Assembly: GCF_024494685.1 (NCBI RefSeq)
Contig: NZ_JANHDM010000007.1
Coordinates: 62,001-126,000, forward strand
DNA from: Halorubrum rubrum
GTDB taxonomy: Archaea; Halobacteriota; Halobacteria; Halobacteriales; Haloferacaceae
Length of the DNA stretch: 64,000 bases
Reading direction: 5' to 3'
Shown: piece by piece, positions 1 through 64,000 of the stretch
Layout: every line of letters starts with the position of its first letter
Numbering within the stretch: position 1 is the stretch's first letter
Made by a program: the position numbers and the translations under genes
The notes under the pieces: model-generated
What the model was told of the DNA's origin: nothing
Database searches by the model: none
Seen by the model: only the letters and a program-made list of their open reading frames with translations

Positions 1-323
1 TCACCGGCCCGCAGGAGCCCTACGAGGAGATGTACGACGCCTTCCGGGACCGCCGCGACCTCGTGGTCGACCGCGTCGCCGCGATCGACGGCCTCTCGTG
101 TCCCCGGCCGGAGGGCGCGTTCTACGCCTACCTCGACCCCGGCCTCGACGCGCCCGCGATCGACGTCGCGAAGTTCCTCCTTCGCGAGCACGGTGTCGTC
201 CTCGCGCCCGGCGACGGCTTCGGCGACTCGACGCCCGGCCGGCTCCGGCTCTCCTTCGCGAACTCCACCGAGCGGATCGAGGAGGGGTTCGACCGGATCG
301 AGGCGGGGCTGGACGCGTACTGA
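1..323 (+). CDS. Class I/II pyridoxal-phosphate aminotransferase, C-terminal fragment
   Basis: This is the last 107 or so residues of an aminotransferase whose start lies before the window; the reading frame is open from base 3. The piece carries the small-domain features of fold type I enzymes: EGAFYAYLD, a PGDGFG turn, and RLRLSFANS, whose arginine normally binds the substrate carboxylate. It ends with an amphipathic helix (RIEEGFDRIEAGL). The PLP lysine would lie upstream of the window, so the amino-acid substrate cannot be assigned. Aspartate aminotransferase-like enzymes are the best match to this tail. Confidence 0.85.
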   Translation, partial: TGPQEPYEEMYDAFRDRRDLVVDRVAAIDGLSCPRPEGAFYAYLDPGLDAPAIDVAKFLLREHGVVLAPGDGFGDSTPGRLRLSFANSTERIEEGFDRIEAGLDAY

Positions 324-383
324 AGCCCGGATCCGGTGTGTTCTTTGAACGAGTTCCCGTGTGAAAGAGCCGTTATACGTCGA

Positions 384-396
384 GTGCTTATAAAAC
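384..396 (+). promoter_or_regulatory. Orphan TATA promoter in a convergent gap
   Basis: GCTTATAAAAC is a near-consensus haloarchaeal TATA box, yet the genes on both sides point towards this gap, so neither needs it. Transcription would start near base 418 and run into the dispersed element at 458 and then antisense to the SDR gene. An 18-codon frame starts with ATG at 422, in a leaderless position. Confidence 0.4.
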
Positions 397-457
397 GGAT
401 GTTTCGTGAGAGAACAAGGTGATGAGAACGGTGTCGTTGCTGGTGCGGAGAACGTCT

Positions 458-700
458 CCAAAGCCCCAGTCGTGAGAACTCGCGCGGCTTGCTGCGGTCC
501 TCAGTCGTTCGCTCCGCTCACTCCTTTCGGTCCTTGCTGCGCCGTGCTTCGTCCTCACGACTGCCCCTTTGAGTCCCACCCGACCGCTACCGCCCCGCAC
601 CTCACGCCTCCCCAACCTCGTTGCTCGCGCGTTCGCGCTCGCAACTCCCTCGCGTTCCGGTCGCGGGCCGCCGGCCCGCTCCCGGGCGCGCCACCACACC
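458..700 (-). repeat. Dispersed intergenic element, copy A
   Basis: Read on the minus strand, this copy starts near TTCGCGGTGTGGTGGCGCGC, passes through GAGGTTGGGGAGGCGTGAGG and GTGGGACTCAAAGGGGCAG, and ends CTGGGGCTTTGG. Those blocks recur at 17.8, 36.2, 40.3 and 57.7 kb. The last two blocks are joined by inverted arms CAGTCGTGAG and CTCACGACTG (467-476 and 559-568) enclosing a variable loop. It fills most of the 467-base gap between two converging genes. The flanks (324-457 and 701-790) hold an orphan promoter and nothing else that I recognise. Confidence 0.75.
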
Positions 701-790
701 GCGAATCTCCCGCTTCTTCACCTGTACTGACCGGATCGGGATCGACACGTCTCCATCCGTGAGGACTCCAACGGTCCTCCTTTTCCTAGG

Positions 791-1519
791 TCAGTTCATC
801 AGTTCGCCGCCGTTCACGTTCAGCGTCTCGCCGGTGACGAACCCCGCGTCGCGGAGGTAGGCGGCCGCCTCCGCGATGTCCTCGGGTCGACCGAAGCGGT
901 CGACGGGGATCGCCTCGAGCTGTTCGCGCTCCTCCTCCGGCGTCCGGTCGCCGGTCATGTCCGTCTCGACGTGGCCGGGCGCGATCGCGTTCACCCGTAC
1001 CTCGGGTGCGAAGTCGGCGGCGTGGCTGCGGGTGAGGGAGACGAGCGCCCCCTTCGAGGCGGCGTAGTGACACTCGATCGGCGCGCCGGTGTGCGCGAGG
1101 ATGGAGGAGACGTTCGTGACCGAGGGGTCGTCCGCGGAGTCGCGGAGGTGCGGCAGCGCCGCCTTCGTTACGTTGAACGCGGAGTTGACGTTCACGTCCA
1201 TGACCCGGTCGAAGTCAGCCGGATCCAGGTTCTCGGTGTACACGTGCTGGTCGATCCCGGCGTTGTTGACGACGTGGTCGACGCCGTCGAACGCGTCGGC
1301 GGCGGTCTCGATCAGCCGCGCGGCGGCCTCGGGATCCGAGACGTCCGCCCCGACGACGACCGCTTCCTGCCCGCGATCCCGGATCTCGGCCGCGACCGAC
1401 TCGGCGGCCGCCTCGCTCGTGTGGTAGTTGACGGCGACGTCGTAGCCGTCCTCGGCGAACCGAAGCGCGATCCCGCGACCGATCCCCCGCGACGACCCCG
1501 TCACGACTGCGGTTGGCAT
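791..1519 (-). CDS. Short-chain dehydrogenase/reductase (FabG-like)
   Basis: A 242-residue classical SDR, a normal length. The NAD(P)-binding TGSSRGIG lies at residues 7-14, NNAG at 85-88, and the catalytic Ser138/139, Tyr152 and Lys156 follow in the usual spacing. The C-terminal GFVTGETLNVNGG matches the FabG/3-oxoacyl reductase end. The family reduces ketones or oxidises alcohols in the cytoplasm; the substrate cannot be read from sequence. The ATG at 1519 was chosen because the nucleotide-binding strand starts right after it, although the frame stays open for hundreds of bases upstream as a G+C artefact. Confidence 0.9.
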   Translation of the reverse strand: MPTAVVTGSSRGIGRGIALRFAEDGYDVAVNYHTSEAAAESVAAEIRDRGQEAVVVGADVSDPEAAARLIETAADAFDGVDHVVNNAGIDQHVYTENLDPADFDRVMDVNVNSAFNVTKAALPHLRDSADDPSVTNVSSILAHTGAPIECHYAASKGALVSLTRSHAADFAPEVRVNAIAPGHVETDMTGDRTPEEEREQLEAIPVDRFGRPEDIAEAAAYLRDAGFVTGETLNVNGGELMN

Positions 1520-1596
1520 GTCTCTCCTGTCCGAGCCGAGCGACTTCGTCCTTCCGGACCCGGCGAGGGAGGGATCGAGGTGCGACGGTTCATGAC

Positions 1597-2448
1597 CTAC
1601 CGAACCCGGCCCACCGTCACCTCGAAGGGGACGAGTTCGACGCGCTCGTACTCGCCCTCGCGCATCGCCGAGACCACGTCGCGACCCATCTCCCGCCAGC
1701 GGCCGCGGAGGTCGTCGTACGCCGCCGGCGACAGGGCCGCTTGAAGCTCCTCGCGGTGGTCCTCCAGGCCCGCGCCGGACGCCTTCCGGGCGGCCGACTC
1801 GAGGGAGAGATCGGCGTACGGCGGGGCCGTCCGCTTCTCGTGGAGGTACCGTCGGGTTCGGACGTCGACGAGCCCGGCGTCCGCGAACAGCGACTCGACG
1901 CGGTCGCCGAGCGCCACGTCGGTCGCCGCGCCCGCGAGGTACGCCTCCCGCGCCTCCCGCTCGAGGTCGGCCTCGGCCTCGACCGTCGAGGCGACGGCCA
2001 CCTCGGCGTTGTTCGGCTCCACGGCCGCGACGAGGTCGGTCGAGACCCGCGAGAGCTCCCGCACCGCCCGCGCCGGCTCCGGCAGGTTGATCAGAAGCGC
2101 CTGGCAGGCCGCGAGGTCTACCGCGTCGTCCCGAAGCGGCAGTCGGGTCGCGTCGCCGGCGGCGTAGGAGGCAGCCGTCTCCCCGCGAGCGACCGCGAGC
2201 AGGTCCGGATCGGCGTCGACGCCGATCACGGTCGCGTCCGGCCCGGCCTCCTCGGCGAGCACGCGAGTGAACTCGCCCGTGCCGCAGCCGACGTCGAGCA
2301 CGCGCTCGCGGTCGGGAAGCGAGCAGTCCGCGAGTGCCTCGCGCCCGTCGGCCCACATCCCTTCACGGGTGAACTCGAGGTACTCGGCCGAGAACCGTCT
2401 CACGCCGCCCCGTTCGCGGCGGCGGGGATTAAGCGGCCGGATTCTCAC
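1597..2448 (-). CDS. Class I SAM-dependent methyltransferase
   Basis: The motif VLDVGCGTGEF (residues 50-60 from the first start) is a Rossmann-fold SAM site, followed by GVDAD and a motif IV region at DLAACQALL. The C-terminal part is helical and not assignable to a substrate. The GTG at 2448 overlaps the stop of the upstream gene, which would suggest coupling. However, the first 15 residues are mostly Arg and Pro and poorly conserved-looking, and a GTG at 2403 with CTTAATCC about 25 bases upstream is an equally good leaderless start giving 268 residues. Confidence 0.8.
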   Translation of the reverse strand: MRIRPLNPRRRERGGVRRFSAEYLEFTREGMWADGREALADCSLPDRERVLDVGCGTGEFTRVLAEEAGPDATVIGVDADPDLLAVARGETAASYAAGDATRLPLRDDAVDLAACQALLINLPEPARAVRELSRVSTDLVAAVEPNNAEVAVASTVEAEADLEREAREAYLAGAATDVALGDRVESLFADAGLVDVRTRRYLHEKRTAPPYADLSLESAARKASGAGLEDHREELQAALSPAAYDDLRGRWREMGRDVVSAMREGEYERVELVPFEVTVGRVR

Positions 2449-2891
2449 TCGTCCGACCCGACGCCGACGAGGTCGGCGACCAGCGCGGCGGTGACGCCCG
2501 CACAGAAGCCGACGAACGCGCTCGCGACGCTACCGGCCAGAAACGAGCCCATGAGATCGGCGATCCACGCGCCGCCGTCGACGCCCGGCACGCCGAGCGC
2601 GCTCGCGACCGCGAGGAGCGTCCCGAGAACGACGACCGGGACGACGCCGACCGCCAGACAGGCCGGGCCGCCGCAGCGGGCGTACGCGCCGACGGCGGCG
2701 ATCGGGGCGGGTGCGTACACCATCACCACCGGAAGCGTCCGCGCCGAGAGGATCGCCACGGTCCGGTGGTCGACCGCGCTCGCGACGAGGGTCGCTGCCG
2801 CCACCACCCCCACGGCGACGGTGAATCCGACCACGAGCCCGACCGCCCGCTCGCGCCCGCGACCGAACAGCAGCGCCTTCGTGGTCGTCAT
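2445..2891 (-). CDS. Four-helix membrane protein of unknown function
   Basis: I do not recognise this 148-residue protein. It has about four hydrophobic segments (roughly residues 17-38, 52-70, 78-100 and 115-140), a basic N-terminus and an acidic C-terminus, so it is an integral membrane protein. It contains only three cysteines, at CGGPAC and GFCAG. It overlaps the start of the downstream methyltransferase by four bases if that gene uses its first GTG. Confidence 0.7.
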   Translation of the reverse strand: MTTTKALLFGRGRERAVGLVVGFTVAVGVVAAATLVASAVDHRTVAILSARTLPVVMVYAPAPIAAVGAYARCGGPACLAVGVVPVVVLGTLLAVASALGVPGVDGGAWIADLMGSFLAGSVASAFVGFCAGVTAALVADLVGVGSDE

Positions 2892-2975
2892 GGGCCGCGT
2901 TCACACGTCGAACGGACTTAAAAACGCGTCAGACGGGCGTCCTCGACCTTCCTCGTCTCCGCCGTGCCTCCCGAC

Positions 2976-3851
2976 TCACTCGTGGCGGAGCTCCCGGACG
3001 CGCTCGATGTTCCACGCGAAGCTCTTGCCGTCCTCCGTCGGCGTCTCCAACACGAGCGGGACGTCCGTGAGGTCGGGGTGATTTATCACCCGCTCCATCC
3101 CCTCCTCGCCGATGAGCCCCTCGCCGACGTGGGCGTGTTCGTCCTTGTTGGTGCCGCAGGCGTGTTTCGAGTCGTTGAGGTGGATACACTTCAGGTGGTC
3201 GAGCCCCACCACGTCGTCGAACTCCGCGACCGTCTCGTCGACCGCCTCGGCCGTCGAGAGGTCGTAGCCGGCCGCGAACGCGTGGGCGGTGTCGATACAG
3301 ACGTCGACGTCGGTCTCCGTCCGGTCGATGACGCCCGCGAGGTGTTCGAACTCGCCGCCGAGCTTCGTCCCCGCGCCCGCGTCGCTCTCGACGAGGATCG
3401 TCACGCCCTCGGGGACGTCGACGTCGTCGATGACGCTCGCCGCGTTGTCGAGCCCGCCCTCGACGCCCGCGCCGGTGTGGGCTCCGAGGTGGACGTTCAC
3501 GTACGGGATCCCCAACGCGGCGGCGGCGTCGACCTCGCGTTGCATCGACTCCAGCGACTTCTCGCGGAGCCCCGCCTTCGGCGTACAGAGGTTGACGAGG
3601 TAGGAGGTGTGGATGACCCACGGCCCGTCGAGGTCGCGCTCGGTGTGTTCGCGGAACAGCTCCGCCTCCGCCTCGTCGATGTTCGGGTCCTCCCACACCT
3701 GCGGGGAGTGGGTGAATATCTGTCCGCAGTTGCCGCCGAACTGCGTCTGTCTGAACACCGCGTTCGCGATGTTCCCGTGCGGGGGCGTCTCGGGATCGTT
3801 GGACGCCCTCGACGTGGAGATCGAGACGTGCGCGCCGATCTTCAGGCTCAT
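2976..3851 (-). CDS. nfo: Endonuclease IV (AP endonuclease)
   Basis: A 291-residue TIM-barrel enzyme that cuts DNA 5' of abasic sites in base-excision repair. The zinc ligands of the Nfo family are all visible: His in HTSYLVNL, His in NVHLGAHTG, Glu in LVESDAG, Asp and His in CIDTAHAF, His in CIHLNDSK, Asp and His in DEHAHVGEG, and Glu in VLETP. It begins [12 protein letters not shown], typical of the family, which fixes the ATG at 3851. A longer open frame upstream is not used because the next gene occupies that strand. Confidence 0.96.
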
Positions 3852-3903
3852 ACGGTCGGTAGGCGGCCGAGGGGAAAAGCCGCTTCGGAAGCCGGCGACC
3901 GGG

Positions 3904-4797
3904 TCACTTCCGGTCGCCAGGCGGGGACCGAACCCAGTCGTCGTCGCGGTACCGCTCCTCCGCGAGTTCGCGCGCACGGTCGAGCTCGGCGTCGGTCCAC
4001 GAGCCGTCCCGGTCGAGCGACCCGATTCCGTCCGACTGGCCGTCTCCGGTCCCGGCCCCCGTTTCGGCCTCGATCCCCGTTTCGGCCTCGATCCCCGCCT
4101 CGACCCACGACCCGAGCGATTCCTCGACCGCCCCCACCGCCTCCTCGCGGTCGACGTCGGCCAGTTCGTCGATCCCGACGACGCGACCGCGGAACGTCTC
4201 GGGATCCACCGGCGGGTCGTCGAACGCGGCGAGGTGAGCCTCGGCGTCGACCGAGTAGGAGAGCGAGCCGTGCTGGACCACCGCCTCGCGGGTGCGGTAC
4301 TGCGCGTTCCCGGCGATCTTCCGCCCCGCGGCCACCACGTCGTGCGCGGGGTGAAGCTCCCGGAGGTAACAGGCCGGGTGGTACAGCTCCGGGACCGCCT
4401 CGTCGACGTAGTCGGCGTCGATCCCGAGCCGGGCGAACGCCTCGAGTATCGGCTCACACAGCAGGTGATAGGCGTCGAGGAGGTCTCCGGGCACGTCCTC
4501 TGCGGGGACGGCGATCGAGTAGGCGATATCGCCGTGGGAGTCGTGGACGATCCCGCCGCCGCCGGTCCGTCTGCGGGTGACGTCCACGCCGGTGCGCTCA
4601 CAGGCCTCCCAGTCGACCGTGTCGGGGTCCTGCCCGTAGCCGAGCGTGAGACAGGTCGGGTCCCAGCGGTAGGTCCGGACGGTGGCGGGCCCGCCCTCGC
4701 TCGCGGTCTCGGCCGCGACCTCGTCGAGCGCCATCTGCATCGGTCCCGGTCGACGCTCCTCGCGGATCAGCCGCCACTCGCCTGCCGGCGCGGTCAT
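3904..4797 (-). CDS. lplA: Lipoate-protein ligase A family protein
   Basis: This 297-residue protein belongs to the biotin/lipoate ligase fold (LplA/LipM). [12 protein letters not shown] around residue 75 is the lipoyl-AMP binding loop and GRKIAGNAQ near 155 carries the conserved lysine. It would attach lipoate or octanoate to the E2 subunit of 2-oxoacid dehydrogenase complexes or to GcvH; ligase and octanoyltransferase cannot be separated by sequence alone. Near the C-terminus an 18-base tandem duplication (4058-4093) encodes two copies of ETGIEA in an acidic linker before the last helix. Confidence 0.88.
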
Positions 4798-4856
4798 GTC
4801 GTCCCGTCGGCGCGGCGAGCCGAAAGCGGTTGCGCTCGCGGTCGGCAGCGCGGCCG

Positions 4857-5444
4857 TCAGTGTCCGTCGCTGCCCGTCTCGATCGTCCGCGACTCGTACT
4901 CGATGTCGGCCTTCTCGAGGAACGACTCCAGCCGCTCCATGCCGCGGTCGGGGTCGTAGCCGACGCCGTCGAGGTGGGGGTTACCGTTCTCGGTGGGCTC
5001 GAGTTCCCAGTGCGCGTGGAGCTCGATCCGTCCCTCGTCGTCGCGCCAGCCGCGGAGGTGCGTCTGCCACCAGCGGTACGTCGTCCCCTCGGCCGAGTCG
5101 CGTTCGTACACCACGCGGGCGAGGTTCAGGACCTCGCCGCGCGTGTAGTAGGAGAACTCCCAGTTGGGCGCGAAGCTGAACCCGCCGAGGTCGCGTTCGA
5201 GCTCCGGGACGGTTCGGTCGACGACGAAGTACTCGCCGGACGGCCGCGACGCCGTGAACAGCGCCTTTCGCAGCTGTCGATACCCCTTCACAACGGCGTC
5301 GAAGGGAACCCGGACGACCTCCCAGAGGTTGATCCCCGGCATCAGCCCGGGATCGAACGGCGCGGTCGCGGTCGAGATCGGGGCGGGCGGTGACGAACCG
5401 TGGATCCGACGGTCGAACGTGGCGTGCGCATAGTTGACAATCAT
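4857..5444 (-). CDS. Conserved haloarchaeal protein of unknown function
   Basis: A soluble 195-residue protein that I do not recognise. It is rich in aromatic residues (WEFSYYTRG, YRWWQTHLRGW, HAHWELEP), has no signal peptide, membrane span or metal motif, and ends in an acidic tail. The ATG at 5444 follows an AT-rich stretch (GAATTAAATAG) only 8-19 bases away, closer than normal for a leaderless promoter, so the promoter assignment is unsure. It is divergent from the GMC oxidoreductase gene across a 204-base gap. Confidence 0.7.
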   Translation of the reverse strand: MIVNYAHATFDRRIHGSSPPAPISTATAPFDPGLMPGINLWEVVRVPFDAVVKGYRQLRKALFTASRPSGEYFVVDRTVPELERDLGGFSFAPNWEFSYYTRGEVLNLARVVYERDSAEGTTYRWWQTHLRGWRDDEGRIELHAHWELEPTENGNPHLDGVGYDPDRGMERLESFLEKADIEYESRTIETGSDGH

Positions 5445-5540
5445 GACGAAACTATTTAATTCTAGATGTCAGATCGCCGCCCTCGGCTCGTCGCGGCGAC
5501 CGGCACGGAGCGCGTCGTGAACGCCGCTCGCTCGTCAAAA

Positions 5541-5550
5541 CGTTTAATCC
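5541..5550 (+). promoter_or_regulatory. TATA box upstream of the GMC oxidoreductase
   Basis: AAAACGTTTAATCC reads as a BRE plus TATA pair. The expected start site, about 26 bases downstream, falls on the ATG at 5572 rather than near the oxidoreductase start at 5649. That leaves a leader of about 77 bases for the main gene, unusual here. Confidence 0.5.
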
Positions 5551-5571
5551 GAATCCGTGCGACACGTCCAC

Positions 5572-5604
5572 ATGGTCCCCGTCCGTGCTGACGGTCCCGA
5601 ATGA
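5572..5604 (+). CDS. Candidate leaderless leader peptide (10 residues)
   Basis: An ATG at the predicted transcription start opens a frame reading MVPVRADGPE and then TGA. It ends 44 bases before the oxidoreductase ATG, which has its own Shine-Dalgarno match. The arrangement resembles an upstream leader frame, but with only ten codons chance is a real alternative. Confidence 0.25.
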   Translation: MVPVRADGPE

Positions 5605-5648
5605 GGGGGCCGATCGGGGCGGACGCGGACGACCCGAGGTGAGCACGC

Positions 5649-7358
5649 ATGGTCGCGGACGAGTACGACGCGGTGGTGGTGGGTGCGGGCGGGGACGGGC
5701 CGGTGACCGCCTGGAAGCTCGCCGAGGCCGGGCTGTCGGTGTTGGTGCTGGAGGCCGGGCCGTTCCACGGCAACGAGCAGTGGCCGGCCCCCCACGAGGA
5801 GCCCGGCGGTGAGGCCTCCTCGAGCGTCGAGGACCTGAGCGGCGACCTCCTCGACGAGCAGTTCACCACCCGCGAGTTCGAGATGGTAACGAACCTCGTG
5901 TTCGGGCCGGCGGACCACGAGCGCGGGTTCTGGTTCCGGAAGTTCCCCGGCGACGGCGCGATCCTCCAGTGTGCCGGCGTCGGCGGCACCACTCTCCACT
6001 ACACCGGTTGTCACCCCCGTGCGTATCCGGCGTCGATCGACGAGCAGGGCCACTGGCCGATCGAGTACGCCGACCTGGTTCCCTACTACCGGGAGGTCGA
6101 GGAGATGTGCGAGGTCGCACCCGCGCCCGTCACCGCTAAAGAGGAGCTGTTCTTCCGCGGGGCGGAGGCGGCGGGCTGGGACCTGATAGAGGACCTGAAC
6201 GTCACCGAACCGGGCTATCGTCCGCAGCCGAACGCGATCAAACGGCCGGACGAGAAGCTCCACGTCGACGGCGACTACGACGGCGAGTTCACCTATCCGG
6301 ACATCGAGGGCGACACCCTCGCGCTCGGCAACATCGCCGGAAACCCGCATCCCCTGGGCGCACCTTTCGAGGAGAAGGCCAAGCGGGCGAGCAACGTGAG
6401 CTTCGTGCCCGCGGCGTTACGCACCGGCAACACCACGATCCGGCCGAACGCCTTCGTCACCGACGTGATCACCGAGCAGGGGCTGGGGGACGTTCCGACC
6501 GCCACCGGCGTCGAGTTCCGGGACACGTGGTCGGGGACGACCGAGCGGGTGGACGCCGAAGTGGTGGTGCTGGCGGCGGGCGCGATCGAGACCCCCCGGC
6601 TCTGGCTCAACGCCGACCTCCCCGACAACGGCTGGGTCGGTCGCGGGCTGACGATCCACTTCGGCGACAACGTGATGGGGCTGTGGGACGGCGACGACCT
6701 CGATGAGACGATCGGGAAGGACACGGTCGACCAACACCACGGCCAGGACATCGCCGCCCGCCTCGACTACCCCGGCGTGGGAATGCTCCAGACGGTCGGC
6801 ACCGCGCCTGGGATCGGGGCGATCCTCGGCTTCGGCGCGAGCGCGTCGGGGTTCTCGTTCCTGAACGATCCCGCCGACGCGCCCTGGGACACGATGGGGC
6901 GGCTTGCCGGGGGAGATCTCAAACGCCTGCTCTCCGACTACCGCCGGATGCTACAGATACTCGTCGTGAGCGACGATCGACCCCATCAACGAAACGGGGT
7001 GAGCGTCGCGCCGGGGATCGCGGACGAGCACGGCCCGATCCCGATCGTCAACTACGAGCCGAGCGAGGGGGACCGACGGCGACGGGACGAGCTGGCGGCG
7101 GTCGCCGCGGAGGTCCTGCGGGAGGCGGGCGCATCCCACGTCCACCGCTCCGACTCCCCGCCGACGGCACTCCACGTTCACAGCACGATGCGGATGGGGA
7201 AGGTGGTCGACGAGGCGTGCGAGGCGTACGACGTCGACCGTCTGTTCGTGGCGGACCACTCAGCGCTCGCGAACGGCGTCGGCGGCGCCAACCCGACGAA
7301 CACGGGGCAGGCGCTCGCGGCTCGGACGGGCGAGGAGATCCTCGAGCGACACTTCTGA
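5649..7358 (+). CDS. GMC-family FAD-dependent oxidoreductase
   Basis: A 569-residue flavoprotein of the glucose-methanol-choline family. VVVGAGGDGP (residues 9-18) is the FAD dinucleotide fold with Glu35 at the ribose site; AAGAIETPRLWL is the second FAD motif; the C-terminus has HVHSTMRMG and NPTNTGQALAART, the conserved end of the family. It oxidises an alcohol, perhaps a sugar or polyol; nothing shows which. No Tat signal is seen, so it is probably cytoplasmic. GAGGTGA eight bases before the ATG is a strong Shine-Dalgarno site, uncommon in these mostly leaderless genes, and supports translation from 5649. Confidence 0.92.
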   Translation: MVADEYDAVVVGAGGDGPVTAWKLAEAGLSVLVLEAGPFHGNEQWPAPHEEPGGEASSSVEDLSGDLLDEQFTTREFEMVTNLVFGPADHERGFWFRKFPGDGAILQCAGVGGTTLHYTGCHPRAYPASIDEQGHWPIEYADLVPYYREVEEMCEVAPAPVTAKEELFFRGAEAAGWDLIEDLNVTEPGYRPQPNAIKRPDEKLHVDGDYDGEFTYPDIEGDTLALGNIAGNPHPLGAPFEEKAKRASNVSFVPAALRTGNTTIRPNAFVTDVITEQGLGDVPTATGVEFRDTWSGTTERVDAEVVVLAAGAIETPRLWLNADLPDNGWVGRGLTIHFGDNVMGLWDGDDLDETIGKDTVDQHHGQDIAARLDYPGVGMLQTVGTAPGIGAILGFGASASGFSFLNDPADAPWDTMGRLAGGDLKRLLSDYRRMLQILVVSDDRPHQRNGVSVAPGIADEHGPIPIVNYEPSEGDRRRRDELAAVAAEVLREAGASHVHRSDSPPTALHVHSTMRMGKVVDEACEAYDVDRLFVADHSALANGVGGANPTNTGQALAARTGEEILERHF

Positions 7359-7392
7359 TCGATGGTGCTGGTCGGGCACGCCGAACTCGATC

Positions 7393-7815
7393 TCACGTCG
7401 GGTCGCGGACGCGACGTTCGAGCACGAACGAGTACCGGGATCCCTCCCGCCACTCCGCGACGCTTCCCTCGTGGATCTCGCCCGAGGAGTACACGCGCTC
7501 GTCGTCGAACGCGATCACGTGCCGGGGCCAGGGGTACGGGAGGTTCCAGCAGAACCCGATCCCGATCCCGTCGCGGTCGTGCGCGACGGCCCACGAGAGC
7601 GCGACGAGCGTGTAGTCCTCACAGTCCCCGCGACCCGCCTCGACGCACTCGTCCGGGTACCGCGCGAAATCACGAACGCCGTTCCACGGGTCCTGGGTCC
7701 ACTCGTACTCCGATCGGGACCACTCCTCGAGGTCGAACTCCTCCCACCGGTCGTCGCGGTCGACGTAGCGCCCAGGCGCGACGAAGGTGAGCGGCGTCCA
7801 GCGACGGGGGTTCAT
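7393..7815 (-). CDS. Transglutaminase-like / cysteine-peptidase-fold protein
   Basis: A small soluble protein of 140 residues. Cys65 in GRGDCEDYTL, His99 in WPRHVIAF and Asp104 form a plausible Cys-His-Asp triad in the order of the transglutaminase-like fold. The rest is Trp- and Tyr-rich and does not match a family that I can name. The start at 7815 is preferred over an in-frame GTG at 7860, because the extra residues cross an inverted repeat that looks regulatory. It converges with the GMC gene, with 34 bases between the stops. Confidence 0.55.
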   Translation of the reverse strand: MNPRRWTPLTFVAPGRYVDRDDRWEEFDLEEWSRSEYEWTQDPWNGVRDFARYPDECVEAGRGDCEDYTLVALSWAVAHDRDGIGIGFCWNLPYPWPRHVIAFDDERVYSSGEIHEGSVAEWREGSRYSFVLERRVRDPT

Positions 7816-7837
7816 GCCCACCGGTACGCCGTCGATC

Positions 7838-7853
7838 CCAGTAATGGTACTGG
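7838..7853. promoter_or_regulatory. Perfect inverted repeat, possible operator
   Basis: CCAGTA-ATGG-TACTGG is a perfect 6-bp inverted repeat with a 4-base spacer, lying 23-38 bases upstream of the ATG at 7815, where the TATA box would be. An AT-rich stretch at 7916-7936 lies further up and may serve both divergent genes. Confidence 0.3.
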
Positions 7854-7987
7854 AACACACGGATTGACGAGAGGCCCCAGCTCGTTGCGGATCGTGATCC
7901 GGAGTCTTTTGATATCGCTAAATATAATTTATACTCTGTCCACATCGAACGCGGGCCGTTTTTACGAATCCCCGGAGTAGGGGCCGT

Positions 7988-8902
7988 ATGGTACGCAACG
8001 TCGCCGGCGACATGGCCGAGCTCGAGCCCGAGGACTTCTATCTCCTCTCGGGCGTCGAGCAGGGGATGCGCTTCTCCGAGTGGGTGCGCCGCGACAAACT
8101 CCCCGACTACGCCGACCTGACGCGCGAGGAGATCGAGTACCGGATCGACCGGTGTCTCGACCGGGAGCTGATAGAGCGGAAGACGATCCAGTACGAGGGG
8201 TACCAACTCACGTTCGAGGGGTACGACGCGCTCGCGCTTCGGACGTTCTCCGAGCGCGGGACGATAGACGGCGTCGGCTCACCGCTCGGGCTCGGCAAGG
8301 AGGGCGACGTCTACGAGGTCCAGTCGTTCAAACCTCTCGCGTTGAAGTACCACCGGGAGGGGTACACCAACTTCCGGGCGGTCAACCGCGAGCGGGAGTA
8401 CACCGCCGACCGCGACCACGTCTCCTGGATGTACACCGCGCGCAAGGCGGCCGAACGCGAGTACGAGGCGATGGAGTCGCTGTATCCCGACGTGTCGGTT
8501 CCCCGTCCGGTCGATCACAACCGCCACGCGATCGTGATGGACAAGTTCGCCGGCGTCGAGCTCGCCCGCGCCAAGCTCGAACCGGAGCAGGCGACGGGCG
8601 TCCTCGATCTGATCTATCGGGAACTGGTGACCGCCCACGAACTCGGCTGGATCCACGCCGACGTGTCCGAACACAACGTCGCCGTCGCCGAGGACGGGGT
8701 CACCGTGTTCGACTGGCCACAGGCGGTTCCGACCGACCACGCGAACGCCCGCGAGTTCCTCGAACGCGACGTGGCCAACCTCCTCCGGTACTTCGGTCGA
8801 AAGTACCCCCATGAGATCGATCGCGACGCCGATACCGCCGCGATCGCCGCCGCGATCGCCGACGGCTCCTTCGAGACGGTGCGGGCGTTCGACAGTGTAT
8901 AA
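7988..8902 (+). CDS. rio2: Rio2-type atypical serine kinase/ATPase
   Basis: A 304-residue protein with an N-terminal winged helix (about 1-90) and a RIO kinase domain. Motifs are intact: phosphate loop GLGKEGDVYEV, ATP-binding lysine in LALKYHREG, catalytic loop IHADVSEHN with Asp and Asn, and the metal-binding Asp in VFDWPQAV. In archaea and eukaryotes Rio2 helps late maturation of the small ribosomal subunit. TTTTTACG at 7960-7967 sits 21-28 bases before the ATG, consistent with a leaderless transcript. The 273-base gap after it (8903-9175) is AT-rich at its start and holds nothing that I can identify. Confidence 0.95.
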   Translation: MVRNVAGDMAELEPEDFYLLSGVEQGMRFSEWVRRDKLPDYADLTREEIEYRIDRCLDRELIERKTIQYEGYQLTFEGYDALALRTFSERGTIDGVGSPLGLGKEGDVYEVQSFKPLALKYHREGYTNFRAVNREREYTADRDHVSWMYTARKAAEREYEAMESLYPDVSVPRPVDHNRHAIVMDKFAGVELARAKLEPEQATGVLDLIYRELVTAHELGWIHADVSEHNVAVAEDGVTVFDWPQAVPTDHANAREFLERDVANLLRYFGRKYPHEIDRDADTAAIAAAIADGSFETVRAFDSV

Positions 8903-9175
8903 ACTATATTCCGCGATAGAAAATTAGATTGGTACCGGTTCCACGGCCGGTGCGACCGTCGAACGCCGCCCGTTCAACAAGCGAGTGATACGTCGAAGGT
9001 CGAGGGCGTTCGGTGGACGCAGCGAGCACTGTTCGAGGATGTCAGACGTCTTATGCTTCGAATCGGTACGGTGGCGTACGGGCCGACGGACGTTCGTGAG
9101 GCGACGGTCGACGGCCGGGGGTGACCGCCGGCCGGCGGCGACGCGGTTCCGCCCGGTGTCGCTCGTCTCCCCTGG

Positions 9176-11536
9176 TCAGGTCGCCTCGTTCGACGCGTCG
9201 GGGCCGGATCCGAACGGGCGCTGCTTCACGAGATGACGTCGGAGGTATCGGTAGACGGGATAGAGGTAGTCCTCGATGCGGCCCGAGACGTCGCTCGTCC
9301 CCGCGTACACCAACACGGGGACGTCCGCCCCCCGAGCCAGCGTGATGACCCGATCGGGGGTACTCCCGAACACCCACCGCCGGAGTCGACGGTCGCGGGT
9401 CGCGCCGATCAACAAGAGCCCCCCGTTCCGCTCCGCGGTCGAGACCAACCCCTCCGCGATCGTCTCGGCGGTCACGTTGTGGACCGAGACGGACTCGACG
9501 TCGGTGAGGGCGCCGACCGTCCGTTCGACGGGCTCGGCGCTCCCGTCGCGTTGCGGGTCGATGCTGATGACGTGGATCTCCGCGCCCTCGCTTCCCAGAC
9601 GGTTGATGAACGGCAGCAACGCCGTGTGGTGTGGCCCCCCGCCCGCGCCGAGGTTGATCGTCGTGAGATCGTCGATCGCGTCGACGTTGCTCGTGAAGAA
9701 CACGTCGCAGGGGGCCTCGTACTCGACGGTCTCGGCGATGTCCTGGTGCTCCTCCGGGTATCCCATCAGGATGCGGTCGGCCCCGTCGTCGCGGGCGGTC
9801 TGGAGGATGTCGAACGCGACGTCCTGACAGACGTGGCCCTCGACCGTGTACTCGACGCCGATCTCCGCGTCGGCGTCGCGGAGCAGGTCGTCGATCCGCT
9901 CGATCCGATCCTGGGCCGTCTCGCGGACCATCTCGTTCGGCGTCTGTTCAGGGATGTGCGTGACGTTCAACACCTGGACGACCGGTTCGCGGTCGGTCCC
10001 TCTCGCTATCCGCTCGGCGAGTTTGACGTACGGCACGACGCGATTCGGGCGCGCCACGGAGACGAGGATCCGAAACCGGCCGTCGCCCGTCTCGTCTCCG
10101 TTCGTCGTCGCCCCGCTCTCCGCGGGCGGCTCCTCGCCGCTGGCTCTCATCGGAATGTGCGGCGAGACGACCTCCTCGACGAGCTCCTCGACGTGTGGTG
10201 CCCCGCCCCAGACGAGATACGCGGCGAGGAGACCGAGCACGACCAGGACGCCGATGCCGACGCCGACGGGCGGGAGGTTCGATATCAACGCGAGGTTCGC
10301 CAGGATCCCGACGATCGGTAACGCCGGCACGAGCGGCATCCGGAAGCCGCGTTCGATCTCCGGGAACTTCCGGCGCGAGTAGACGAGCGTGGCGTTGACG
10401 ACGGCGAGCGGGACGAGGAGATTGAACGTGGCGAACCCGGTGAGCGGGTTGAGTCCGAGCACCCCGACGCCGAGCAGGCCGTGTTCGGAGAGCAGGGTGA
10501 TGAACACGACGATGAGCGCGACGATGGTCCCGATCACGGCCGAGACGCTCCAGAACGGGGTCCGGTAGTCGGGGTGGATGCGAGCGAACCGACGCGGCCC
10601 GTGTCCCTGTCGGCCCATCAGCGACCCGATGCCGCTGGCGGCGAGGATGGAGGCGTTCGAGGCCGACACCATCGAGAAGACCGCGCCGGCGACGATGAGG
10701 AGCTGCCCCCACGGGCCGAGAAACGACGCCGCGACGGTTCCCATCGCGGTTTCGCCCTGCGCGAGCACCTCGCGAGCCACCGGCGCGTTCACCATCGCCA
10801 CGATGACCAGCGCGTAGAGCACCGTGACGGTGAGGATGCTCGCGCCGATCGCGCGGGGAACGGTCCGACGCGGTTCGATGATCTCGCCGGCGCTCGCCGC
10901 GATGGCGGAGAAGCCGAAGAAGGTGATGAACGCGAGCGCGGCCACGGAGACGATCCCGACGGGCTCCGCCTGGAACCCGGTCGCGAACGTCGTCGCGGCG
11001 TCGCCGGCACCGACGAAGAGGATCGCCCCGGCGACGAACACGAACAGGACGCCGACCTTCGCGCTCGTCACGATCAGCTGGAAGAGTCCGGACTCCTCGG
11101 TCCCCCGCGCGTTGAGGACGCCGAGGACCACCGCCGTGAGCACGCCCACGGTGCCGTGGGGGAGCACCTGGAGCGACTCGGGGAGGACGAACCTGAAGAA
11201 CCACTCGTCCATCGTGGCGAGGTAGAACGCCGTCGTTCCGCTGTATCCGAGGAACAGCGATATCCCGACCCCGTACTTCAAGCGGTCGAACTCCTCGAAG
11301 GTGCGCGAACAGAAGAGATATCCCCCGCCGTTCTCGGAGTATACCGAGGCGAACTCGGAGTAGGCCGCGGCGGTGATGCCCGCGACGACGGCGGCGAGCA
11401 CGAACGCGATGACGGCGCTGGAGCCGATGCGGTAGACGGCGGTCCCGGACAGCGAGAAGATGCCCGCCGCGATCATCGTCCCCAGCCCGATGGCGAAAGC
11501 CACCTTGAAATCCAGCGTTCGTGTGTGCTCTACCAT
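9176..11536 (-). CDS. APC-superfamily transporter fused to universal stress protein domains
   Basis: A 786-residue fusion. Residues 1 to about 470 form an amino acid-polyamine-organocation transporter with about 12 membrane spans, starting FAIGLGTMIAAGIFSLSG with the conserved glycine-rich first helix. Residues about 500-786 are cytosolic and look like two universal stress protein domains: one from RILVSVARPN to a GADRILMGY segment, the second ending LLLIGATRDRRLRRWVFGSTPDRV, close to the ATP-binding glycine motif. The ATG at 11536 has GTTTTTTAC about 30 bases upstream. Substrate unknown. The divergent neighbour encodes a CBS protein, another nucleotide sensor. Confidence 0.9.
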   Translation of the reverse strand: MVEHTRTLDFKVAFAIGLGTMIAAGIFSLSGTAVYRIGSSAVIAFVLAAVVAGITAAAYSEFASVYSENGGGYLFCSRTFEEFDRLKYGVGISLFLGYSGTTAFYLATMDEWFFRFVLPESLQVLPHGTVGVLTAVVLGVLNARGTEESGLFQLIVTSAKVGVLFVFVAGAILFVGAGDAATTFATGFQAEPVGIVSVAALAFITFFGFSAIAASAGEIIEPRRTVPRAIGASILTVTVLYALVIVAMVNAPVAREVLAQGETAMGTVAASFLGPWGQLLIVAGAVFSMVSASNASILAASGIGSLMGRQGHGPRRFARIHPDYRTPFWSVSAVIGTIVALIVVFITLLSEHGLLGVGVLGLNPLTGFATFNLLVPLAVVNATLVYSRRKFPEIERGFRMPLVPALPIVGILANLALISNLPPVGVGIGVLVVLGLLAAYLVWGGAPHVEELVEEVVSPHIPMRASGEEPPAESGATTNGDETGDGRFRILVSVARPNRVVPYVKLAERIARGTDREPVVQVLNVTHIPEQTPNEMVRETAQDRIERIDDLLRDADAEIGVEYTVEGHVCQDVAFDILQTARDDGADRILMGYPEEHQDIAETVEYEAPCDVFFTSNVDAIDDLTTINLGAGGGPHHTALLPFINRLGSEGAEIHVISIDPQRDGSAEPVERTVGALTDVESVSVHNVTAETIAEGLVSTAERNGGLLLIGATRDRRLRRWVFGSTPDRVITLARGADVPVLVYAGTSDVSGRIEDYLYPVYRYLRRHLVKQRPFGSGPDASNEAT

Positions 11537-11737
11537 GCGCCCCACCGCGTCTTTCGAGCGTAAAAAACGGCGGGGTTCGATCCCCCGTCGAGGGAATCCG
11601 TCCGTCTCACCGTCGGCCCGTACCCCCGCCCGACGGTCCGCCGAACCCCTCCGCCCGACGGCCCGCCGAAACCCTGCCCGCAGCACGCCCGTCCCGCCGG
11701 TCGTAACGCCTACCACCCGTGGCCGCGAGGGGTCGGT

Positions 11738-12229
11738 ATGAACGCACGCGACCTGATGGTCGAGGACGTGAAGACGGTCTCCCCGGACGCCGACGTGAGC
11801 GACGTCTTCCACAAGTTCGCTCGCAACCCGTTCTCCGGGTTCCCGGTCGTCGACGAGGACGGCCGGGTCGTCGGCGTCGTCACCGAGTCCGACCTCGTCG
11901 ATCTGTTCGAACCCGAAGAGGAGACGCTGTGGATCCCGATCGGGCTCCCGCCGTTCGTCGACACCCTCACGTATCAGGTGAAACCGCCGTGGGGGGACCT
12001 CGATCTGGGGATCGACCTCGTCCGCAACGCGGACCGCCCCATCTCGGAGGTGATGACCGCCGACCCCGCGACGATCACGCCGCAAACCGATGTCGAGGAG
12101 GTGCTCGACCTCCTCTCGGGGGACGATCCGGACATCAACCGCCTGCCCGTGGTCGACGACGACGGCGTTCTGGTCGGGCTCGTCGCGCGTCAGGACGTGA
12201 TCCGCGCGTTCCGGGACGAGCGACTCTGA
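11738..12229 (+). CDS. Two-CBS-domain protein
   Basis: A 163-residue protein made almost entirely of a CBS pair: first repeat at about 1-65 (MNARDLMVEDVKTVSPDADV, then FPVVDEDGRVVGVVTESDL), second at about 103-160 (ISEVMTADPATITPQTDV, then LPVVDDDGVLVGLVARQDV). Such pairs bind adenine nucleotides or related ligands and regulate a partner. An unusual insert, LWIPIGLPPFVDTLTYQVKP, separates the repeats; similar inserts occur in haloarchaeal CBS proteins. It is divergent from the APC-USP gene, 201 bases away, which makes that transporter a candidate partner. Confidence 0.9.
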   Translation: MNARDLMVEDVKTVSPDADVSDVFHKFARNPFSGFPVVDEDGRVVGVVTESDLVDLFEPEEETLWIPIGLPPFVDTLTYQVKPPWGDLDLGIDLVRNADRPISEVMTADPATITPQTDVEEVLDLLSGDDPDINRLPVVDDDGVLVGLVARQDVIRAFRDERL

Positions 12230-12272
12230 GGAGCGGTCGTCCGCCCCGTAGACGGCTCGCGGACGCGTCACC

Positions 12273-13358
12273 TCACTCGAGTTCCAACCGGGTGAGCTCC
12301 GCCTCGACGCCCTCGACGAACGCGCCCTGCCCGCCGACGGAGACCGGCCCCTCGTCGGTCTCGATAGTGAGCGAGTTCTCGACGGGGAACTCGTTGTTCG
12401 TCGGTTCGACCATCGCCTGCTTGACCGAGCGGACGCGACCGCTCACCTCCACCGGCTCGGCGTCCTCGTCGATCCACCTGCCCGCGACCGTCGCGCGGAC
12501 GGCGTCACCCTCTCGACGGTGAAGCGTGGCCTGAAACACCGCGTGTCTGAAGTCCTCGTACTCGGCCGGGAGCGCGGCCGGACCGGAGAGCGACACCTCG
12601 GTCGCGGCGGGCCAGTAGTTCCCCAGGAACGCCCCCACGATGACGGGCGAGAGCTGCTCTTGGGCGAAGACGATCGCCTGCCGGTCGGAGTCGGACCGCC
12701 GCAACAGCTCGGGTGGCGCGATCAGCCCCCTCCCGGTGTCGATCGTCAGGATCGTCGGCATCGCCTCGCCCCAGGTCCGGACGACGCTCGCGATCCCCCC
12801 GAGGTCCGGATCGATCCCCGCCGTCTCCCCGAGCGCGTCGCGAACTCCGACGGCGTCCTCGACGTCCGTGACGACGAGCAGTACGAGGACGCCGCGGTCG
12901 ACCGCGTCCGCCAGCGCGCCCCGGACCGCGGTGAGGTGCTTCGCGGGAAGCGACAGCGTCAGCTCCGCGTCGGCCCCCTCGAGAAGCGACCGGATCCGCT
13001 TGATCACGGTGACGCGCGATTTGACCACCTCGAACTGTTCCGTCTCGCGCTCCGCCCGCGAGTACCGCTCCTCGAGGCCGGGTCGGATCGCGTCCGCGTC
13101 CGACCGGAGCCGCTCTATCACCTCTTCGGGGGGGTTCGCGCGGATCGTCGTCGGCACGGCGTGGTCGTGGACCTCGACGAACCCGCGGTCGGCGAGCGAC
13201 TCGCTCACGCTGTACACGTAGCGTTTCGAGACGCCGGCGGCGTCGGCGACGGTGCTGGCTTTCGCCTCGCCGTACTCGAGCAGAGTGAGGTACGTGTCGG
13301 TCTCCTTCTCGGAGAGGCCGAATCGACGGAGGAGGTCGGCGAGCGTTCGGTCGTCCAT
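12273..13358 (-). CDS. TrmB-family sugar-responsive transcriptional regulator
   Basis: A 361-residue regulator. Residues about 10-75 form the TrmB winged helix (LRRFGLSEKETDTYLTLLEY, with recognition helix near AAGVSKRYVYSVSESL). A coiled linker and a C-terminal ligand-binding domain follow. TrmB proteins bind maltodextrins or related sugars and control sugar uptake, glycolysis or gluconeogenesis. The gene lies directly downstream of an alpha-amylase-family gene and near a glucoamylase, so control of starch or glycogen use is the likely role. The ATG at 13358 matches the family start and has its own TATA box. Confidence 0.88.
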   Translation of the reverse strand: MDDRTLADLLRRFGLSEKETDTYLTLLEYGEAKASTVADAAGVSKRYVYSVSESLADRGFVEVHDHAVPTTIRANPPEEVIERLRSDADAIRPGLEERYSRAERETEQFEVVKSRVTVIKRIRSLLEGADAELTLSLPAKHLTAVRGALADAVDRGVLVLLVVTDVEDAVGVRDALGETAGIDPDLGGIASVVRTWGEAMPTILTIDTGRGLIAPPELLRRSDSDRQAIVFAQEQLSPVIVGAFLGNYWPAATEVSLSGPAALPAEYEDFRHAVFQATLHRREGDAVRATVAGRWIDEDAEPVEVSGRVRSVKQAMVEPTNNEFPVENSLTIETDEGPVSVGGQGAFVEGVEAELTRLELE

Positions 13359-13380
13359 ACCTGGGACGGGGCGACGCGGC

Positions 13381-13390
13381 ACTTATACCG
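13381..13390 (-). promoter_or_regulatory. TATA box of the TrmB-family gene
   Basis: On the minus strand CGGTATAAGT lies 23-32 bases before the ATG at 13358, the distance for a leaderless or nearly leaderless transcript. It gives the regulator a promoter separate from the amylase gene upstream. Confidence 0.6.
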
Positions 13391-13416
13391 GTCGGTGGCG
13401 GGAGCGTTCGAACCTC

Positions 13417-15630
13417 TCACGCGAGGACGGCGACGCTCTCCACGACGAGTTCCTCGTCGACGCGCTCGTCCGCGAACAGATCCCGGTCGACCCGGTCCGG
13501 CACCGCGACGGTCGCCGGCGCGTCCGCGAAGTTCACCACGACGAGCAGCCTGGCGGCGGCGGTTCCCTCGATCCCCTCCCCGTCGACCGTCCGCTCGTAG
13601 GCGGTCACCCGGTCCGGATCGCCGCCGACGACCTCGACCGCCGCGCGACCGGCCGCGAAGTCGACCGTCCGCGACCGAAGCGCGGGCTCGGCGTCCCGGA
13701 GCGCCGAGAGCCGACGGTGGTACGCGGTGAGCGCGTTGTCCCCGTCGTGCCACCGGAGCGGTCCGCGGGTCGTCTCGTTGCCGCGTTCCTGGCCCGCGTA
13801 CACCATCGGCGCGCCGGGGAGCGTGAACGTCGCCGCGGCCGCCGCGCGTAGCGCCCCCTCGCCGTGGGACGCGAGGTAGCGGTCCTCGTCGTGGTTCTCG
13901 ACGTACCGCAGCTGCGCGCTCGGATCGCCGAAGCCGAGCCACCGCGCGCGGTCGAACGCGTCAGCCAGGGCGTCGGCCGACTCCCGTCCCGCGCCGACCG
14001 CGTTCAGCGTCCCGTACAGCGAGGTGTCGTAGTGGAGGTCGAACTCGCCCTCGCCGTAGAAGGGGTCGTGGGGAAGCGTCTCGTCGAGGAGCAGGAAGTC
14101 CTCCGGGACGCGGTCGGCGACCTCCTTCCAGAACCCGTGCGGGACGCCCCAGGCCACGTCCGCGCGGAACCCGTCGACGACGGCCGCCCACTCGTCGACG
14201 ACGGACAGCATCCACGCCCGGACGGCCGGGTCGTCGTAGTTCAGGTTCGGGATCCGCTCCCAGTCGAAACGGTACTCGGGGACGTCGCCGGCGGGAAGCG
14301 CCGCCCAGTCGACCCCCGCCACGTCGACCGCGGCGTCGGCCCGACGGTAGCGGTCGGCGTAGGCCGGGACGCCGGCCGAGTGGAGCTGGAACGCCGGGTG
14401 GTCGCGGGAGGTGTGGTTGATCACCAGATCGAAGACGACCCGGATCCCGGCGTCGTGGCAGGCGTCGACCAGCGACTCGAACGCCGCCCGCGACCCGAGG
14501 TCGTCGGCCGTCTCGAAGTAGTCGGTGACGTGGTAGCCGTGCTCGGTCGGCGAGGCGAGCACGGGCGTCAGCCAGAGCGCGTCGATCCCGAGGCCCTCCA
14601 GGTACTCGACCCTGCGTTCGATCTCCCGGAACGTCGTCGGGAGCGTGTCGCCGGCGAAGGAGCGGACGTACGCCTCGTACACCGTCGGCGACTCGGCCCA
14701 CGCCGGCCGGGCGTGCGGGTCGGCGGCCGTCGGCTCCCCGTCGGCGTCGCGACCGAGCCGCAGGGTCGCCGCCGCGCCGTGCCGCTCCGCGTGCGGGACG
14801 GCGTGGATCCGGAGCCCGCCGTCGTCCGTTCCGGTCTCGTCGCCGGCCGCCCCGCTCGCCTCGAGCTCGTCGAGCGGAACCGACAGCGTGTGCCCCTCCG
14901 CACGCCCCTCGATCCGTTCGACGGCCTCGGGGTCCGCGTCCCGGTCGTCGACCAGAAAGGTCACCTCCACGTCCTCGGGACCCGTCTCCGAGTCCGGCGG
15001 GACGCTGACGTCGGCGGTCACGACGAGGCGGCGTGCGGCGTCGCCGCCGCCGGTCTCGTCGCCGCTCCCGTCCTCAACCCGCCAGTCGAGCGAGAGCCGG
15101 GGACGGCCCGGTCCCGCGACCGCGTGGACCACGCGGCGTTCGTTGGCGCGGTCGTCGTTGGCGACCACCCCGACGCCGTGACGGCCCGGCGGGACGCGGG
15201 TCCGGTAGACCCACTCGTCGCCCTCGCGCGTCGGTCGGTCGCGCGCCAGCAGCCGGTCGTTGTGCCGCCACAGCAGCGAGACCCGATCGACCGCGTCGTC
15301 GTCGACCGGCAGGTCGCTCGCCGGCACGCGGATCGTCGTCTCGCGACGCTCGTCCGGGAAGACCCGGACGCGCTGGCGGTGCGTCCCGTCGGGAGCGTCG
15401 AGTCGCAGGACGTACGTTCCCGGCGCGTCCGGAGCGAGGTGGACGACCGGGTCGTCGGGGCGGCCGGTCTCGCCGGGCTCGAGGACGGCCGCGTGCCGTT
15501 CGTCGGGGTCGCGGTCGGCGGGTGCCTCGAGCAGGCTCCACTCGTAGCGTGCCGACGGGTCCGGGTCGCGTGGGGCCAACTCGACCGGCCGCCCGACGCT
15601 CGTCGCCCGCGGCGGGCCGGGCTCGTGCAT
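13417..15630 (-). CDS. Glycoside hydrolase family 13 (alpha-amylase family) enzyme
   Basis: A 737-residue protein. Residues 1-310 are beta-rich accessory domains; the (beta/alpha)8 barrel starts near YEAYVRSF (318-325). Catalytic regions are complete: DLVINHTS (401-408), nucleophile Asp491 in GFRADVAWG, acid/base Glu517 in LLLDETLP, and transition-state Asp581 in VENHDED. A beta-sandwich domain ends the protein. There is no secretion signal, so it probably works inside the cell on glycogen or imported maltodextrin, like neopullulanase/cyclomaltodextrinase relatives. It is divergent from the glucoamylase gene across 104 bases, and GGGTGAGGGGT precedes its ATG. Confidence 0.93.
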   Translation of the reverse strand: MHEPGPPRATSVGRPVELAPRDPDPSARYEWSLLEAPADRDPDERHAAVLEPGETGRPDDPVVHLAPDAPGTYVLRLDAPDGTHRQRVRVFPDERRETTIRVPASDLPVDDDAVDRVSLLWRHNDRLLARDRPTREGDEWVYRTRVPPGRHGVGVVANDDRANERRVVHAVAGPGRPRLSLDWRVEDGSGDETGGGDAARRLVVTADVSVPPDSETGPEDVEVTFLVDDRDADPEAVERIEGRAEGHTLSVPLDELEASGAAGDETGTDDGGLRIHAVPHAERHGAAATLRLGRDADGEPTAADPHARPAWAESPTVYEAYVRSFAGDTLPTTFREIERRVEYLEGLGIDALWLTPVLASPTEHGYHVTDYFETADDLGSRAAFESLVDACHDAGIRVVFDLVINHTSRDHPAFQLHSAGVPAYADRYRRADAAVDVAGVDWAALPAGDVPEYRFDWERIPNLNYDDPAVRAWMLSVVDEWAAVVDGFRADVAWGVPHGFWKEVADRVPEDFLLLDETLPHDPFYGEGEFDLHYDTSLYGTLNAVGAGRESADALADAFDRARWLGFGDPSAQLRYVENHDEDRYLASHGEGALRAAAAATFTLPGAPMVYAGQERGNETTRGPLRWHDGDNALTAYHRRLSALRDAEPALRSRTVDFAAGRAAVEVVGGDPDRVTAYERTVDGEGIEGTAAARLLVVVNFADAPATVAVPDRVDRDLFADERVDEELVVESVAVLA

Positions 15631-15734
15631 ACCCCTCACCCGAGCACGGACGCGCTTGAACGTTTCCGACACGAAAAACCGTGATTGATAATTTCACCAA
15701 AGATTCATTCCCGTTCGGCACGTCCCGGCGACCG

Positions 15735-17822
15735 ATGCAACTACGCGACGCGCTCGACGACTACAAGCGACACGCGGGCCACGAGCGGCTCTTCGCGGGT
15801 GAGCGACGCACCGTCGAGGGCCGGTTCACGGGCGGTGACGGCCGGCTCGTCCACGTCGCGCTCGACGGGGGGCTCCGTGACTTCGGGTACCCGCTCACCG
15901 GAAAGAGCGGGCTCACCCGCTCGCGGTTCGGCCTCGCCCTCGCCGGCGACGTGACCTGGTTCGAGGCCTCCCGCTCGCGACAGCGCTACGTCGACGACGC
16001 GCCGCTCGTCGAGACGGTCCACGAGACCGACCGCGCGACCGTGCGCCGGTACGACCTCGCGGTCGGCGACGCCCACCTCACGCGCGCGACCGTCGACCCC
16101 GCCCCGGACGCCGGCGTCGACGTCGAGGACCTCGCGCTCGTCGCGTACGCGGCGTTCGCCCCCGACGGGCGCGACGAGCGCGTGGGGCAGCTCCGCTACG
16201 ACGACGCGGTCGAGGTGTACCACGCCGACGAACACGACTTCCTGGCGAGCGCAACCGGCCTCGCCGACCGCCGCGGCCAGCTCCCGCCCACGTTCCCCGA
16301 GGTCCTCGACGACGCGCCGATGGACCTCCCCCGCGACCGCGACGCGGCCCGCTACGACGAGGAGCGGCTCTCCGGGGAGATCGTCGTCGAGGCTCCCTTC
16401 GAGGACGGCGCGACGACTCTCGGCACGCTGCTTTCGGACCGCTCGGAGACGACTCGCGAGGAGGCCCGGAGCCGCCTCGACACGCTGTTCGCGGAGTTCG
16501 ACTCCCCGGAGGCGCTGGCGGCCGCGGCCGCCGACACGACCCCGACGGTGCCCGCCTCCGTCCCGGAACGCGAGTCGGTCGTCGCGGACCTGCGGGTGCT
16601 GTCGTTTCTGTCCGCCGAGACGGGGTTACGGATCGCCGGGCCGGACTTCGACCCGCACTACCAGCACTCGGGCGGGTACGGCTACACCTGGTTCCGCGAC
16701 GACGCCGAGATCGCGACGTTCCTCCTCGAGTCCGACGACCGGCTCGGGCTGGGGCTCGACGACTGGCACGCCCGCTCGGCCGCGATGTACGTCGAGACCC
16801 AGCGCCCCGACGGCTCCTGGCCCCATCGGGTGTGGCCGCGAAACGGGTCGCTCGCGCCCGGCTGGGCGAACGCGCGCATCGAGGACGGCCCCGACGTCGA
16901 CTACCAGGCCGACCAGACCGGCAGCGTCATCGCCTTCCTCGCGCGGGCGAGAGGGGCGGAGGTCGAGGTCGACGGGCTCGACGCGACGCTCGTCGACGCG
17001 CTCGCGAGCCTCGACTCGACGCTCGCGGACGACGGCCGCCCGGTGCCCTGTCAGAACGCCTGGGAGGACTCGATCGGCCGGTTCACGCACACGACGGCGA
17101 CGTTCCTCGAGGCGTACGGCGCGCTGGCGCGCCACGGCGAGGGGCTCGCCGACGACGACCGGTTCGACGCGGACCCCGCCGGCCACGCCCGCGACCGCGC
17201 CCGCGAGGTGTACGACGCGCTCGACGACCTCTGGCTCCCCGACCGCGGCTGTTACGCGCTCCGCGAGACGGTCCACGGCGACCTCGACGACCGGCTCGAC
17301 TCCGCGACGCTCGCGCTCGCGAGCGCGCACCGTACGTACGACGCGCTCGGGGGCCCGAAATCCGACGCGGGTGGCGCGGTCGACGACGAGCGGCTCGACC
17401 GGCTGGTCTCACACGTCGATCGCGTCGTCGACGGGCTGACCCGCGAGACGGACGGGATATCGGGGCTGTTCCGCTACGAGGGCGACGGCTGGCGGCGCGG
17501 CGACCAGCCCGCGGAGAAGGTGTGGACTGTCTCGACCGCGTGGGGCGCACACGCCTGCGGGGAGCTCTCGACGCTGCTCGACGCCCACGACGACCCGCGG
17601 GCCGAGCGGTTCGCCGAGCGCGCCCGCGACCTGCTCGGGCTCGTCTCGCCGGACGGATCGCTGTGTGAGCCGACCGGGTATCTCCCCGAACAGTTCTTCG
17701 ACGACGGGACGCCAGACAGCGCCACGCCGCTCGGGTGGCCCCACGCCATCCGGCTGGCGACGGTCGGACTGCTCGACGAACACGACATGCTGGCGGCCGA
17801 GCCCGTTCCCGCCGACGACTGA
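15735..17822 (+). CDS. Glycoside hydrolase family 15 (glucoamylase-like) enzyme
   Basis: A 695-residue protein with an N-terminal beta-sandwich (about 1-270) and a C-terminal (alpha/alpha)6 barrel. Family marks include YGYTWFRDDAE near residue 315, a catalytic-acid region around WEDSIGRFTHTTA, and the C-terminal GWPHAIRLATVGLL. GH15 enzymes release glucose from the non-reducing ends of starch or glycogen. No signal peptide is present, so action is cytoplasmic. The ATG at 15735 was chosen over an in-frame one at 15681 because MQLRDALDDYKRH resembles the start of archaeal homologues. With the GH13 gene and the TrmB regulator it forms a polysaccharide-degrading module. Confidence 0.92.
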   Translation: MQLRDALDDYKRHAGHERLFAGERRTVEGRFTGGDGRLVHVALDGGLRDFGYPLTGKSGLTRSRFGLALAGDVTWFEASRSRQRYVDDAPLVETVHETDRATVRRYDLAVGDAHLTRATVDPAPDAGVDVEDLALVAYAAFAPDGRDERVGQLRYDDAVEVYHADEHDFLASATGLADRRGQLPPTFPEVLDDAPMDLPRDRDAARYDEERLSGEIVVEAPFEDGATTLGTLLSDRSETTREEARSRLDTLFAEFDSPEALAAAAADTTPTVPASVPERESVVADLRVLSFLSAETGLRIAGPDFDPHYQHSGGYGYTWFRDDAEIATFLLESDDRLGLGLDDWHARSAAMYVETQRPDGSWPHRVWPRNGSLAPGWANARIEDGPDVDYQADQTGSVIAFLARARGAEVEVDGLDATLVDALASLDSTLADDGRPVPCQNAWEDSIGRFTHTTATFLEAYGALARHGEGLADDDRFDADPAGHARDRAREVYDALDDLWLPDRGCYALRETVHGDLDDRLDSATLALASAHRTYDALGGPKSDAGGAVDDERLDRLVSHVDRVVDGLTRETDGISGLFRYEGDGWRRGDQPAEKVWTVSTAWGAHACGELSTLLDAHDDPRAERFAERARDLLGLVSPDGSLCEPTGYLPEQFFDDGTPDSATPLGWPHAIRLATVGLLDEHDMLAAEPVPADD

Positions 17823-17837
17823 CCGATCCTGGGACTC

Positions 17838-18177
17838 TGCGGTGGCGCGCCGGTGAGCGGGTGCGGCAGCACCCGCGAACCCGATCGCGAGGTCGCCGGC
17901 GGCTTCGCCGCCGGCTGCCAGAGAATCTTTGATTCTCGCTGGACGCTGCGAGCGCGTGGAACGCGCGAGCAGCAGCGAGGCACTACGCGCCTCTGGCAGC
18001 CGGACGTAGTCCGGCGACGATGTTGGGGAGGTGTGCGGGGCGGGGCGGTGCGGGGTGGGACTCAAAGGGGCAGCCGCGAGGACGCCGCACGCTCGCTGTG
18101 CTCCTCGGTCGTTCGCTTCGCTCACTCCCTGTGGTGCTTACATCGCCTGCGGCGTCCTCGCGGCTGGGGCTTTGATG
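17838..18177 (+). repeat. Dispersed intergenic element, copy B, with a long hairpin
   Basis: The longest copy. It begins GCGGTGGCGCGCCGG and contains a chain of hairpins: arms 17895-17903/17907-17915, GAGAATC-TTT-GATTCTC (17921-17937) and GCCGGAC-GTA-GTCCGGC. It continues GTTGGGGAGGTGTGCGGGG and GTGGGACTCAAAGGGG. It ends with a hairpin whose 19-bp arms match perfectly (18071-18089 with 18148-18166, 58-base loop) and CTGGGGCTTTG. It fills the 390-base gap between two converging genes. Confidence 0.8.
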
Positions 18178-18212
18178 AGGTTCACCGTAATAAATCGACC
18201 GCACCGAACCGC

Positions 18213-18395
18213 CTACCGCCACTCCTCGCGCGGCACGCAGTCGGCCGCCCGCACCGTGATCCATCGGGTCGTCCGCTCGTCGGGGTCCCGATCCGCCTCG
18301 AAGAACGTCACCTCGGCGTCCGGGGACTCCTCATCCGCCGCCGACCGGCAGACGATCTCCGGCTCGCCGCGAACACGCATCGGTGACGTGGACAT
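18213..18395 (-). CDS. Small acidic haloarchaeal protein (DUF7511-like)
   Basis: A 60-residue protein ending in DERTTRWITVRAADCVPREEWR-type sequence. The pattern, a short strand-rich region, DERTTRWITV and a final acidic -EEWR, resembles the small haloarchaeal DUF7511 family as I remember it; function is unknown. An in-frame ATG at 18416 would add seven residues (MEHELSC). Its codon and amino-acid composition match the surrounding genes, which supports it as real. Confidence 0.6.
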   Translation of the reverse strand: MSTSPMRVRGEPEIVCRSAADEESPDAEVTFFEADRDPDERTTRWITVRAADCVPREEWR

Positions 18396-18520
18396 ACATG
18401 ATAGTTCATGTTCCATCGGATAATAGCTGTTGGTTCGTCTCCATCGGAGCGGATCGGCCGACTGATCCGCTGGAACCACGCTATTCGATGGAAGACTGAT
18501 CGAACGTCCGATTTCGATCC

Positions 18521-19339
18521 CTACAGACGGACCGGAACGCCCCGTTCGTGGAGATACTCCTTCGTCTCCTCGATGGAGTAGTCGCCGAAGTGGAAGATGG
18601 ACGCGGCGAGCCCGGCGTCGGCGTTCGCCTCGGTGAACACCTCGTACATGTCCTCGGGGCCGCCACAACCCGAGGAGGCGATGACGGGCGTGGAGACGGC
18701 CTCGCACACCGCCGTCATCAGCGGGATGTCGTACCCGTCCTTCGTGCCGTCCATGTCGATGGAGTTGACGAACAGCTCGCCCGCGCCGCGCTCCTCGGCC
18801 TCCTTCGCCCACGAGACCGCGTCGATGCCGGTGCCCTCGCGGCCGCCCTTCTTCGTGCACTCGAACCACACCTCCTCGCCGTCGTCGTCCTCGTAGAAGT
18901 GGTCGCCGGCGTCGTCGTATCGGCGTCGAGCGTCCACGGAGATGACGATACACTGGGAGCCGAACGCGGCCGCGCCCTCCTCGATGAGCTCGGGTCGCTC
19001 CAGGGCTCCGGTCGTGATGGACACCTTGTCCGCGCCCGCACGAAGCGTCTCCTTGACGTCCGCTTTCGTCCGGATGCCGCCGCCGACCGTGAGCGGGATG
19101 AAACACTCGTCCGCGACCGCGTTCACCACGTCGAGCATCGTCTCGCGCCCCTCGGCGCTGGCGGTGATGTCGAGGAAGACGAACTCGTCCGCGCCGGCGG
19201 CGTTGTACTTCTTCGCCAGCTCGACCGGGTCGCCGGTGTACTCTAAGTTCTCGAAGTTGACCCCCGTGTAGACGGCGGCGTCGCCGTCGTCGTCGAGGTC
19301 GACGTCGATACAGGGGATGATCCGCTTCGTGAGTCCCAT
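18521..19339 (-). CDS. hisF: Imidazole glycerol phosphate synthase cyclase subunit HisF
   Basis: A 272-residue (beta/alpha)8 barrel that makes imidazole glycerol phosphate and AICAR in histidine synthesis, using ammonia delivered by HisH. It starts [14 protein letters not shown] with the catalytic Asp (near residue 12), and the second catalytic Asp is in VISVDARRR. Phosphate-binding segments TVGGGIRT and ASSGCGG are intact. No other his gene is nearby, as is common in haloarchaea where these genes are scattered. Confidence 0.97.
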
Positions 19340-19416
19340 TCGTTGGCGGACGTTGGCGGCGGCGGGAATTAAAAGCCGCGGGGACGGAATCGACTCTCGC
19401 CCGTCGATCGCGTGCC

Positions 19417-20379
19417 TCACTCGCGCGCGTCGTACCGGGCCACCGCGCGGTCCGCGCGTGTCGAGATGCCGTTGGGGTTTCGCGCGGGGGTCCGGTCCCG
19501 TGCTCGCGCGACCAGCCCGTCGGAGCCGCCGGCGACGATCCCGGCCACCACGTCGCGGCCGTTCGCGACCCACCCCGACGGCGTGCCCTCGCCGCGGACC
19601 ACGTCGCGGGCGACCGACGCCGCGTCCGTGACCGCGTGCTTTCCGGTTCGAACCAGCGTCGTCGGGCGGATCCCGTAGTTCTTGGCGAGCCGGTACGCGA
19701 GCGCCCGGTACTTCCAGCCCCACTCGCGGGCGGTCCGGCCGCCGTCGGCCGCGGTCGGGCTCGGCGGCTCCTCGACGACCGCGACCTCCGAGCGCCAGAC
19801 GACCTCGCGCTCCATCCGTGCGAGCCGGTGGGAGGCGTCCCGCGCGCCGCCGATCCGGAGGTACTCGTCGAAGCCGTCGAGGTCCCGCAGCGCCTCCCGC
19901 CGGAACGCGACGTTCCCGCCCGCGAAGTACGTCACCTCCCGACCCGCGATCCGACGGCGCTCCGAGCCGTCGTCGCCTCGGTCGCTCCCTCCGTCGCCGT
20001 CCTCGGCCTCCCGGTCGTCACCGTCGGTCCTCGACCCGTTCTTGCGGACCGGCCCGGTCACCACGTCGGCGCGATCGAGCCCCTCGCGGACGCCCTCGAG
20101 CCACGGCTCGCCGATCCGGTTGTCGTAATCGACCAGCGCGACCGCGTCGCCGTTCGCCACCTCGATGCCGGCGTTGCGGGCGACGTTGACGGTCCGGTCC
20201 GAGATCTCCACGAGCACGTCGACGTCGTCGCGGTCGCGCACCATCCCCGTCGTGCCGTCGGCGGACGGGCCGTTGACGACGATCACCTCCGTGTCGGGCG
20301 CGTGCGCCGCCAGCGCGTCGAGGCAGGCGGCCAACCGGTCCCGGCCGTTGAGCGTCGGGACGACGACCGACAGGTCCAT
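19417..20379 (-). CDS. Family 2 glycosyltransferase
   Basis: A 320-residue GT-A enzyme beginning MDLSVVVPTLNGRDRL, with the nucleotide-sugar Asp region at ALVDYDNRI and a receptor-side segment TYFAGGNVAFRREAL. An acidic insert (about residues 125-145) interrupts the fold between these motifs. No membrane spans are seen. The sugar and acceptor are unknown. The ATG at 20379 is preferred over the one at 20391 because TTTTTTATC (centre near 20405) is then about 26 bases upstream, matching leaderless spacing. Confidence 0.85.
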   Translation of the reverse strand: MDLSVVVPTLNGRDRLAACLDALAAHAPDTEVIVVNGPSADGTTGMVRDRDDVDVLVEISDRTVNVARNAGIEVANGDAVALVDYDNRIGEPWLEGVREGLDRADVVTGPVRKNGSRTDGDDREAEDGDGGSDRGDDGSERRRIAGREVTYFAGGNVAFRREALRDLDGFDEYLRIGGARDASHRLARMEREVVWRSEVAVVEEPPSPTAADGGRTAREWGWKYRALAYRLAKNYGIRPTTLVRTGKHAVTDAASVARDVVRGEGTPSGWVANGRDVVAGIVAGGSDGLVARARDRTPARNPNGISTRADRAVARYDARE

Positions 20380-20451
20380 ACGCGTGTCCATCGGGCCGAG
20401 GATAAAAAAGGGCTCCGTGGTGAGACGGCGGGTTCGCGCGGCGGAATCGAG

Positions 20452-20724
20452 CTAGACCGTCAGGAAGTAGACCTGCTTGCGGGCGTCCTTGAAGCTGTAG
20501 CGTGAGTCGACGAGCTCCTCCTCCTCCAGGCGATTGAGCGCGTAGCGGACGGTGCGGTCGGGTAAAAGCGACTCCTCGGCGAGGCCGCCCTGCGAGAGCG
20601 GGGCGTCGCCCTCCAGGACCTTCGCGACGAGCTTGGCGCTCGGCGGGAGTTCGCGCAGACGCTCGCGGTATTCGTTCTCGGTGAGACGGTCCTGATCGGC
20701 TGACCCCACGGGACTGGTACTCAT
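20452..20724 (-). CDS. Winged helix-turn-helix regulator (MarR-like)
   Basis: A 90-residue single-domain DNA-binding protein. The helix-turn-helix runs from LPPSAKLVAKVLEGDAPLSQ through the recognition helix LPDRTVRYALNRLEEEELV, followed by a beta wing. There is no effector domain. CTTTACCACC about 30 bases upstream of the ATG is a weak TATA match. The 232-base gap upstream (20725-20956) contains a nearly symmetric AT-rich block, TTATTATATAAGG (20787 onward), which could be a promoter in either direction. Confidence 0.8.
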   Translation of the reverse strand: MSTSPVGSADQDRLTENEYRERLRELPPSAKLVAKVLEGDAPLSQGGLAEESLLPDRTVRYALNRLEEEELVDSRYSFKDARKQVYFLTV

Positions 20725-20956
20725 ACGTCCGGAAAAATCCGCGATCGGTGGTAAAGGTTGGCTACATATGGAGGTATACGATCGTTATTATATAAGGTGT
20801 TAATATCACGGTCGCCGTCGTTCTCCCGGACGGCGCGGGCGAGCACCCCGACGGCGCGAACGGCCCTGACGACGCGATCGTTTCCGACGATCGGGACGAT
20901 CGCCGGCGACGCGTATCCAGTACGGTTTTGGTCGTTCGGCGTCCACCGGAGACAAC

Positions 20957-21673
20957 GTGAAGGGTCAGGACTGGTATCAGGCCGACGAGGTCGCCGAGGA
21001 GTACGAGGACCTCCGTTTTTCGGGCGGCGGGGCGCTCATCGACCGACGCGAGAAGGAGGCGGTGCTCTCCGCGCTCGGACCGATCGACGACGGCCACCGG
21101 GTGTTGGAGGTCGCCTGCGGGACCGGTCGGTTCACGACCATGCTCGCGGACCGTGGGGCGGACGTCGTCGGACTCGACATCTCCAGGGAGATGCTCGAGC
21201 AGGGCCGCGAGAACGCGGCCGAGGCGAACGTCTCGGACACCGTCGAGTTCCTCCGTGGAGACGCCTCGAGACTGCCGTTTCCGGACGACCATTTCGACTC
21301 GGTGGTCGCGATGCGCTTTTTCCACCTGATGGAGGAGCCGCTCCAGTTCATGCGGGAGCTTCGCCGGGTGAGCAGCGATCAGGTGTTCTTCGACACGTTC
21401 AACGCCCGCAGCCTCCGGGTGCTGTACACGTGGCTGCTCCCGATGGGTTCGCGACTCTACTCGGAACGACAGGTCGCCGACCTCCTCGGAGAGGCCGACA
21501 TGTCCCTCGCGGGCGAGGAACACGATTTCGTGTTGCCCTACGGCTTCTACCGCGGGCTCCCGAGCGTCGTCGCGAAACCGTTTCGAACCGTCGACGAGCT
21601 GATCGGGGACACGGTCCCCGGCGACTACGTCGCGACGGTCTCCTACTGGGACGCCAGAGTCGGAGCCGAGTGA
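20957..21673 (+). CDS. Class I SAM-dependent methyltransferase (ubiE-like fold)
   Basis: A 238-residue protein with SAM motif VLEVACGTGRF (about 49-59), acidic residue in VGLDISREML, motif III DASRLPFPDDHFD and motif IV VVAMRFFHLM. This arrangement is that of the Methyltransf_11/25 group; the substrate is unknown. It starts with GTG at 20957; no ATG is available upstream in frame. No partner gene is in the same operon, since the next gene has its own gap of 111 bases. Confidence 0.85.
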   Translation: MKGQDWYQADEVAEEYEDLRFSGGGALIDRREKEAVLSALGPIDDGHRVLEVACGTGRFTTMLADRGADVVGLDISREMLEQGRENAAEANVSDTVEFLRGDASRLPFPDDHFDSVVAMRFFHLMEEPLQFMRELRRVSSDQVFFDTFNARSLRVLYTWLLPMGSRLYSERQVADLLGEADMSLAGEEHDFVLPYGFYRGLPSVVAKPFRTVDELIGDTVPGDYVATVSYWDARVGAE

Positions 21674-21784
21674 GGTCGCGGAGGGAGAAACGGGCGGAAC
21701 CGTCGCCGCCGGCCCGCCGTTCGGATCGACCCCTACCGATCGACCCACAGACTATACGCGTGACGGTCGTACCTCCCGTCGTTC

Positions 21785-22300
21785 ATGAGCGGCGACGACG
21801 AACCGGCGTCTCCGAGACCCGGCCCGGCCGAGGACCGAGACCGCACGCCCCTCTCGGACCGGTACTCCAGCCTCGTCGACCGGTTCGTCCGGGTCGTCGA
21901 ACTGGCCGCCGCGACGGTGTTCGCACTGCTTTTCGCCGTCGGGGTGTTCGACCTCGTCATCCAGATCGTCGGAGCCGTTCGGAGCGGGGCGATCACCGAC
22001 CCGCTCGTCGTCATCGGCTTCATCGACACCGGCCTGCTGCTTTTGATCATCGTCGAGGTGTACCAGACGGTGCTCGCGTACGTCAACGAGGACGACACCC
22101 GACGGATCGTCAGGCTGGTGATCTACACGGGCGTCATCGCGATGGTGCGGAAGGCGATCATCTTCCGGACCGGCGAGTACACGACCACGCAGGACGCCCT
22201 CCTCGCCGCCAGCGCGTACGGCGTCATCATCCTCTCGCTCGTCGCGCTCCTCTGGATCGAGCGCACCGCGTCGGGCGACGCGGCGCTACTGGACGAGTGA
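21785..22300 (+). CDS. PsiE-like four-helix membrane protein
   Basis: A 171-residue membrane protein with a charged N-terminal tail (about 1-30) and four spans (about 38-62, 75-100, 112-130 and 145-162). The pattern and IVRLVIYTGVIAMVRKAI segment match the phosphate-starvation-inducible PsiE family. Known members are membrane proteins without an established biochemical role. It converges with the TRAM-domain gene, 24 bases away. Confidence 0.75.
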   Translation: MSGDDEPASPRPGPAEDRDRTPLSDRYSSLVDRFVRVVELAAATVFALLFAVGVFDLVIQIVGAVRSGAITDPLVVIGFIDTGLLLLIIVEVYQTVLAYVNEDDTRRIVRLVIYTGVIAMVRKAIIFRTGEYTTTQDALLAASAYGVIILSLVALLWIERTASGDAALLDE

Positions 22301-22324
22301 GGCGCGCGGGCCTCGTGGGCCCGC

Positions 22325-22732
22325 TTAGACGTCTTCGTCTATCACTTCGCCGACCGCGAAGTTCGATTTCACTTCCGTCACCTCGATCTTGACGCGCTCG
22401 CCGACCTCCGTGTCGGGGACGATGATCACGTACCCGCGCTCGACGCGGGCGATCCCGTCGCCCTGCTTGCCGAGATCCTCGATCTCGACGTACCGCATCT
22501 CGCCGGGCTCGACGGGCGGCTGTGGGCCGTCGTTGGCGGACGCGGTCGTACCGTCGCGTTCGGCGGTCTCGCCGTCGGTCCCGCCCCGTTCGATGAGCGC
22601 GATCCGGTAGGTCTCGCCCGGCTCGATGGATCCGGTCTCGACCTCGCGGCGCGGTACTTCCACGACGAACTCGCCGTCCTCCTCGCGGACGTCGGCGCTG
22701 AACAGACAAAGGAGCTTCTCGGAGATTTCCAT
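22325..22732 (-). CDS. TRAM-domain RNA-binding protein
   Basis: A 135-residue protein whose C-terminal half (about 76-133) is a TRAM domain, an OB-like beta barrel: RYVEIEDLGKQGDGIARV, then VIIVPDTEVGERVKIEVTEV and FAVGEVI. TRAM proteins bind RNA, often tRNA or as RNA chaperones. The N-terminal half has a short strand-rich segment and an acidic linker. CTATAGTAG lies about 31-39 bases before the ATG, giving a short leader. Confidence 0.88.
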   Translation of the reverse strand: MEISEKLLCLFSADVREEDGEFVVEVPRREVETGSIEPGETYRIALIERGGTDGETAERDGTTASANDGPQPPVEPGEMRYVEIEDLGKQGDGIARVERGYVIIVPDTEVGERVKIEVTEVKSNFAVGEVIDEDV

Positions 22733-22859
22733 GATATACTCCGACCGGTACGTCGAGACCGGCTACTATAGTTGTACCGCCGGACGGCCGCCGCCCTCGC
22801 TCCCGGCAACCGCCGCGGGGGGACGAACGCCTTTGTGACGCCCCGCCGAACCGGGCTCC

Positions 22860-23765
22860 ATGCCCGGACCGGAGTTCCGCCACGGAGCCGTCTCGCCCCC
22901 GATCGTGACGCCGTTCGACGCCGACGGCGGCGTCGACGCCGACGCGCTCGCGAGCCACACGGAGACGCTCCTGGACGCCGGCCTCGACGGAATGGTCCCC
23001 TGCGGGACCACCGGCGAGTTCGCCAGCCTCGACGACGCGGAGTACCGAACCGTGATCGAGACGGTCGTCGAGGCGGTCGAGGGGCGGGTGCCCGTGATCG
23101 CCGGCGCGGCGGACACGACCGTCTCGGGCGTGCGCGAACGCCTCGCGTTCGCCGAGTCCGCGGGTGCCGACGCGGGGCTCGTCACGCTCCCCTACTACCA
23201 CACCTCGACCGATCCCGCGGGCCAGCGGGCGTTCCTCGAGGCCGTCGCCGACGACGCGCCGCTGCCGGTCTTCCTCTACGACATCCCGTCGACGGTCGGC
23301 GAGGCGATCGATCCCGACGTGCTCGCCGACCTCGCCCGCCACGACTCGGTCGTCGGCGCGAAGGACACGACCGGCGACGTCTCGGCGGTGGACGCGAAGA
23401 TCCGCGCGACGCCGGACTCGTTCACCGTCTTCCAGGGCTTCGACTCCCAGCTGTACCCGAGCGTCTCCCTCGGCGTCGACGGAGGGATCCACGCGCTCTC
23501 GCAGGTGATTCCGGAGGTGTTCGTCGCAATGGGTGACGCGATCCGCGCCGGCGACGACGACCGCGCGCTGCGGCTCCACCGTCGGGGGATCGTCCCGCTC
23601 TTCGACCGGTGCGGCGAGCACGGCTTCGCGCCCGCGACGAAGGTCGCGGCCGCCCACCGCGGATTCATCCCGGACCCGACGGTCCGCCCGCCGCTGACGC
23701 TCCCCGACCCGGACGCCCGCGAGGAGATCCGCGACGACGTCGACGCGGCGCTGGACGCGGTGTGA
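22860..23765 (+). CDS. DapA/KDG-aldolase family lyase
   Basis: A 301-residue aldolase of the dihydrodipicolinate synthase superfamily. CGTTGEF (48-54) binds the keto-acid carboxylate, Tyr140 in VFLYDIPS is the proton relay, and Lys168 in VVGAKDTTGD forms the Schiff base. In haloarchaea this family includes both DapA and the 2-keto-3-deoxygluconate aldolase of the semiphosphorylative Entner-Doudoroff pathway. No lysine-pathway gene is adjacent, so the KDG role is at least as likely. Confidence 0.87.
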   Translation: MPGPEFRHGAVSPPIVTPFDADGGVDADALASHTETLLDAGLDGMVPCGTTGEFASLDDAEYRTVIETVVEAVEGRVPVIAGAADTTVSGVRERLAFAESAGADAGLVTLPYYHTSTDPAGQRAFLEAVADDAPLPVFLYDIPSTVGEAIDPDVLADLARHDSVVGAKDTTGDVSAVDAKIRATPDSFTVFQGFDSQLYPSVSLGVDGGIHALSQVIPEVFVAMGDAIRAGDDDRALRLHRRGIVPLFDRCGEHGFAPATKVAAAHRGFIPDPTVRPPLTLPDPDAREEIRDDVDAALDAV

Positions 23766-23781
23766 GGAGTTGGAGCCGGCT

Positions 23782-24525
23782 TCACTTCCCGCCGATCGGC
23801 GTCCCGTCCGCCTCCTTCGGCCCCTCGGAGTCGAAGACGACGACGTCGCCGTCGGCCCGCTCGGCGGCGGTCGGGTCGTAGCCGTCCCGCACCGCGATCG
23901 CCTCCTCCAGCTCCCGGACCGCCCGCTCCTTGAGCGCCGCCGCCAGCGACTCGGCGTCCGCCCGCGAGATGTCGCGACCCAATCCCTCGCACTCGTGGGC
24001 CCGGACCATCCCCTCGCCATCGACCGCCTCGCCCATCGGCTGGCTCGTCCCGCCGAGCGCGACGCTGAAGGGGTAGGTGCGACAGATGAGCGGTCGCGAG
24101 TCGTGGACGGTACAGGCTCCCTGGCCGCCGGACTCCTCGTAGAAGGTACAGTCGCCGCAGTCGTCGGTCGCGAGCGCCCACTCGAAAGTCTCGCCCGCGG
24201 GCTCGCCGTCCTCGCGCTCGACGAGCCCGTACGGCATGGGGCGAGCCACGTCGCGCCAGTCGTACGCCTCGCCGAAGGCGTCCTCCGCGGCGTCGGCGAC
24301 CGCGCGGACCTCGTCGGGGAAGACGGTCGCGGTGTGCGGTTCGCGGTCGGGTTCGCCCTCGTCCGCTCCCTCGCCGGCCGGCGCACCTCCCGGCTCGTTG
24401 GGGGCGTACCCCGTACAGCAGCCGCCACAGCGCGTACACTCGAAGCCGATGGACTCGATCGCGTCGGCCAGATCGTCGACGTCGAGGTCGCGGGCGCGGT
24501 CGAGTTCGGCCTCGAGCGGTTCCAT
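23782..24525 (-). CDS. YkgJ-family cysteine cluster protein
   Basis: A 247-residue protein with the cluster-binding pattern of the YkgJ (Fe-S/zinc cluster) family: CTRCGGCC near residue 30, CGDC near 120, and CTVHDSRPLICRTYPF near 135-150, in which RPxxCRxYPF is the signature. An acidic insert follows the first cluster. Family members bind a metal cluster; the reaction is not established. It converges with the aldolase gene, 16 bases away. Confidence 0.82.
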   Translation of the reverse strand: MEPLEAELDRARDLDVDDLADAIESIGFECTRCGGCCTGYAPNEPGGAPAGEGADEGEPDREPHTATVFPDEVRAVADAAEDAFGEAYDWRDVARPMPYGLVEREDGEPAGETFEWALATDDCGDCTFYEESGGQGACTVHDSRPLICRTYPFSVALGGTSQPMGEAVDGEGMVRAHECEGLGRDISRADAESLAAALKERAVRELEEAIAVRDGYDPTAAERADGDVVVFDSEGPKEADGTPIGGK

Positions 24526-24673
24526 GCACCCGATCGGGCCGCGATCGGGTTAACGTTCCCTCCTCGCGGTCGCACTCGGCGTCTCACGACCGGGCCGGCT
24601 CCCCGCCGTCGCGTTGACGATCCGCGCGTGCACGGCGAAGGAGCGAAGTGCGACCGCTCCCTACGGCCCGGTC

Positions 24674-25114
24674 GTGAGAGAGTACGAGCGGAAGGGACTG
24701 CTCGAGCGCGTCGAACGCGAGGCGGCCACGGTCGGCGCGCGGATCCCGGAGGAGATAGAGGTACAGGGGGACCCGATCGACCTCCAGTCGTTCGTCTTCG
24801 AGATCAAGCGGCGGGAGACGGTCCCGCCGGGCGAGCGCGACCGCGTCGAGCGGGCGAAGCGGAACCTCCGCCGCGAGCGGCTCGAGCGGCTCGAGCGCAT
24901 CGAGGGGAACGAGGTGAGCTACGAGCGCGGCGAGGAGCTTGCGGCGTCGATCATCGGGATCGACCGGGCGCTGGAGGCGCTGGAGGGGCTGAACGCGCCC
25001 GACCCCGAGACCGAGGCGAAACGCCAGGAGGCGGCCGACCGGAAGCGCTGGATGAGCTTCCTCAAGAAGGCGCTCGGCCGCGAGGACGCCGGCGGCGGCC
25101 GCACGCGGTTTTGA
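24674..25114 (+). CDS. Haloarchaeal DUF5788-like protein
   Basis: A 146-residue, highly charged helical protein that begins MREYERKGLLERVEREA from a GTG at 24674 and contains PEEIEVQGDPIDLQSFVFEI and a C-terminal DRKRWMSFLKKALG. This matches my memory of the DUF5788 family of haloarchaea, whose function is unknown. A start at 24614 would add 20 residues that do not look conserved. No partner operon is evident. Confidence 0.7.
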   Translation: MREYERKGLLERVEREAATVGARIPEEIEVQGDPIDLQSFVFEIKRRETVPPGERDRVERAKRNLRRERLERLERIEGNEVSYERGEELAASIIGIDRALEALEGLNAPDPETEAKRQEAADRKRWMSFLKKALGREDAGGGRTRF

Positions 25115-25141
25115 TCCGTCCGTCGGCCCGCTCCCGGCGCG

Positions 25142-25657
25142 TCAGTTCCCGGTGAAGTCGATCCGCGAATCGCCGGCGTCGTCGTCGCGGCGGCTCGGCC
25201 CGTGCCGGACGAACTCGTAGGCGTCGTCCGCGAGGTACACCGCGTCGCCGTCGACCGTCACGTCGACCCCCTCGAGGACCGCACCCTCACAGGGGCCGAA
25301 GTTACAGTAGCCCGTCCCGCCCTCGAAGGTCGCGCCGTGCTTCTGACAGAACACCTCGCCGTTTCGGACGAACGCGCCGTCGTCCTTGTCGAGGCGCACG
25401 TCCGTCCAGTGTTGACAGTAGTTCCGGAACGCGGAGACGCCGTCATCGAGCCGGATCAGAATCGCCTCGGCCTCGAGGGAGTCGTCGCCGTCCGCGTCGT
25501 CAACGTCGACGCCGCCGTTCGTCTCCACGTCCCCGTTCGTGCCCACGTCGCCCTCGCTCTCGGAGACCGTGTCGGGGTCGACCGGGCGGAGCGTCACGAG
25601 AAGCGTGCTGTCCTCCGGCACCTCGTCGAGGGCGGCGATCCGCCGGTCCGCGTCCAT
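25142..25657 (-). CDS. Rieske [2Fe-2S] ferredoxin-like protein
   Basis: A 171-residue protein with both halves of a Rieske cluster site: Cys-x-His in RNYCQHW and Cys-x-x-His in VFCQKHGATFE, followed by GYCNFGPCEGAVLE, the usual glycine-proline turn. An acidic, low-complexity insert (DVGTNGDVETNGGVDVDD) lies between the first strand and the cluster domain. No membrane anchor is present, so it is a soluble electron carrier or the ferredoxin component of an oxygenase; no oxygenase gene is nearby. Confidence 0.88.
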   Translation of the reverse strand: MDADRRIAALDEVPEDSTLLVTLRPVDPDTVSESEGDVGTNGDVETNGGVDVDDADGDDSLEAEAILIRLDDGVSAFRNYCQHWTDVRLDKDDGAFVRNGEVFCQKHGATFEGGTGYCNFGPCEGAVLEGVDVTVDGDAVYLADDAYEFVRHGPSRRDDDAGDSRIDFTGN

Positions 25658-25705
25658 ACGAACCGGTGGCCTGCGGCCGGTTTGAACGTTGCGCGTTCGA
25701 GCCGA

Positions 25706-26305
25706 TCAGACGCCCAGCCACTCGTCGTCGCGGACCTCGTACCCGTTCTCCCGACAGAACTTCGCGGCCTGCCGGCGGACGTCCCGAGAGCCCGGAACGC
25801 GCTCCGTCTCGGCCGTCCGCTCGACGATCCAGTCGGCGATCGCGTCGATCCCCTCGTCGTCGTCGTCGCCGTCGACCTCCGCGAGCGCCCGGAACGTCCG
25901 CTCGTAGGCCTCGCGCTGTGACCGGCTCGTCTCGGCGTTCGGGAGCCGCGCGACCGCCTCCACGACTCGCTTCATCGCCGCGGCCACCGTCGGTCGCTGG
26001 ACGCGAGTCCCGACCGCGGCGGGCGAGTCGAACGTCTCCTCGTCCGCGTCCGGGAGAAGCTCCGCGACCGCGTACGCGCCGCCGGTGGACGCTATCTCGC
26101 GGTCGCCGACCGCGGAGACGATCTCGGCTCCCGTCGCCGGGAACGGTACCGATTCGAGCGCCGTCTCGAAGGAGGCGAGCGCCGAGGCGTCGACCGGCGG
26201 TTCGGCCTCGTCGCCCCGCTCGAGTTCCGTGGCGATCTCGCGCTCGCGCTGGCGTCGCTCCTCGTCGTGGGCCTGCTTGTCCCGGCCGCTCTTGTCGTCT
26301 GCCAT
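25706..26305 (-). CDS. Haloarchaeal protein with DUF2795/DUF5789-like core
   Basis: A 199-residue soluble protein. The middle (about 45-115) has FPATGAEIVSAVGDREI, ELLPDADEETFDSPAAV and RPTVAAAMKRVVEA, resembling small haloarchaeal DUF2795/DUF5789 proteins, which have no known function. The N-terminus is a charged helix and the C-terminal third is a separate helical segment not seen in the short family members. Family assignment is from memory and tentative. Confidence 0.6.
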   Translation of the reverse strand: MADDKSGRDKQAHDEERRQREREIATELERGDEAEPPVDASALASFETALESVPFPATGAEIVSAVGDREIASTGGAYAVAELLPDADEETFDSPAAVGTRVQRPTVAAAMKRVVEAVARLPNAETSRSQREAYERTFRALAEVDGDDDDEGIDAIADWIVERTAETERVPGSRDVRRQAAKFCRENGYEVRDDEWLGV

Positions 26306-26366
26306 CCCCGATCTACGGGTTCGAGCCTGATAGTCCTGTGGTCGATGTGACGTGTTCGTTTCGGAT

Positions 26367-27308
26367 CTACCGCGGTACGTCGTCGTAACACGCCGACTCC
26401 ACGCGCCGGTCGAACAGCCGCGAGAGCAGCGTCGTGAGCGGGCCGGCGGCCCCCTCCCCGTCGCCGTCGACGGCGATCCCGTCGACCGCTCGAACCGGCC
26501 GGATCTCCCACGTCGCGTTCGCGAGGAAGACCTCGTCGGCCTCCCGAACCTCGCTCGGGGCGTAGCTCCCCTCCTCGACCGGGATTCCCTCCTCCCCGGC
26601 GAGGTCGAGCACTTCCGCCCGCGCGACGCGCGGGACGACCGGGCCGTCGATCGAGGGCGTCTTGAGTCCCTCGCCGTCGGCGAAAAAGAGGGTCGAATCC
26701 GCCCCGCCGACGGCGCGCCCGTCGGCGTCGAGAAGCAGCGCCTCGTCCGCGCCCGTCACGCGGAGTTCGAGCCGCGCGAGGACCTCGTTCACCCGAGCGT
26801 GGGTCGTCGCGTCCGATGGAACGGCCCGGTCCGGCGTCTTTCGCGTTTTGACGGTCTGGAGGGTCGCCGGGGCGTCGAAGACCGGCTCCGACCCGACGCC
26901 GCCCCTCGGAAGCGGGCGCACCATGATGACGACCGTCGGATCGCTCTCGACCCGAGGGTCGAACCGGTCGCCGGACCCACCGGCTCGACCGGATCCGCCC
27001 GCCCGGCGGCCGCGGGTGATCGAGATCTCACAGACCGCGTCCGCCAGGTCGTTCGCCGCGAGCGTCTCGTCGATTCGCTCTCGTAGTTCCGCCTTCGGGA
27101 GGCCGTGGTCGATCGAGAGCGCCGCACAGCTCCGGGCCAGGCGGTCGGCGTGCCGGTCCCAACGGAACACGCGGCCGCCGTACGCTCGCATCGTCTCGCG
27201 AGCCGCGTCGCCGTAGCCGAACCCGCGGTCCTCGACGTGGACCGTCGCCGACTCCGCGGGCACGATCTCGCCGTCGACGTGGTACCGACGGTCCGGCGGG
27301 TCGCTCAT
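26367..27308 (-). CDS. Class IV aminotransferase homologue with a degenerate active site
   Basis: A 313-residue protein of the branched-chain aminotransferase / aminodeoxychorismate lyase fold: VHVEDRGFGYGDAARETMRAYGG-like start, central beta core and the family C-terminus. The PLP lysine, expected in an AKTH context, reads as Thr168 (SDATTHARVN; codon ACG at 26805-26807). The glutamate that contacts the PLP ring nitrogen, normally AEGA.SNLF, reads as Gly201 (VGGADSTLF). The frame is intact and the protein is full length. I infer an inactive or repurposed paralogue. No pabA or pabB gene lies beside it. Confidence 0.82.
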   Translation of the reverse strand: MSDPPDRRYHVDGEIVPAESATVHVEDRGFGYGDAARETMRAYGGRVFRWDRHADRLARSCAALSIDHGLPKAELRERIDETLAANDLADAVCEISITRGRRAGGSGRAGGSGDRFDPRVESDPTVVIMVRPLPRGGVGSEPVFDAPATLQTVKTRKTPDRAVPSDATTHARVNEVLARLELRVTGADEALLLDADGRAVGGADSTLFFADGEGLKTPSIDGPVVPRVARAEVLDLAGEEGIPVEEGSYAPSEVREADEVFLANATWEIRPVRAVDGIAVDGDGEGAAGPLTTLLSRLFDRRVESACYDDVPR

Positions 27309-27344
27309 CCGCGTTGCCGGGCCGGACGGTGGGCCGGAGACACC

Positions 27345-27953
27345 TCAGAACTCCTTCGCGCGGTCCACCCACTTGGCGGCGCGTTTCTCGCCGATGCTCG
27401 CGCCCTCGGCCACGTCGGCGGGGTCGGCGGCCGCGAGGTCCTCGACGGTGTCGATCCCGATCTTCGCGAGCCGCTCGCCGTACGCCGGCCCGATCCCCTT
27501 GATCCGGTCGACCGGGTCGCCGTCGGGTTCCTCCGCGGACGAGTCCGCGGCGGTCCCGGCGGCATCGTCGGCGTCGGTTTCGGATCCCTCCTCGTCCTCG
27601 ACCGTCTCTTCGTCCTCGACCGTCTCCTCGTCCTCGATCGCTTCCTCGTCCTCGATCGCTTCCTCGTCCGCGGATCCCGTCGCGGTGGCGTCGTCGGATC
27701 CCGCCGTGTCGGGCTCGTCCTCGCCGAGCCCGTCCTCGGTCTCCTCCTCGTCTTCGGCGATCTCCCGTTCATCCACGACGGGGTCCTCGGTCTCCGAGCC
27801 GGCGATTTCGCTCTCGTCGGTCGTTTCGCCCCCGTCACTCGGCTCGCTTTCGTCGGCGTCCCGTTCGACGGTCACCGTCGTCTCCCCGCTCTCGTCGTCG
27901 GACGAGCCGCTCCCGAATCCGAGCTTCTCCTTGATCTTCTTCAGCAAGGCCAT
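27345..27953 (-). CDS. Acidic protein with C-terminal helix-hairpin-helix domain
   Basis: A 202-residue protein in three parts: a basic amphipathic N-terminal helix (MALLKKIKEKLGF), a very acidic low-complexity middle (about 15-140), and a helix-hairpin-helix domain (about 150-200) with IKGIGPAYGERLAKIGIDTV. The middle includes four 18-base tandem units at 27590-27665, encoding EDEEAI or EDEETV. The HhH fold suggests DNA binding or protein contact, as in other small HhH proteins. Its promoter is one of the clearest in the window. Confidence 0.82.
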   Translation of the reverse strand: MALLKKIKEKLGFGSGSSDDESGETTVTVERDADESEPSDGGETTDESEIAGSETEDPVVDEREIAEDEEETEDGLGEDEPDTAGSDDATATGSADEEAIEDEEAIEDEETVEDEETVEDEEGSETDADDAAGTAADSSAEEPDGDPVDRIKGIGPAYGERLAKIGIDTVEDLAAADPADVAEGASIGEKRAAKWVDRAKEF

Positions 27954-27975
27954 TAGGGTCCGATACACGCGCCCG

Positions 27976-27985
27976 ATATTTAAAG
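27976..27985 (-). promoter_or_regulatory. TATA box of the HhH protein gene
   Basis: CTTTAAATATC on the minus strand is centred about 28 bases before the ATG at 27953, the spacing for a leaderless transcript. Confidence 0.7.
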
Positions 27986-28063
27986 GCCGGCGACGACCTC
28001 GGAAACGAGCGATCGGAGCATCGGTCTCGCCGCGGTTAAGTCGACGCGGGCACACGATCGGTC

Positions 28064-28516
28064 ATGTCGATCCTCGATGCGGTCATGTGGTCCGTACACG
28101 TCGGGTTCGCGGTGCTCTGGACGGGAAGCGTGCTGTTCGTCGCGCTCGCCGTGGTTCCGCCGGCGATCCGCGGCGACGTCGGCGGCGACGCGCTCGCCGC
28201 GGTGGTCGGCCGGCTCCGCTGGATCACCCGGATCGCGGCGCTCGCGTTCCTCGCCACCGGGGGGCACATGGCGGGGACGCTGTACACCGTCGAGTCGCTG
28301 ACCGGTACCGGGCGAGGGCACCTCGTGCTCACGATGCTCGCGCTCTGGTTCCTCATCACGGGGCTCGTCGAGGTCGCGAGCGGAAAGCTCCTCGACGGAC
28401 TCGAAACCGGGAAACTCCGCGAGCCGGCCCGCGACGCGAAGCCGTTCTTCTACGGCGCGGCCGGGCTCTCGGTCGGGCTGATTCTCACGGCGGGGCTGCT
28501 GGCGAGCCCGGTCTGA
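28064..28516 (+). CDS. CopD-like four-helix membrane protein
   Basis: A 150-residue membrane protein with four spans (about 5-30, 52-72, 85-105 and 125-148). VMWSVHVGFAVLWTGSVLFV and ATGGHMAGTL place conserved histidines near the membrane, as in the copper resistance D / DUF2269-like group. Role in copper or haem handling is possible but not shown. CGGTTAAG about 30 bases upstream is a plausible promoter. Confidence 0.7.
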   Translation: MSILDAVMWSVHVGFAVLWTGSVLFVALAVVPPAIRGDVGGDALAAVVGRLRWITRIAALAFLATGGHMAGTLYTVESLTGTGRGHLVLTMLALWFLITGLVEVASGKLLDGLETGKLREPARDAKPFFYGAAGLSVGLILTAGLLASPV

Positions 28517-28544
28517 CCGTCCCTGCCGCTGGAGCCCGCGCCGC

Positions 28545-29387
28545 TCACTCGAGTCGATCGCGCAGCGCCGCGTTCATCTCCTCGACCGGCGCCTCCTCGC
28601 CGGTCCAGCGCTCGAACGCCTCGACGCCCTGGAAGAGCAGCATCCACGCGCCCCCGATCGTCGTCGCGCCCGCCGCCGCGGCGTCGCGAAGGAGCCGGGT
28701 CTCGGTCGGGGCGTAGACGGCGTCGAGGACGGCCAGGTCGGCGTGGAGCAGGTCGGCCGGGACCGGCGTCGCGTCCTCCTCCATCCCGACGCTCGTCGCG
28801 TTCACGAGCACGTCGGCCGCGGGCACCCGTCCGTCGAGCCCGTCGAGCCCGCCGCCGGTCGCGCCGGAGACCTCCGCGGCGAGGTCGACCGCGCGCTCGC
28901 GCGTGCGGTTGGCCACGTGGACGGTCGCGCCGGCGTCCGCGAGCGCGAACGCCGCCGCGCGGCCCGCGCCGCCCGCGCCGACGACGACCGCGTCGCTCCC
29001 GTCGAGGGGGACGCCGTGGCGCTCGAACGACCGAGTCACGCCCGCCGCGTCCGTGTTGTAGCCGCGGGGCGCGTCGGGCCCGTTTCCGTCTCCGGCGTCG
29101 CTCCCGCCCTCCTCGTCGGGGAAGACGATCGTGTTCACCGCGCCGATCCGCTCGGCGAGCGGGTCGGGGTCGACGGCGGCGAGCACGTCGCGTTTGAAGG
29201 GGATGGTGACGTTGAGCCCGGCCACGCCCAGCGCGGCCGCGCCCTCGACCGCCCGCGCGGCGCCGTCCGGGTCCGGCTCGAAGGTGACGTAGCGCGCGTC
29301 GATGCCGAGCGCCTCGTAGCCCGCCTCGTGCATCGGCGGCGACAGCGAGTGGCCGACCGGGTTGCCGATCAGTCCGTACACGTCCAT
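28545..29387 (-). CDS. aroE: Shikimate dehydrogenase
   Basis: A 280-residue NADP-dependent enzyme of aromatic amino-acid synthesis (3-dehydroshikimate to shikimate). It starts [20 protein letters not shown] with the shikimate-binding SLSP, has the catalytic lysine in [11 protein letters not shown] and the Asp in GYNTDAAG, and the nucleotide-binding [11 protein letters not shown]. The ATG at 29387 starts directly on the first strand; an in-frame ATG at 29414 adds nine residues that the family lacks. Confidence 0.96.
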
Positions 29388-29442
29388 ATCCGTCCGGGCG
29401 ACCCGGACGAACAAAAAGCCGGCTCACTCGCCCCGGCTCCGC

Positions 29443-30582
29443 TCACTCGCCTTCCGTCCCGCGGTCCGCGTCGGCGTCGGTCTCGATGACCTCCTCCAAC
29501 GTCTCGCTCCCCACGTCGCTCGCGAGCTTGACGCCGACCAGCGAGACGACGACGCCGGCGACGATGAACGCCGCCAGCCGCTGGGCGGGCGTGACCGCGA
29601 ACCCGGCGACGACCGTCGGGGGACGGAGCGCTTCCTGTTCGAGGAAGTAGCCGGCGAACCCGCGCACGACGAGCGCGACGGCGACGATCACGAACGGGAG
29701 GTTGAGGTACGGCGTCCGGATCCCCTCGTCGCGGATCAGCTCGTCGAGCAGACGGCCGACCGCCGCCGTCACGCCCGCGATCGCGAGCCACGGGACGGCC
29801 TCGTAGGTGAACTCCATCGCCTGGACGGTCAAGAGCGCGTCCTCGAGGTCCGTGGCCGCCAACACGCCGAAGAAGCCACCGACGAGCGAGAGCCCGCCGG
29901 CGACGACGTACGTCACGACCGACACCTGCCCGGCGTACAGCGCCTCCCGCACCCGCTCCGGCATCCCCGCGACCAGCCGGTCGATCCCGAGCCCCTTGTA
30001 CAGGAGCGCCGCGCCGAGCAGGCCGGCGACGCCGGCGACCGCGGCCGCCGCGGAGAACTGGATGAACAGGACGGGCAACAACAGCAGCGCGATCCCGATC
30101 GGGACGAGCACGGTCGAGCGGAGCTGCTCGTCGGCGAGGAACTGTTTCAACAGGTAGTACGTCGACTCCAGGTCGTGAGCCTGCCGGACCACGACCCGGT
30201 CGACGCCGTCGACGGGCATCCGCGACTCGACGATCGGGAGGACGCGTTCGTCCTCCGCGGAGTCGACGACGACGATCGCGGCGCTCGGGTCGTAGCGGTC
30301 GACGAGGTCGTCGAGCTGGGCCGCGATCGAGCGGTCGGCACCGACCGGGCTCTCGCTTTCCGCGGAGACGACGGCCACGACCGCCTCCTCGCGTTCGTCG
30401 CGGAGGTCGCGGGCGACCCGGAGCGCCTCGAGCAGACAGTTGACGCTGGCGTCCTCGGGGTCCGCGACCCCTGCGTCGGTGACGAGCGAGCGGACGGCCT
30501 CCCAGCCCGCCACCGGCATCGGGACGTTGGTGGCCCGTCCGATCGTCCCGGAGCGGTCCACGCAGATCACCAGCGTCGTCAC
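29443..30582 (-). CDS. DUF373-family membrane protein
   Basis: A 379-residue archaeal protein of the DUF373 family. The cytosolic N-terminal domain (about 1-150) begins TTLVICVDRSGTIGRATNVP and has a Rossmann-like VVAVVSAESES strand. About six membrane spans follow (155-345) and a short acidic tail. The function is unknown. GDDE-rich tails are common in this organism and carry no information. Confidence 0.85.
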   Translation of the reverse strand: MTTLVICVDRSGTIGRATNVPMPVAGWEAVRSLVTDAGVADPEDASVNCLLEALRVARDLRDEREEAVVAVVSAESESPVGADRSIAAQLDDLVDRYDPSAAIVVVDSAEDERVLPIVESRMPVDGVDRVVVRQAHDLESTYYLLKQFLADEQLRSTVLVPIGIALLLLPVLFIQFSAAAAVAGVAGLLGAALLYKGLGIDRLVAGMPERVREALYAGQVSVVTYVVAGGLSLVGGFFGVLAATDLEDALLTVQAMEFTYEAVPWLAIAGVTAAVGRLLDELIRDEGIRTPYLNLPFVIVAVALVVRGFAGYFLEQEALRPPTVVAGFAVTPAQRLAAFIVAGVVVSLVGVKLASDVGSETLEEVIETDADADRGTEGE

Positions 30583-30654
30583 GGGTGGTCACACACCCCG
30601 ACGGAGTAAAAAGTCTCGCCGTCGGGGAGTGTCGCGGTCCGCTCCGAGCCGGAA

Positions 30655-31590
30655 CTACCGGAACTCGACCTCGACGTCGCGGCCGTCGCCGGCGAAAACG
30701 CTCGCGACGCCGTTGCCGGCGGCGAACGCGACGCGCTCCGCGCCGATCCCGAGCCGCTCCACGAGCCCGCGCTCGGGGGTGAACTCCTTGAGTTCGACGT
30801 CCTCGCCGATCGACTCCGCGATCCGGGCTTCGACGTCGTCCTCGACGCCGAGCTCGTCGACGAGTCCGATATCGAGGGCGTCGGGTCCGAGGTAGACGCG
30901 CGCCTCCGTCTCGCGGATCGCCTCGGGGTCCATCTCTCTGCCCTCGCTCACGGTCTCGACGAACTGCTCGTAGTAGCCGTCGATGAGGGACTGGAGGTAC
31001 TCGCGCTCGTCCTCCTCGATCTCCCGAAGCGGGACGCCGGCGTCCTTGTACTCGCCGGCGGTGAACTGCTCGTAGGAGATGCCGAGCTTGTCGGCCAGTC
31101 CGGCCGCGTTCGGGCGCGAGCCGACGACGCCGATGGACCCGACGAGGCTCCCCTGGCGGGCCCACAGCTCGTCACACCCGCTCGCGATCCAGTAGCCGCC
31201 GGAGGCGCACAGATCGATCGCGTACGCCACCGTCGGCCCGTCAAAGTCGGCGACGGCCCGCCGGATGTCGTCGCTGGGGACGACCTCCCCGCCCGGCGTG
31301 TTGAGTTCGACGAGCAGCGCCTCGACGTCCTCGTCGTCGTCGGCCGCCTCCACCTGTTCGACGACCTCGTCGGCGGTCGTGCCGCCGGGGCCCGACAGCG
31401 GCGAGGGGCGACCCGTGTCCCGCTTTATCGGTCCCGAAACCGACACCTTCGCGACGTTGTACTCCTCCGTGTCGCCGAACCGGCCACGGGTGAGTCGCCC
31501 GACGAGTCGCTTGCCCGCCACCGCGCCCACCGCGCCCACCGCGGCGGCCGCGAGGAGGTCCGATCCGGTCGAACGCGCGTCGTCGTCCAT
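30655..31590 (-). CDS. sppA: Signal peptide peptidase SppA, short archaeal/bacterial type
   Basis: A 311-residue serine peptidase with an N-terminal membrane anchor (about 10-26). The Ser/Lys dyad is visible: Ser130 in CASGGYWIAS and Lys182 in TAGEYKDAG, plus the oxyanion segment ELNTPGGEV. It would degrade leftover signal peptides in the membrane with the active site outside. The ATG at 31590 gives the anchor right after a charged start. Confidence 0.93.
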   Translation of the reverse strand: MDDDARSTGSDLLAAAAVGAVGAVAGKRLVGRLTRGRFGDTEEYNVAKVSVSGPIKRDTGRPSPLSGPGGTTADEVVEQVEAADDDEDVEALLVELNTPGGEVVPSDDIRRAVADFDGPTVAYAIDLCASGGYWIASGCDELWARQGSLVGSIGVVGSRPNAAGLADKLGISYEQFTAGEYKDAGVPLREIEEDEREYLQSLIDGYYEQFVETVSEGREMDPEAIRETEARVYLGPDALDIGLVDELGVEDDVEARIAESIGEDVELKEFTPERGLVERLGIGAERVAFAAGNGVASVFAGDGRDVEVEFR

Positions 31591-31759
31591 ACCGCCGGTT
31601 GGTGGCGGGCGCGTTTCACGTTGTTGGCTGCGTGTCGATCCGACCGCGGGTTCGTCTCGGATCCGTTTCGATCGCGACCTCGTCACCCGTCCCCTCGCGT
31701 CGGCGCGCCTGTAGGCGTCCGGCGACAGCCCCCGAGGGAGTCGATCGCCACGGGCGGCC

Positions 31760-31812
31760 GACGAGGACGGGAAGGCGTGATGTGCGGCGCGGTGCCGGGC
31801 GGGACTCGAACG
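31760..31812 (+). repeat. Dispersed intergenic element, degenerate fragment F
   Basis: CGACGAGGACGGGAAGGCGT, GATGTGCGGCGCGGTG and CGGGCGGGACTCGAAC align without gaps to the core of the full copies (GAGGTTGGGGAGGCGTGAGG, TGCGGGGCGGTG, GGTGGGACTC). Neither the GGTGGCGCGC end nor the CTGGGGCTTTGG end is present. Confidence 0.5.
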
Positions 31813-31836
31813 ACCCGTCCCGCGGCCGTCGACCGT

Positions 31837-32064
31837 TCAGAATCCGAACACGAACACGCCGACGACGATCGCGACCCCGAGAACGACGAAGACGGCGTGT
31901 TCGGCGTCGATGGATCCCGGCTCGATCGGCTCGTTCTCGGGCGTCGACGTGTCCTCCGTCACGCCGTCCGGTCCCACGTCCTCGACGCTGAACCGCCACT
32001 CGCGTCCGTCGTCGTCGTTCCCGCGGGTCTCGTTCGCCCGGCTTCGGGTGTCGTCGCCGCTCAT
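31837..32064 (-). CDS. Small single-span membrane protein (DUF7312-like)
   Basis: A 75-residue protein with a charged N-terminal 55 residues and one C-terminal membrane span (AVFVVLGVAIVVGVFVFGF), so a tail-anchored arrangement. The segment WRFSVEDVGPDG followed by an acidic stretch resembles haloarchaeal DUF7312 proteins as I remember them. Its function is unknown. CATTTACCC about 35 bases upstream may be its promoter. Confidence 0.7.
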   Translation of the reverse strand: MSGDDTRSRANETRGNDDDGREWRFSVEDVGPDGVTEDTSTPENEPIEPGSIDAEHAVFVVLGVAIVVGVFVFGF

Positions 32065-32099
32065 ACTCGTGGTAGACGGGTGCCGGGTAAATGACTGGC

Positions 32100-32157
32100 G
32101 GGCGGGGCCCGACGGAGTGCGATCCGGATCGGGCGGGGCCCGGCGGAGTGCGATCCG
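32100..32157 (+). repeat. 27-bp direct repeat, two units
   Basis: Units at 32100-32126 and 32131-32157 begin GGGCGGGGCCC and differ at one base; a GATC spacer gives a period of 31. They lie between the pyruvate kinase stop and the promoter of the small membrane protein. Confidence 0.8.
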
Positions 32158-32179
32158 AAGCGTGCGAGTCGATCGACCG

Positions 32180-33937
32180 TTACCGTCGTCTCGCCGGCGC
32201 GATCACGTCCCCGTCGTACACGACGCCGCGTTCGCCGTCGAGCGTCAGCGTGGCGCCGTCCGCCACGGAGTCCGGCAGCGTCACGCCGGATAGCATCGGC
32301 ACGCCCAGTTCGCGGGCGACGACCGCGGGGTAGCCGGTCATGCCCGGACGAGCGTCGACGATCCCGGCGATCCGGTCGAGGTCGCCGGTGAACTCGCCCT
32401 CGAAGTCGGGACCGAGGGCGACGATCGATCCCTCGGGCACCGTGGAGAGGTCGCCGTCGGCGCTCCGGCGGACCGGGGCGGCGACCCGGCCGGCGACGAC
32501 CGCCTTCCCGGTGGCGACCGTCTCGGCCGCGATGTGGACCTTCAGGGTGTTCGTGGTGTTCGTCCCCTCCAGCTCCGTCAACATCCCCGAGAGGACCACG
32601 AGGGTGTCGCCGGAGGCGGCCGCACCGGTGTCGAGCGCGGCGTCGACCGCGTTGTCGAGGACGGCCTCCATGTCGTCCGCGTACGCCGTGGTGACCGGCT
32701 GGACGCCCCACGAGAGCGCGAGCTGGCGGCGTACCCGGTCGTCCGGCGTGGTCGCGACCACGGGGACGCCGGGGCGGAACATCGCCGTCTTGCGGGCGGT
32801 ATAGCCGGACTCCGAGACCGCGACGACCGTCGACGCCCCGATGTCGCGCGCGAGGTAGCGCGCGGAGCGGGCGAGCGCCTCGGTCCGGGAGCCGTCGGCG
32901 GCGGTCGGCACCCGCTGTTCGCGCGTCTCGGCGTACTCCTCGCTGGTCTCGACCTCGCGGACGATCCGGTCCATCGTCTCGACGACCCGGACCGGGTGGT
33001 CGCCGATGGCGGTCTCGCCGGAGAGCATCACCGCGTCGGTGCCGTCGAGGACCGCGTTGGCGACGTCGGAGGCCTCGGCGCGGGTGGGCCGCCGCGAGTG
33101 GACCATCGAGTCGAGCATCTCGGTCGCCGTGATCACCGGGACGCCCTCGTCGACGCAGGTGCGAATGATCCGCTTCTGGATCATGGGCACGTCCTCGAGC
33201 GGGCACTCGACGCCGAGGTCGCCGCGGGCGACCATCACGCCGTCCGCGGCGTCGACGATCCCTTTGAGGTTCTCGACGGCTCCCGCGCGCTCGATCTTCG
33301 CGATCACGGGAATGTCGTCGCCGCCGTACTCCTCCAGCCGGTCCGCGATCCGATACACGTCGTCGGCGTCGCGGACGAACGAGGCGGCGACGAAGTCGGC
33401 GTCCGCGCGCGCCGCGAGCCGGAGTTCCTCCTCGTCCCCCGGCGTGATGAGGTCGACGTCGATCGCGACGCCGGGAAGGTTGACCCCCTTTCGGGAGCCG
33501 AGTTCCCCGCCGGAGACCACCCGCGCGAGGACCTCCCCGTCCTCGACCCGCTCGACGCGGCACTCGATCCGGCCGTCGTCGAGCAGGATCGTGTCGCCGG
33601 GGGCGGCCGCCGCGATCGAGTGGGTGAGCCCGACTCGATCGGGGGTCGCGTCCCGCCCGTCGTGAAACGTCACCTCGGCGTCGGTCGCGAGCGTGATCGG
33701 CTCGTCGATCTCCGCGGTCCGGACCTCGGGCCCCTTCAGGTCGACCATCACGGCGAGCGGGTCGTCGATCGCGTCGTCGACGGCGCGGACGCGCTCGATG
33801 ACGTCCTCGCGGTGGGCCGTCGTCCCGTGGCTGGCGTTCAGTCGAGCGACCGACATGCCCGCGGCCGCGAGATCGCGGATCGCGTCCCGGTCGTCCGACG
33901 CCGGACCCAGCGTACAGACGATCTTGGCGTTTCGCAT
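32180..33937 (-). CDS. pyk: Pyruvate kinase
   Basis: A 585-residue enzyme converting phosphoenolpyruvate and ADP to pyruvate and ATP. It starts MRNAKIVCTLGPASDD, and has ARLNASHG, MVDLKGPEVRT, the catalytic lysine in PVIAKIERAGA, MVARGDLGVE and ITATEMLDSM, all canonical. The C-terminal 100 residues (from TLKVHIAAETVATGKAVVAG) are an extra domain resembling the PEP-utilising mobile domain found in many archaeal and Bacillus enzymes. GCTTTTTCC near 33965 would give a leaderless start. Confidence 0.98.
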   Translation of the reverse strand: MRNAKIVCTLGPASDDRDAIRDLAAAGMSVARLNASHGTTAHREDVIERVRAVDDAIDDPLAVMVDLKGPEVRTAEIDEPITLATDAEVTFHDGRDATPDRVGLTHSIAAAAPGDTILLDDGRIECRVERVEDGEVLARVVSGGELGSRKGVNLPGVAIDVDLITPGDEEELRLAARADADFVAASFVRDADDVYRIADRLEEYGGDDIPVIAKIERAGAVENLKGIVDAADGVMVARGDLGVECPLEDVPMIQKRIIRTCVDEGVPVITATEMLDSMVHSRRPTRAEASDVANAVLDGTDAVMLSGETAIGDHPVRVVETMDRIVREVETSEEYAETREQRVPTAADGSRTEALARSARYLARDIGASTVVAVSESGYTARKTAMFRPGVPVVATTPDDRVRRQLALSWGVQPVTTAYADDMEAVLDNAVDAALDTGAAASGDTLVVLSGMLTELEGTNTTNTLKVHIAAETVATGKAVVAGRVAAPVRRSADGDLSTVPEGSIVALGPDFEGEFTGDLDRIAGIVDARPGMTGYPAVVARELGVPMLSGVTLPDSVADGATLTLDGERGVVYDGDVIAPARRR

Positions 33938-34190
33938 ACGTCCGATTCGGTGCAGCGCCGGAAAAAGCCATGCGGTCGAGCCGCGCTCGGAGCGTGACCG
34001 AAGAACCCGAACTGAGAACTCCTACGTCCGAATATCGCCACCTTCGTGGAGAACGATCAGGGACGATCACGACCGTCCCAACGGAACTCGAGCGTCGGGG
34101 GCGGCTCGGACGCGAACGTGGTTCGTGCGTCCGAGCACGGGACGCGCGGTTCGTGTGTCCGACACTCTGGAAGTGTCACTCGGAGCGAAA

Positions 34191-34198
34191 TACATAAG
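34191..34198 (+). promoter_or_regulatory. TATA box of the HTH/zinc-ribbon regulator
   Basis: GAAATACATAAGC places the TATA core 27-34 bases before the ATG at 34225, consistent with leaderless transcription. Confidence 0.65.
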
Positions 34199-34224
34199 CA
34201 CTTACTACCACACCGAACGGACGG

Positions 34225-35127
34225 ATGGATAGTATCGCCGCGGTCCGATCACGGGATGCGATCGCGTTCTCCGTGCTCGACAGCGAGGTCAGGCTCGGCA
34301 TTCTCGACTCGCTGTACGACCTGACGGTCGCGTCCGGACCGCTCGCGGGCAACGCCGCGTACTCGACGATCAAAGCCGACGTGGGCGTCGAGGACAGCGG
34401 TCGATTCAGCTACCACCTCGACAAGCTCACGGACCAGTTCGTCACGAAGACCGAGAGCGGGTATCGGCTCGCGGAGCCGGGCCGGGAGGTGGTTCGACTC
34501 CGACGGACGGGGGTGCTCACCGAGGACCCGACCGTCGAGGCCGAACCGGTCGACGGGGAGTGTTACCGCTGTGGAGGCGGGATACAGGCGTTTTATCGCA
34601 GGGGATATCTCGTGACGCGCTGTCCGGAGTGTATCGGGCTGATCGATCACGAGCTCGTCGCCGAGGGAACGCTCGCGTCGGTCTCGTATCCGCCGTCGGG
34701 CGTGACGGGGATCGACATCGAGACCGCCTTCGACCGCTCGCACCGCCGGTCGGCACACACGTTCCGGGCGATGGCCGACGGGTTCTGTCCGAACTGCGGG
34801 CACGACGTGACGACGACGCTCCCCCCCGCGAAAGGCGAGGAGCCGGGGGACGACGGGTACGGGTTCCGCCACGTGAACCACGACGGGATGGTCCGGTTCG
34901 CCTGCGACCACTGCGGCCGCCGGCACATCTCACACCCGCTCTACGCCACCGACGACCGGGATCCCATGGCCAGGTTCTTCGCGAGAAACGGGATCGAACC
35001 CGGCTGGGAGCGGGTCGCCGCGGTGATGTCGTGGCCGGTCACCGCGGTCGGATCGGACCTCGTCTTCGAGACGCCGGACGGGATCCGGTTCCGGGTCGAC
35101 GAGGGGCTCGACGTCAGCCGGGAGTGA
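34225..35127 (+). CDS. Haloarchaeal ArsR-type HTH protein with zinc ribbons
   Basis: A 300-residue protein with a winged helix (about 10-90: LDSEVRLGILDSLYD, then FSYHLDKLTDQFV), a four-cysteine ribbon (CYRCGGG about 113, CPEC about 133), and a second ribbon (FCPNCGHD about 190, CDHCGRRH about 228). The layout occurs in haloarchaeal proteins with DUF7347/DUF7351-like domains, presumed transcription regulators. The target is not known. It stands alone, divergent from pyruvate kinase, with 287 bases between. Confidence 0.8.
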   Translation: MDSIAAVRSRDAIAFSVLDSEVRLGILDSLYDLTVASGPLAGNAAYSTIKADVGVEDSGRFSYHLDKLTDQFVTKTESGYRLAEPGREVVRLRRTGVLTEDPTVEAEPVDGECYRCGGGIQAFYRRGYLVTRCPECIGLIDHELVAEGTLASVSYPPSGVTGIDIETAFDRSHRRSAHTFRAMADGFCPNCGHDVTTTLPPAKGEEPGDDGYGFRHVNHDGMVRFACDHCGRRHISHPLYATDDRDPMARFFARNGIEPGWERVAAVMSWPVTAVGSDLVFETPDGIRFRVDEGLDVSRE

Positions 35128-35151
35128 CTCTCCCCGCGAGCCGACCCGCAG

Positions 35152-36078
35152 TCAGTCGTCGGCGGGGGCGGGCCGCGAGGAGAGCCGTACGTCGCCGGCG
35201 TCGACGCCGAGCTCGTCGAGCGCGGCCTGCGCCGCGCGCTTGCCGGAGACCAACATCGCGCCGAAGGTCGGCCCCATCCGCGGGAGGCCGTAGGCCGTCG
35301 CGACCGCCATGCCGCTCGCGACCAGCCCGTCGTGGACGACGCCGGTGTGCTCGACGACGGCGTCCTCGCTCTCGCCGACCCACATCGAGTCGTGACCGGG
35401 CGAGTCGTGACCCGGCGCGCCGTACTCGTCGTCGCCGGTCGCGTCCATCCCCGCGTCGTGCTCCCTTGCGTGGGAGACGCCGGGGACCTCGAGGACGCCC
35501 CGCTCGTCGAGCTTGGAGACCGCGACCGCGTCGTGGCCGGTGGCGTCGATCACGACCTCCGACTCGACCGCGATCGGGTCGACGCAGGTGATCTCGCGCG
35601 GGAGCGCGTGGACCGGCGTCCAGTTCATCACGATCCCGCCGACGCGGTGGTCCTCGCGCACGACGAGGTCGGTGAACTCGGTCATGTTCTGGACCTTGAC
35701 GCCAGCGTCGCAGGCCGTCTTGATCAGCCCCGAGCACGCCTCCGGCCCGTTGGCGACGTAGAGGTCCTCGACCCCCTCCGCGGGCTCGAAGGCGACGCCG
35801 AGGTCGGCGAGCACCTCCTGGGCGGGGTCGCGGACGGTCACCTTGTTCATGAGGAAGCCGCCGAGCCAGAAGCCGCCGCCGAGGTAGTTGTTCTTCTCGA
35901 CGACCATCACCTTCACCCCGCGCTCGGCGAGCTCCTTCGCCGCCATCAGCCCGGACGGGCCACCCCCGACCACGATGACCTCGCTCTCGGAGAACTCGAG
36001 GAACTCCTCGGACCAGTCCTGCCCGATGGCGCGCGTTACGTCCGTCTCGCTCACGTCGCTGAAGCCGTCGAAATCCAT
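35152..36078 (-). CDS. thi4: Thiazole synthase Thi4, cysteine (sulfur-donor) type
   Basis: A 308-residue FAD/NAD-binding-fold protein that makes the thiazole of thiamine from NAD and glycine. The dinucleotide site is [12 protein letters not shown] (36-47). Cys165 in [10 protein letters not shown] aligns with the yeast THI4 cysteine that gives up its sulfur, rather than the histidine of sulfide-dependent methanogen enzymes. An insert rich in His, Asp and Gly (about 205-230) precedes the C-terminal part. The ATG at 36078 lies about 29 bases from a TATA box. A ThiR-type regulator is encoded at 44640. Confidence 0.94.
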
Positions 36079-36089
36079 GGTACGACCGA

Positions 36090-36111
36090 GTGATATCACT
36101 GGGTAGTATTA
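36090..36111 (-). promoter_or_regulatory. thi4 promoter with palindromic operator candidate
   Basis: TAATACTACC (TATA, 36103-36111) lies about 29 bases before the start codon. GTGATATCAC, a perfect 10-bp palindrome at 36090-36099, lies between it and the start, where a bound repressor would block transcription. Binding by ThiR is an inference. Confidence 0.4.
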
Positions 36112-36154
36112 GTCGTTGTGGTCGATGCGGTCGACGTGGCCCGAGTACCGATCC

Positions 36155-36354
36155 GACTCGCGGGGCGGTGGCGCGCCTGCGAGCGCCCGACAGGGCGCGA
36201 GCAGCACGCGAGGGACGTCGCGAGCGGAGCGAGGTGCGAACGAAGTGAGCACCTCGGTAGCGAGCGGTGAAACCGCGAGCAGCGAGCGACGAGGCTGGGG
36301 AGGTATGAGGTGCGGGGCGGTTGTGATCGGGTAGGACTCGACTGGGGCTTTGGC
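36155..36354 (+). repeat. Dispersed intergenic element, copy C
   Basis: It starts ACTCGCGGGGCGGTGGCGCG, carries GAGCGCCCGACAGGGCGCGA and imperfect GAGCGAGGTGCG/CACCTC-type stems, then GAGGCTGGGGAGGTATGAGG, TGCGGGGCGGTT, GTAGGACTC and CTGGGGCTTTGG. The terminal hairpin is missing; the two final blocks abut. It lies in a divergent gap of 434 bases, so it sits upstream of both thi4 and the L37Ae gene. The remainder (36355-36477) shows no recognisable feature. Confidence 0.75.
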
Positions 36355-36479
36355 GGTAGTCACCGCGCCAGCAACACTCCCGCACCGTTCGATCCAACCA
36401 CTCTCAAGGAAACGGAATCACAACGAGCCCGAAGAAGGAACGCGCCACGGAGGCGCACGGGCGTGGCCGACTCGTAGCC

Positions 36480-36485
36480 TTTTTA
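36480..36485 (+). promoter_or_regulatory. TATA-like box of the L37Ae operon
   Basis: CCTTTTTACCC puts the T-rich core 28-33 bases before the ATG at 36513, suggesting a leaderless ribosomal-protein transcript. Confidence 0.5.
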
Positions 36486-36512
36486 CCCACGCTGACGGTA
36501 CTCGGGCACACT

Positions 36513-36779
36513 ATGGCTGAGGACAAGGCACGAAGCACCGGCAGTGCGGGCCGATTCGGGGCTCGCTACGGCCGCGTCGCCAGAAAGCGGGTCAAGGACA
36601 TCGAGGGAGAGATGCAGAACGCGACCGTCGACGGCGACGACGTCAAGCGCGTCGGCACCGGCATCTGGGTGAACGAGGAGACCGGCGAGACGTTCACCGG
36701 CGGGGCCTACCGCCCCGAGACCCCCGGCGGCCGGACCGTCCGCCGCTCCATCCGCGCCGCGCTCGCCGACGAGGAATAA
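36513..36779 (+). CDS. rpl37ae: Large-subunit ribosomal protein L37Ae without zinc-finger cysteines
   Basis: An 88-residue protein. The N-terminal [16 protein letters not shown] and C-terminal [15 protein letters not shown] are strongly L37Ae. The family normally has CxxC...GTGIWxCxxC; here the first pair is replaced by ATVDGDD and the second by [10 protein letters not shown], and the segment is shortened. There is no cysteine at all, so no zinc can be held as in the standard protein. The frame is intact and heads the conserved rpl37ae-rpoP cluster, with which it shares a TAATG junction. Confidence 0.92.
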
Positions 36780-36913
36780 TGAGCTACAAGTGTTCCCGCT
36801 GTAAGCGCGACGTCACGCTCGACGAGTACGGCGGCGTCCGCTGTCCCTACTGCGGCCACCGCGTCCTCCTGAAGGAGCGCGGCGGCGACATCAAGGAAGT
36901 CGACGTCGAATAA
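36779..36913 (+). CDS. rpoP: DNA-directed RNA polymerase subunit P (Rpo12)
   Basis: A 44-residue zinc-ribbon subunit of archaeal RNA polymerase: [12 protein letters not shown] and [16 protein letters not shown], with four cysteines (5, 8, 22, 25) and the conserved C-terminal basic strand. The ATG overlaps the stop of the L37Ae gene (TAATG), pointing to translational coupling. Confidence 0.96.
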
Positions 36914-36925
36914 CGGACCTCCGCC

Positions 36926-37285
36926 GTGACCGACCGCGACGCGTCGACGACCGGGGCCGACGCCGACCACGGGACGACTGGGTCCGACGCCGACCACGCG
37001 ACGACCGGACGGGAAGACGCCGCGCCGGCGGCCGGCGTCGACCGCGACCACGGGACGCTTCTCTCCTTCGCATACCCCGACGAGCGACGCGCCCGGATCG
37101 TCGCCGACGCGCTCGCACCCGAAGTCGGCGAACTCGACGAGTCCCGGTCGGGCGCGACCGTCTCGCGGGACGGCCCCGTCGTCCGCGTCCGCGTGACCGC
37201 CACCGACCTCGTCGCGCTGCGGGCGGGGATCACCAGCTGGTCGCGGCTGGTCGCGGTCGCCGAGCGCGTGAGCCGGGACCGATAG
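36926..37285 (+). CDS. pcc1: KEOPS complex subunit Pcc1
   Basis: A 119-residue protein. The C-terminal 80 residues are Pcc1: LSFAYPDERRARIVADALAP, the strand VVRVRVTATDLVALRAG, and SWSRLVAVAE. Pcc1 is the dimerising subunit of KEOPS, which makes t6A at position 37 of ANN-decoding tRNAs. The first 40 residues are an extra acidic tail in which GADADHGTTG is tandemly repeated, with 20-base repeats behind it. It starts with GTG at 36926; no later ATG or GTG precedes the domain. Confidence 0.88.
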   Translation: MTDRDASTTGADADHGTTGSDADHATTGREDAAPAAGVDRDHGTLLSFAYPDERRARIVADALAPEVGELDESRSGATVSRDGPVVRVRVTATDLVALRAGITSWSRLVAVAERVSRDR

Positions 37286-37423
37286 CGCGCGTGAGCCGGG
37301 ACCGATACGCAGACCGAGAACGACGTTTCGCCCGAATCGAACGCTCTCCTGTCGATTTACGGCGGATCCCCTTCTCGTCGTAGAAGTCGGGGGTTTTTCC
37401 GTCCGGACCGCCTCGGTCCGCCC

Positions 37424-37819
37424 ATGCAAGGGAACATGCCGCCCGAGGCACAGGAGAAGATCGAGGAGCTTCAGGAGCTGCAAGAGACCGCACAGCAGGT
37501 CGCAGAACAGAAGGAGCAGGCGAAGACGGCGCTCAACGAGTCGAAGACGGCGCTCGACGCGCTCGAGGACGTCGACGAGGACGCCGGCATGTACCGCGAG
37601 ATCGGCGAGGTGCTCGTCGAGACCGACTACGACTCCGCCTACGACGACCTCGAGAACAAGGTCGACTCGCTGGAGGTTCGCGTCGAGCAGCTCGAGAAAC
37701 AGGAGGAGCGCGTCCAAGAGCAGTTCGACGACCTCCAGGGCGAGCTTCAGCAGATGCTCCAGGGCGGCGCTGGCGGCGGCCCGATGGGCCCCGGCGGTCC
37801 GGGCGCGGGCGGCGCGTAA
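37424..37819 (+). CDS. pfdB: Prefoldin subunit beta
   Basis: A 131-residue coiled-coil chaperone subunit: N-terminal helix ([20 protein letters not shown]), the beta hairpin [18 protein letters not shown] in the middle (about 57-74), and a C-terminal helix ending in a Gly-Pro-rich tail that contributes no fold. Prefoldin (two alpha, four beta) hands unfolded proteins to the thermosome. GGGGTTTTTCC lies about 30 bases upstream of the ATG. Confidence 0.96.
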
Positions 37820-37825
37820 CGACCG

Positions 37826-38137
37826 ATGAGCGAGGACGCGTCGAGCGAGCGAGCGACCGACGACGAGCCGACGGACGCGACCCCCGCCGGCGACGACCCC
37901 ACCGACGAGGAGGTCGTCCGGACCGCCGCGGAGGCGGCCGAGGGGGTCGTCTTCCACCGATACGACCAGTCGGCCGTGACCGACCTCGACGTCACGGTCA
38001 CCTTCGAGGACGGCGTCCTCGACGTCGACGTCTACCTGAACGCGCCCGACGGTCCGGACGACCCCGACCCGGAGGCGGTCGCCGAGGCGGCCACCGAGGC
38101 CGCCGGCGAGGCCGTCGACGAGCTGTTCGGGGAGTAA
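37826..38137 (+). CDS. DUF3194 family protein
   Basis: A 103-residue acidic protein: disordered N-terminus (1-25), then an alpha-beta domain ending DLDVTVTFEDGVLDVDVYL and a helical tail. This small archaeal family usually follows prefoldin beta, as it does here, six bases downstream. Function unknown; co-transcription with pfdB is likely. Confidence 0.85.
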   Translation: MSEDASSERATDDEPTDATPAGDDPTDEEVVRTAAEAAEGVVFHRYDQSAVTDLDVTVTFEDGVLDVDVYLNAPDGPDDPDPEAVAEAATEAAGEAVDELFGE

Positions 38138-38164
38138 CGAGAGCGGGGCGAGGTTCGACCCGCT

Positions 38165-38180
38165 CGGTGTTTTTTCACCG
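38165..38180. terminator. Possible bidirectional terminator
   Basis: CGGTG-TTTTTT-CACCG lies between the converging ends of the DUF3194 and DUF2070 genes. The T run on the plus strand could stop the upstream operon; on the other strand it is an A run, so bidirectional use is less sure. Confidence 0.35.
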
Positions 38181-38204
38181 TTCAGCGGCGCGCCGTCCCG
38201 CCGC

Positions 38205-40226
38205 TCAGGTCAGGAAGAACAACAGCACGCTCACCGACATGGCGAAAAGCGTCACCGCCGTCGCCAGCGCCGCTCCGAGAGATATCGCGGCGTTGGCCTG
38301 CGTCGCGAGCGTCTCGGTGCGGTCGTTGCCGAAGACGGTCACCGTCGTGCGTTCGGTCCCCCCGGCGACCGCGACGGGCTCGAGGTCCTCCCGCGCGTCG
38401 ACCGCGAGCGACGCGACCGTCTCGGCGAGCCGACCGGCGTCGATCTCCTCTCCGACTCGGTTGTCCGCGCGGGTCCGGTTGACGACGTGGTTGTCGGTGG
38501 TCATCGCCTCGACGTGGTCGATCCCGGTCGCCTCGCGGACGGCCGCGAGCAGGTCCTCGCGGAGCCCCGGAACCATGTTGTTGCCGTCGATGAGCACGTA
38601 GGCGGCCTCGACGCCGGCGACGCGGGTGACCGCGACGCGGACGCCGAGCGGACCGATCCCCTCCTCGGGCGTCCAGTCGGTCGGGTCCCAGGCGACGCCG
38701 AGTTCCGTCCGCCCGCGGTCGGCGGCGGCGGCGGCCTCGCCCGCGGATCCCGCGGCCTCGTACAGGTCGTAGGAGCGCTCCGAGCCGGGCGTGACGTGGC
38801 CGAGATCCGCTCCGGACAGCCCCGTGTGACAGTTGTGCCCGTCGACGAGGAGGACGTCCTCCACCCCGCCGGTCCGGAACTCTGCCATCGCCGACTGGCC
38901 GACCGCGAAGTCGACGTCGTCGGCCGACCCCGGTGCGAACGTCGAGACAGCGAGGGCGGCGTCGCCGAACCGCTGGGCCAGCACCGACGACTCGCCGGCC
39001 TCGACCGAGAGCGGGACCGTCGCCTCCCGGCGGAACGCCGCGCCGTCGAGCGCGCGGTCGGCGGCGTCGATGACGCAGTCGACCTCGCTCTCGGAGACGA
39101 GGTTGAAGTCGTGGCCCGCGGTCGCGTGCGGCGGGAAGCCGACGCCGTCCGCGGAGAGCGCGACCCGACGGGGGAGATCGCCGCCGCCGATCTCGCCGAG
39201 CGGGCCGGGGTGGATCATCGGCAGCACGAACCGGGCCTTCTCCTCGCCGAGGCGGCCGGGGTCGACCCGCCCGCCGTCGGCGGCGGCACCGTCGGGGTCG
39301 TCGGCCCCCGCGTCGGCGCCCGCCGCGTCGTCTTCCGTGGCGGTGCCGGTCCCTCGTTCCTCCCCCTCGACGACCCGGAACGAGAGCGCCGAGACGGGGA
39401 CGACCGCCTCCTGCCCGAGCCGCTCGAAGAACTCCTCGAGGTCGCGGGACTCCTCGGCGGCGTAGCCGATGAACCCGCGGATGAAATCCAGCACCGAGAC
39501 GTCGAGCGCGCGCCGCCACGGTCGCTCCACCGCGACGAGGAACCCCCAGACTGCGACCGCATAGAGCAGACACAGCGCCCCCAAAAGCAGGAAGTGGTCG
39601 AGCGTCACCGCGTCGAAGACGGGCGGGCCGTGGTCGGTCCGCGAGAGGAACACGACGTACGCCTGGTAGGCGGAGCCCCCGTCGATGAGCAGGCGGGCGG
39701 TCCCGCCGTACACGAAGAGCAGAGCCGCCGCGACGGCGGTCTGGACCAGCGCGGGGATGCTAGCGACGGGGACGGAGACTCGCGAGACGGCGAGGACGGC
39801 GAGCAGCCGGAGGGCGAAGATGGACGCGAGCGCGACGACGAGCGCGTCGAAGACGAACCGCTGGGAGAGCCCGAGGACGGCGGCGAAGACGCCGGCGACG
39901 ACGAGGACGACGACGACGAACAGCTCACAGAGGAGCGCCAGGAGCGCCGACCGGTTGTACGTGAGGTTCCCGCCGAGCGCGCGGTCCACCGTGGTGGTCG
40001 TGAGCGCGGCGACGACCGTCGGCGCGCCGAGGAAGACGATCCCCTGCCAGGCGTCCTGCCCGACGAGCAACACGGGGTACGTCGACCCCATCGTCGAGGC
40101 CGAGTCGAAGACGGCGATCCCCGTGAGCCCGCCGAGCAGCACGGCGAACGCGAGCGTTCGCGGCCAGCGCGGCGCGCGGAAGATGAACTTGGAGAGCCCG
40201 GCGAGCCGCCCCTGTGTCGCGGTCAC
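38205..40226 (-). CDS. DUF2070 multi-span membrane protein
   Basis: A 673-residue archaeal protein. The N-terminal half has about seven membrane spans (about 20-240). A large soluble domain (about 260-640) contains MIHPGPLGEIGGGDLPRRV, ATAGHDFNLVSESEVD, VDGHNCHTGLSG and IDGNNMVPGLREDLL, motifs with conserved His, Asp and Asn that suggest metal-dependent chemistry. A last hydrophobic span ends it. Function is unknown. The start is a GTG at 40226, where the membrane-domain sequence begins; 26 residues of open frame above it look random. Confidence 0.85.
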   Translation of the reverse strand: MTATQGRLAGLSKFIFRAPRWPRTLAFAVLLGGLTGIAVFDSASTMGSTYPVLLVGQDAWQGIVFLGAPTVVAALTTTTVDRALGGNLTYNRSALLALLCELFVVVVLVVAGVFAAVLGLSQRFVFDALVVALASIFALRLLAVLAVSRVSVPVASIPALVQTAVAAALLFVYGGTARLLIDGGSAYQAYVVFLSRTDHGPPVFDAVTLDHFLLLGALCLLYAVAVWGFLVAVERPWRRALDVSVLDFIRGFIGYAAEESRDLEEFFERLGQEAVVPVSALSFRVVEGEERGTGTATEDDAAGADAGADDPDGAAADGGRVDPGRLGEEKARFVLPMIHPGPLGEIGGGDLPRRVALSADGVGFPPHATAGHDFNLVSESEVDCVIDAADRALDGAAFRREATVPLSVEAGESSVLAQRFGDAALAVSTFAPGSADDVDFAVGQSAMAEFRTGGVEDVLLVDGHNCHTGLSGADLGHVTPGSERSYDLYEAAGSAGEAAAAADRGRTELGVAWDPTDWTPEEGIGPLGVRVAVTRVAGVEAAYVLIDGNNMVPGLREDLLAAVREATGIDHVEAMTTDNHVVNRTRADNRVGEEIDAGRLAETVASLAVDAREDLEPVAVAGGTERTTVTVFGNDRTETLATQANAAISLGAALATAVTLFAMSVSVLLFFLT

Positions 40227-40332
40227 GGGTTCGCGGTACTCCCCCGCGGATGAAAATCTCTCCGGCTTCCGGACGCCGACGCGAAAACCGGCGTCTCTCA
40301 TCAACGGGAAGTCGAATCACGAACCGATCGCC

Positions 40333-40462
40333 GGAGCGGTGGCGCGCGCCTCCGAGCGCCCGACAGGGCGAGAGCGAAGCTCTCGCTTGCAGCCGGACGT
40401 AGTCCGGCGACGAGGTTGGGGAGGCGTGAGGTGCGGTGCTGTGCGGCCGACTGGGGCTTTGG
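40333..40462 (+). repeat. Dispersed intergenic element, copy D (short)
   Basis: GGAGCGGTGGCGCGCGCC, GAGCGCCCGACAGGGCGAGA, then a stem (GAGAGCGAAGCTCTC), GCCGGACGTAGTCCGGC as in copy B, GAGGTTGGGGAGGCGTGAGG, and the end CTGGGGCTTTGG. The GTGGGACTC block is reduced. It sits in the 392-base gap between the DUF2070 start and the guaAA stop; the other 156 bases of the gap (40463-40618) show nothing that I recognise. Confidence 0.75.
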
Positions 40463-40618
40463 AGGGGTTGGTCGCGGAAACAGCGATCACGGACGAGAGG
40501 TTCGATACGACATCGGATCTCGGTCAGTACGCACTTCTCGACGAACGGCGATCTCGTTGGGGACCTATCCGAGGGATCCGACCTCAGTGGATCCGGAAAA
40601 TCGGATCACCGAAACGCC

Positions 40619-41173
40619 CTACGCCGACTCGCAGATCGCGACGAAGTTCTCGAACACTTCCTCGCCCTCCTCGGTGTGGGCGACTTCGGGGTGCCACTGG
40701 ACGCCGTACAGGCCCGCCTCCGGGTTCGACATCGCCTCGATCCCGCAGACGTCGGAGGTCGCGGTGTGGGTGAATCCCTCCGGTAGCTCCTTCACCTCGT
40801 CGGCGTGGGATGCCCACACGCGGGTGTCGGGCGCGAGCGACCCGACGAGCGGGTCCGCGTCGTCGACGATCTCCACGTCGACGTCGGCGTAGCCGCCGTA
40901 GTCGCCCCCGCCGACGCGCCCGCCGCGCTCGTCGGCGATCACCTGCATCCCGAGACAGATCCCGAAGACGGGGACCTCGAGGTCGAGGTACTCGCGCGCC
41001 CGCCCGATCCGGTCCATGTCGGGGCCGCCCGAGAGGACGACCCCGTCCGCGTCGACCTCGGCGGGCGGCGTGTCCGCGTCGACGATCTCGGTGTCGACGC
41101 CCATGTCCCGGAGCGCGCGCCGCTCCAGGTGGGTGAATTGACCGTGGAGGTCGAGAACGACGATCCGTGTCAT
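40619..41173 (-). CDS. guaAA: GMP synthase glutaminase subunit
   Basis: A 184-residue class I glutamine amidotransferase that supplies ammonia to the separate GuaAB synthetase, the archaeal two-subunit form. The nucleophile is Cys73 in GICLGMQ, with His161 and Glu163 in QWHPE completing the triad. VLSGGPDMD and VWASHADEV match the GuaAA subgroup. The synthetase subunit is not in this window. CGTTTTTGTG upstream of the ATG at 41173 suggests a leaderless transcript. Confidence 0.95.
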   Translation of the reverse strand: MTRIVVLDLHGQFTHLERRALRDMGVDTEIVDADTPPAEVDADGVVLSGGPDMDRIGRAREYLDLEVPVFGICLGMQVIADERGGRVGGGDYGGYADVDVEIVDDADPLVGSLAPDTRVWASHADEVKELPEGFTHTATSDVCGIEAMSNPEAGLYGVQWHPEVAHTEEGEEVFENFVAICESA

Positions 41174-41300
41174 GGACGGGATCCGCGCGGACGGCACAAA
41201 AACGACTCGGAACGGACCGCAGGGTCGTGACGGTTTTCGATCGCGATCGTGAATGATGATGCACTATCGTGGATCGAAAACCGGCGAGCCGGGACCGGCC

Positions 41301-42785
41301 CTACCCCGCGAGCGGGTCCGTCTTCGTGAACTCCCGGAGGAGGACCGTCGCGTACGACCCGCTCGGGAGCGCGAACGCGAAGGTCGGGTCACCGTCCTCG
41401 AACGTCACCTCGAGGTCCGTCCGGACCTGGATCGCCCGGCGGGTTCCCGTCGAGTCGAACTCGCCGGGGAGGTCGAAGTCGGCGGGCTCGATCCCGGCGT
41501 CGGCGAGGACCGTCCGCTCGATCTCGCCGGGCTCGCCGCCGGCGAGTTCGGTCTCGGTGCCGACGAGCGGCGCGGTGACGAACGCCCGCCCCCGAGCGCA
41601 GTGGCGCGCCATCACGTCCACCCGCTCCTCGGTCACCCGCTGCTCGCGGTCGGCGTCGGGCGCGAACAGCCCGTCGGGCGCGTCGCGGTCGGCGAAACAC
41701 GCCACGTCGCCGGCGACCGGGCGGTCGAAGGGGAGCCGGCGGGACAGCCGCTCGCTCACGATTCGATTGAAGAGGACGGACTGGGCCGCGTTGACGAAGA
41801 GCCGCTGGAGGTTCGAGGGAACCGCCTCGAGGGCGTGTCGCCAGTCGTCGTCCGCGGGCGGTGCGGCCGGGTCGCACCCGCGCTCGGCGAGCCGCGAGAG
41901 CATCCCGCGCTCGAACCGGAGCTTGCGGGGCATCGCCTCGAGGCAGGCCTCCCAGTCGCCGTCGCCGGTCCCGTCGGCGACGGGGGAAGCGTGGCCGACC
42001 GGAGCGGCGGCATCGTCGTCGGGAGCGTCCTCGCCGCCGCCAGCGACCCCGAACGCCGCGTCGACGTGGTCGCGTCCCGTGCGCGTGTCGTCGGGCTCGG
42101 CGGGGGAGGGGTTCCCGGCGTACAGTCGGACCGCCTCCCGGAAGTCGCCGCGGACGACCGCGAGCCCGACGCGGTGGGTGACCGGTCGGACGCTGCCGAA
42201 CCGCTGTTGGCCGAAGTAGTTGGGGACCGCGACCGGCGCGTCCGGATCGTCCGGGTCCGCGCCGGCGAACGCCCGGAGGTCGCGGGCGACGGCCGCGACG
42301 CGCTCCTCCGCGTCCGCGACCGCGTCGGCGACGCGGATCTCGAAGGCGTTGCCGGCGAGGTCGCCGAAGGAGAGCCGCCGCCCCGCGCGCCCGATCGGCT
42401 CGATCTCGACGCCGCGGATCTCGGGAATATCGGTGGGATCGACCTCCCGAAGCGTGAACAGCTGGATCGTCACGGCGCGTTTGTCCTTCGTGCCCGCCCA
42501 CGAGACGCGCTCGCGGCTGATCCCCAGGGCGTCGGAGATCCGGCGCGCGAAGTCGTTCGTGTCCCAGTTCCGGAGCGTCGCGCGGACGACGAGCTCGGGA
42601 TAACCGCCGCGATCGGCGTCGAGCGGGGCCGTCTCGAACGCCTCAAGCTCCGTGACGCGGAAGTCCTCGGGTCGCTCGCGGAGCCGCCCGCCGATCCCGT
42701 CGACGTCGCTGAGGAAGTGTGCGATCCCGACCGCGCGCTCGACGGGGTGGGCCTCACGGAGATCGGGAGGGCGGGACTCGGCCAT
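41301..42785 (-). CDS. truD: tRNA pseudouridine(13) synthase TruD
   Basis: A 494-residue enzyme, longer than the bacterial form as usual in archaea. The catalytic Asp is Asp101 in [10 protein letters not shown]. Other marks: [21 protein letters not shown] and [13 protein letters not shown] around the TRUD insertion domain. A haloarchaeal acidic loop (about 230-270) is inserted there. It isomerises U13 of tRNAs and possibly U35 of tRNA-Tyr in archaea. Its ATG directly abuts the stop of pth2. Confidence 0.95.
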
Positions 42786-43124
42786 TCAGTAGAGGGAGAG
42801 GTCGCCCGTGACGCGGTCGACGAGGTCGTCGCTCGCGGGACCGACCGCGAGCGCGGTGACCGTCCCCGGCTCCAGTTCGGTGTGGCCGGCGTCGCGGATG
42901 ATCGCGTACGGGATCCCCTCCGTGTCCGCCTTGTCAGCGAGTTCGAAGAGCCGATGCTCGGAGTCGACCCCGAGGACGACCTTCTTCTGGCCCGATCCCT
43001 TCCACTCCTTGCGAGTACGGCGGCCCGTGTCCTCGTAGGCCGACAGCGACGCGTGTGCGACCTGCGCGGCGAGTTTCCCCTCGCCCATGCCGAGGTCCCG
43101 GCGGGCGACGATCGCCTGTTTCAT
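42786..43124 (-). CDS. pth2: Peptidyl-tRNA hydrolase Pth2
   Basis: A 112-residue archaeal/eukaryotic-type peptidyl-tRNA hydrolase that releases tRNA from aborted peptides. [58 protein letters not shown] are all family motifs. It forms an operon with truD with no bases between the genes, a pairing seen in many haloarchaea. Confidence 0.97.
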
Positions 43125-43310
43125 ACGGGGTGAGAACCCCGCCGCGGGTATAGCTCTGTTCTCTCGAGCGGGTCGGACTCTCTCGGGCGTGGTCTCGTGG
43201 GCGGGCCGGATTCTCGCCGACGACCGATCGTCGACCCGCCATCGAACCGCCGGGATTTATTTGGCCGGGGGCGAGGAGTTCGACCGCGTCGTCCCCGACG
43301 CTTGGTTCCC

Positions 43311-43958
43311 ATGGATCTGGACGAGTTCGCGCGCACGAGCGCGCCAGAACGCGACGGCGACGAGTTTCGAAAGGAGAACAACCGGCTGCTCGGGGTCCCG
43401 CTCGACGGGACCGTGACGGTGAAGGCCGGCTCGATGGTGGCGTACACCGGCGACGTGACGTTCACCGGCAAGGCCTCCGCCGAGGGCGGCGTCACCGGCT
43501 TCCTCAAGGAGGCGGTGAGCAGCGAGGGGACGCCGGTGATGGAGGCGGAGGGAAGCGGCTACCTCTACGTCGCCGAGCAGAGCAAGAAGGTGCGGATACT
43601 CGACCTCGACGCCGGCGAGTCGATCTCCGTCAGCGGCAACGACGTGCTCGCGTTCGAGTCCTCCGTCGACTACGAGATCAACACGATCGGCAGCATCTCC
43701 GAGGCCGCCGCGGGCGGGCTGACGAACGTCTACCTCACCGGACCGGGGCAGGTCGCGGTCTCGACGCACGGCGATCCCGTCGTGTTGGAGCCGCCGGTCT
43801 TCACCGACCCGGACGCGACCGTCGCCTGGAGCAGCGACCTCTCGCCGTCGGTGTCGATCAACAAGACGTTCGAGTTCGGGCAGACCTCCGGCGAGTCCGT
43901 TCAGATGGAGTTCACCGGCACCGAGGGGTTCGTGGTGGTTCAGCCCCACGAGGAGTGA
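43311..43958 (+). CDS. AIM24 family protein
   Basis: A 215-residue all-beta protein of the AIM24/TIGR00266 family: [30 protein letters not shown], then repeated strands and [19 protein letters not shown]. Family members have a TRAP-like barrel; their function is unclear. The start at 43311 begins the conserved part; ATTTATTTGG at about 43254 is a promoter candidate, giving a leader of some 30 bases. Confidence 0.88.
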
Positions 43959-44034
43959 GGAGTCGGCGGGGCTCCCGACGACGGTTTCCGACGGCTTCCG
44001 GGACTCTTTAGGTCGCGCCCCTCCCTCTCCCGGC

Positions 44035-44643
44035 ATGATCCTGTCGGATTCGGACATCCTCGACCGCCTCGCGGCCGGGGACCTCGTTATCGAGCCGCTC
44101 GCGGACGTCGACCAGCAGGTCCAGCCCGCGAGCGTCGATCTCCGGCTCGGCGAGCGCTTCCTGGAGTTCCAGCGAACCAACATCCCCTGTATCCACCCGA
44201 CCGAGGCCGACGAGGTCGGCGAGTACGTCACGGAGAGCACGGTGCCCGAAGGCGAGGAGTTCATCCTCCACCCCGGCGACTTCGTGCTCGGGACGACGAC
44301 GGAGCGCGTCGAGATCCCGGACGACCTCGTCGCGCACGTCGAGGGACGGTCGTCGCTCGGACGGCTCGCGATCGTGGTCCACGCGACGGCCGGTCTGTGC
44401 GACCCCGGCTACAAGGGCCAGATCACCCTCGAACTCTCGAACCTCGGCACCGCGCCGGTCGCGCTCTCGCCGGGGATGCGCGTCTCACAGCTCACGTTCA
44501 CGGAGCTGAAGTCGGCGGCGGACCGCCCGTACGGGAGCGAGCGCGGGTCGAAGTACCAGGACCAGGACGGGCCGCAGGCGTCGCGGATCGGGTCGGACCC
44601 GGAGTTCGCCAACGCGCCCGACGCGGGAGGGGAGGCGGAATGA
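44035..44643 (+). CDS. dcd: dCTP deaminase
   Basis: A 202-residue trimeric enzyme that deaminates dCTP to d[35 protein letters not shown] and [19 protein letters not shown] are canonical; the glutamate of ITLEL is the usual catalytic residue. A bifunctional dCTP deaminase/dUTPase cannot be excluded by sequence alone. Its stop overlaps the ATG of the ThiR-type gene by four bases (ATGA), so the two are probably translated together. Confidence 0.95.
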
Positions 44644-45545
44644 GGTTCGTCGAGGAGGTCGTCGTCGACGAGTTCCTCCCGACGGTGCGCTCGATGCTCG
44701 CCGAGGACCTCCGCGAGCGCGGGTTCACCCAGCGGGAGGTCGCCGACGCGCTCGGCATCTCCCAGTCGGCCGTCTCGAAGTACGCCCACGGCGACGTGGC
44801 CCGTCACGACCGGATCGTCGCCGACGAGCGCGTGCGCGACCTCGTGGAGCGGGTCGGCGAGGGACTCGCCGAGGGCGACCTCTCGCCCGTGGCGGCGCTC
44901 GTCGAGATCGAGGTGCTGATCCGGCGGCTGGAGGAGGGGGACCTCCTCGCGGAGCTCCACGAGGAGGCGATGCCGGGGCTCGCGGCGGCCGACGTGGACT
45001 TCTCGGTCCACGACCCCGACAGCGGGCTCCGCGAGCGCGAGGCGGTCCTCGCGTCGGTCCGCCGCGGGCTCCGGACCCTGACGAACGCCTCCGGGTTCGC
45101 CGGGCTCATCCCGAACGTCGGCGCGAACGTGGTCGAGTGTCTCCTCGACGCGACGACGGTCGACGACGTGGCGGCCGTCCCTGGCCGGCTCGTCGACGTG
45201 AAGGGTCGAGCGATGGTGCCCGGCGAGCCGGAGTTCGGCGTGAGCGAGCACGTCGCCACGGTGCTTCTCGCCGCCCGCGAGGCGGGGGCGACGGCCCGCG
45301 GCGCGGTCAACGTCCGGTACGACCCCGACCTCGTCGCGGCGCTCGCCGAGTCGTATCCCACCGTCGAGTTCGACGCGGAGCGGGAGACGCGAGAGGCGGT
45401 CGCGGAAGCGGTCGCGGCGTGCGCGGCCGAGGACGCGGAGACGCTCGTCTGCTATCAGACCGGCGCGGTCGGCGTCGAGCCGATCGTGTACGTCCTCGCG
45501 CCGACCGCGCCGGAGGCGGCGCGGGTCGTTCGGGAGTTGCTGTAG
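44640..45545 (+). CDS. thiR: HTH-ThiN transcriptional regulator (ThiR type)
   Basis: A 301-residue protein with an N-terminal helix-turn-helix (about 20-60: [20 protein letters not shown]) and a C-terminal ThiN thiamine-phosphate-synthase-like domain (about 130-300) containing [10 protein letters not shown] and [10 protein letters not shown]. The HTH-ThiN architecture is that of ThiR, described as a regulator of thiamine genes in archaea. The ThiN part can bind thiamine phosphate. It is translationally coupled to dcd, but the thi4 promoter palindrome in this window is a likely target. Confidence 0.85.
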
Positions 45546-45635
45546 GCCGCGGGAGCGAAGGTCGTCGCAAGCGGCGGGGGCACACCCGGAAACCAGCGGG
45601 CTTTTGGCGCGTATCCACGACACACGAGACACACA

Positions 45636-47783
45636 ATGAGCCACGACGACTTCCCCACGGAGCACCCGGCGGTGGTGACCTGTGGACTGCCGTACGCCAA
45701 CGGCGACCTCCACATCGGGCACCTCCGCACCTACGTCGGCGGCGACGTCTACGCCCGCGCGCTCGAGCGGCTCGGCCAGGAGACCGCGTTCGTCTCGGGC
45801 TCGGACATGCACGGGACGCCCGTCGCGGTCAACGCCGAGAAGGAGGGCGTCTCGCCGGAGGCGTTCGCGCTCGACTGGCACGAACGGTACGCCGAGACGT
45901 TCCCGAAGTTCAACGTCGAGTTCGACAACTACGGCCACACCCACGACGAGACGAACACCGAGATCACCCAGGGACTCGTCCGCGACCTCGACGAGGCCGG
46001 CCACCTGTACGAAAAGGAGATCATGGTCGCGTACGACCCCGTCGACGACCAGTTCCTCCCGGACCGCTACGTCGAGGGGACCTGCCCGTACTGCGGCGCG
46101 CACGCCCGCGGCGACGAGTGCGACGAGGGCTGCCAGCGCCACCTCGAGCCCGGCGAGGTCGAGGATCCCGTCTCGACGATCACCGGCAACCCCGCGGAGT
46201 ACCGCGAGCGCACCCACCAGTTCTTCGAGGTCTCCGCGTTCGCCGACTACCTCTCCGAGTTCCTCGACCGCCTCGAGGGCACCTCGAACGCCCGGAACCA
46301 GCCCCGCGAGTGGATCGAACAGGGGCTCCAGGACTGGTGTATCACCCGCGACATGGACTGGGGGATCGACATGCCGGGGGAGAACCCCCAGGACCTCGTC
46401 CTCTACGTCTGGGTCGACGCCCCCATCGAGTACATCTCCTCGACGAGACAGTACACGGAGCGGGTCGGCGCGGACGTCTTCGACTGGGAGGCAGTCTGGA
46501 AGGAGGGGGTCAGCGACGCGCACCCAGAGGGCGGCGAGATCGTCCACGTGATCGGCCGCGACATCATCCAGCATCACACGATCTTCTGGCCCGCCATGCT
46601 GGAGGCGACCGGCCACGCCGAACCCCGCGCGGTGATGGCGAGCGGGTTCGTCACCCTCGGCGGCAAGGGCTTCTCCACCAGCCGCGACCGCGCGGTCTGG
46701 GCCGACGAGTACCTCGAGGAGGGGTTTCACCCCGACCCGCTGCGCTACTACCTCGCGACCAACGGCGGGTTCCAACAGGACGTCGACTTCTCGTGGGAGA
46801 AGTTCCGCGACCGCGTGAACACCGAACTCGTGGGCACCGTCGGCAACTTCCTCTACCGCTCGCTGCTCTTCGCACACCGCAACTACGAGGACGCGCCGGT
46901 CGCCGACGCGACGAGCGACGAGGTGGCCGGCCGGATCGACGAGGCGATCGCCGACGTCGAGGCCGCCGTCAACGACTACTCCGTGCGCGCGCTCGGCGAC
47001 GCCGCGACCGACCTCGCGCGCTTCGGCAACGAGTACATCCAGCACAACGAGCCGTGGAAGCTCGTCGACGACGACCCCGACGAGGCCGCGCAGGTGATCC
47101 ACGACTGCGTCGCGATCGCGAAGGCGATCGCGGTCCTCTTCGAGCCGATCGCCCCAGAGAAGTGCGAGCGGTTGTGGGACCAGCTCGGCGAGGGCGGCTC
47201 CGTCCACGAGGTCACCGTCGCGGCCGCGAGCGAGGAGCCCGAGGGCGACCTCTCCGAGCCGACCGAGCTCTTCGAGAAGGTCGAGGACGACCGCGTCGAG
47301 GAGCTGAACGCGAAACTGGCGTCTCGCGTCGCCGCGGCGGAGGCCGGCGACGCCGACGACGCGGGCGGTGAGGCCGCCGACGGCGACGCGGACGAGACGG
47401 GCGACGAAGCGACCGACGACGACACCGAGACCACCGACATGACCGACATCGACCCCATCAGCGACGACCGCATCAGCTTCGAGCAGTTCCAGGAACTGGA
47501 CGTCCGCGTCGGGCGGATCGAGGACGCGGAGGAGATCGAGGGGGCCGACGACCTCCTGAAGCTCCGCGTCGACCTCGGCGTCGAGACCCGCACCATCGTC
47601 GCGGGGCTCAAGGGGCTCCACGCGGTCGAGGACCTTCCGGGGACGAAGGTCGTCGTCCTCGCCAACATGGAGAAGGCGGACCTGTTCGGCGTGGAGTCGA
47701 ACGGGATGGTGCTCGCCGCGGGCGAACAGGCCGACCTCCTCACCACCCACGAGGACGCGGAGCCCGGCACGAAGGTGCTCTGA
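45636..47783 (+). CDS. metG: Methionyl-tRNA synthetase with C-terminal tRNA-binding domain
   Basis: A 715-residue class I synthetase. HIGH is at 26-29 (DLHIGHLRTYVGGD), a zinc knuckle lies around CPYCGAHARGDECDEGC, and the KMSKS loop reads KGFSTS in GGKGFSTSRDRAVW, a variant also known from archaeal relatives. Residues from about 605 form a Trbp111/EMAP-like domain (FQELDVRVGRIEDAEEIEGA ...). A 45-residue, very acidic linker joins them. The ATG at 45636 is the first start after the ThiR stop, 91 bases away. Confidence 0.97.
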   Translation: MSHDDFPTEHPAVVTCGLPYANGDLHIGHLRTYVGGDVYARALERLGQETAFVSGSDMHGTPVAVNAEKEGVSPEAFALDWHERYAETFPKFNVEFDNYGHTHDETNTEITQGLVRDLDEAGHLYEKEIMVAYDPVDDQFLPDRYVEGTCPYCGAHARGDECDEGCQRHLEPGEVEDPVSTITGNPAEYRERTHQFFEVSAFADYLSEFLDRLEGTSNARNQPREWIEQGLQDWCITRDMDWGIDMPGENPQDLVLYVWVDAPIEYISSTRQYTERVGADVFDWEAVWKEGVSDAHPEGGEIVHVIGRDIIQHHTIFWPAMLEATGHAEPRAVMASGFVTLGGKGFSTSRDRAVWADEYLEEGFHPDPLRYYLATNGGFQQDVDFSWEKFRDRVNTELVGTVGNFLYRSLLFAHRNYEDAPVADATSDEVAGRIDEAIADVEAAVNDYSVRALGDAATDLARFGNEYIQHNEPWKLVDDDPDEAAQVIHDCVAIAKAIAVLFEPIAPEKCERLWDQLGEGGSVHEVTVAAASEEPEGDLSEPTELFEKVEDDRVEELNAKLASRVAAAEAGDADDAGGEAADGDADETGDEATDDDTETTDMTDIDPISDDRISFEQFQELDVRVGRIEDAEEIEGADDLLKLRVDLGVETRTIVAGLKGLHAVEDLPGTKVVVLANMEKADLFGVESNGMVLAAGEQADLLTTHEDAEPGTKVL

Positions 47784-47825
47784 GGACGACGGCGCGAACC
47801 CGACGCTTCCGGCGAGTTCTTCGGA

Positions 47826-47833
47826 TTTTATAT
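47826..47833 (+). promoter_or_regulatory. TATA box of the 69-residue membrane protein
   Basis: GGATTTTATATCG lies 27-34 bases before the ATG at 47860, consistent with a leaderless transcript. Confidence 0.7.
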
Positions 47834-47859
47834 CGCGGGACGAAGAACGCCCTCCCGTC

Positions 47860-48069
47860 ATGTCCCTGCTTCCCCGCTGGTTCGAGGTACAGCCCTTCGA
47901 GCGGCAGATCGTCATCCTCGCCGTCGTCCTCGACCCGATCGGGTTCACGGCCGGCTACCTGCTCGCCCCCGAACTCGGCGTCGAGCCGATCCTCGGCGGC
48001 GCCTACGGGATCATCGCCGCGAGCCTGCCGCTGTCGCTGCTCGTGATGCGCGAGGCGGGCGCGAACTGA
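47860..48069 (+). CDS. Small two-span membrane protein
   Basis: A 69-residue protein that I do not recognise. Two hydrophobic segments (about 18-37 and 44-62) follow a short polar start. A strong TATA box at leaderless distance supports it being expressed on its own, not as part of the metG operon. Confidence 0.75.
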   Translation: MSLLPRWFEVQPFERQIVILAVVLDPIGFTAGYLLAPELGVEPILGGAYGIIAASLPLSLLVMREAGAN

Positions 48070-48106
48070 TCGGACGAGGGTCGCGGACGAGGGTCGACCG
48101 ACCACC

Positions 48107-48526
48107 TCAGGCGTCGAGCACCTCGATCAGGTTCCCGTCGGGGTCCCTGACGAAGAGGATCGTCGTCCCGCTCTCGGTCGTTCGCGGCTCGCTCAGCGTC
48201 TCCACGTCGTCCGCGAGTTCGTCGTGGAAGGCCGCCACGTCGTCGACGGCGAGGCCGAGGTGGGTCGCGCCAGGTCGATCGAGCGAACGCGCCGGCATCG
48301 GCTCGCCCTCGGGGTCGTACTCGACGAGTTCGACGCGGATCCCGCCGGCCTCGAGGTGTGCGAACGAGGCGGACGCGCCCGCGACGCCGACGGCGTCGGC
48401 GAACGCCTCCCCGCCGACGGAGAACTCGGCGACGACCGCGAGGTCGAAGACACGGGTGTAGAAGGCGACGGCACGATCGAGGTCCGAGACGGTGACTCCG
48501 GCGTGGTGTGCGGTCGGATCGGACAC
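48107..48526 (-). CDS. VOC-superfamily (glyoxalase/dioxygenase fold) protein
   Basis: A 139-residue vicinal oxygen chelate protein with two beta-alpha-beta-beta-beta modules: HHAGVTVSDLDRAVAFYTRVF first and THLGLAVDDVAAFHDELADDV second, ending FVRDPDGNLIEVLD. His8 and the second-module His and Glu could bind a metal as in lactoylglutathione lyase, but this family covers many reactions. The substrate is unknown. Confidence 0.85.
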   Translation of the reverse strand: MSDPTAHHAGVTVSDLDRAVAFYTRVFDLAVVAEFSVGGEAFADAVGVAGASASFAHLEAGGIRVELVEYDPEGEPMPARSLDRPGATHLGLAVDDVAAFHDELADDVETLSEPRTTESGTTILFVRDPDGNLIEVLDA

Positions 48527-48565
48527 GCTCGGAGCGTCGGCGACCGTCGAGAAAACGGTGTCGGG

Positions 48566-48691
48566 TCAGACTCCGAGGAGGCGGACAGCGACCCCTGCGA
48601 GTACGGTCAACGCGCCGACGACGAACGTTCCGGGGAGCGGGAGCACGAACAGGAGCACGCCCAACGCGATGAGCAGGGTGGAGGCTCTCAC
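48566..48691 (-). CDS. Very small two-span membrane protein
   Basis: A 41-residue hydrophobic protein from a GTG at 48691: RASTLLIALGVLLFVLPLPG, then TFVVGALTVLAGVAVRLLGV. It reads as two short membrane helices with a PLPG turn. ATATATTC at about 48715-48722 lies about 25 bases upstream, matching leaderless spacing. Proteins of this type are common in haloarchaea, with no known function. Confidence 0.6.
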   Translation of the reverse strand: MRASTLLIALGVLLFVLPLPGTFVVGALTVLAGVAVRLLGV

Positions 48692-48736
48692 AGGACGCTC
48701 TCCGGGATCGCGTCGAATATATCTGGTGTCCGAGAG

Positions 48737-48823
48737 GAGCGAAACCGGACGGGACCGGGAGCGAAACCGGACGGGACCGGGAGCGAAACCGGACGGGACC
48801 GGGAGCGAAACCGGACGGGACCG
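48737..48823 (+). repeat. 22-bp tandem repeat, four units
   Basis: The unit starts GAGCGAAACCGGACGGGACC and is repeated head to tail at 48737, 48759, 48781 and 48803, identical apart from the last bases of unit four. It lies between the divergent 41-residue gene and arfC, directly upstream of arfC. Confidence 0.9.
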
Positions 48824-48857
48824 AAACGACCATTCGACGCCCGACCCACCGGCGCGT

Positions 48858-49529
48858 ATGTACGTCGTCGTCAACGCGGCCCAGAGCGTCGACGGGAAGC
48901 TCTCGACGCGCCGCCGGGAGCAGCTCCGGATCTCGGGTGAGGAGGACTTCGACCGGGTGGACCGGATCCGCGCGGCCGCCGACGCGGTGTTGGTCGGCGT
49001 CGGGACCGTCGTCGCCGACGACCCACACCTGACGCTCGACGAGGAGGCGCGCCGCGTCGAGCGGCTCCGGAACGGCCGGCCGGGGGACCCCGCGCGCGTC
49101 GTCGTCGACTCGACGGGGCGGACGCCGACGGACGCGCGGATCCTCGACGACGCGGCGACCACCTACCTGCTCGTCTCCGCCGCCGCGACCCCCGAACGCC
49201 GCGAGGAACTGTCGGCCGCGGGCGCCGAGGTGATCGTCGCCGGCGAGGAGCGCGTCGACCTGGTCGAGGCCACGAGCGCGCTCGCCGATGCCGGCGTCGA
49301 CCGGCTGATGGTCGAGGGCGGCGGCGAGGTGATCTACTCGTGTTTCGCGGCCGGGATCGTCGACGAGCTCCAGGTGTACGTCGGATCACTCGTCGTGGGC
49401 GGGCGCGACGCGCCGACGCTGGCCGACGGCGACGGTTTCCTCGAGGAGTTCCCGCGGCTGGATCTGACGGGGACCGAGCGGCTCGACGACGGGGTCGTGC
49501 TCTCGTACGACGTGGAAGAGCGCTCGTGA
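48858..49529 (+). CDS. arfC: 2,5-diamino-6-ribosylamino-pyrimidinone phosphate reductase
   Basis: A 223-residue RibD C-terminal/DHFR-like reductase (ArfC) of archaeal riboflavin and F420 synthesis. It begins YVVVNAAQSVDGKLSTR, has VLVGVGTVVADDPHLT and a C-terminal VEGGGEVIYSCFAAGIVDEL, the NADPH- and substrate-binding marks of the family. No other riboflavin gene is adjacent. The four-unit tandem repeat occupies the place where its promoter would be, so its promoter is not clear. Confidence 0.93.
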   Translation: MYVVVNAAQSVDGKLSTRRREQLRISGEEDFDRVDRIRAAADAVLVGVGTVVADDPHLTLDEEARRVERLRNGRPGDPARVVVDSTGRTPTDARILDDAATTYLLVSAAATPERREELSAAGAEVIVAGEERVDLVEATSALADAGVDRLMVEGGGEVIYSCFAAGIVDELQVYVGSLVVGGRDAPTLADGDGFLEEFPRLDLTGTERLDDGVVLSYDVEERS

Positions 49530-49645
49530 ACGGATCGAGTCGCTCAGTTCATGCCCGTCACTGACACGCATGCCGCACGAGGGAGGTTCCCAGGATCGGG
49601 CGGTACACGCCCCGTGCTACCGACTTTCACACGATCCCACCGAAG

Positions 49646-49655
49646 TATTTATATG
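49646..49655 (+). promoter_or_regulatory. TATA box of the coiled-coil protein gene
   Basis: GTATTTATATG is a strong TATA match, but the gene starts at 49798. Transcription from about 49680 would give a leader near 120 bases, long for this organism. GGAG at 49786-49789 with an A-rich spacer before the ATG may serve as a Shine-Dalgarno site. Confidence 0.55.
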
Positions 49656-49797
49656 TCGGCCTGCGGTACGTTGAGGTACCAGAACGCCTCCGGCGCTGGT
49701 AGGATCGCACGCTGAAATGAACGGGAGTTCTTATCAACGGCCCCACGCACGACGGCGAGCGGCCGCCACATCCGGAGCGGTGATGGAGAGATAAAAA

Positions 49798-50721
49798 ATG
49801 GTAACGAAAGACGAAGTCATCGAACAGTACGACATCGAGGCAATGAACGACGCGGACAACGTGGACCTTTCTGAAGACGACCTGGAGAACGGCTCCAAGG
49901 GTCAGCTCATCAAACGCGCGGGCCAGCTGCGCGACCGACGCAACGAGCTGAACCAGATGGCCTCCGAGCGAGCGTCGAACCGCGACGACCTCAACGCCAA
50001 GACCCGAGAGAAGGTCGACGAGGCCCAGGAACACCGCGAGAAGCGCGACGAGCTCAACGAGCAGGTCCAGGAACACAAGGACAAGCGCAACGAGCTCAAC
50101 GCGAAGGCGAACGAACTGTTCGACGAGGTCGAGGAGCTCAAAGGGGACATGGAGCTCGGCTCCGGCAAGTCCATCGAGGAGCTCAAAGAGGAGATCGAGG
50201 AGCTCGAGTTCCGCCAGCAGACGGAGGTCCTCGACGCGGAGGACGAGCGCGAGCTCATCGAGAAGATCGACGACAAACGCGAGGAGCTCGCCGAGAAGAA
50301 GGAGAAGATCGACGACACGAGCGAGCTCGACGAGCTCGTCGAGGAGGCCGAGGAGGTCCGCTCCGAGGCGTCGAAACACCACCAGAAGGTGACGGAGCTC
50401 GCGGACAAGGCCCAGGAGCACCACAACCAGATGATCGAGGCCTACCGCGAGGCCGACGACATCCGCGACGAGGCCGACGAGATGCACGAGCTCTTCGTCG
50501 AGGCCCAGGAGGCGGCGGACCGCCACCACGAGGACTTCGTCCGCGTCCAGAAGCGCCTGCGCGAGCTCGACAAGAAGGAGGAGGAGGAGCGGAAAGACGA
50601 GCGCGCCGAGAAGCGCGAAGAGGAGAAGGAGGAGGCCGAGGAGATCTACCAGAAGTTCAAGGAGGGCGAGACCCTCGACACCGAGGACCTGATGAAGCTC
50701 CAGAAGACGGGACTGCTGTAG
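49798..50721 (+). CDS. Long coiled-coil protein, haloarchaeal
   Basis: A 307-residue protein that is almost entirely a charged coiled coil from about residue 35 to 295 (KRAGQLRDRRNELNQMAS, EELKEEIEELEF, EEERKDERAEKREEEKEEAE), with a globular N-terminal 30 residues. It has no cysteine, membrane span or enzymatic motif. It is strikingly lysine-rich compared with its acidic, lysine-poor neighbours. Proteins of this kind in haloarchaea are annotated only as coiled-coil proteins. A structural or chromosome-associated role is possible but unproven. Confidence 0.85.
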   Translation: MVTKDEVIEQYDIEAMNDADNVDLSEDDLENGSKGQLIKRAGQLRDRRNELNQMASERASNRDDLNAKTREKVDEAQEHREKRDELNEQVQEHKDKRNELNAKANELFDEVEELKGDMELGSGKSIEELKEEIEELEFRQQTEVLDAEDERELIEKIDDKREELAEKKEKIDDTSELDELVEEAEEVRSEASKHHQKVTELADKAQEHHNQMIEAYREADDIRDEADEMHELFVEAQEAADRHHEDFVRVQKRLRELDKKEEEERKDERAEKREEEKEEAEEIYQKFKEGETLDTEDLMKLQKTGLL

Positions 50722-50848
50722 GCCCGGCTCGGTTCTCTACTGCGGTTTTCGGTCCGTTTCGCGGGGTGGGAAACGCCGTCCGTGAGCGACGCGTCCCGTC
50801 GGCGCGGATCGCTCGACCGGGCCCGTCGTCGGCGCGGTGACCACCTCC

Positions 50849-50915
50849 GAAGCCCCAACCGCGAGGACCGCCGGAGGACGGCTTTTCCGAGGACCGTCGG
50901 AGGACGGCCTTTCCC
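50849..50915 (-). repeat. Possible degenerate element G with a 26-bp tandem repeat
   Basis: On the minus strand the end GTCCTCGCGGTTGGGGCTT resembles copy B (GTCCTCGCGGCTGGGGCTTT). On the plus strand two 26-base units (50863-50888 and 50889-50914), each starting GAGGACCG, differ at two bases. Upstream blocks of the element are too diverged to be sure. Confidence 0.3.
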
Positions 50916-50996
50916 GTGTCCCGCTCGCCTGCTCGCGAGGGCCACGGCGGCGGCGTCGCACCACCACTTATCCGCTTCCCAGCCCTACGACGGAGC

Positions 50997-51629
50997 ATGG
51001 ACGTGCTCTTACAGGCGGACCTGATCGGTCCGGACACGCTTCCCCTGCTGTTGTTGACGGCGGGGCTCCTGTTGGCGATGGCCGAGGCGCTCGCGCCGGG
51101 CGCGAACTTCATCGTCGTCGGCATCGCGCTCATCGGCGCGGGGCTCGGCGGGCTGCTGCTCTCGACGCTCGGCGTCGCCTTCGGCGGCCTGGTGGTCGCG
51201 ATGGCGGTCCTCACGGTCGTGGTCGGCGCGGCCGCGTTCTACGGCTACCACGAGTTCGATCTCTACGGCGGCAAGGGGCAGGCCCAGACCAGCGACAGCG
51301 ACAGCCTGAAGGGAAAGATCGGGACCGTCTCGGAGACCGTGACGCCGCGGGGCGGGCAGGTGAAACTCGAAGGTGGCGGCTTCAACCCGCACTACTCGGC
51401 ACGCTCCATCGAGGGAACCATCGAGGAGGGCGAGGAGGTGATGGTCGTCGACCCCGGCGGCGGCAACGTCGTCACCGTCGAGTCGACGACGTACGTCGAG
51501 GACGACATCGACCGCGAGCTCGCCGCCGATCGGGCGCGGAAGGACGCCGAGGCGAACGCCGACGGCGGTGACGCGACAGTCGACGGTGAGGAGACGGCCG
51601 CCGAAGCCGAAACCGAAAAGACGGACTGA
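50997..51629 (+). CDS. NfeD-family membrane protein
   Basis: A 210-residue protein with three to four N-terminal membrane spans (about 12-85: LLLLTAGLLLAMAEAL, FIVVGIALIGAGLGGLLLS, VVAMAVLTVVVGAAAF), then an OB-fold domain (about 105-175) with LKGKIGTVSETV, GGQVKLEGGGF and GEEVMVVD, and an acidic tail. NfeD proteins are usually partnered with stomatin-like proteins; none is adjacent. CACTTATCC about 28 bases upstream fits a leaderless start. Confidence 0.82.
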   Translation: MDVLLQADLIGPDTLPLLLLTAGLLLAMAEALAPGANFIVVGIALIGAGLGGLLLSTLGVAFGGLVVAMAVLTVVVGAAAFYGYHEFDLYGGKGQAQTSDSDSLKGKIGTVSETVTPRGGQVKLEGGGFNPHYSARSIEGTIEEGEEVMVVDPGGGNVVTVESTTYVEDDIDRELAADRARKDAEANADGGDATVDGEETAAEAETEKTD

Positions 51630-51777
51630 TCCCCGCGCCTTCGTCCGCGGAAGGGACCTGAGCCACCCGGCCGTCGAAGCGTCTACCGTCGGCGATCGAT
51701 GTCGTCACGCCCACGATCGCGGGCGGTAGTTTTCGAATACGTAATTCACTGCGGTCTATATTCAGCGATCCGAAGGA

Positions 51778-51786
51778 AGTATATCT
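51778..51786 (+). promoter_or_regulatory. TATA box of the APC permease gene
   Basis: AAGTATATCTG lies 27-35 bases before the ATG at 51813, the leaderless spacing. The surrounding 60 bases are AT-rich. Confidence 0.6.
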
Positions 51787-51812
51787 GTCGAAGATAATTG
51801 TGCGATATACAC

Positions 51813-53195
51813 ATGACCGCACACGACCTCGATCGGAGTCTCGGACTGTTCCCGACGATGATGATCAGCATGGGCGCGATGATCGGCAGCGGCATCTTCG
51901 TCTTGCCGGCGCTGGGCTACGCGAAAGCCGGACCGGCGGTGATACTCGCGTACCTGCTCGCCGCACTCGTCGTGTTGCCCGCGGCGCTGTCGAAAGCCGA
52001 GATGGCGACGGCGATGCCGGAGTCCGGGGGGACCTACCTCTACATCGATCGCGCCCTCGGCCCGCTCTTCGGGACGATCGCCGGGATCGGTGCGTGGTTC
52101 TCGCTCGTGTTCAAGAGCTCGTTCGCGCTCGTCGGCCTCGGCGCATACCTGCTCCTCTTCGCGCCGATCCCGCAGGCTGCGGTCGTGTACGTCGCGCTCG
52201 CGCTTGGCACATTGGTCGTGGTCCTGAACGTCTCCGGAACGAAGCTCAGCGGAACGATCCAGGCGGTCGTCGTCAGCGTCGTCGTCGTCGGGCTGTTGGC
52301 GTACACAGTCAACGCCGGCTTCGCGATCGACCCGGCGTCGTACTCCCCCCTCACGACCCACGGAGGGATGGGGGTCGTCACCGCCGCCGCGTTCGTCTTC
52401 GTCTCCTACGCCGGCGTCACGAAGGTCGCGAGCGTCGCCGAGGAGGTGAAAGACCCCGGTCGGAACCTCCCGCGCGCGATGCTCGGTTCGATGGCCGTCA
52501 TGACGGTTCTGTACGTCGCGGTGGTCGGCGCGATCGTCGGCCTGAGCGACCCAGACGCGTTGATCACGGGCGGTCCCGGTGGCTCGGCCTCGCTCACGCC
52601 GATGGCCGACGGGGCGGGAACGCTCCTCGGCGGGTTCGGCGTCGTTTTCGTGTCCGTGATCGCCGTCGTGGCGCTCACGAGCATGGCGAACGCCGGAGTG
52701 CTGTCCTCCTCGCGGTTCCCGCTCGCGATGAGTCGAGACGACCTGCTCCCGCCGGAACTCGGTCGGATCGACGCCCGGTTCAAGACGCCGCGCAACTCGG
52801 TGCTCCTCACCGGCACGCTGCTTTTAACGCTCATCGCGTTCGTCCCGGTCATCGAACTCGCGAAACTGGCGAGCGCCTTCCAGATCCTCGTCTTTTCGTT
52901 CGAGAACCTGGCGCTCGTGGCGTTCCGCGTCTCGGACGCTCCGTCGTACCAGCCGGAGTTCACCGCCCCCGGATTCCCCTACGTCCAGCTGTTCGGGTTC
53001 CTCGCCGGACTCGGACTGCTCACCCAAATGGGAACGGTGCCGATCCTCGGAGCGATCGGGATCGTCGTCGGCAGCGCGGCGATATACGTTCTTTACGGTC
53101 GGACACGGACCGACCGAACCGGTGCACTCGGGACCATCGTCCACCGTCGCCGCGGCGAGGAGGACGACGGAATCACCCCGACGGAGCCGAAATGA
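51813..53195 (+). CDS. APC-superfamily amino acid permease
   Basis: A 460-residue transporter with 12 predicted spans. LGLFPTMMISMGAMIGSGIFVLP is the unwound first helix that holds the amino acid in APC proteins, and ESGGTYLYIDRALG and VKDPGRNLPRAM are family segments. An acidic tail ends it. The substrate is an amino acid or related amine; which one is not visible. The Lrp-type regulator at 53302 and the stress protein at 54086 follow, implying an amino-acid response unit. Confidence 0.9.
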   Translation: MTAHDLDRSLGLFPTMMISMGAMIGSGIFVLPALGYAKAGPAVILAYLLAALVVLPAALSKAEMATAMPESGGTYLYIDRALGPLFGTIAGIGAWFSLVFKSSFALVGLGAYLLLFAPIPQAAVVYVALALGTLVVVLNVSGTKLSGTIQAVVVSVVVVGLLAYTVNAGFAIDPASYSPLTTHGGMGVVTAAAFVFVSYAGVTKVASVAEEVKDPGRNLPRAMLGSMAVMTVLYVAVVGAIVGLSDPDALITGGPGGSASLTPMADGAGTLLGGFGVVFVSVIAVVALTSMANAGVLSSSRFPLAMSRDDLLPPELGRIDARFKTPRNSVLLTGTLLLTLIAFVPVIELAKLASAFQILVFSFENLALVAFRVSDAPSYQPEFTAPGFPYVQLFGFLAGLGLLTQMGTVPILGAIGIVVGSAAIYVLYGRTRTDRTGALGTIVHRRRGEEDDGITPTEPK

Positions 53196-53301
53196 CTCGC
53201 CCGGCGACCGCCTCCCGTTCTCCGGCGGATCCGGAGGCAAAACACATAAGCGCCGACTTCGCGGAGAGGCTACCCGTGATGCGTCGCACGGGGGGTCGAA
53301 C

Positions 53302-54057
53302 GTGACGTACCGGTTGGACGAGATCGACCGACGGATCGTCCACGCGCTGATGGAGGACGCGCGCAACACCTCCGCGCCCATGATCGCGGAGGATCTGAAC
53401 GTCTCGGCGGCGACGGTTCGGAACCGGATCGACCGCCTCGAAGCGGAGGGCGTCATTCAGGGGTACACCGCCACCGTCGACTTCGAACGCGCGGGCGGAC
53501 GACTGACGTCGCTGTACATGTGTACCGTTCCCGCCGCCGAGCGCGAGCGACTCGCGCTGGCGGCTCGGTCGATTCCGGGCGTGATCAACGTCCGGGTGCT
53601 GATGGCCGGTCGACGTGACCTTCAGGTGGTCGCCGTCGGAAACGACACGCGGGACCTCAGGGAGATCGCGCGGTCACTCTCGGAGCTCGACATCCGGATC
53701 GAAGACGAGGAGCTCGTTCAAACGGAGATCCGGAGCCCGTACGCCGCCTTCGGCCCGGACGACGTCTCGGGTGTAGCCGAGGCGACCGACCTCGTGACGC
53801 TCGGCGACGGCACCGACGTGTTCGAGGTGGCCGTCGCCGAGGGAGCACCGATCGCCGGCACGAGCCTCGAGACCGCTCGCGAGAACGGAATACTCGCCGA
53901 CCAGGTCGTTCTGATCTCGATCGAACGCGACGGCCGGATCGTCCAACCCGAGGACGCGACCGTCATCGAGGCGGACGACGTCGTCACGCTGATCCCGCGG
54001 ACCGTCGCGGCCGACGAGGCGCTTGACGCGTTCCGGGAGCCGGACTCCACCGAGTGA
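53302..54057 (+). CDS. Lrp/AsnC-type regulator with C-terminal RCK (TrkA-C) domain
   Basis: A 251-residue protein from a GTG at 53302: AsnC helix-turn-helix (about 5-60: LDEIDRRIVHALMEDARN, SAATVRNRIDRLEAEGVI), Lrp ligand-binding alpha-beta domain (about 65-145), and a TrkA-C-like domain (about 165-245: VFEVAVAEGAPIAGTSL, ILADQVVLISIERDGRIVQP, VTLIPR). Lrp proteins sense amino acids; RCK-C domains usually sense ions or nucleotides. GGGGGTC lies about six bases before the GTG. The upstream permease is the obvious target. Confidence 0.85.
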   Translation: MTYRLDEIDRRIVHALMEDARNTSAPMIAEDLNVSAATVRNRIDRLEAEGVIQGYTATVDFERAGGRLTSLYMCTVPAAERERLALAARSIPGVINVRVLMAGRRDLQVVAVGNDTRDLREIARSLSELDIRIEDEELVQTEIRSPYAAFGPDDVSGVAEATDLVTLGDGTDVFEVAVAEGAPIAGTSLETARENGILADQVVLISIERDGRIVQPEDATVIEADDVVTLIPRTVAADEALDAFREPDSTE

Positions 54058-54085
54058 TCGTCGCACGGTCGCGATCGCGAGGGCT

Positions 54086-54832
54086 CTACGCCGACTCCGC
54101 CTCGACGTCCGTCGACTTCTCCGGTTCGTAGTCCCGCCGGACCACGATCACCGGATCGCCGGTTCGGTCGGCGATCCGATCGGGCAACGTTCCGAATATC
54201 CGGTCGCCCAGCCGCGATTCCGCCTGGTACATCACGACGGCGTCGTACTCGTCGGCGAGCCGGAGGATCTCCTCGTCGTGTTCTTCCCCCTCGATCACGA
54301 GGGTGTCGACCAGCGCCGCGTCCAACCCGGCCTCGATCATCCCCTCGCGCGTCTCCTCGACGATCGACTCGGCGCGCTCTCGCGGCTCGTCGCCCTCGGC
54401 CACGTGAAACAGCGTGACCTCCCGGGTCGACTCCTCACAGAGCACGTTGACGAACGCCGGGAGCCGAGAGAACTCCGCGACCGCCGGGATCGGAACGAGG
54501 ATCCGGTCTATTCCCTCCGTCGGAGCCGGGTTGAGCTCCGCCGCACAGCCCTCCTCGATCATGACTCGATCTATCGCGGTCGCCCGGTCCTTTCCGAAGA
54601 CCAACCGGGTCCGAACCGCGCTGCTCGTCTCGCGGAACGGCTCCGCGACCGCGTCGAGGGTCGCTTGCGCCTCCGCCTCGAACTGCTCGCGGGCCGCCTC
54701 CGTCGGGGTCTGTTCGGGAACCGCGAAATGGCCCATCACCACGACGTCGAGCGGGGCGAGGTCCCGAACGAGAACCGGAGCGATCGGCTCGGGATCGGGC
54801 AGTTCGAACGGGACGAGGATCGTGTCGCTCAT
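54086..54832 (-). CDS. Universal stress protein family protein, two-domain
   Basis: A 248-residue soluble protein. The first half is a diverged UspA-like fold; the second, from ILVPIPAVAEFSRL, ends DEYDAVVMYQAESRLGDRIFGTLPDRIADRTGDPVIVVRRD-like sequence with GDRIFGTLPDRI at the nucleotide loop. It is convergent with the Lrp-type gene, 28 bases away. The fused APC-USP protein at 9176 performs a similar pairing in one chain. Confidence 0.82.
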   Translation of the reverse strand: MSDTILVPFELPDPEPIAPVLVRDLAPLDVVVMGHFAVPEQTPTEAAREQFEAEAQATLDAVAEPFRETSSAVRTRLVFGKDRATAIDRVMIEEGCAAELNPAPTEGIDRILVPIPAVAEFSRLPAFVNVLCEESTREVTLFHVAEGDEPRERAESIVEETREGMIEAGLDAALVDTLVIEGEEHDEEILRLADEYDAVVMYQAESRLGDRIFGTLPDRIADRTGDPVIVVRRDYEPEKSTDVEAESA

Positions 54833-54931
54833 ACCGTTTCTCCGTGACCGACGAGAAAGTATCTACCGCCGATTCCCGATCGCCCGGCATCGATTCACGC
54901 GATCGGGTCCGCCTCTGCGGAGGTCCCCTCG

Positions 54932-56944
54932 TCAGCGTTCGGCCCCGTCGCTTCCGTCCTCCGATCCAGCGGCTCCGCGCTCCGCGATCCGGCGGGCGGT
55001 CTCGCTCAGCCTCCCGGTTCGCGGCGGACTCCCGGCGCCGTCGTCCGTCGCGACCGACCCGCTCCTCCCGCTCGAGTCGCCTTCCTCGATCGTCCCGTCG
55101 GTCGGCTCTTCGGTTGCGCTTCCGACCCCCTCGTCGGCCGGCCGCTCGGCCGTTCTCCCGGTCCACGCGTCGCCCCCGCCGAGTTCCTCCGGCGTCGCGT
55201 CCGGCGGATACGATCGTTCGCCGGTCGGAACGAACGCGGTCTCCACCTCCCGGACCGTCTCGCGGACGGCCGGCTCGTCCAGCCGGTCGGCGTACGCCTC
55301 GCGGATCAGGTCGGGAACGGCGTACGCGTAGTGACCCCGCCCCGCGTGGCGGATGAGCCCGGCCTTCCGGATCGGTCGGTGGCGACTGTAAGCGTGGCCG
55401 GCGTCTCCGTCGCCGCCGGCGTCGATGTGGGCGGCCACCGGATCGGAGACGCCCTCCCGGCGGTAGTGTCGCAACATCCCGCGTGACAGCTCCGGGAGCG
55501 CCTCGATCCGTCCGCGGAGCTCGTCGATGACCGCCTCGCGGGTGCCGAGCTCGATCGCGTCGTCGAACCGGAGGGCGCCCTCCGCGACGTCCGATCGCGT
55601 CACGGGGTCCACGTCGGCCGCGGGCGGACCGTCGGTCTCGTCCCCGGCGGATCCCTCCCGGTTCCCGTCGGTCCGATCGGTTCCTCCTTCGCCGTCGTCG
55701 GCTCTCGCCGTCGAGGCCTCCCCTTCCGCCTCCGTGTCCGCGATCCCGGCCGCGTCGGCCGTCCCTTCGCTCGTCGATCCCCCGTCGTCCATCCGCTCTC
55801 CCGTCGGTCCCTCGTCGTACTCGCCGAGCCCGGACTGGTTCAGGCGCTCCTCCGAGGCGACCGACCGCCCGGATCCCCCGCGGTAGGGGGCCTCCGCCTT
55901 GCCCAGAAGCGCCTGGGCGAACTGGTCGGCCATGTCGCTCAGATCGCGGGCCTCCTCCAGTTCGCCCTCGAGCTGGCGGATCCGTTGGTCCCGCTTCTCG
56001 AGTTCCTGGCGGAGGTCGGCGAGCTCGGACTCGCGGCGCGCCTTCTCGTCGGAGATGGACTGGAGCTCCCCGACGAGGTCGCTTGAGACCGACTTGAGCT
56101 CCGGTCGCTCGAAGTCGTCGAGTCCGGGCGTCGCGCCCGCGTCGAACGTCTCCTTGCGGTGGAACTGGATCCGGCGGATCGACTCGTCCCAGTCGGTCAT
56201 GAGGAAGGCCTCGCCGTCCCCGAGGTCCTCCACGGCGCTCGCGTACTTCGAGCCCAGAATCCGGCCGACCACCTTCGTGTCGTTGTCCCAGGTGAGCCGA
56301 TGCCAGCAGAGCCAGTCGCACTGGGTGATGAAGTCCTTCTTCACGTCGGCGGGCCGCTGGCTGATCCCGACGATCCCGAGGCCGTGTTTCCGGCCGCGCT
56401 TGCCCACCTTGATCAGCATCTTGCCCGTCTCGTCCATCCCGCCGCCCTCCGGGATGTACTCGTGACACTCCTCGACGACGAGCAGGAAGGGCTTCTTCAG
56501 GCGTTTCTCCTTGGCGAACAGCTGTTTGACGACTTCGAGGAGCAGTTCGTTCGCGGTGTCCTCCTCGAGGTAACCCGAGACGTCGAGGATGATCGGGACG
56601 TTCTGTTCCAGCGCGAGGTTCGCCAGCTTCTCGGCGTGTTCGGGGGAAACGACGATGTCGCACTCGTCGTCCGCGCCGGCGTGGAGGATCTCATACTCTT
56701 CCTTTAATCCGTAATACTCGCCGTCCGTGTCGACGATCATGACGGGAAAACCGTTGGATAACAAGTTCTCGATGACGACGCTCGCGGTGTTGCTCTTGCC
56801 GGAGCCGCTCTTGCCGGTGATGAACGACCGGCCGGTGAGCACGTCGACGACCGGAAGCTCGACCGGCGATCCCGGCTCCGCCGTCGCGTCGCCGCCGATC
56901 CCCTCGCTGACGTCCGCGACGTGGATCGTCTCCTGCTCGGTCAT
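54932..56944 (-). CDS. herA: HerA-family ATPase (DUF87) with C-terminal winged-helix-like region
   Basis: A 670-residue FtsK/HerA-type ATPase. Walker A is GKSGSGKS (44-51), Walker B FLLVVEECHEY (about 153-163), and QRPADVKKDFITQC carries the arginine and sensor region. A coiled coil (about 300-345) follows, then a disordered acidic stretch, then a helical domain (about 500-570: LSRGMLRHYRREGVSD, IRKAGLIRHAGRGHYAYAV) resembling a winged helix. HerA translocates DNA in end resection with NurA, but no nurA gene is adjacent. A role outside resection is possible. Confidence 0.88.
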   Translation of the reverse strand: MTEQETIHVADVSEGIGGDATAEPGSPVELPVVDVLTGRSFITGKSGSGKSNTASVVIENLLSNGFPVMIVDTDGEYYGLKEEYEILHAGADDECDIVVSPEHAEKLANLALEQNVPIILDVSGYLEEDTANELLLEVVKQLFAKEKRLKKPFLLVVEECHEYIPEGGGMDETGKMLIKVGKRGRKHGLGIVGISQRPADVKKDFITQCDWLCWHRLTWDNDTKVVGRILGSKYASAVEDLGDGEAFLMTDWDESIRRIQFHRKETFDAGATPGLDDFERPELKSVSSDLVGELQSISDEKARRESELADLRQELEKRDQRIRQLEGELEEARDLSDMADQFAQALLGKAEAPYRGGSGRSVASEERLNQSGLGEYDEGPTGERMDDGGSTSEGTADAAGIADTEAEGEASTARADDGEGGTDRTDGNREGSAGDETDGPPAADVDPVTRSDVAEGALRFDDAIELGTREAVIDELRGRIEALPELSRGMLRHYRREGVSDPVAAHIDAGGDGDAGHAYSRHRPIRKAGLIRHAGRGHYAYAVPDLIREAYADRLDEPAVRETVREVETAFVPTGERSYPPDATPEELGGGDAWTGRTAERPADEGVGSATEEPTDGTIEEGDSSGRSGSVATDDGAGSPPRTGRLSETARRIAERGAAGSEDGSDGAER

Positions 56945-57064
56945 ACCCGTGACAGGTAGCGCCCTCGTGATAAACTATCGCCTCGATGCGTGCCGACGAG
57001 GGGACGACGCCACGAGGGACCCGAACCCGCAACGACTTACACCCCGCCGGCCGATCCCGGATCC

Positions 57065-57673
57065 ATGCCCACGGTCCAGGACCTCATCGACCGGCTCGAG
57101 ACGGAAGCGGCGGCGGACGCCGACCCGGAGACGACCCCCGACGTGGGGATCGTCATGGGCTCCGACTCCGACCTCCCGACGATGGAGGGCGCGTACGACG
57201 CGCTCTCGGAGCTCGGGTTCGCGGAACAGACCGACTTCCACGACGCGCCCGACGCGCGGTTCACCTTCGAGAGCTACGTCGTCTCCGCGCACCGGACGCC
57301 CGAACTCATGTACGCCTACGGCGAGACCGCCGCGGCCCGCGGGCTCGACGTGATCGTCGCGGGCGCGGGCGGGAAGTCGGCGGACCTCCCGAACATGACC
57401 GCCTCCATCGCGTACCCGATCCCCGTGATCGGCGTGCCGGTCCAGGAGAAGTCGGTGGACTCCGTGATCGGGATGCCGACCGGCGCGCCCATCGTCGCCG
57501 TCGACGCCGGCAAGTCGTTCAACGCCGGGCTGTCGGCCGCCCAGGTGCTCGCGCGCGAACACGACGAGATCGAAGAGCGGCTGGTCGACTACCACGAGGA
57601 CCTCAAGGGCGGCGTCGCCGACGTCTCCGCCGACCTCCACGACCTGGGGATCGACGGCTTCCGGGATCGATAA
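57065..57673 (+). CDS. purE: N5-CAIR mutase / AIR carboxylase PurE
   Basis: A 202-residue enzyme of purine synthesis. IVMGSDSDLPTM is the substrate phosphate loop, SAHRTPELMY carries the catalytic His, and GAGGKSADLPNMTAS completes the site. The N-terminal 25 residues (VQDLIDRLETEAAADADPET) are an added acidic tail. It starts at ATG 57065. The partner purK, needed by the N5-CAIR route, is not in the window. Confidence 0.95.
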   Translation: MPTVQDLIDRLETEAAADADPETTPDVGIVMGSDSDLPTMEGAYDALSELGFAEQTDFHDAPDARFTFESYVVSAHRTPELMYAYGETAAARGLDVIVAGAGGKSADLPNMTASIAYPIPVIGVPVQEKSVDSVIGMPTGAPIVAVDAGKSFNAGLSAAQVLAREHDEIEERLVDYHEDLKGGVADVSADLHDLGIDGFRDR

Positions 57674-57699
57674 GCGGGTGCTGTCGCGGTGATCTGCTT

Positions 57700-57865
57700 C
57701 AACGCCCCAGCCCCTTTGAGTCCCACCCTTCCCGCACCTCACGCCTCCCCAGCCTCGGCCGACGGGCCTCCCGGATAAGCCGCTTCGGCCCGTCGCCTCC
57801 CTCGCGGGCTGGCTCGCGGTCGCCGGGGGCGACCGCTCGCAGGCGCGCCGACCGCACCGCGCGTC
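57700..57865 (-). repeat. Dispersed intergenic element, copy E
   Basis: On the minus strand it starts CGGTGCGGTCGGCGCGCCTG, then GAGCGGTCGCCCCCGGCGACC hairpin, GAGGCTGGGGAGGCGTGAGG, TGCGGG, GTGGGACTCAAAGGGG and CTGGGGCGTTG. The terminal hairpin is lost and the last two blocks abut. It lies between purE and the nuo operon on the same strand, in a 390-base gap. Bases 57866-58015 show no other recognisable feature. Confidence 0.7.
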
Positions 57866-58019
57866 GATTTAGATGCTTCCGCCGTCGTCGCCGCCGGCAG
57901 CGCTCGCCGCTCGCTGCGATCCGGTCGTCGGATCGACGGCTGTCAGTCGGTTCGATGCCGCTCGGACCGGAAACGGGCGATACCGGCCCGCTCGCCCGCG
58001 GGCACACAAGTCTCAACGC

Positions 58020-58026
58020 TTATGAG
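58020..58026 (+). promoter_or_regulatory. Likely promoter of the nuo operon
   Basis: CGCTTATGAGG is the best TATA match before nuoA; a start near 58048 would give a leader of about 15 bases, and CGGAGA a few bases before the ATG at 58064 is a Shine-Dalgarno-like site. Confidence 0.4.
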
Positions 58027-58063
58027 GGGGCGGTCCAAACCCTCGCACGTTACGGAGACCTAT

Positions 58064-58483
58064 ATGAGCGATTGGATAGCGATCGGCGCCTTGGCGGCCG
58101 TCGGCCTGCTCATCCCGATAGGGATGATGACCGTGTCGGCGTTGCTCCGTCCGAGCGTGCCTGAGACCGGCAAGAGTACCACCTACGAGTCCGGCGAGAC
58201 CCCGACGGGCGGGACGCGGATCCGGTTCAACATCCAGTATTACATGGTCGCGTTGCTGTTCGTCGTCTTCGACATCGAGACCGTGTTGCTGTTCCCGTGG
58301 GCCGTCATCTACCGCCCGGCGATCGAGGCGGGCGTCCCCATGGCGGACCTGCTGTGGCCGATGTTGGCCTTCGTCGGGATCCTCGCGATCGGGCTCGGCT
58401 GGGCGTGGCGGACCGGCGCGGTCGAGTGGACCCGCAGCTCCCGTGCGGCCAGCAGGAAGACGGAGCGTGACATCAACACATGA
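58064..58483 (+). CDS. nuoA: NADH-quinone oxidoreductase-like subunit A
   Basis: A 139-residue membrane subunit of complex I with three spans (about 6-27, 65-87, 97-118). The conserved loop YESGETPTGGTRIRFNIQYY and VFDIETVLLFPWAV are NuoA signatures. It opens the operon and its stop overlaps the nuoB ATG by four bases. ATG 58064 was preferred to one at 58022 because the first span begins right after it. Confidence 0.95.
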   Translation: MSDWIAIGALAAVGLLIPIGMMTVSALLRPSVPETGKSTTYESGETPTGGTRIRFNIQYYMVALLFVVFDIETVLLFPWAVIYRPAIEAGVPMADLLWPMLAFVGILAIGLGWAWRTGAVEWTRSSRAASRKTERDINT

Positions 58484-59178
58484 GCAGCGATCAACCCTTC
58501 ATCACCGACGAATCGCGCGTGGTAACGGAGACCCGCGACAGCCGCATGGAGGGGCAGGGGGACCGCTTCAACTCCCGGCTCCGGGAGGCGTTCGGCTCCT
58601 CTCCCTTCATCCTCACCAAGTTCGACAAGTTCCTGAACTGGTGTCGCGGCTCCTCGATGTTCATGCTACAGTTCGGCATCGCCTGCTGTAGCATCGAGAT
58701 GATGCACACCTACGCGGTGAAACACGACCTCGACCGGTTCGGCAGCGGGGTCCCCCGCGCGTCGCCGCGACAGGCGGACGTGATGATCGTCCCCGGAACG
58801 ATCGTCTCGAAGTTCGCCCCGCGGATGAAACGCGTCTACGACCAGATGCCCGAGCCGAAGTTCGTCGTCGGGATGGGGTCGTGTACCATCTCCGGCGGCC
58901 CGTTCCAGGAGGGGTACAACGTGATCAAGGGCGCGGAGGAGGTCATCCCGATCGACATCCACGTCCCCGGCTGCCCGCCGCGTCCGGAGGCGCTCGTCTA
59001 CGGGGTCGTCAAGCTCCAGGAACGCATCGCGAACGGCGAGGCCGCCCCCGTGACGGTGAAGCCGTACGAGCTCGAGGAGTTCTCCGACCTCGAGAAGGAC
59101 GAACTCGTCGAGACGCTCGCCGACCAGATCGACGAGGACGAACTCGTCATGCGGTACAACTTCGCCGATTCACCATGA
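58480..59178 (+). CDS. nuoB: NADH-quinone oxidoreductase-like subunit B
   Basis: A 232-residue peripheral subunit that holds iron-sulfur cluster N2 next to the quinone site. The four cluster cysteines are in [11 protein letters not shown] (69, 70), [10 protein letters not shown] and [30 protein letters not shown] is conserved. A 40-residue N-terminal extension precedes the fold. It overlaps nuoA and nuoCD (ATGA at both ends). Confidence 0.97.
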
Positions 59179-60842
59179 GCCTCGAAGTACCAGACACCAC
59201 GGAGACGGACGCGGTCCCCGAGCGCACCCCGGACGAGCTGGAGGCGCTGCTCGGCGACCTCGTCATCGATCGCGACGACCACCTGAACGCGCCCGGCTTC
59301 GTGATCCGACCGGACGCCGTCCAGGAGACGCTCTCGACGCTCAAGTCGGAGGCGGGCTACGACCACCTGTCGCTCGTCACGGCCCAGGAGTACGAGAACC
59401 GGTACGAGTCGATCTACCACCTGAAGAAGTTCGACGATCCGACCCAGGAGGTCAGCGTGGTCGTGCCCGCGGACAAGGACGAGCCGGTCTCGGAGTCGGG
59501 CGAGGCGGTCTTCCGGACGGCGGACTGGCACGAGCGGGAGGCGTACGACCTGATCGGGATCGAGTACGACGACCACCCCGACCTCCGGCGGATCCTGTTG
59601 CCCGAGACGTGGCAGGGTCACCCCCTGTCTCTGGACTACGACAGGGACCGCCCGCAGATCGCCACGCTTCCGGAGCACGCCAACCCGCTCGAGGATCACC
59701 ACCACGACTCGGAGTCGGACACGATGTTCCTCAACATCGGGCCGCACCACCCGGCGACCCACGGCGTCCTCCACCTGAAGACGATCCTCGACGGCGAGCA
59801 GGTGATCGACGTGGAGCCGGACATCGGCTACCTTCACCGGTGTGAAGAGCAGATGGCCCAGTCGGGCACCTACCGCCACCAGATCATGCCGTACCCCGAC
59901 CGCTGGGACTACATCTCGGCGGGCCTGCTCAACGAGTGGGCGTACGCGCGGGCGGCCGAGGACCTCGCGGACATCGAGGTCCCCGAGTACGCGCAGGTGA
60001 TCCGCACCATGGGGGCCGAGATGTGTCGGATCGCCGCGCACATGCTCGCGCTCGCGACGTTCGCGCTCGACGTGAACGGCGACTTCACCGCGACGTTCAT
60101 GTACGCGATCAACGACCGCGAGCGCGTCCAGGACCTCCTCGAGGACCTGACGGGCCAGCGGCTGATGTTCAACTACTTCCGGCTCGGCGGGGTCGTCTGG
60201 GACCTCCCCGAACCCCGCGGGGAGTTCTTCTCGAAGACGCGGGACTTCCTCGACCAGCTCCCCGGCTCCGTCGAGGAGTACCACGACCTGGTCACCGCGA
60301 ACGAGATCTTCCAGATGCGGACGATCGACACGGGCATCCTGCCGCCGGAGGTCGCGAAGAACTACGGCGCGACCGGACCGGTCGCCCGTGGTTCCGGGAT
60401 CGACTACGACCTGCGTCGCGACGATCCATATGGGTACTACGACGAGCTCGACTGGGACGTGGTGACCGAGGACGGCTGTGACAACTACTCGCGGCTGCTC
60501 GTCCGGATGCGGGAAGTGGAGGAGTCCGCGAAGATCATCGAGCAGTGCGTCGACCTGCTCGAGGACTGGCCCGAGGACGAACGCAACATCCAGGCCAACG
60601 TCCCGCGCACGCTGCGTCCCGACGACGACACCGAGATCTACCGCGCGGTCGAGGCCGCCAAGGGCGAACTCGGCATCTACATGCGCGCGGACGGCACCGA
60701 CAAACCCGCCCGCTTCAAGATCCGGTCGCCGTGCTTCTCGAACCTCCAGACGCTGCCGGAGATGGCCAACGGCGAGTACATCCCCGACGTGATCGCCGCG
60801 TTGGGGAGCCTCGACATCGTGCTCGGGGAGGTGGACCGCTGA
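59175..60842 (+). CDS. nuoCD: NADH-quinone oxidoreductase-like fused subunit CD
   Basis: A 555-residue fusion of the 30-kDa (NuoC) and 49-kDa (NuoD) subunits, as in haloarchaea and enterobacteria. The NuoC part (about 1-180) ends ADWHEREAYDLIGIEYDDHPDLRRILLPE-like sequence with EREAYDLIGI; the NuoD part (from about 185) has NIGPHHPATHGVLHL, GYLHRCEEQMAQ and C-terminal LGSLDIVLGEVDR. These form the quinone cavity. It overlaps nuoB by four bases and nuoH by one. Confidence 0.97.
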   Translation: MSLEVPDTTETDAVPERTPDELEALLGDLVIDRDDHLNAPGFVIRPDAVQETLSTLKSEAGYDHLSLVTAQEYENRYESIYHLKKFDDPTQEVSVVVPADKDEPVSESGEAVFRTADWHEREAYDLIGIEYDDHPDLRRILLPETWQGHPLSLDYDRDRPQIATLPEHANPLEDHHHDSESDTMFLNIGPHHPATHGVLHLKTILDGEQVIDVEPDIGYLHRCEEQMAQSGTYRHQIMPYPDRWDYISAGLLNEWAYARAAEDLADIEVPEYAQVIRTMGAEMCRIAAHMLALATFALDVNGDFTATFMYAINDRERVQDLLEDLTGQRLMFNYFRLGGVVWDLPEPRGEFFSKTRDFLDQLPGSVEEYHDLVTANEIFQMRTIDTGILPPEVAKNYGATGPVARGSGIDYDLRRDDPYGYYDELDWDVVTEDGCDNYSRLLVRMREVEESAKIIEQCVDLLEDWPEDERNIQANVPRTLRPDDDTEIYRAVEAAKGELGIYMRADGTDKPARFKIRSPCFSNLQTLPEMANGEYIPDVIAALGSLDIVLGEVDR

Positions 60843-61909
60843 TGGGAACGGTACAGCTGTTCCCGGAGTTCGTCTCGGAGACGCTCGGGCTCTCGGGCGT
60901 GCTCGGCGACGTCGTCGGGTCGCTCGTCGCCGCCGCGGTCGTCGGGAACATCGTGCTCGCGTTCACCGGCGTCGCCGGTCCGTGGGCGAAACGGAAGATA
61001 ACGGCGGCGTTCACCGACCGGATCGCCGTCAACCGGATCGGTCCGTTCGGACTGCTCATCATCCCGGCGGCGGCCGTCCAGCTGCTCGCGAAGGAGCTCA
61101 TCGTCCCCGAGGGCGTCGACCGTCCGACGTGGGACCTCGCGCCGCTCGTGTTGCCCGCGTCGGCGCTGCTCGGCTTCTCCGTGATCCCGATGGGACGGCT
61201 CGGTCCGGTGAACCTCCAGATCGCCGACCCCGAGGTCGGGCTGGCGCTGGTGTTCGCGTTCGCCTCCATCGCGTCGATCTCGCTGGTGATGGCCGGCTAC
61301 GCCTCGAACAACAAGTACTCCATGCTGGGCGGGCTTCGCGCGGTCGCACAGAACCTCGCGTACGAGATCCCGCTCATCGTGACCGCGATGTCCGTCGTGA
61401 TCTTCGCGGGGACGCTCCAGACCAGCGGCATCGTCGCCGCGCAGGGAGACGTCCTGTTCAGCGTCGTCGGCTTCGACGTGCCGACGTGGTACGCCTTCGT
61501 GAACCCGTTCGCGTTCGTGTTGTTCCTCACGGCGAACATGGCTGAGATCGGTCGGAATCCGTTCGACATCCCGGAGGCCCCGACGGAGATCGTCGCGGGG
61601 TACCAGACCGAGTACTCCTCGGCGTATTTCGTGTTGTTCTATCTGGGAGAGTTCGTCCACATCTTCCTCGGCGGGGCGATCCTCGCCGTGACGTTCCTCG
61701 GCGGGGCGTCCGGCCCCGGACCGGAGAGCATCGGCTTCCTCTGGTTCGTGGTGAAGATCTGGGGCTTCTTCCTGTTCACGCAGTGGGCGCGCTCGGCGCT
61801 TCCACGCGTCCGCATCGACCAGCTGATCGAGATCGGCTGGAAGGGAATGCTGGTGCTGTCGTTCGCAAACCTGGTGCTCACGGCCGTAATCGTGGGGGTG
61901 ATCGCGTAA
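60842..61909 (+). CDS. nuoH: NADH-quinone oxidoreductase-like subunit H
   Basis: A 355-residue membrane subunit with eight or nine spans, joining the quinone chamber to the proton pumps. Signatures: RIAVNRIGPFGLL, GYASNNKYSMLGGLRAVAQ, EIPLIVTAMSV and NPFDIPEAPTEIVAGYQTEYS. The start overlaps the nuoCD stop by one base (TGATG). Residue runs and length are normal for the family. Confidence 0.97.
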   Translation: MGTVQLFPEFVSETLGLSGVLGDVVGSLVAAAVVGNIVLAFTGVAGPWAKRKITAAFTDRIAVNRIGPFGLLIIPAAAVQLLAKELIVPEGVDRPTWDLAPLVLPASALLGFSVIPMGRLGPVNLQIADPEVGLALVFAFASIASISLVMAGYASNNKYSMLGGLRAVAQNLAYEIPLIVTAMSVVIFAGTLQTSGIVAAQGDVLFSVVGFDVPTWYAFVNPFAFVLFLTANMAEIGRNPFDIPEAPTEIVAGYQTEYSSAYFVLFYLGEFVHIFLGGAILAVTFLGGASGPGPESIGFLWFVVKIWGFFLFTQWARSALPRVRIDQLIEIGWKGMLVLSFANLVLTAVIVGVIA

Positions 61910-62370
61910 TGATCGGACTCATGAAATCGATGGCGACGACGATGAAACACGCGCTCGACGGGACGACGTTCACGGTGGAATACCCGGAGGACGCACCCGA
62001 CGTGAGCCCGCGGTTCCGCGGGGTTCACAAGTTCAGCCAGGAGCGGTGTATCTGGTGTCGGCAGTGCGAGAACGTCTGCCCGAACGACACGATCCAGATC
62101 GTTCAGGACGACCAGCGTAACGGCGAGCAGTATAACCTCCACATCGGGCAGTGTATCTACTGCCGGCTGTGTGAGGAGGTCTGTCCCGTCGACGCCATCC
62201 TGTTGACGCAGAACTTCGAGTTCACCGCGGACTCGAAAGACGAGTTCGTCTACAACAAAGAACAGCTCAAGAACGTCCCGTGGTACAAGGGAATCGACCC
62301 GCTGGAGTCCCGGAACCCCGATCGCGGCGCGTGGATCGGGGAGGGAGACGGCGAAGTCGACTACCAGTAA
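61909..62370 (+). CDS. nuoI: NADH-quinone oxidoreductase-like subunit I (two 4Fe-4S clusters)
   Basis: A 153-residue ferredoxin-like subunit with two classical motifs: CIWCRQCENVCP (Cys 47, 50, 53, 57) and CIYCRLCEEVCP (Cys 82, 85, 88, 92), holding clusters N6a and N6b. In a complex without the NADH module these are the likely entry point of electrons. It overlaps the nuoH stop by one base. Confidence 0.97.
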   Translation: MIGLMKSMATTMKHALDGTTFTVEYPEDAPDVSPRFRGVHKFSQERCIWCRQCENVCPNDTIQIVQDDQRNGEQYNLHIGQCIYCRLCEEVCPVDAILLTQNFEFTADSKDEFVYNKEQLKNVPWYKGIDPLESRNPDRGAWIGEGDGEVDYQ

Positions 62371-62419
62371 CGGGCGTATCTCGAAATCTTCAAAGGGACA
62401 CTGATAGGAGGGTTATACA

Positions 62420-62692
62420 ATGGTTTACGACACCATCGCGTTCGCGCTGTTCGCCGCGGTCACGCTGGCGTTCAGCCTGGGGGTCGTCTTGGCGCGCGAC
62501 GTGTTTCACGCCGCGCTGCTCCTGGGCGGTGCCCTGACGAGCGTCGCGGTGCACTACGTGATGTTACGGGCGGAGTTCATCGCCGCCATGCAGATCCTCG
62601 TCTACGTGGGCGGGGTTCTCATCCTCGTCACGTTCGCCGTGATGCTCACGCGATCGGATGGAACGAACGACGTGGAGGTGAGTAGCGGATGA
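62420..62692 (+). CDS. nuoJ1: NADH-quinone oxidoreductase-like subunit J, N-terminal part
   Basis: A 90-residue membrane protein with three spans, corresponding to the first half of NuoJ (AEFIAAMQILVYVGGVLILV). GAGGG in TAGGAGGGTT eight or so bases before the ATG is the strongest Shine-Dalgarno site seen in this operon, fitting re-initiation after the 49-base gap. The other half is the next gene; such a split is known in haloarchaea. Confidence 0.9.
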   Translation: MVYDTIAFALFAAVTLAFSLGVVLARDVFHAALLLGGALTSVAVHYVMLRAEFIAAMQILVYVGGVLILVTFAVMLTRSDGTNDVEVSSG

Positions 62693-63033
62693 CTAACGAC
62701 TCCGGCGGAACCCGGATACTGCCCGCGATCGCGGTCGGCGCCCTGTTCGCGGTGATGGCCGCGACGTTCCTCTCGGCGAGCTTCGAGGAGGCGGCCGGCT
62801 TTCCCGAGGGCGAGTCGATCGTCCACAACGTCGGGTACGCTCTGTTCAACCTGGGAGAGGTGGCAGCGATCCCCTCCGAGGGCTTCCTGGCCGCCTTCCT
62901 GATCGTGGCGGTCGCGCTCGACGTCGCCGTCGACGGGGCGATCTACCTCGCGCGCCGCGAGGACGGGGGGTCCGTGAGCGCCGCGATCGGCGAGGCGCTC
63001 ACCGACGGCGGCCGCGACGGGGGTGAGCGGTGA
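62689..63033 (+). CDS. nuoJ2: NADH-quinone oxidoreductase-like subunit J, C-terminal part
   Basis: A 114-residue protein with two spans (about 10-28 and 66-85). Sequence conservation with NuoJ is weak; the assignment rests on its position between nuoJ1 and nuoK and on the split nuoJ of other haloarchaea. ATGA overlap with nuoJ1; its stop shares bases with the nuoK start. Confidence 0.8.
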   Translation: MTNDSGGTRILPAIAVGALFAVMAATFLSASFEEAAGFPEGESIVHNVGYALFNLGEVAAIPSEGFLAAFLIVAVALDVAVDGAIYLARREDGGSVSAAIGEALTDGGRDGGER

Positions 63034-63335
63034 TGGTGCCGGCACAGTGGTACCTCCTCCTGGCGGCCGGGATCTTCTGTATCGGCCTGTTCGGGGTCCT
63101 CACCCGGAACGACGCGCTGTACTTCCTCATGAGCGTCGAGCTCATGATGAACGCGGCGAACATCAACTTCGTCGCGTTCTCGCTGTACTACGGCGACCTC
63201 ACTGGGCAGGTGTTCGCGCTGTTCGTGATCGCGTTGGCGGCCGCGGAGGTCGCGATCGGGATCGGGATCATCCTCGTGTTGTACCGCAACTTCGGAGACA
63301 TCGACGTGACCGTTCCGACGGAGATGAGGTGGTAA
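63033..63335 (+). CDS. nuoK: NADH-quinone oxidoreductase-like subunit K
   Basis: A 100-residue subunit with three spans, resembling MrpC. The conserved membrane glutamates are in MSVELMMNAANINF (span 2) and ALAAAEVAIGIGIILVLYR (span 3), on the proton path. The start at the ATG of TGATG (63033) overlaps the nuoJ2 stop by one base; the GTG three bases earlier is also possible. Confidence 0.95.
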   Translation: MVPAQWYLLLAAGIFCIGLFGVLTRNDALYFLMSVELMMNAANINFVAFSLYYGDLTGQVFALFVIALAAAEVAIGIGIILVLYRNFGDIDVTVPTEMRW

Positions 63336-63336
63336 G

Positions 63337-64000
63337 ATGGTGGACGCATTCGCATACGTTCCGGCCGTCGTGTTGTTACCGTTCTTCTCGTTCCTGGTCG
63401 CGCTCGGGGCGGGGAAGTACCTCCCGAAGGGCGGCGCCTTCGGCGGGGTCGCGGCGACGGCGGGGTCGTTCCTGCTGTCGCTCTGGGTCGCGGCGACCGT
63501 CGCCGGCGGCCGCGCCTACAACGAGACGCTGTACACGTGGGCGGCCGGCGACCAGTTCGAGCTCACGTTCGGCGCGCTGATCGACCCGCTGTCGGCGCTG
63601 ATGCTCGTCATCGTGACGCTCGTCGCGCTGTTGGTCCACGTCTTCTCGCTCGGCTACATGAACGACGAGGGCGAAACCGGCCTCCCGCGCTACTACGCCG
63701 GGCTCGGGCTCTTCACGGCCTCGATGCTCGGGTTCGTCGTCGCCGACAACCTGCTCATGGCGTTCATGTTCTTCGAGCTGGTCGGCCTCTGTTCGTACCT
63801 GCTCATCGGGTTCCACTTCCGCGAGCCCGGCCCGCCGTCGGCGGCGAAGAAGGCGTTCCTCGTCACCCGCTTCGGCGACTACTTCTTCCTCGTCGGCGTC
63901 GTCGCCGTGTTCGCGACGTTCGGCACCGCGGCGTTCGCGGGCGAGGGGTCGTTCCCCGCGCTCGCCGAGGCGGCGCTCGCCGGCTCCGGTGACGTCTGGA
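63337..64000 (+). CDS. nuoL: NADH-quinone oxidoreductase-like subunit L (partial)
   Basis: The first 221 residues of a NuoL/MrpA-type antiporter-like subunit; the gene continues beyond the window. LTFGALIDPLSALMLVIVTLVALLVHVFSLGYM is the start of the antiporter fold, and LMAFMFFELVGLCSYLLIGF contains the conserved glutamate of the first half-channel. Five or six spans are visible. The ATG at 63337 follows the nuoK stop by one base. Confidence 0.95.
   Translation, partial: MVDAFAYVPAVVLLPFFSFLVALGAGKYLPKGGAFGGVAATAGSFLLSLWVAATVAGGRAYNETLYTWAAGDQFELTFGALIDPLSALMLVIVTLVALLVHVFSLGYMNDEGETGLPRYYAGLGLFTASMLGFVVADNLLMAFMFFELVGLCSYLLIGFHFREPGPPSAAKKAFLVTRFGDYFFLVGVVAVFATFGTAAFAGEGSFPALAEAALAGSGDVW

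Follow-up and report, generated by a model that had tools for sequence, protein, structure and literature searches.

A probable PLP-free pseudoenzyme derived from pabC and retained in Halorubrum lacking PabB

Within the window, the 64,000-nucleotide stretch of Halorubrum rubrum DNA analysed here, one open frame encodes a class IV aminotransferase homologue in which the lysine expected to form the Schiff base with PLP, and the glutamate expected to contact its ring nitrogen, are both replaced. What is such a protein, and why is it kept? A first-pass annotation of the DNA had recognised the two replacements (Thr168, Gly201) in an intact 313-residue frame of conserved fold and proposed a candidate pseudoenzyme, perhaps a binding or regulatory protein. 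Reading of the minus strand confirms both codons and the uninterrupted frame from ATG to TAG (Table 1), and the candidate pseudoenzyme is strengthened by wider loss of cofactor contacts, an arginine in the phosphate cup, a fold predicted to be intact, shared inheritance in seven species and purifying selection; the protein may have a binding or regulatory role.

Table 1. Features of the pabC locus, in window coordinates
Feature	Position	Strand	Remark
Probable pabC-derived class IV (fold-type IV) pseudoenzyme	26367..27308	-	313 aa; ATG start, TAG stop
Codon 263, Ala for phosphate-binding Thr	26520..26522	-	alignment
Codons 225-229, VPRVA for LPGVT = PLP phosphate cup	26622..26636	-	Gly227 to Arg, Thr229 to Ala; steric argument PMC3174152
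Codon 206, Thr for second-shell Asn	26691..26693	-	Thr tolerated in active enzymes
Codon 201, GGC = Gly for ring-nitrogen Glu	26706..26708	-	Gly in 7/7 species
Codons 171-172, Ala-Arg for Asn-Tyr	26793..26798	-	Tyr contacts PLP O3' (contact map PMC12429042)
Codon 168, ACG = Thr for PLP Schiff-base Lys	26805..26807	-	Thr in 6/7, Ala in 1/7 species
Gly/Arg-rich insertion, residues 103-116	26961..27002	-	low model confidence; specific to window clade and sister L081
Codon 56, phosphate-binding Arg, kept	27141..27143	-	alignment
Codon 37, Arg for conserved Phe beside PLP	27198..27200	-	alignment
36-bp junction	27309..27344	.	most Halorubrum relatives have pabB and pabA there, ~2.4 kb
HHH_5-domain gene, upstream, conserved neighbour	27345..28055	-	same strand as pabC

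Descent of the altered gene

The sequence matches the Pfam Aminotran_4 profile (PF01063) at 155 bits against a cut-off of 28.5 over residues 38-275, and this match and the two-domain fold of an AlphaFold2 model place it among the class IV aminotransferases. By both tree position and gene order it is by descent the haloarchaeal PabC, orthologous to Haloferax volcanii HVO_0708, a candidate aminodeoxychorismate lyase (PMC8305020), which is the function proposed for haloarchaeal PabC generally. It is 68-71% identical to the nearest intact Halorubrum PabC proteins and shares with them its HHH-gene, Rieske and AroE neighbours. Its scores lie below two NCBIfam equivalog cut-offs for aminodeoxychorismate lyase (PRK07650, 121.5 versus 308 bits; PRK06092, 114.7 versus 260), values of little weight as they cover the altered copy alone. 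An intact second PabC copy, which the first-pass annotation had suggested seeking, was rejected, the only further class IV gene in the window's genome being IlvE with its lysine intact (NVKTTGLYVNS). The upstream HHH-domain gene evolves fast (omega 0.27) and encodes a long acidic linker, yet its place beside pabC is widely conserved.

The gene is present in 51 of 52 genus-group genomes. Seven have the altered form (G000, G001, G005, G007, G012, G013 and G033), so that both changes extend to six species besides that of the window, one with Ala168. Five of the clade species also occur independently as named assemblies, the named members being Halorubrum aquaticum, Hrr. sp. 48-1-W, Hrr. halodurans, Hrr. 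cibi and 'Halobellus captivus' ZY8, the last belonging to the same genus group by genome placement. The seven copies cluster in a maximum-likelihood tree on a long stem (96% bootstrap); their sister L081, from a PabB-less genome of 82% completeness, is a Lys to Arg protein, and L076, the next in line, is intact and PabB-positive. Sequencing error was rejected, the Lys/Glu loss being common to seven species, as was horizontal gain, the clade being nested within Halorubrum PabC. In G005 (L072:835-2430) and Hrr. aquaticum (L003:6001-7596) the frame has no stop and continues via a short linker into a DUF5789 gene, forming a 532-aa open frame that is a candidate fusion.

The cofactor site

In fold-type IV proteins the cofactor is held by Lys, Tyr (O3'), Glu (N1), a phosphate Arg and two Thr (PMC12429042), contacts that motif alignment places here at Lys168, Tyr172, Glu201, Arg56, Thr229 and Thr263; residue mapping to solved structures is likewise by sequence motif. 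Across the window clade position 168 is Thr or Ala, 172 Arg, 201 Gly and 263 Ala, position 229 is Ala except for one Val and one Thr, and Arg56 alone of the set is kept. Five of the six first-shell contacts are thus replaced, whereas seven of the remaining ~80 positions invariant across the order have changed (Fisher p ~1e-4), the base for this comparison being the ~86 positions conserved across PabB-positive haloarchaea. The first-pass annotation had missed the replacements of Tyr172, Thr229 and Thr263, and also those of Phe37 and Gly227, which are Arg in the clade (Ala in one species at 37). Phe37 and Gly227 match Phe27 and Gly199 of Pseudomonas aeruginosa PabC (2y4r), the glycine by its motif position preceding the V-T-R stretch. 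This enzyme has the same fold, and the Phe, Thr, His, Arg, Gly, Lys and Arg conserved around its PLP (PMC3174152) provide a yardstick by which the window protein has Phe, Lys and Gly replaced, by Arg37, Thr168 and Arg227. At Gly199, a side chain of any kind would run into the phosphate of PLP (PMC3174152).

With five of six first-shell contacts changed and Gly227 replaced by Arg, the alignments make loss of PLP binding very likely, and we infer that the window protein does not bind the cofactor. The first-pass annotation had allowed that alignment might place an intact lysine elsewhere; none substitutes for residue 168, and a displaced lysine was rejected, those common to most of the clade (154, 157 and 216) being ancestral and outside the site.

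Pathway loss and its recurrence

In the usual Halorubrum order pabB and pabA lie between the HHH-domain gene and pabC. In the seven clade genomes the HHH gene abuts pabC, pabA and pabB both being missing from the locus, and homology search of these draft genomes (94-99% complete) finds no PabB in any of them, a result that would not register a divergent substitute. A few PabB-less genomes carry a third, distant chorismate-binding match; in the window's genome the Chorismate_bind proteins are only TrpE (on two contigs) and MenF. The two TrpE matches have identical scores (G000 C21:3251-4066 and C22:17412-18227), reflecting duplication or assembly overlap. The ADC synthase PabA/PabB by which a PabC would be recognised by function is thus missing from the window's genome as far as these searches reach (PabB genome-wide, pabA at the locus), and where the PabC relatives have Lys168, Glu201 and a genomic PabA/PabB, the window lineage has lost both its PLP site and PabB. 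In Haloferax volcanii the corresponding candidates are adjacent (HVO_0708-0710) and are without experimental confirmation (PMC8305020).

Neither the pabA/pabB loss nor its recurrence in other haloarchaea was noticed in the first-pass annotation. Among 391 order-level genomes screened for PabB, two dozen outside the genus are PabB-less; pabC is also gone in about half of these and kept in the rest. Lys168 and Glu201 are intact in 52 of 52 sampled PabB-positive haloarchaeal orthologues aligned, whereas Lys, Glu or both are lost in 17 of the 21 PabB-less genomes with a full-length pabC, in about eight lineages counting the window clade. Lysine is replaced by Thr/Ala, Arg (twice), Gln or Leu, and glutamate by Gly (several times), Ala or Gln. 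The association of site loss with PabB absence gives a Fisher p of 3e-13 by genome, where genomes are not independent, and of 4e-8 by lineage (with ~8 of the PabB-less lineages broken and 3 intact). L099 and L100 come from PabB-less genomes that hold pabA or pabB fragments and their pabC is intact, as expected if decay of the site follows loss of the pathway. The active site is therefore lost in the wake of the pathway, and the protein nonetheless stays. That pabC remains intact because it is linked to pabAB was rejected: L127 and L148, from PabB-positive genomes, are encoded away from pabAB and still have both Lys and Glu.

In one genus of PabB-less genomes (L107, L108 and L110) the PabC lysine is kept and the ring-nitrogen Glu is Gly, with an omega of 0.06, and these proteins may be PLP enzymes of altered chemistry. 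In G045, where PabC (L096) is intact, PabB is seemingly split in two overlapping frames (C1:2440032-2441800), which may mean that PabB was lost very recently. L111 (1498-2364), from a PabB-less genome of another family, has independently changed Lys to Leu, Glu to Gly and Phe37 to Arg, and also has the H-A-R motif of the window clade (Asn-Tyr to Ala-Arg); a common origin of these THAR motifs was rejected, L111 joining L148 at 100% support.

Every one of the 34 genomes examined for FolCP keeps it; nearly all are PabB-less, and the window's own is among them. The p-aminobenzoate therefore presumably comes from outside or by an unknown route. FolCP is kept also in genomes without both PabB and PabC (G103, G167, G228; G059, G067, G073, G086; G060, G074, G087, G175; G169), for which an external source of p-aminobenzoate, or such a route, is predicted.

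Selection, fold and the role of the retained protein

A codon branch model of 18 orthologues gives omega values of 0.060 for the background, 0.144 for the clade stem and 0.111 for the crown, where omega=1 is rejected (LR 421.7). Ten neighbouring genes, measured in the same genomes, have omegas of 0.023-0.267, a span that takes in the clade value of 0.106, and about 19 stops would be expected in the clade under neutrality where none is seen. Silent sites are near saturation and the omega values accordingly rough; neutrality is nevertheless excluded. At about twice the omega of active PabC, the clade has undergone some relaxation; the Glu-less L107/108/110 clade (0.060) is close to intact Halorubrum PabC (0.050). 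The window protein so combines lost catalytic residues with purifying selection on the frame (omega 0.106-0.111), as a retained pseudoenzyme should.

The AlphaFold2 model, built from 62 haloarchaeal sequences, has a pLDDT of 87 and a pTM of 0.86, is weakest in the Gly/Arg-rich insertion (~101-120) and at the C-terminus, and matches class IV structures with Z of 30-35 (best, VIA-align Z 35), so that the fold is predicted to be intact. The solved structures nearest to the window protein in both sequence (32% identity) and fold (Z 34-35) are the archaeal branched-chain aminotransferases of A. fulgidus (5mqz) and G. acetivorans (5e25/5cm0), described as transaminases, in which the alignment shows the PLP lysine and ring-nitrogen Glu that the window protein has lost. 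The closest precedent is the fold-type IV aminotransferase-like protein of Variovorax paradoxus (7z79, Z 34.5), with a natural Asn for the Schiff-base Lys, reversed in its N174K mutant (PDB 9j32). Both proteins have Arg for Tyr four residues past the Lys position (NSHSRLN in 7z79, TTHARVN here) and both are without the Glu (VSSCNST with Ser, VGGADST with Gly). Unlike the window protein, 7z79 is bacterial, is only ~30% identical, and keeps the phosphate-cup Gly and Thr (GITR). It is probably of independent origin, and the likeness looks convergent because the window protein nests in Halorubrum PabC, in a tree built without 7z79; no function for 7z79 was found in the literature searched. In three seemingly unrelated lines (the window clade, L111 and 7z79) Tyr has given way to Arg where the lysine was lost, which is suggestive but could come in part from GC-rich codon drift.

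Taken with the pathway loss, these data are in our view probably explained by a pabC-derived pseudoenzyme that is free of PLP and serves a non-catalytic function, whether old or new. The ancestor would be a haloarchaeal pabC, the proposed lyase, left without substrate when PabB was lost from the lineage; the PLP site would then have been dismantled by replacement of Lys, Tyr, Glu, both phosphate Thr and the phosphate-cup Gly, and selection would still have kept the folded protein for a non-catalytic role. Against this reading, pabC is wholly lost in some PabB-less haloarchaea, and its function is therefore dispensable there. It is possible, if rather doubtful, that haloarchaeal PabC has a second, PLP-independent function throughout the order, exposed whenever pabAB is lost, in which case the PLP site would decay or be rebuilt (recurrent Lys replacement, Tyr to Arg) with the rest under strong selection. 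That the gene is instead a relict, its use lost with pabAB and its frame open by chance in a GC-rich genome, is quite improbable: active-site loss after PabB loss in ~8 lineages, a roughly doubled omega, complete absence of pabC from several PabB-less genera and a frameshift in one genome would all suit decay, but an omega of 0.11, the strong rejection of omega=1, the missing stops, nearly all non-pocket invariant sites unchanged across the seven species and the low omega of the Glu-less clade would not.

What the cleft might do is the further question. A new PLP-independent enzyme, catalysing another reaction in a rebuilt, arginine-lined cleft, would suit both the greater likeness of the remodelled pocket region within the clade (93% versus 84% elsewhere, for hand-chosen positions) and the retention of folate synthesis genes without PabB, so that p-aminobenzoate must come from elsewhere. 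We consider it unlikely, as no catalytic motif is recognised, position 168 alternates between Thr and Ala, and the genomes without PabB and pabC that keep FolCP require no replacement route through the window protein. Residual PLP, bound non-covalently or via another lysine and giving weak transaminase activity, could draw on the Arg56, His53, Glu38, Thr39 and Arg230 that are kept in the site, but is scarcely credible with the Lys, Tyr, Glu and both Thr contacts lost, Arg at 227 and no new lysine. Under the favoured pseudoenzyme reading, the former cleft could speculatively bind an anionic metabolite or protein partner through Arg172, Arg227 and, in most species, Arg37, all new, together with the ancestral Arg56 and Arg230. 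This stays speculation because, set against ordinary variable sites, the replacement residues show no significant excess of fixation (19 of 32; p=0.12), and a claim of unusual fixation in the new pocket was dropped on this ground.

The haloarchaeal pabC thus amounts to an experiment in enzyme repurposing that nature has repeated: in several lineages a single-copy enzyme was deprived of its substrate, the cofactor site decayed and the protein was kept. Annotations of 'aminotransferase class IV' or PabC need a check of the Lys and Glu, and the distribution points to an unrecognised p-aminobenzoate dependence in haloarchaea retaining folate genes. The gene is a tractable one for finding a non-catalytic role of the class IV fold.
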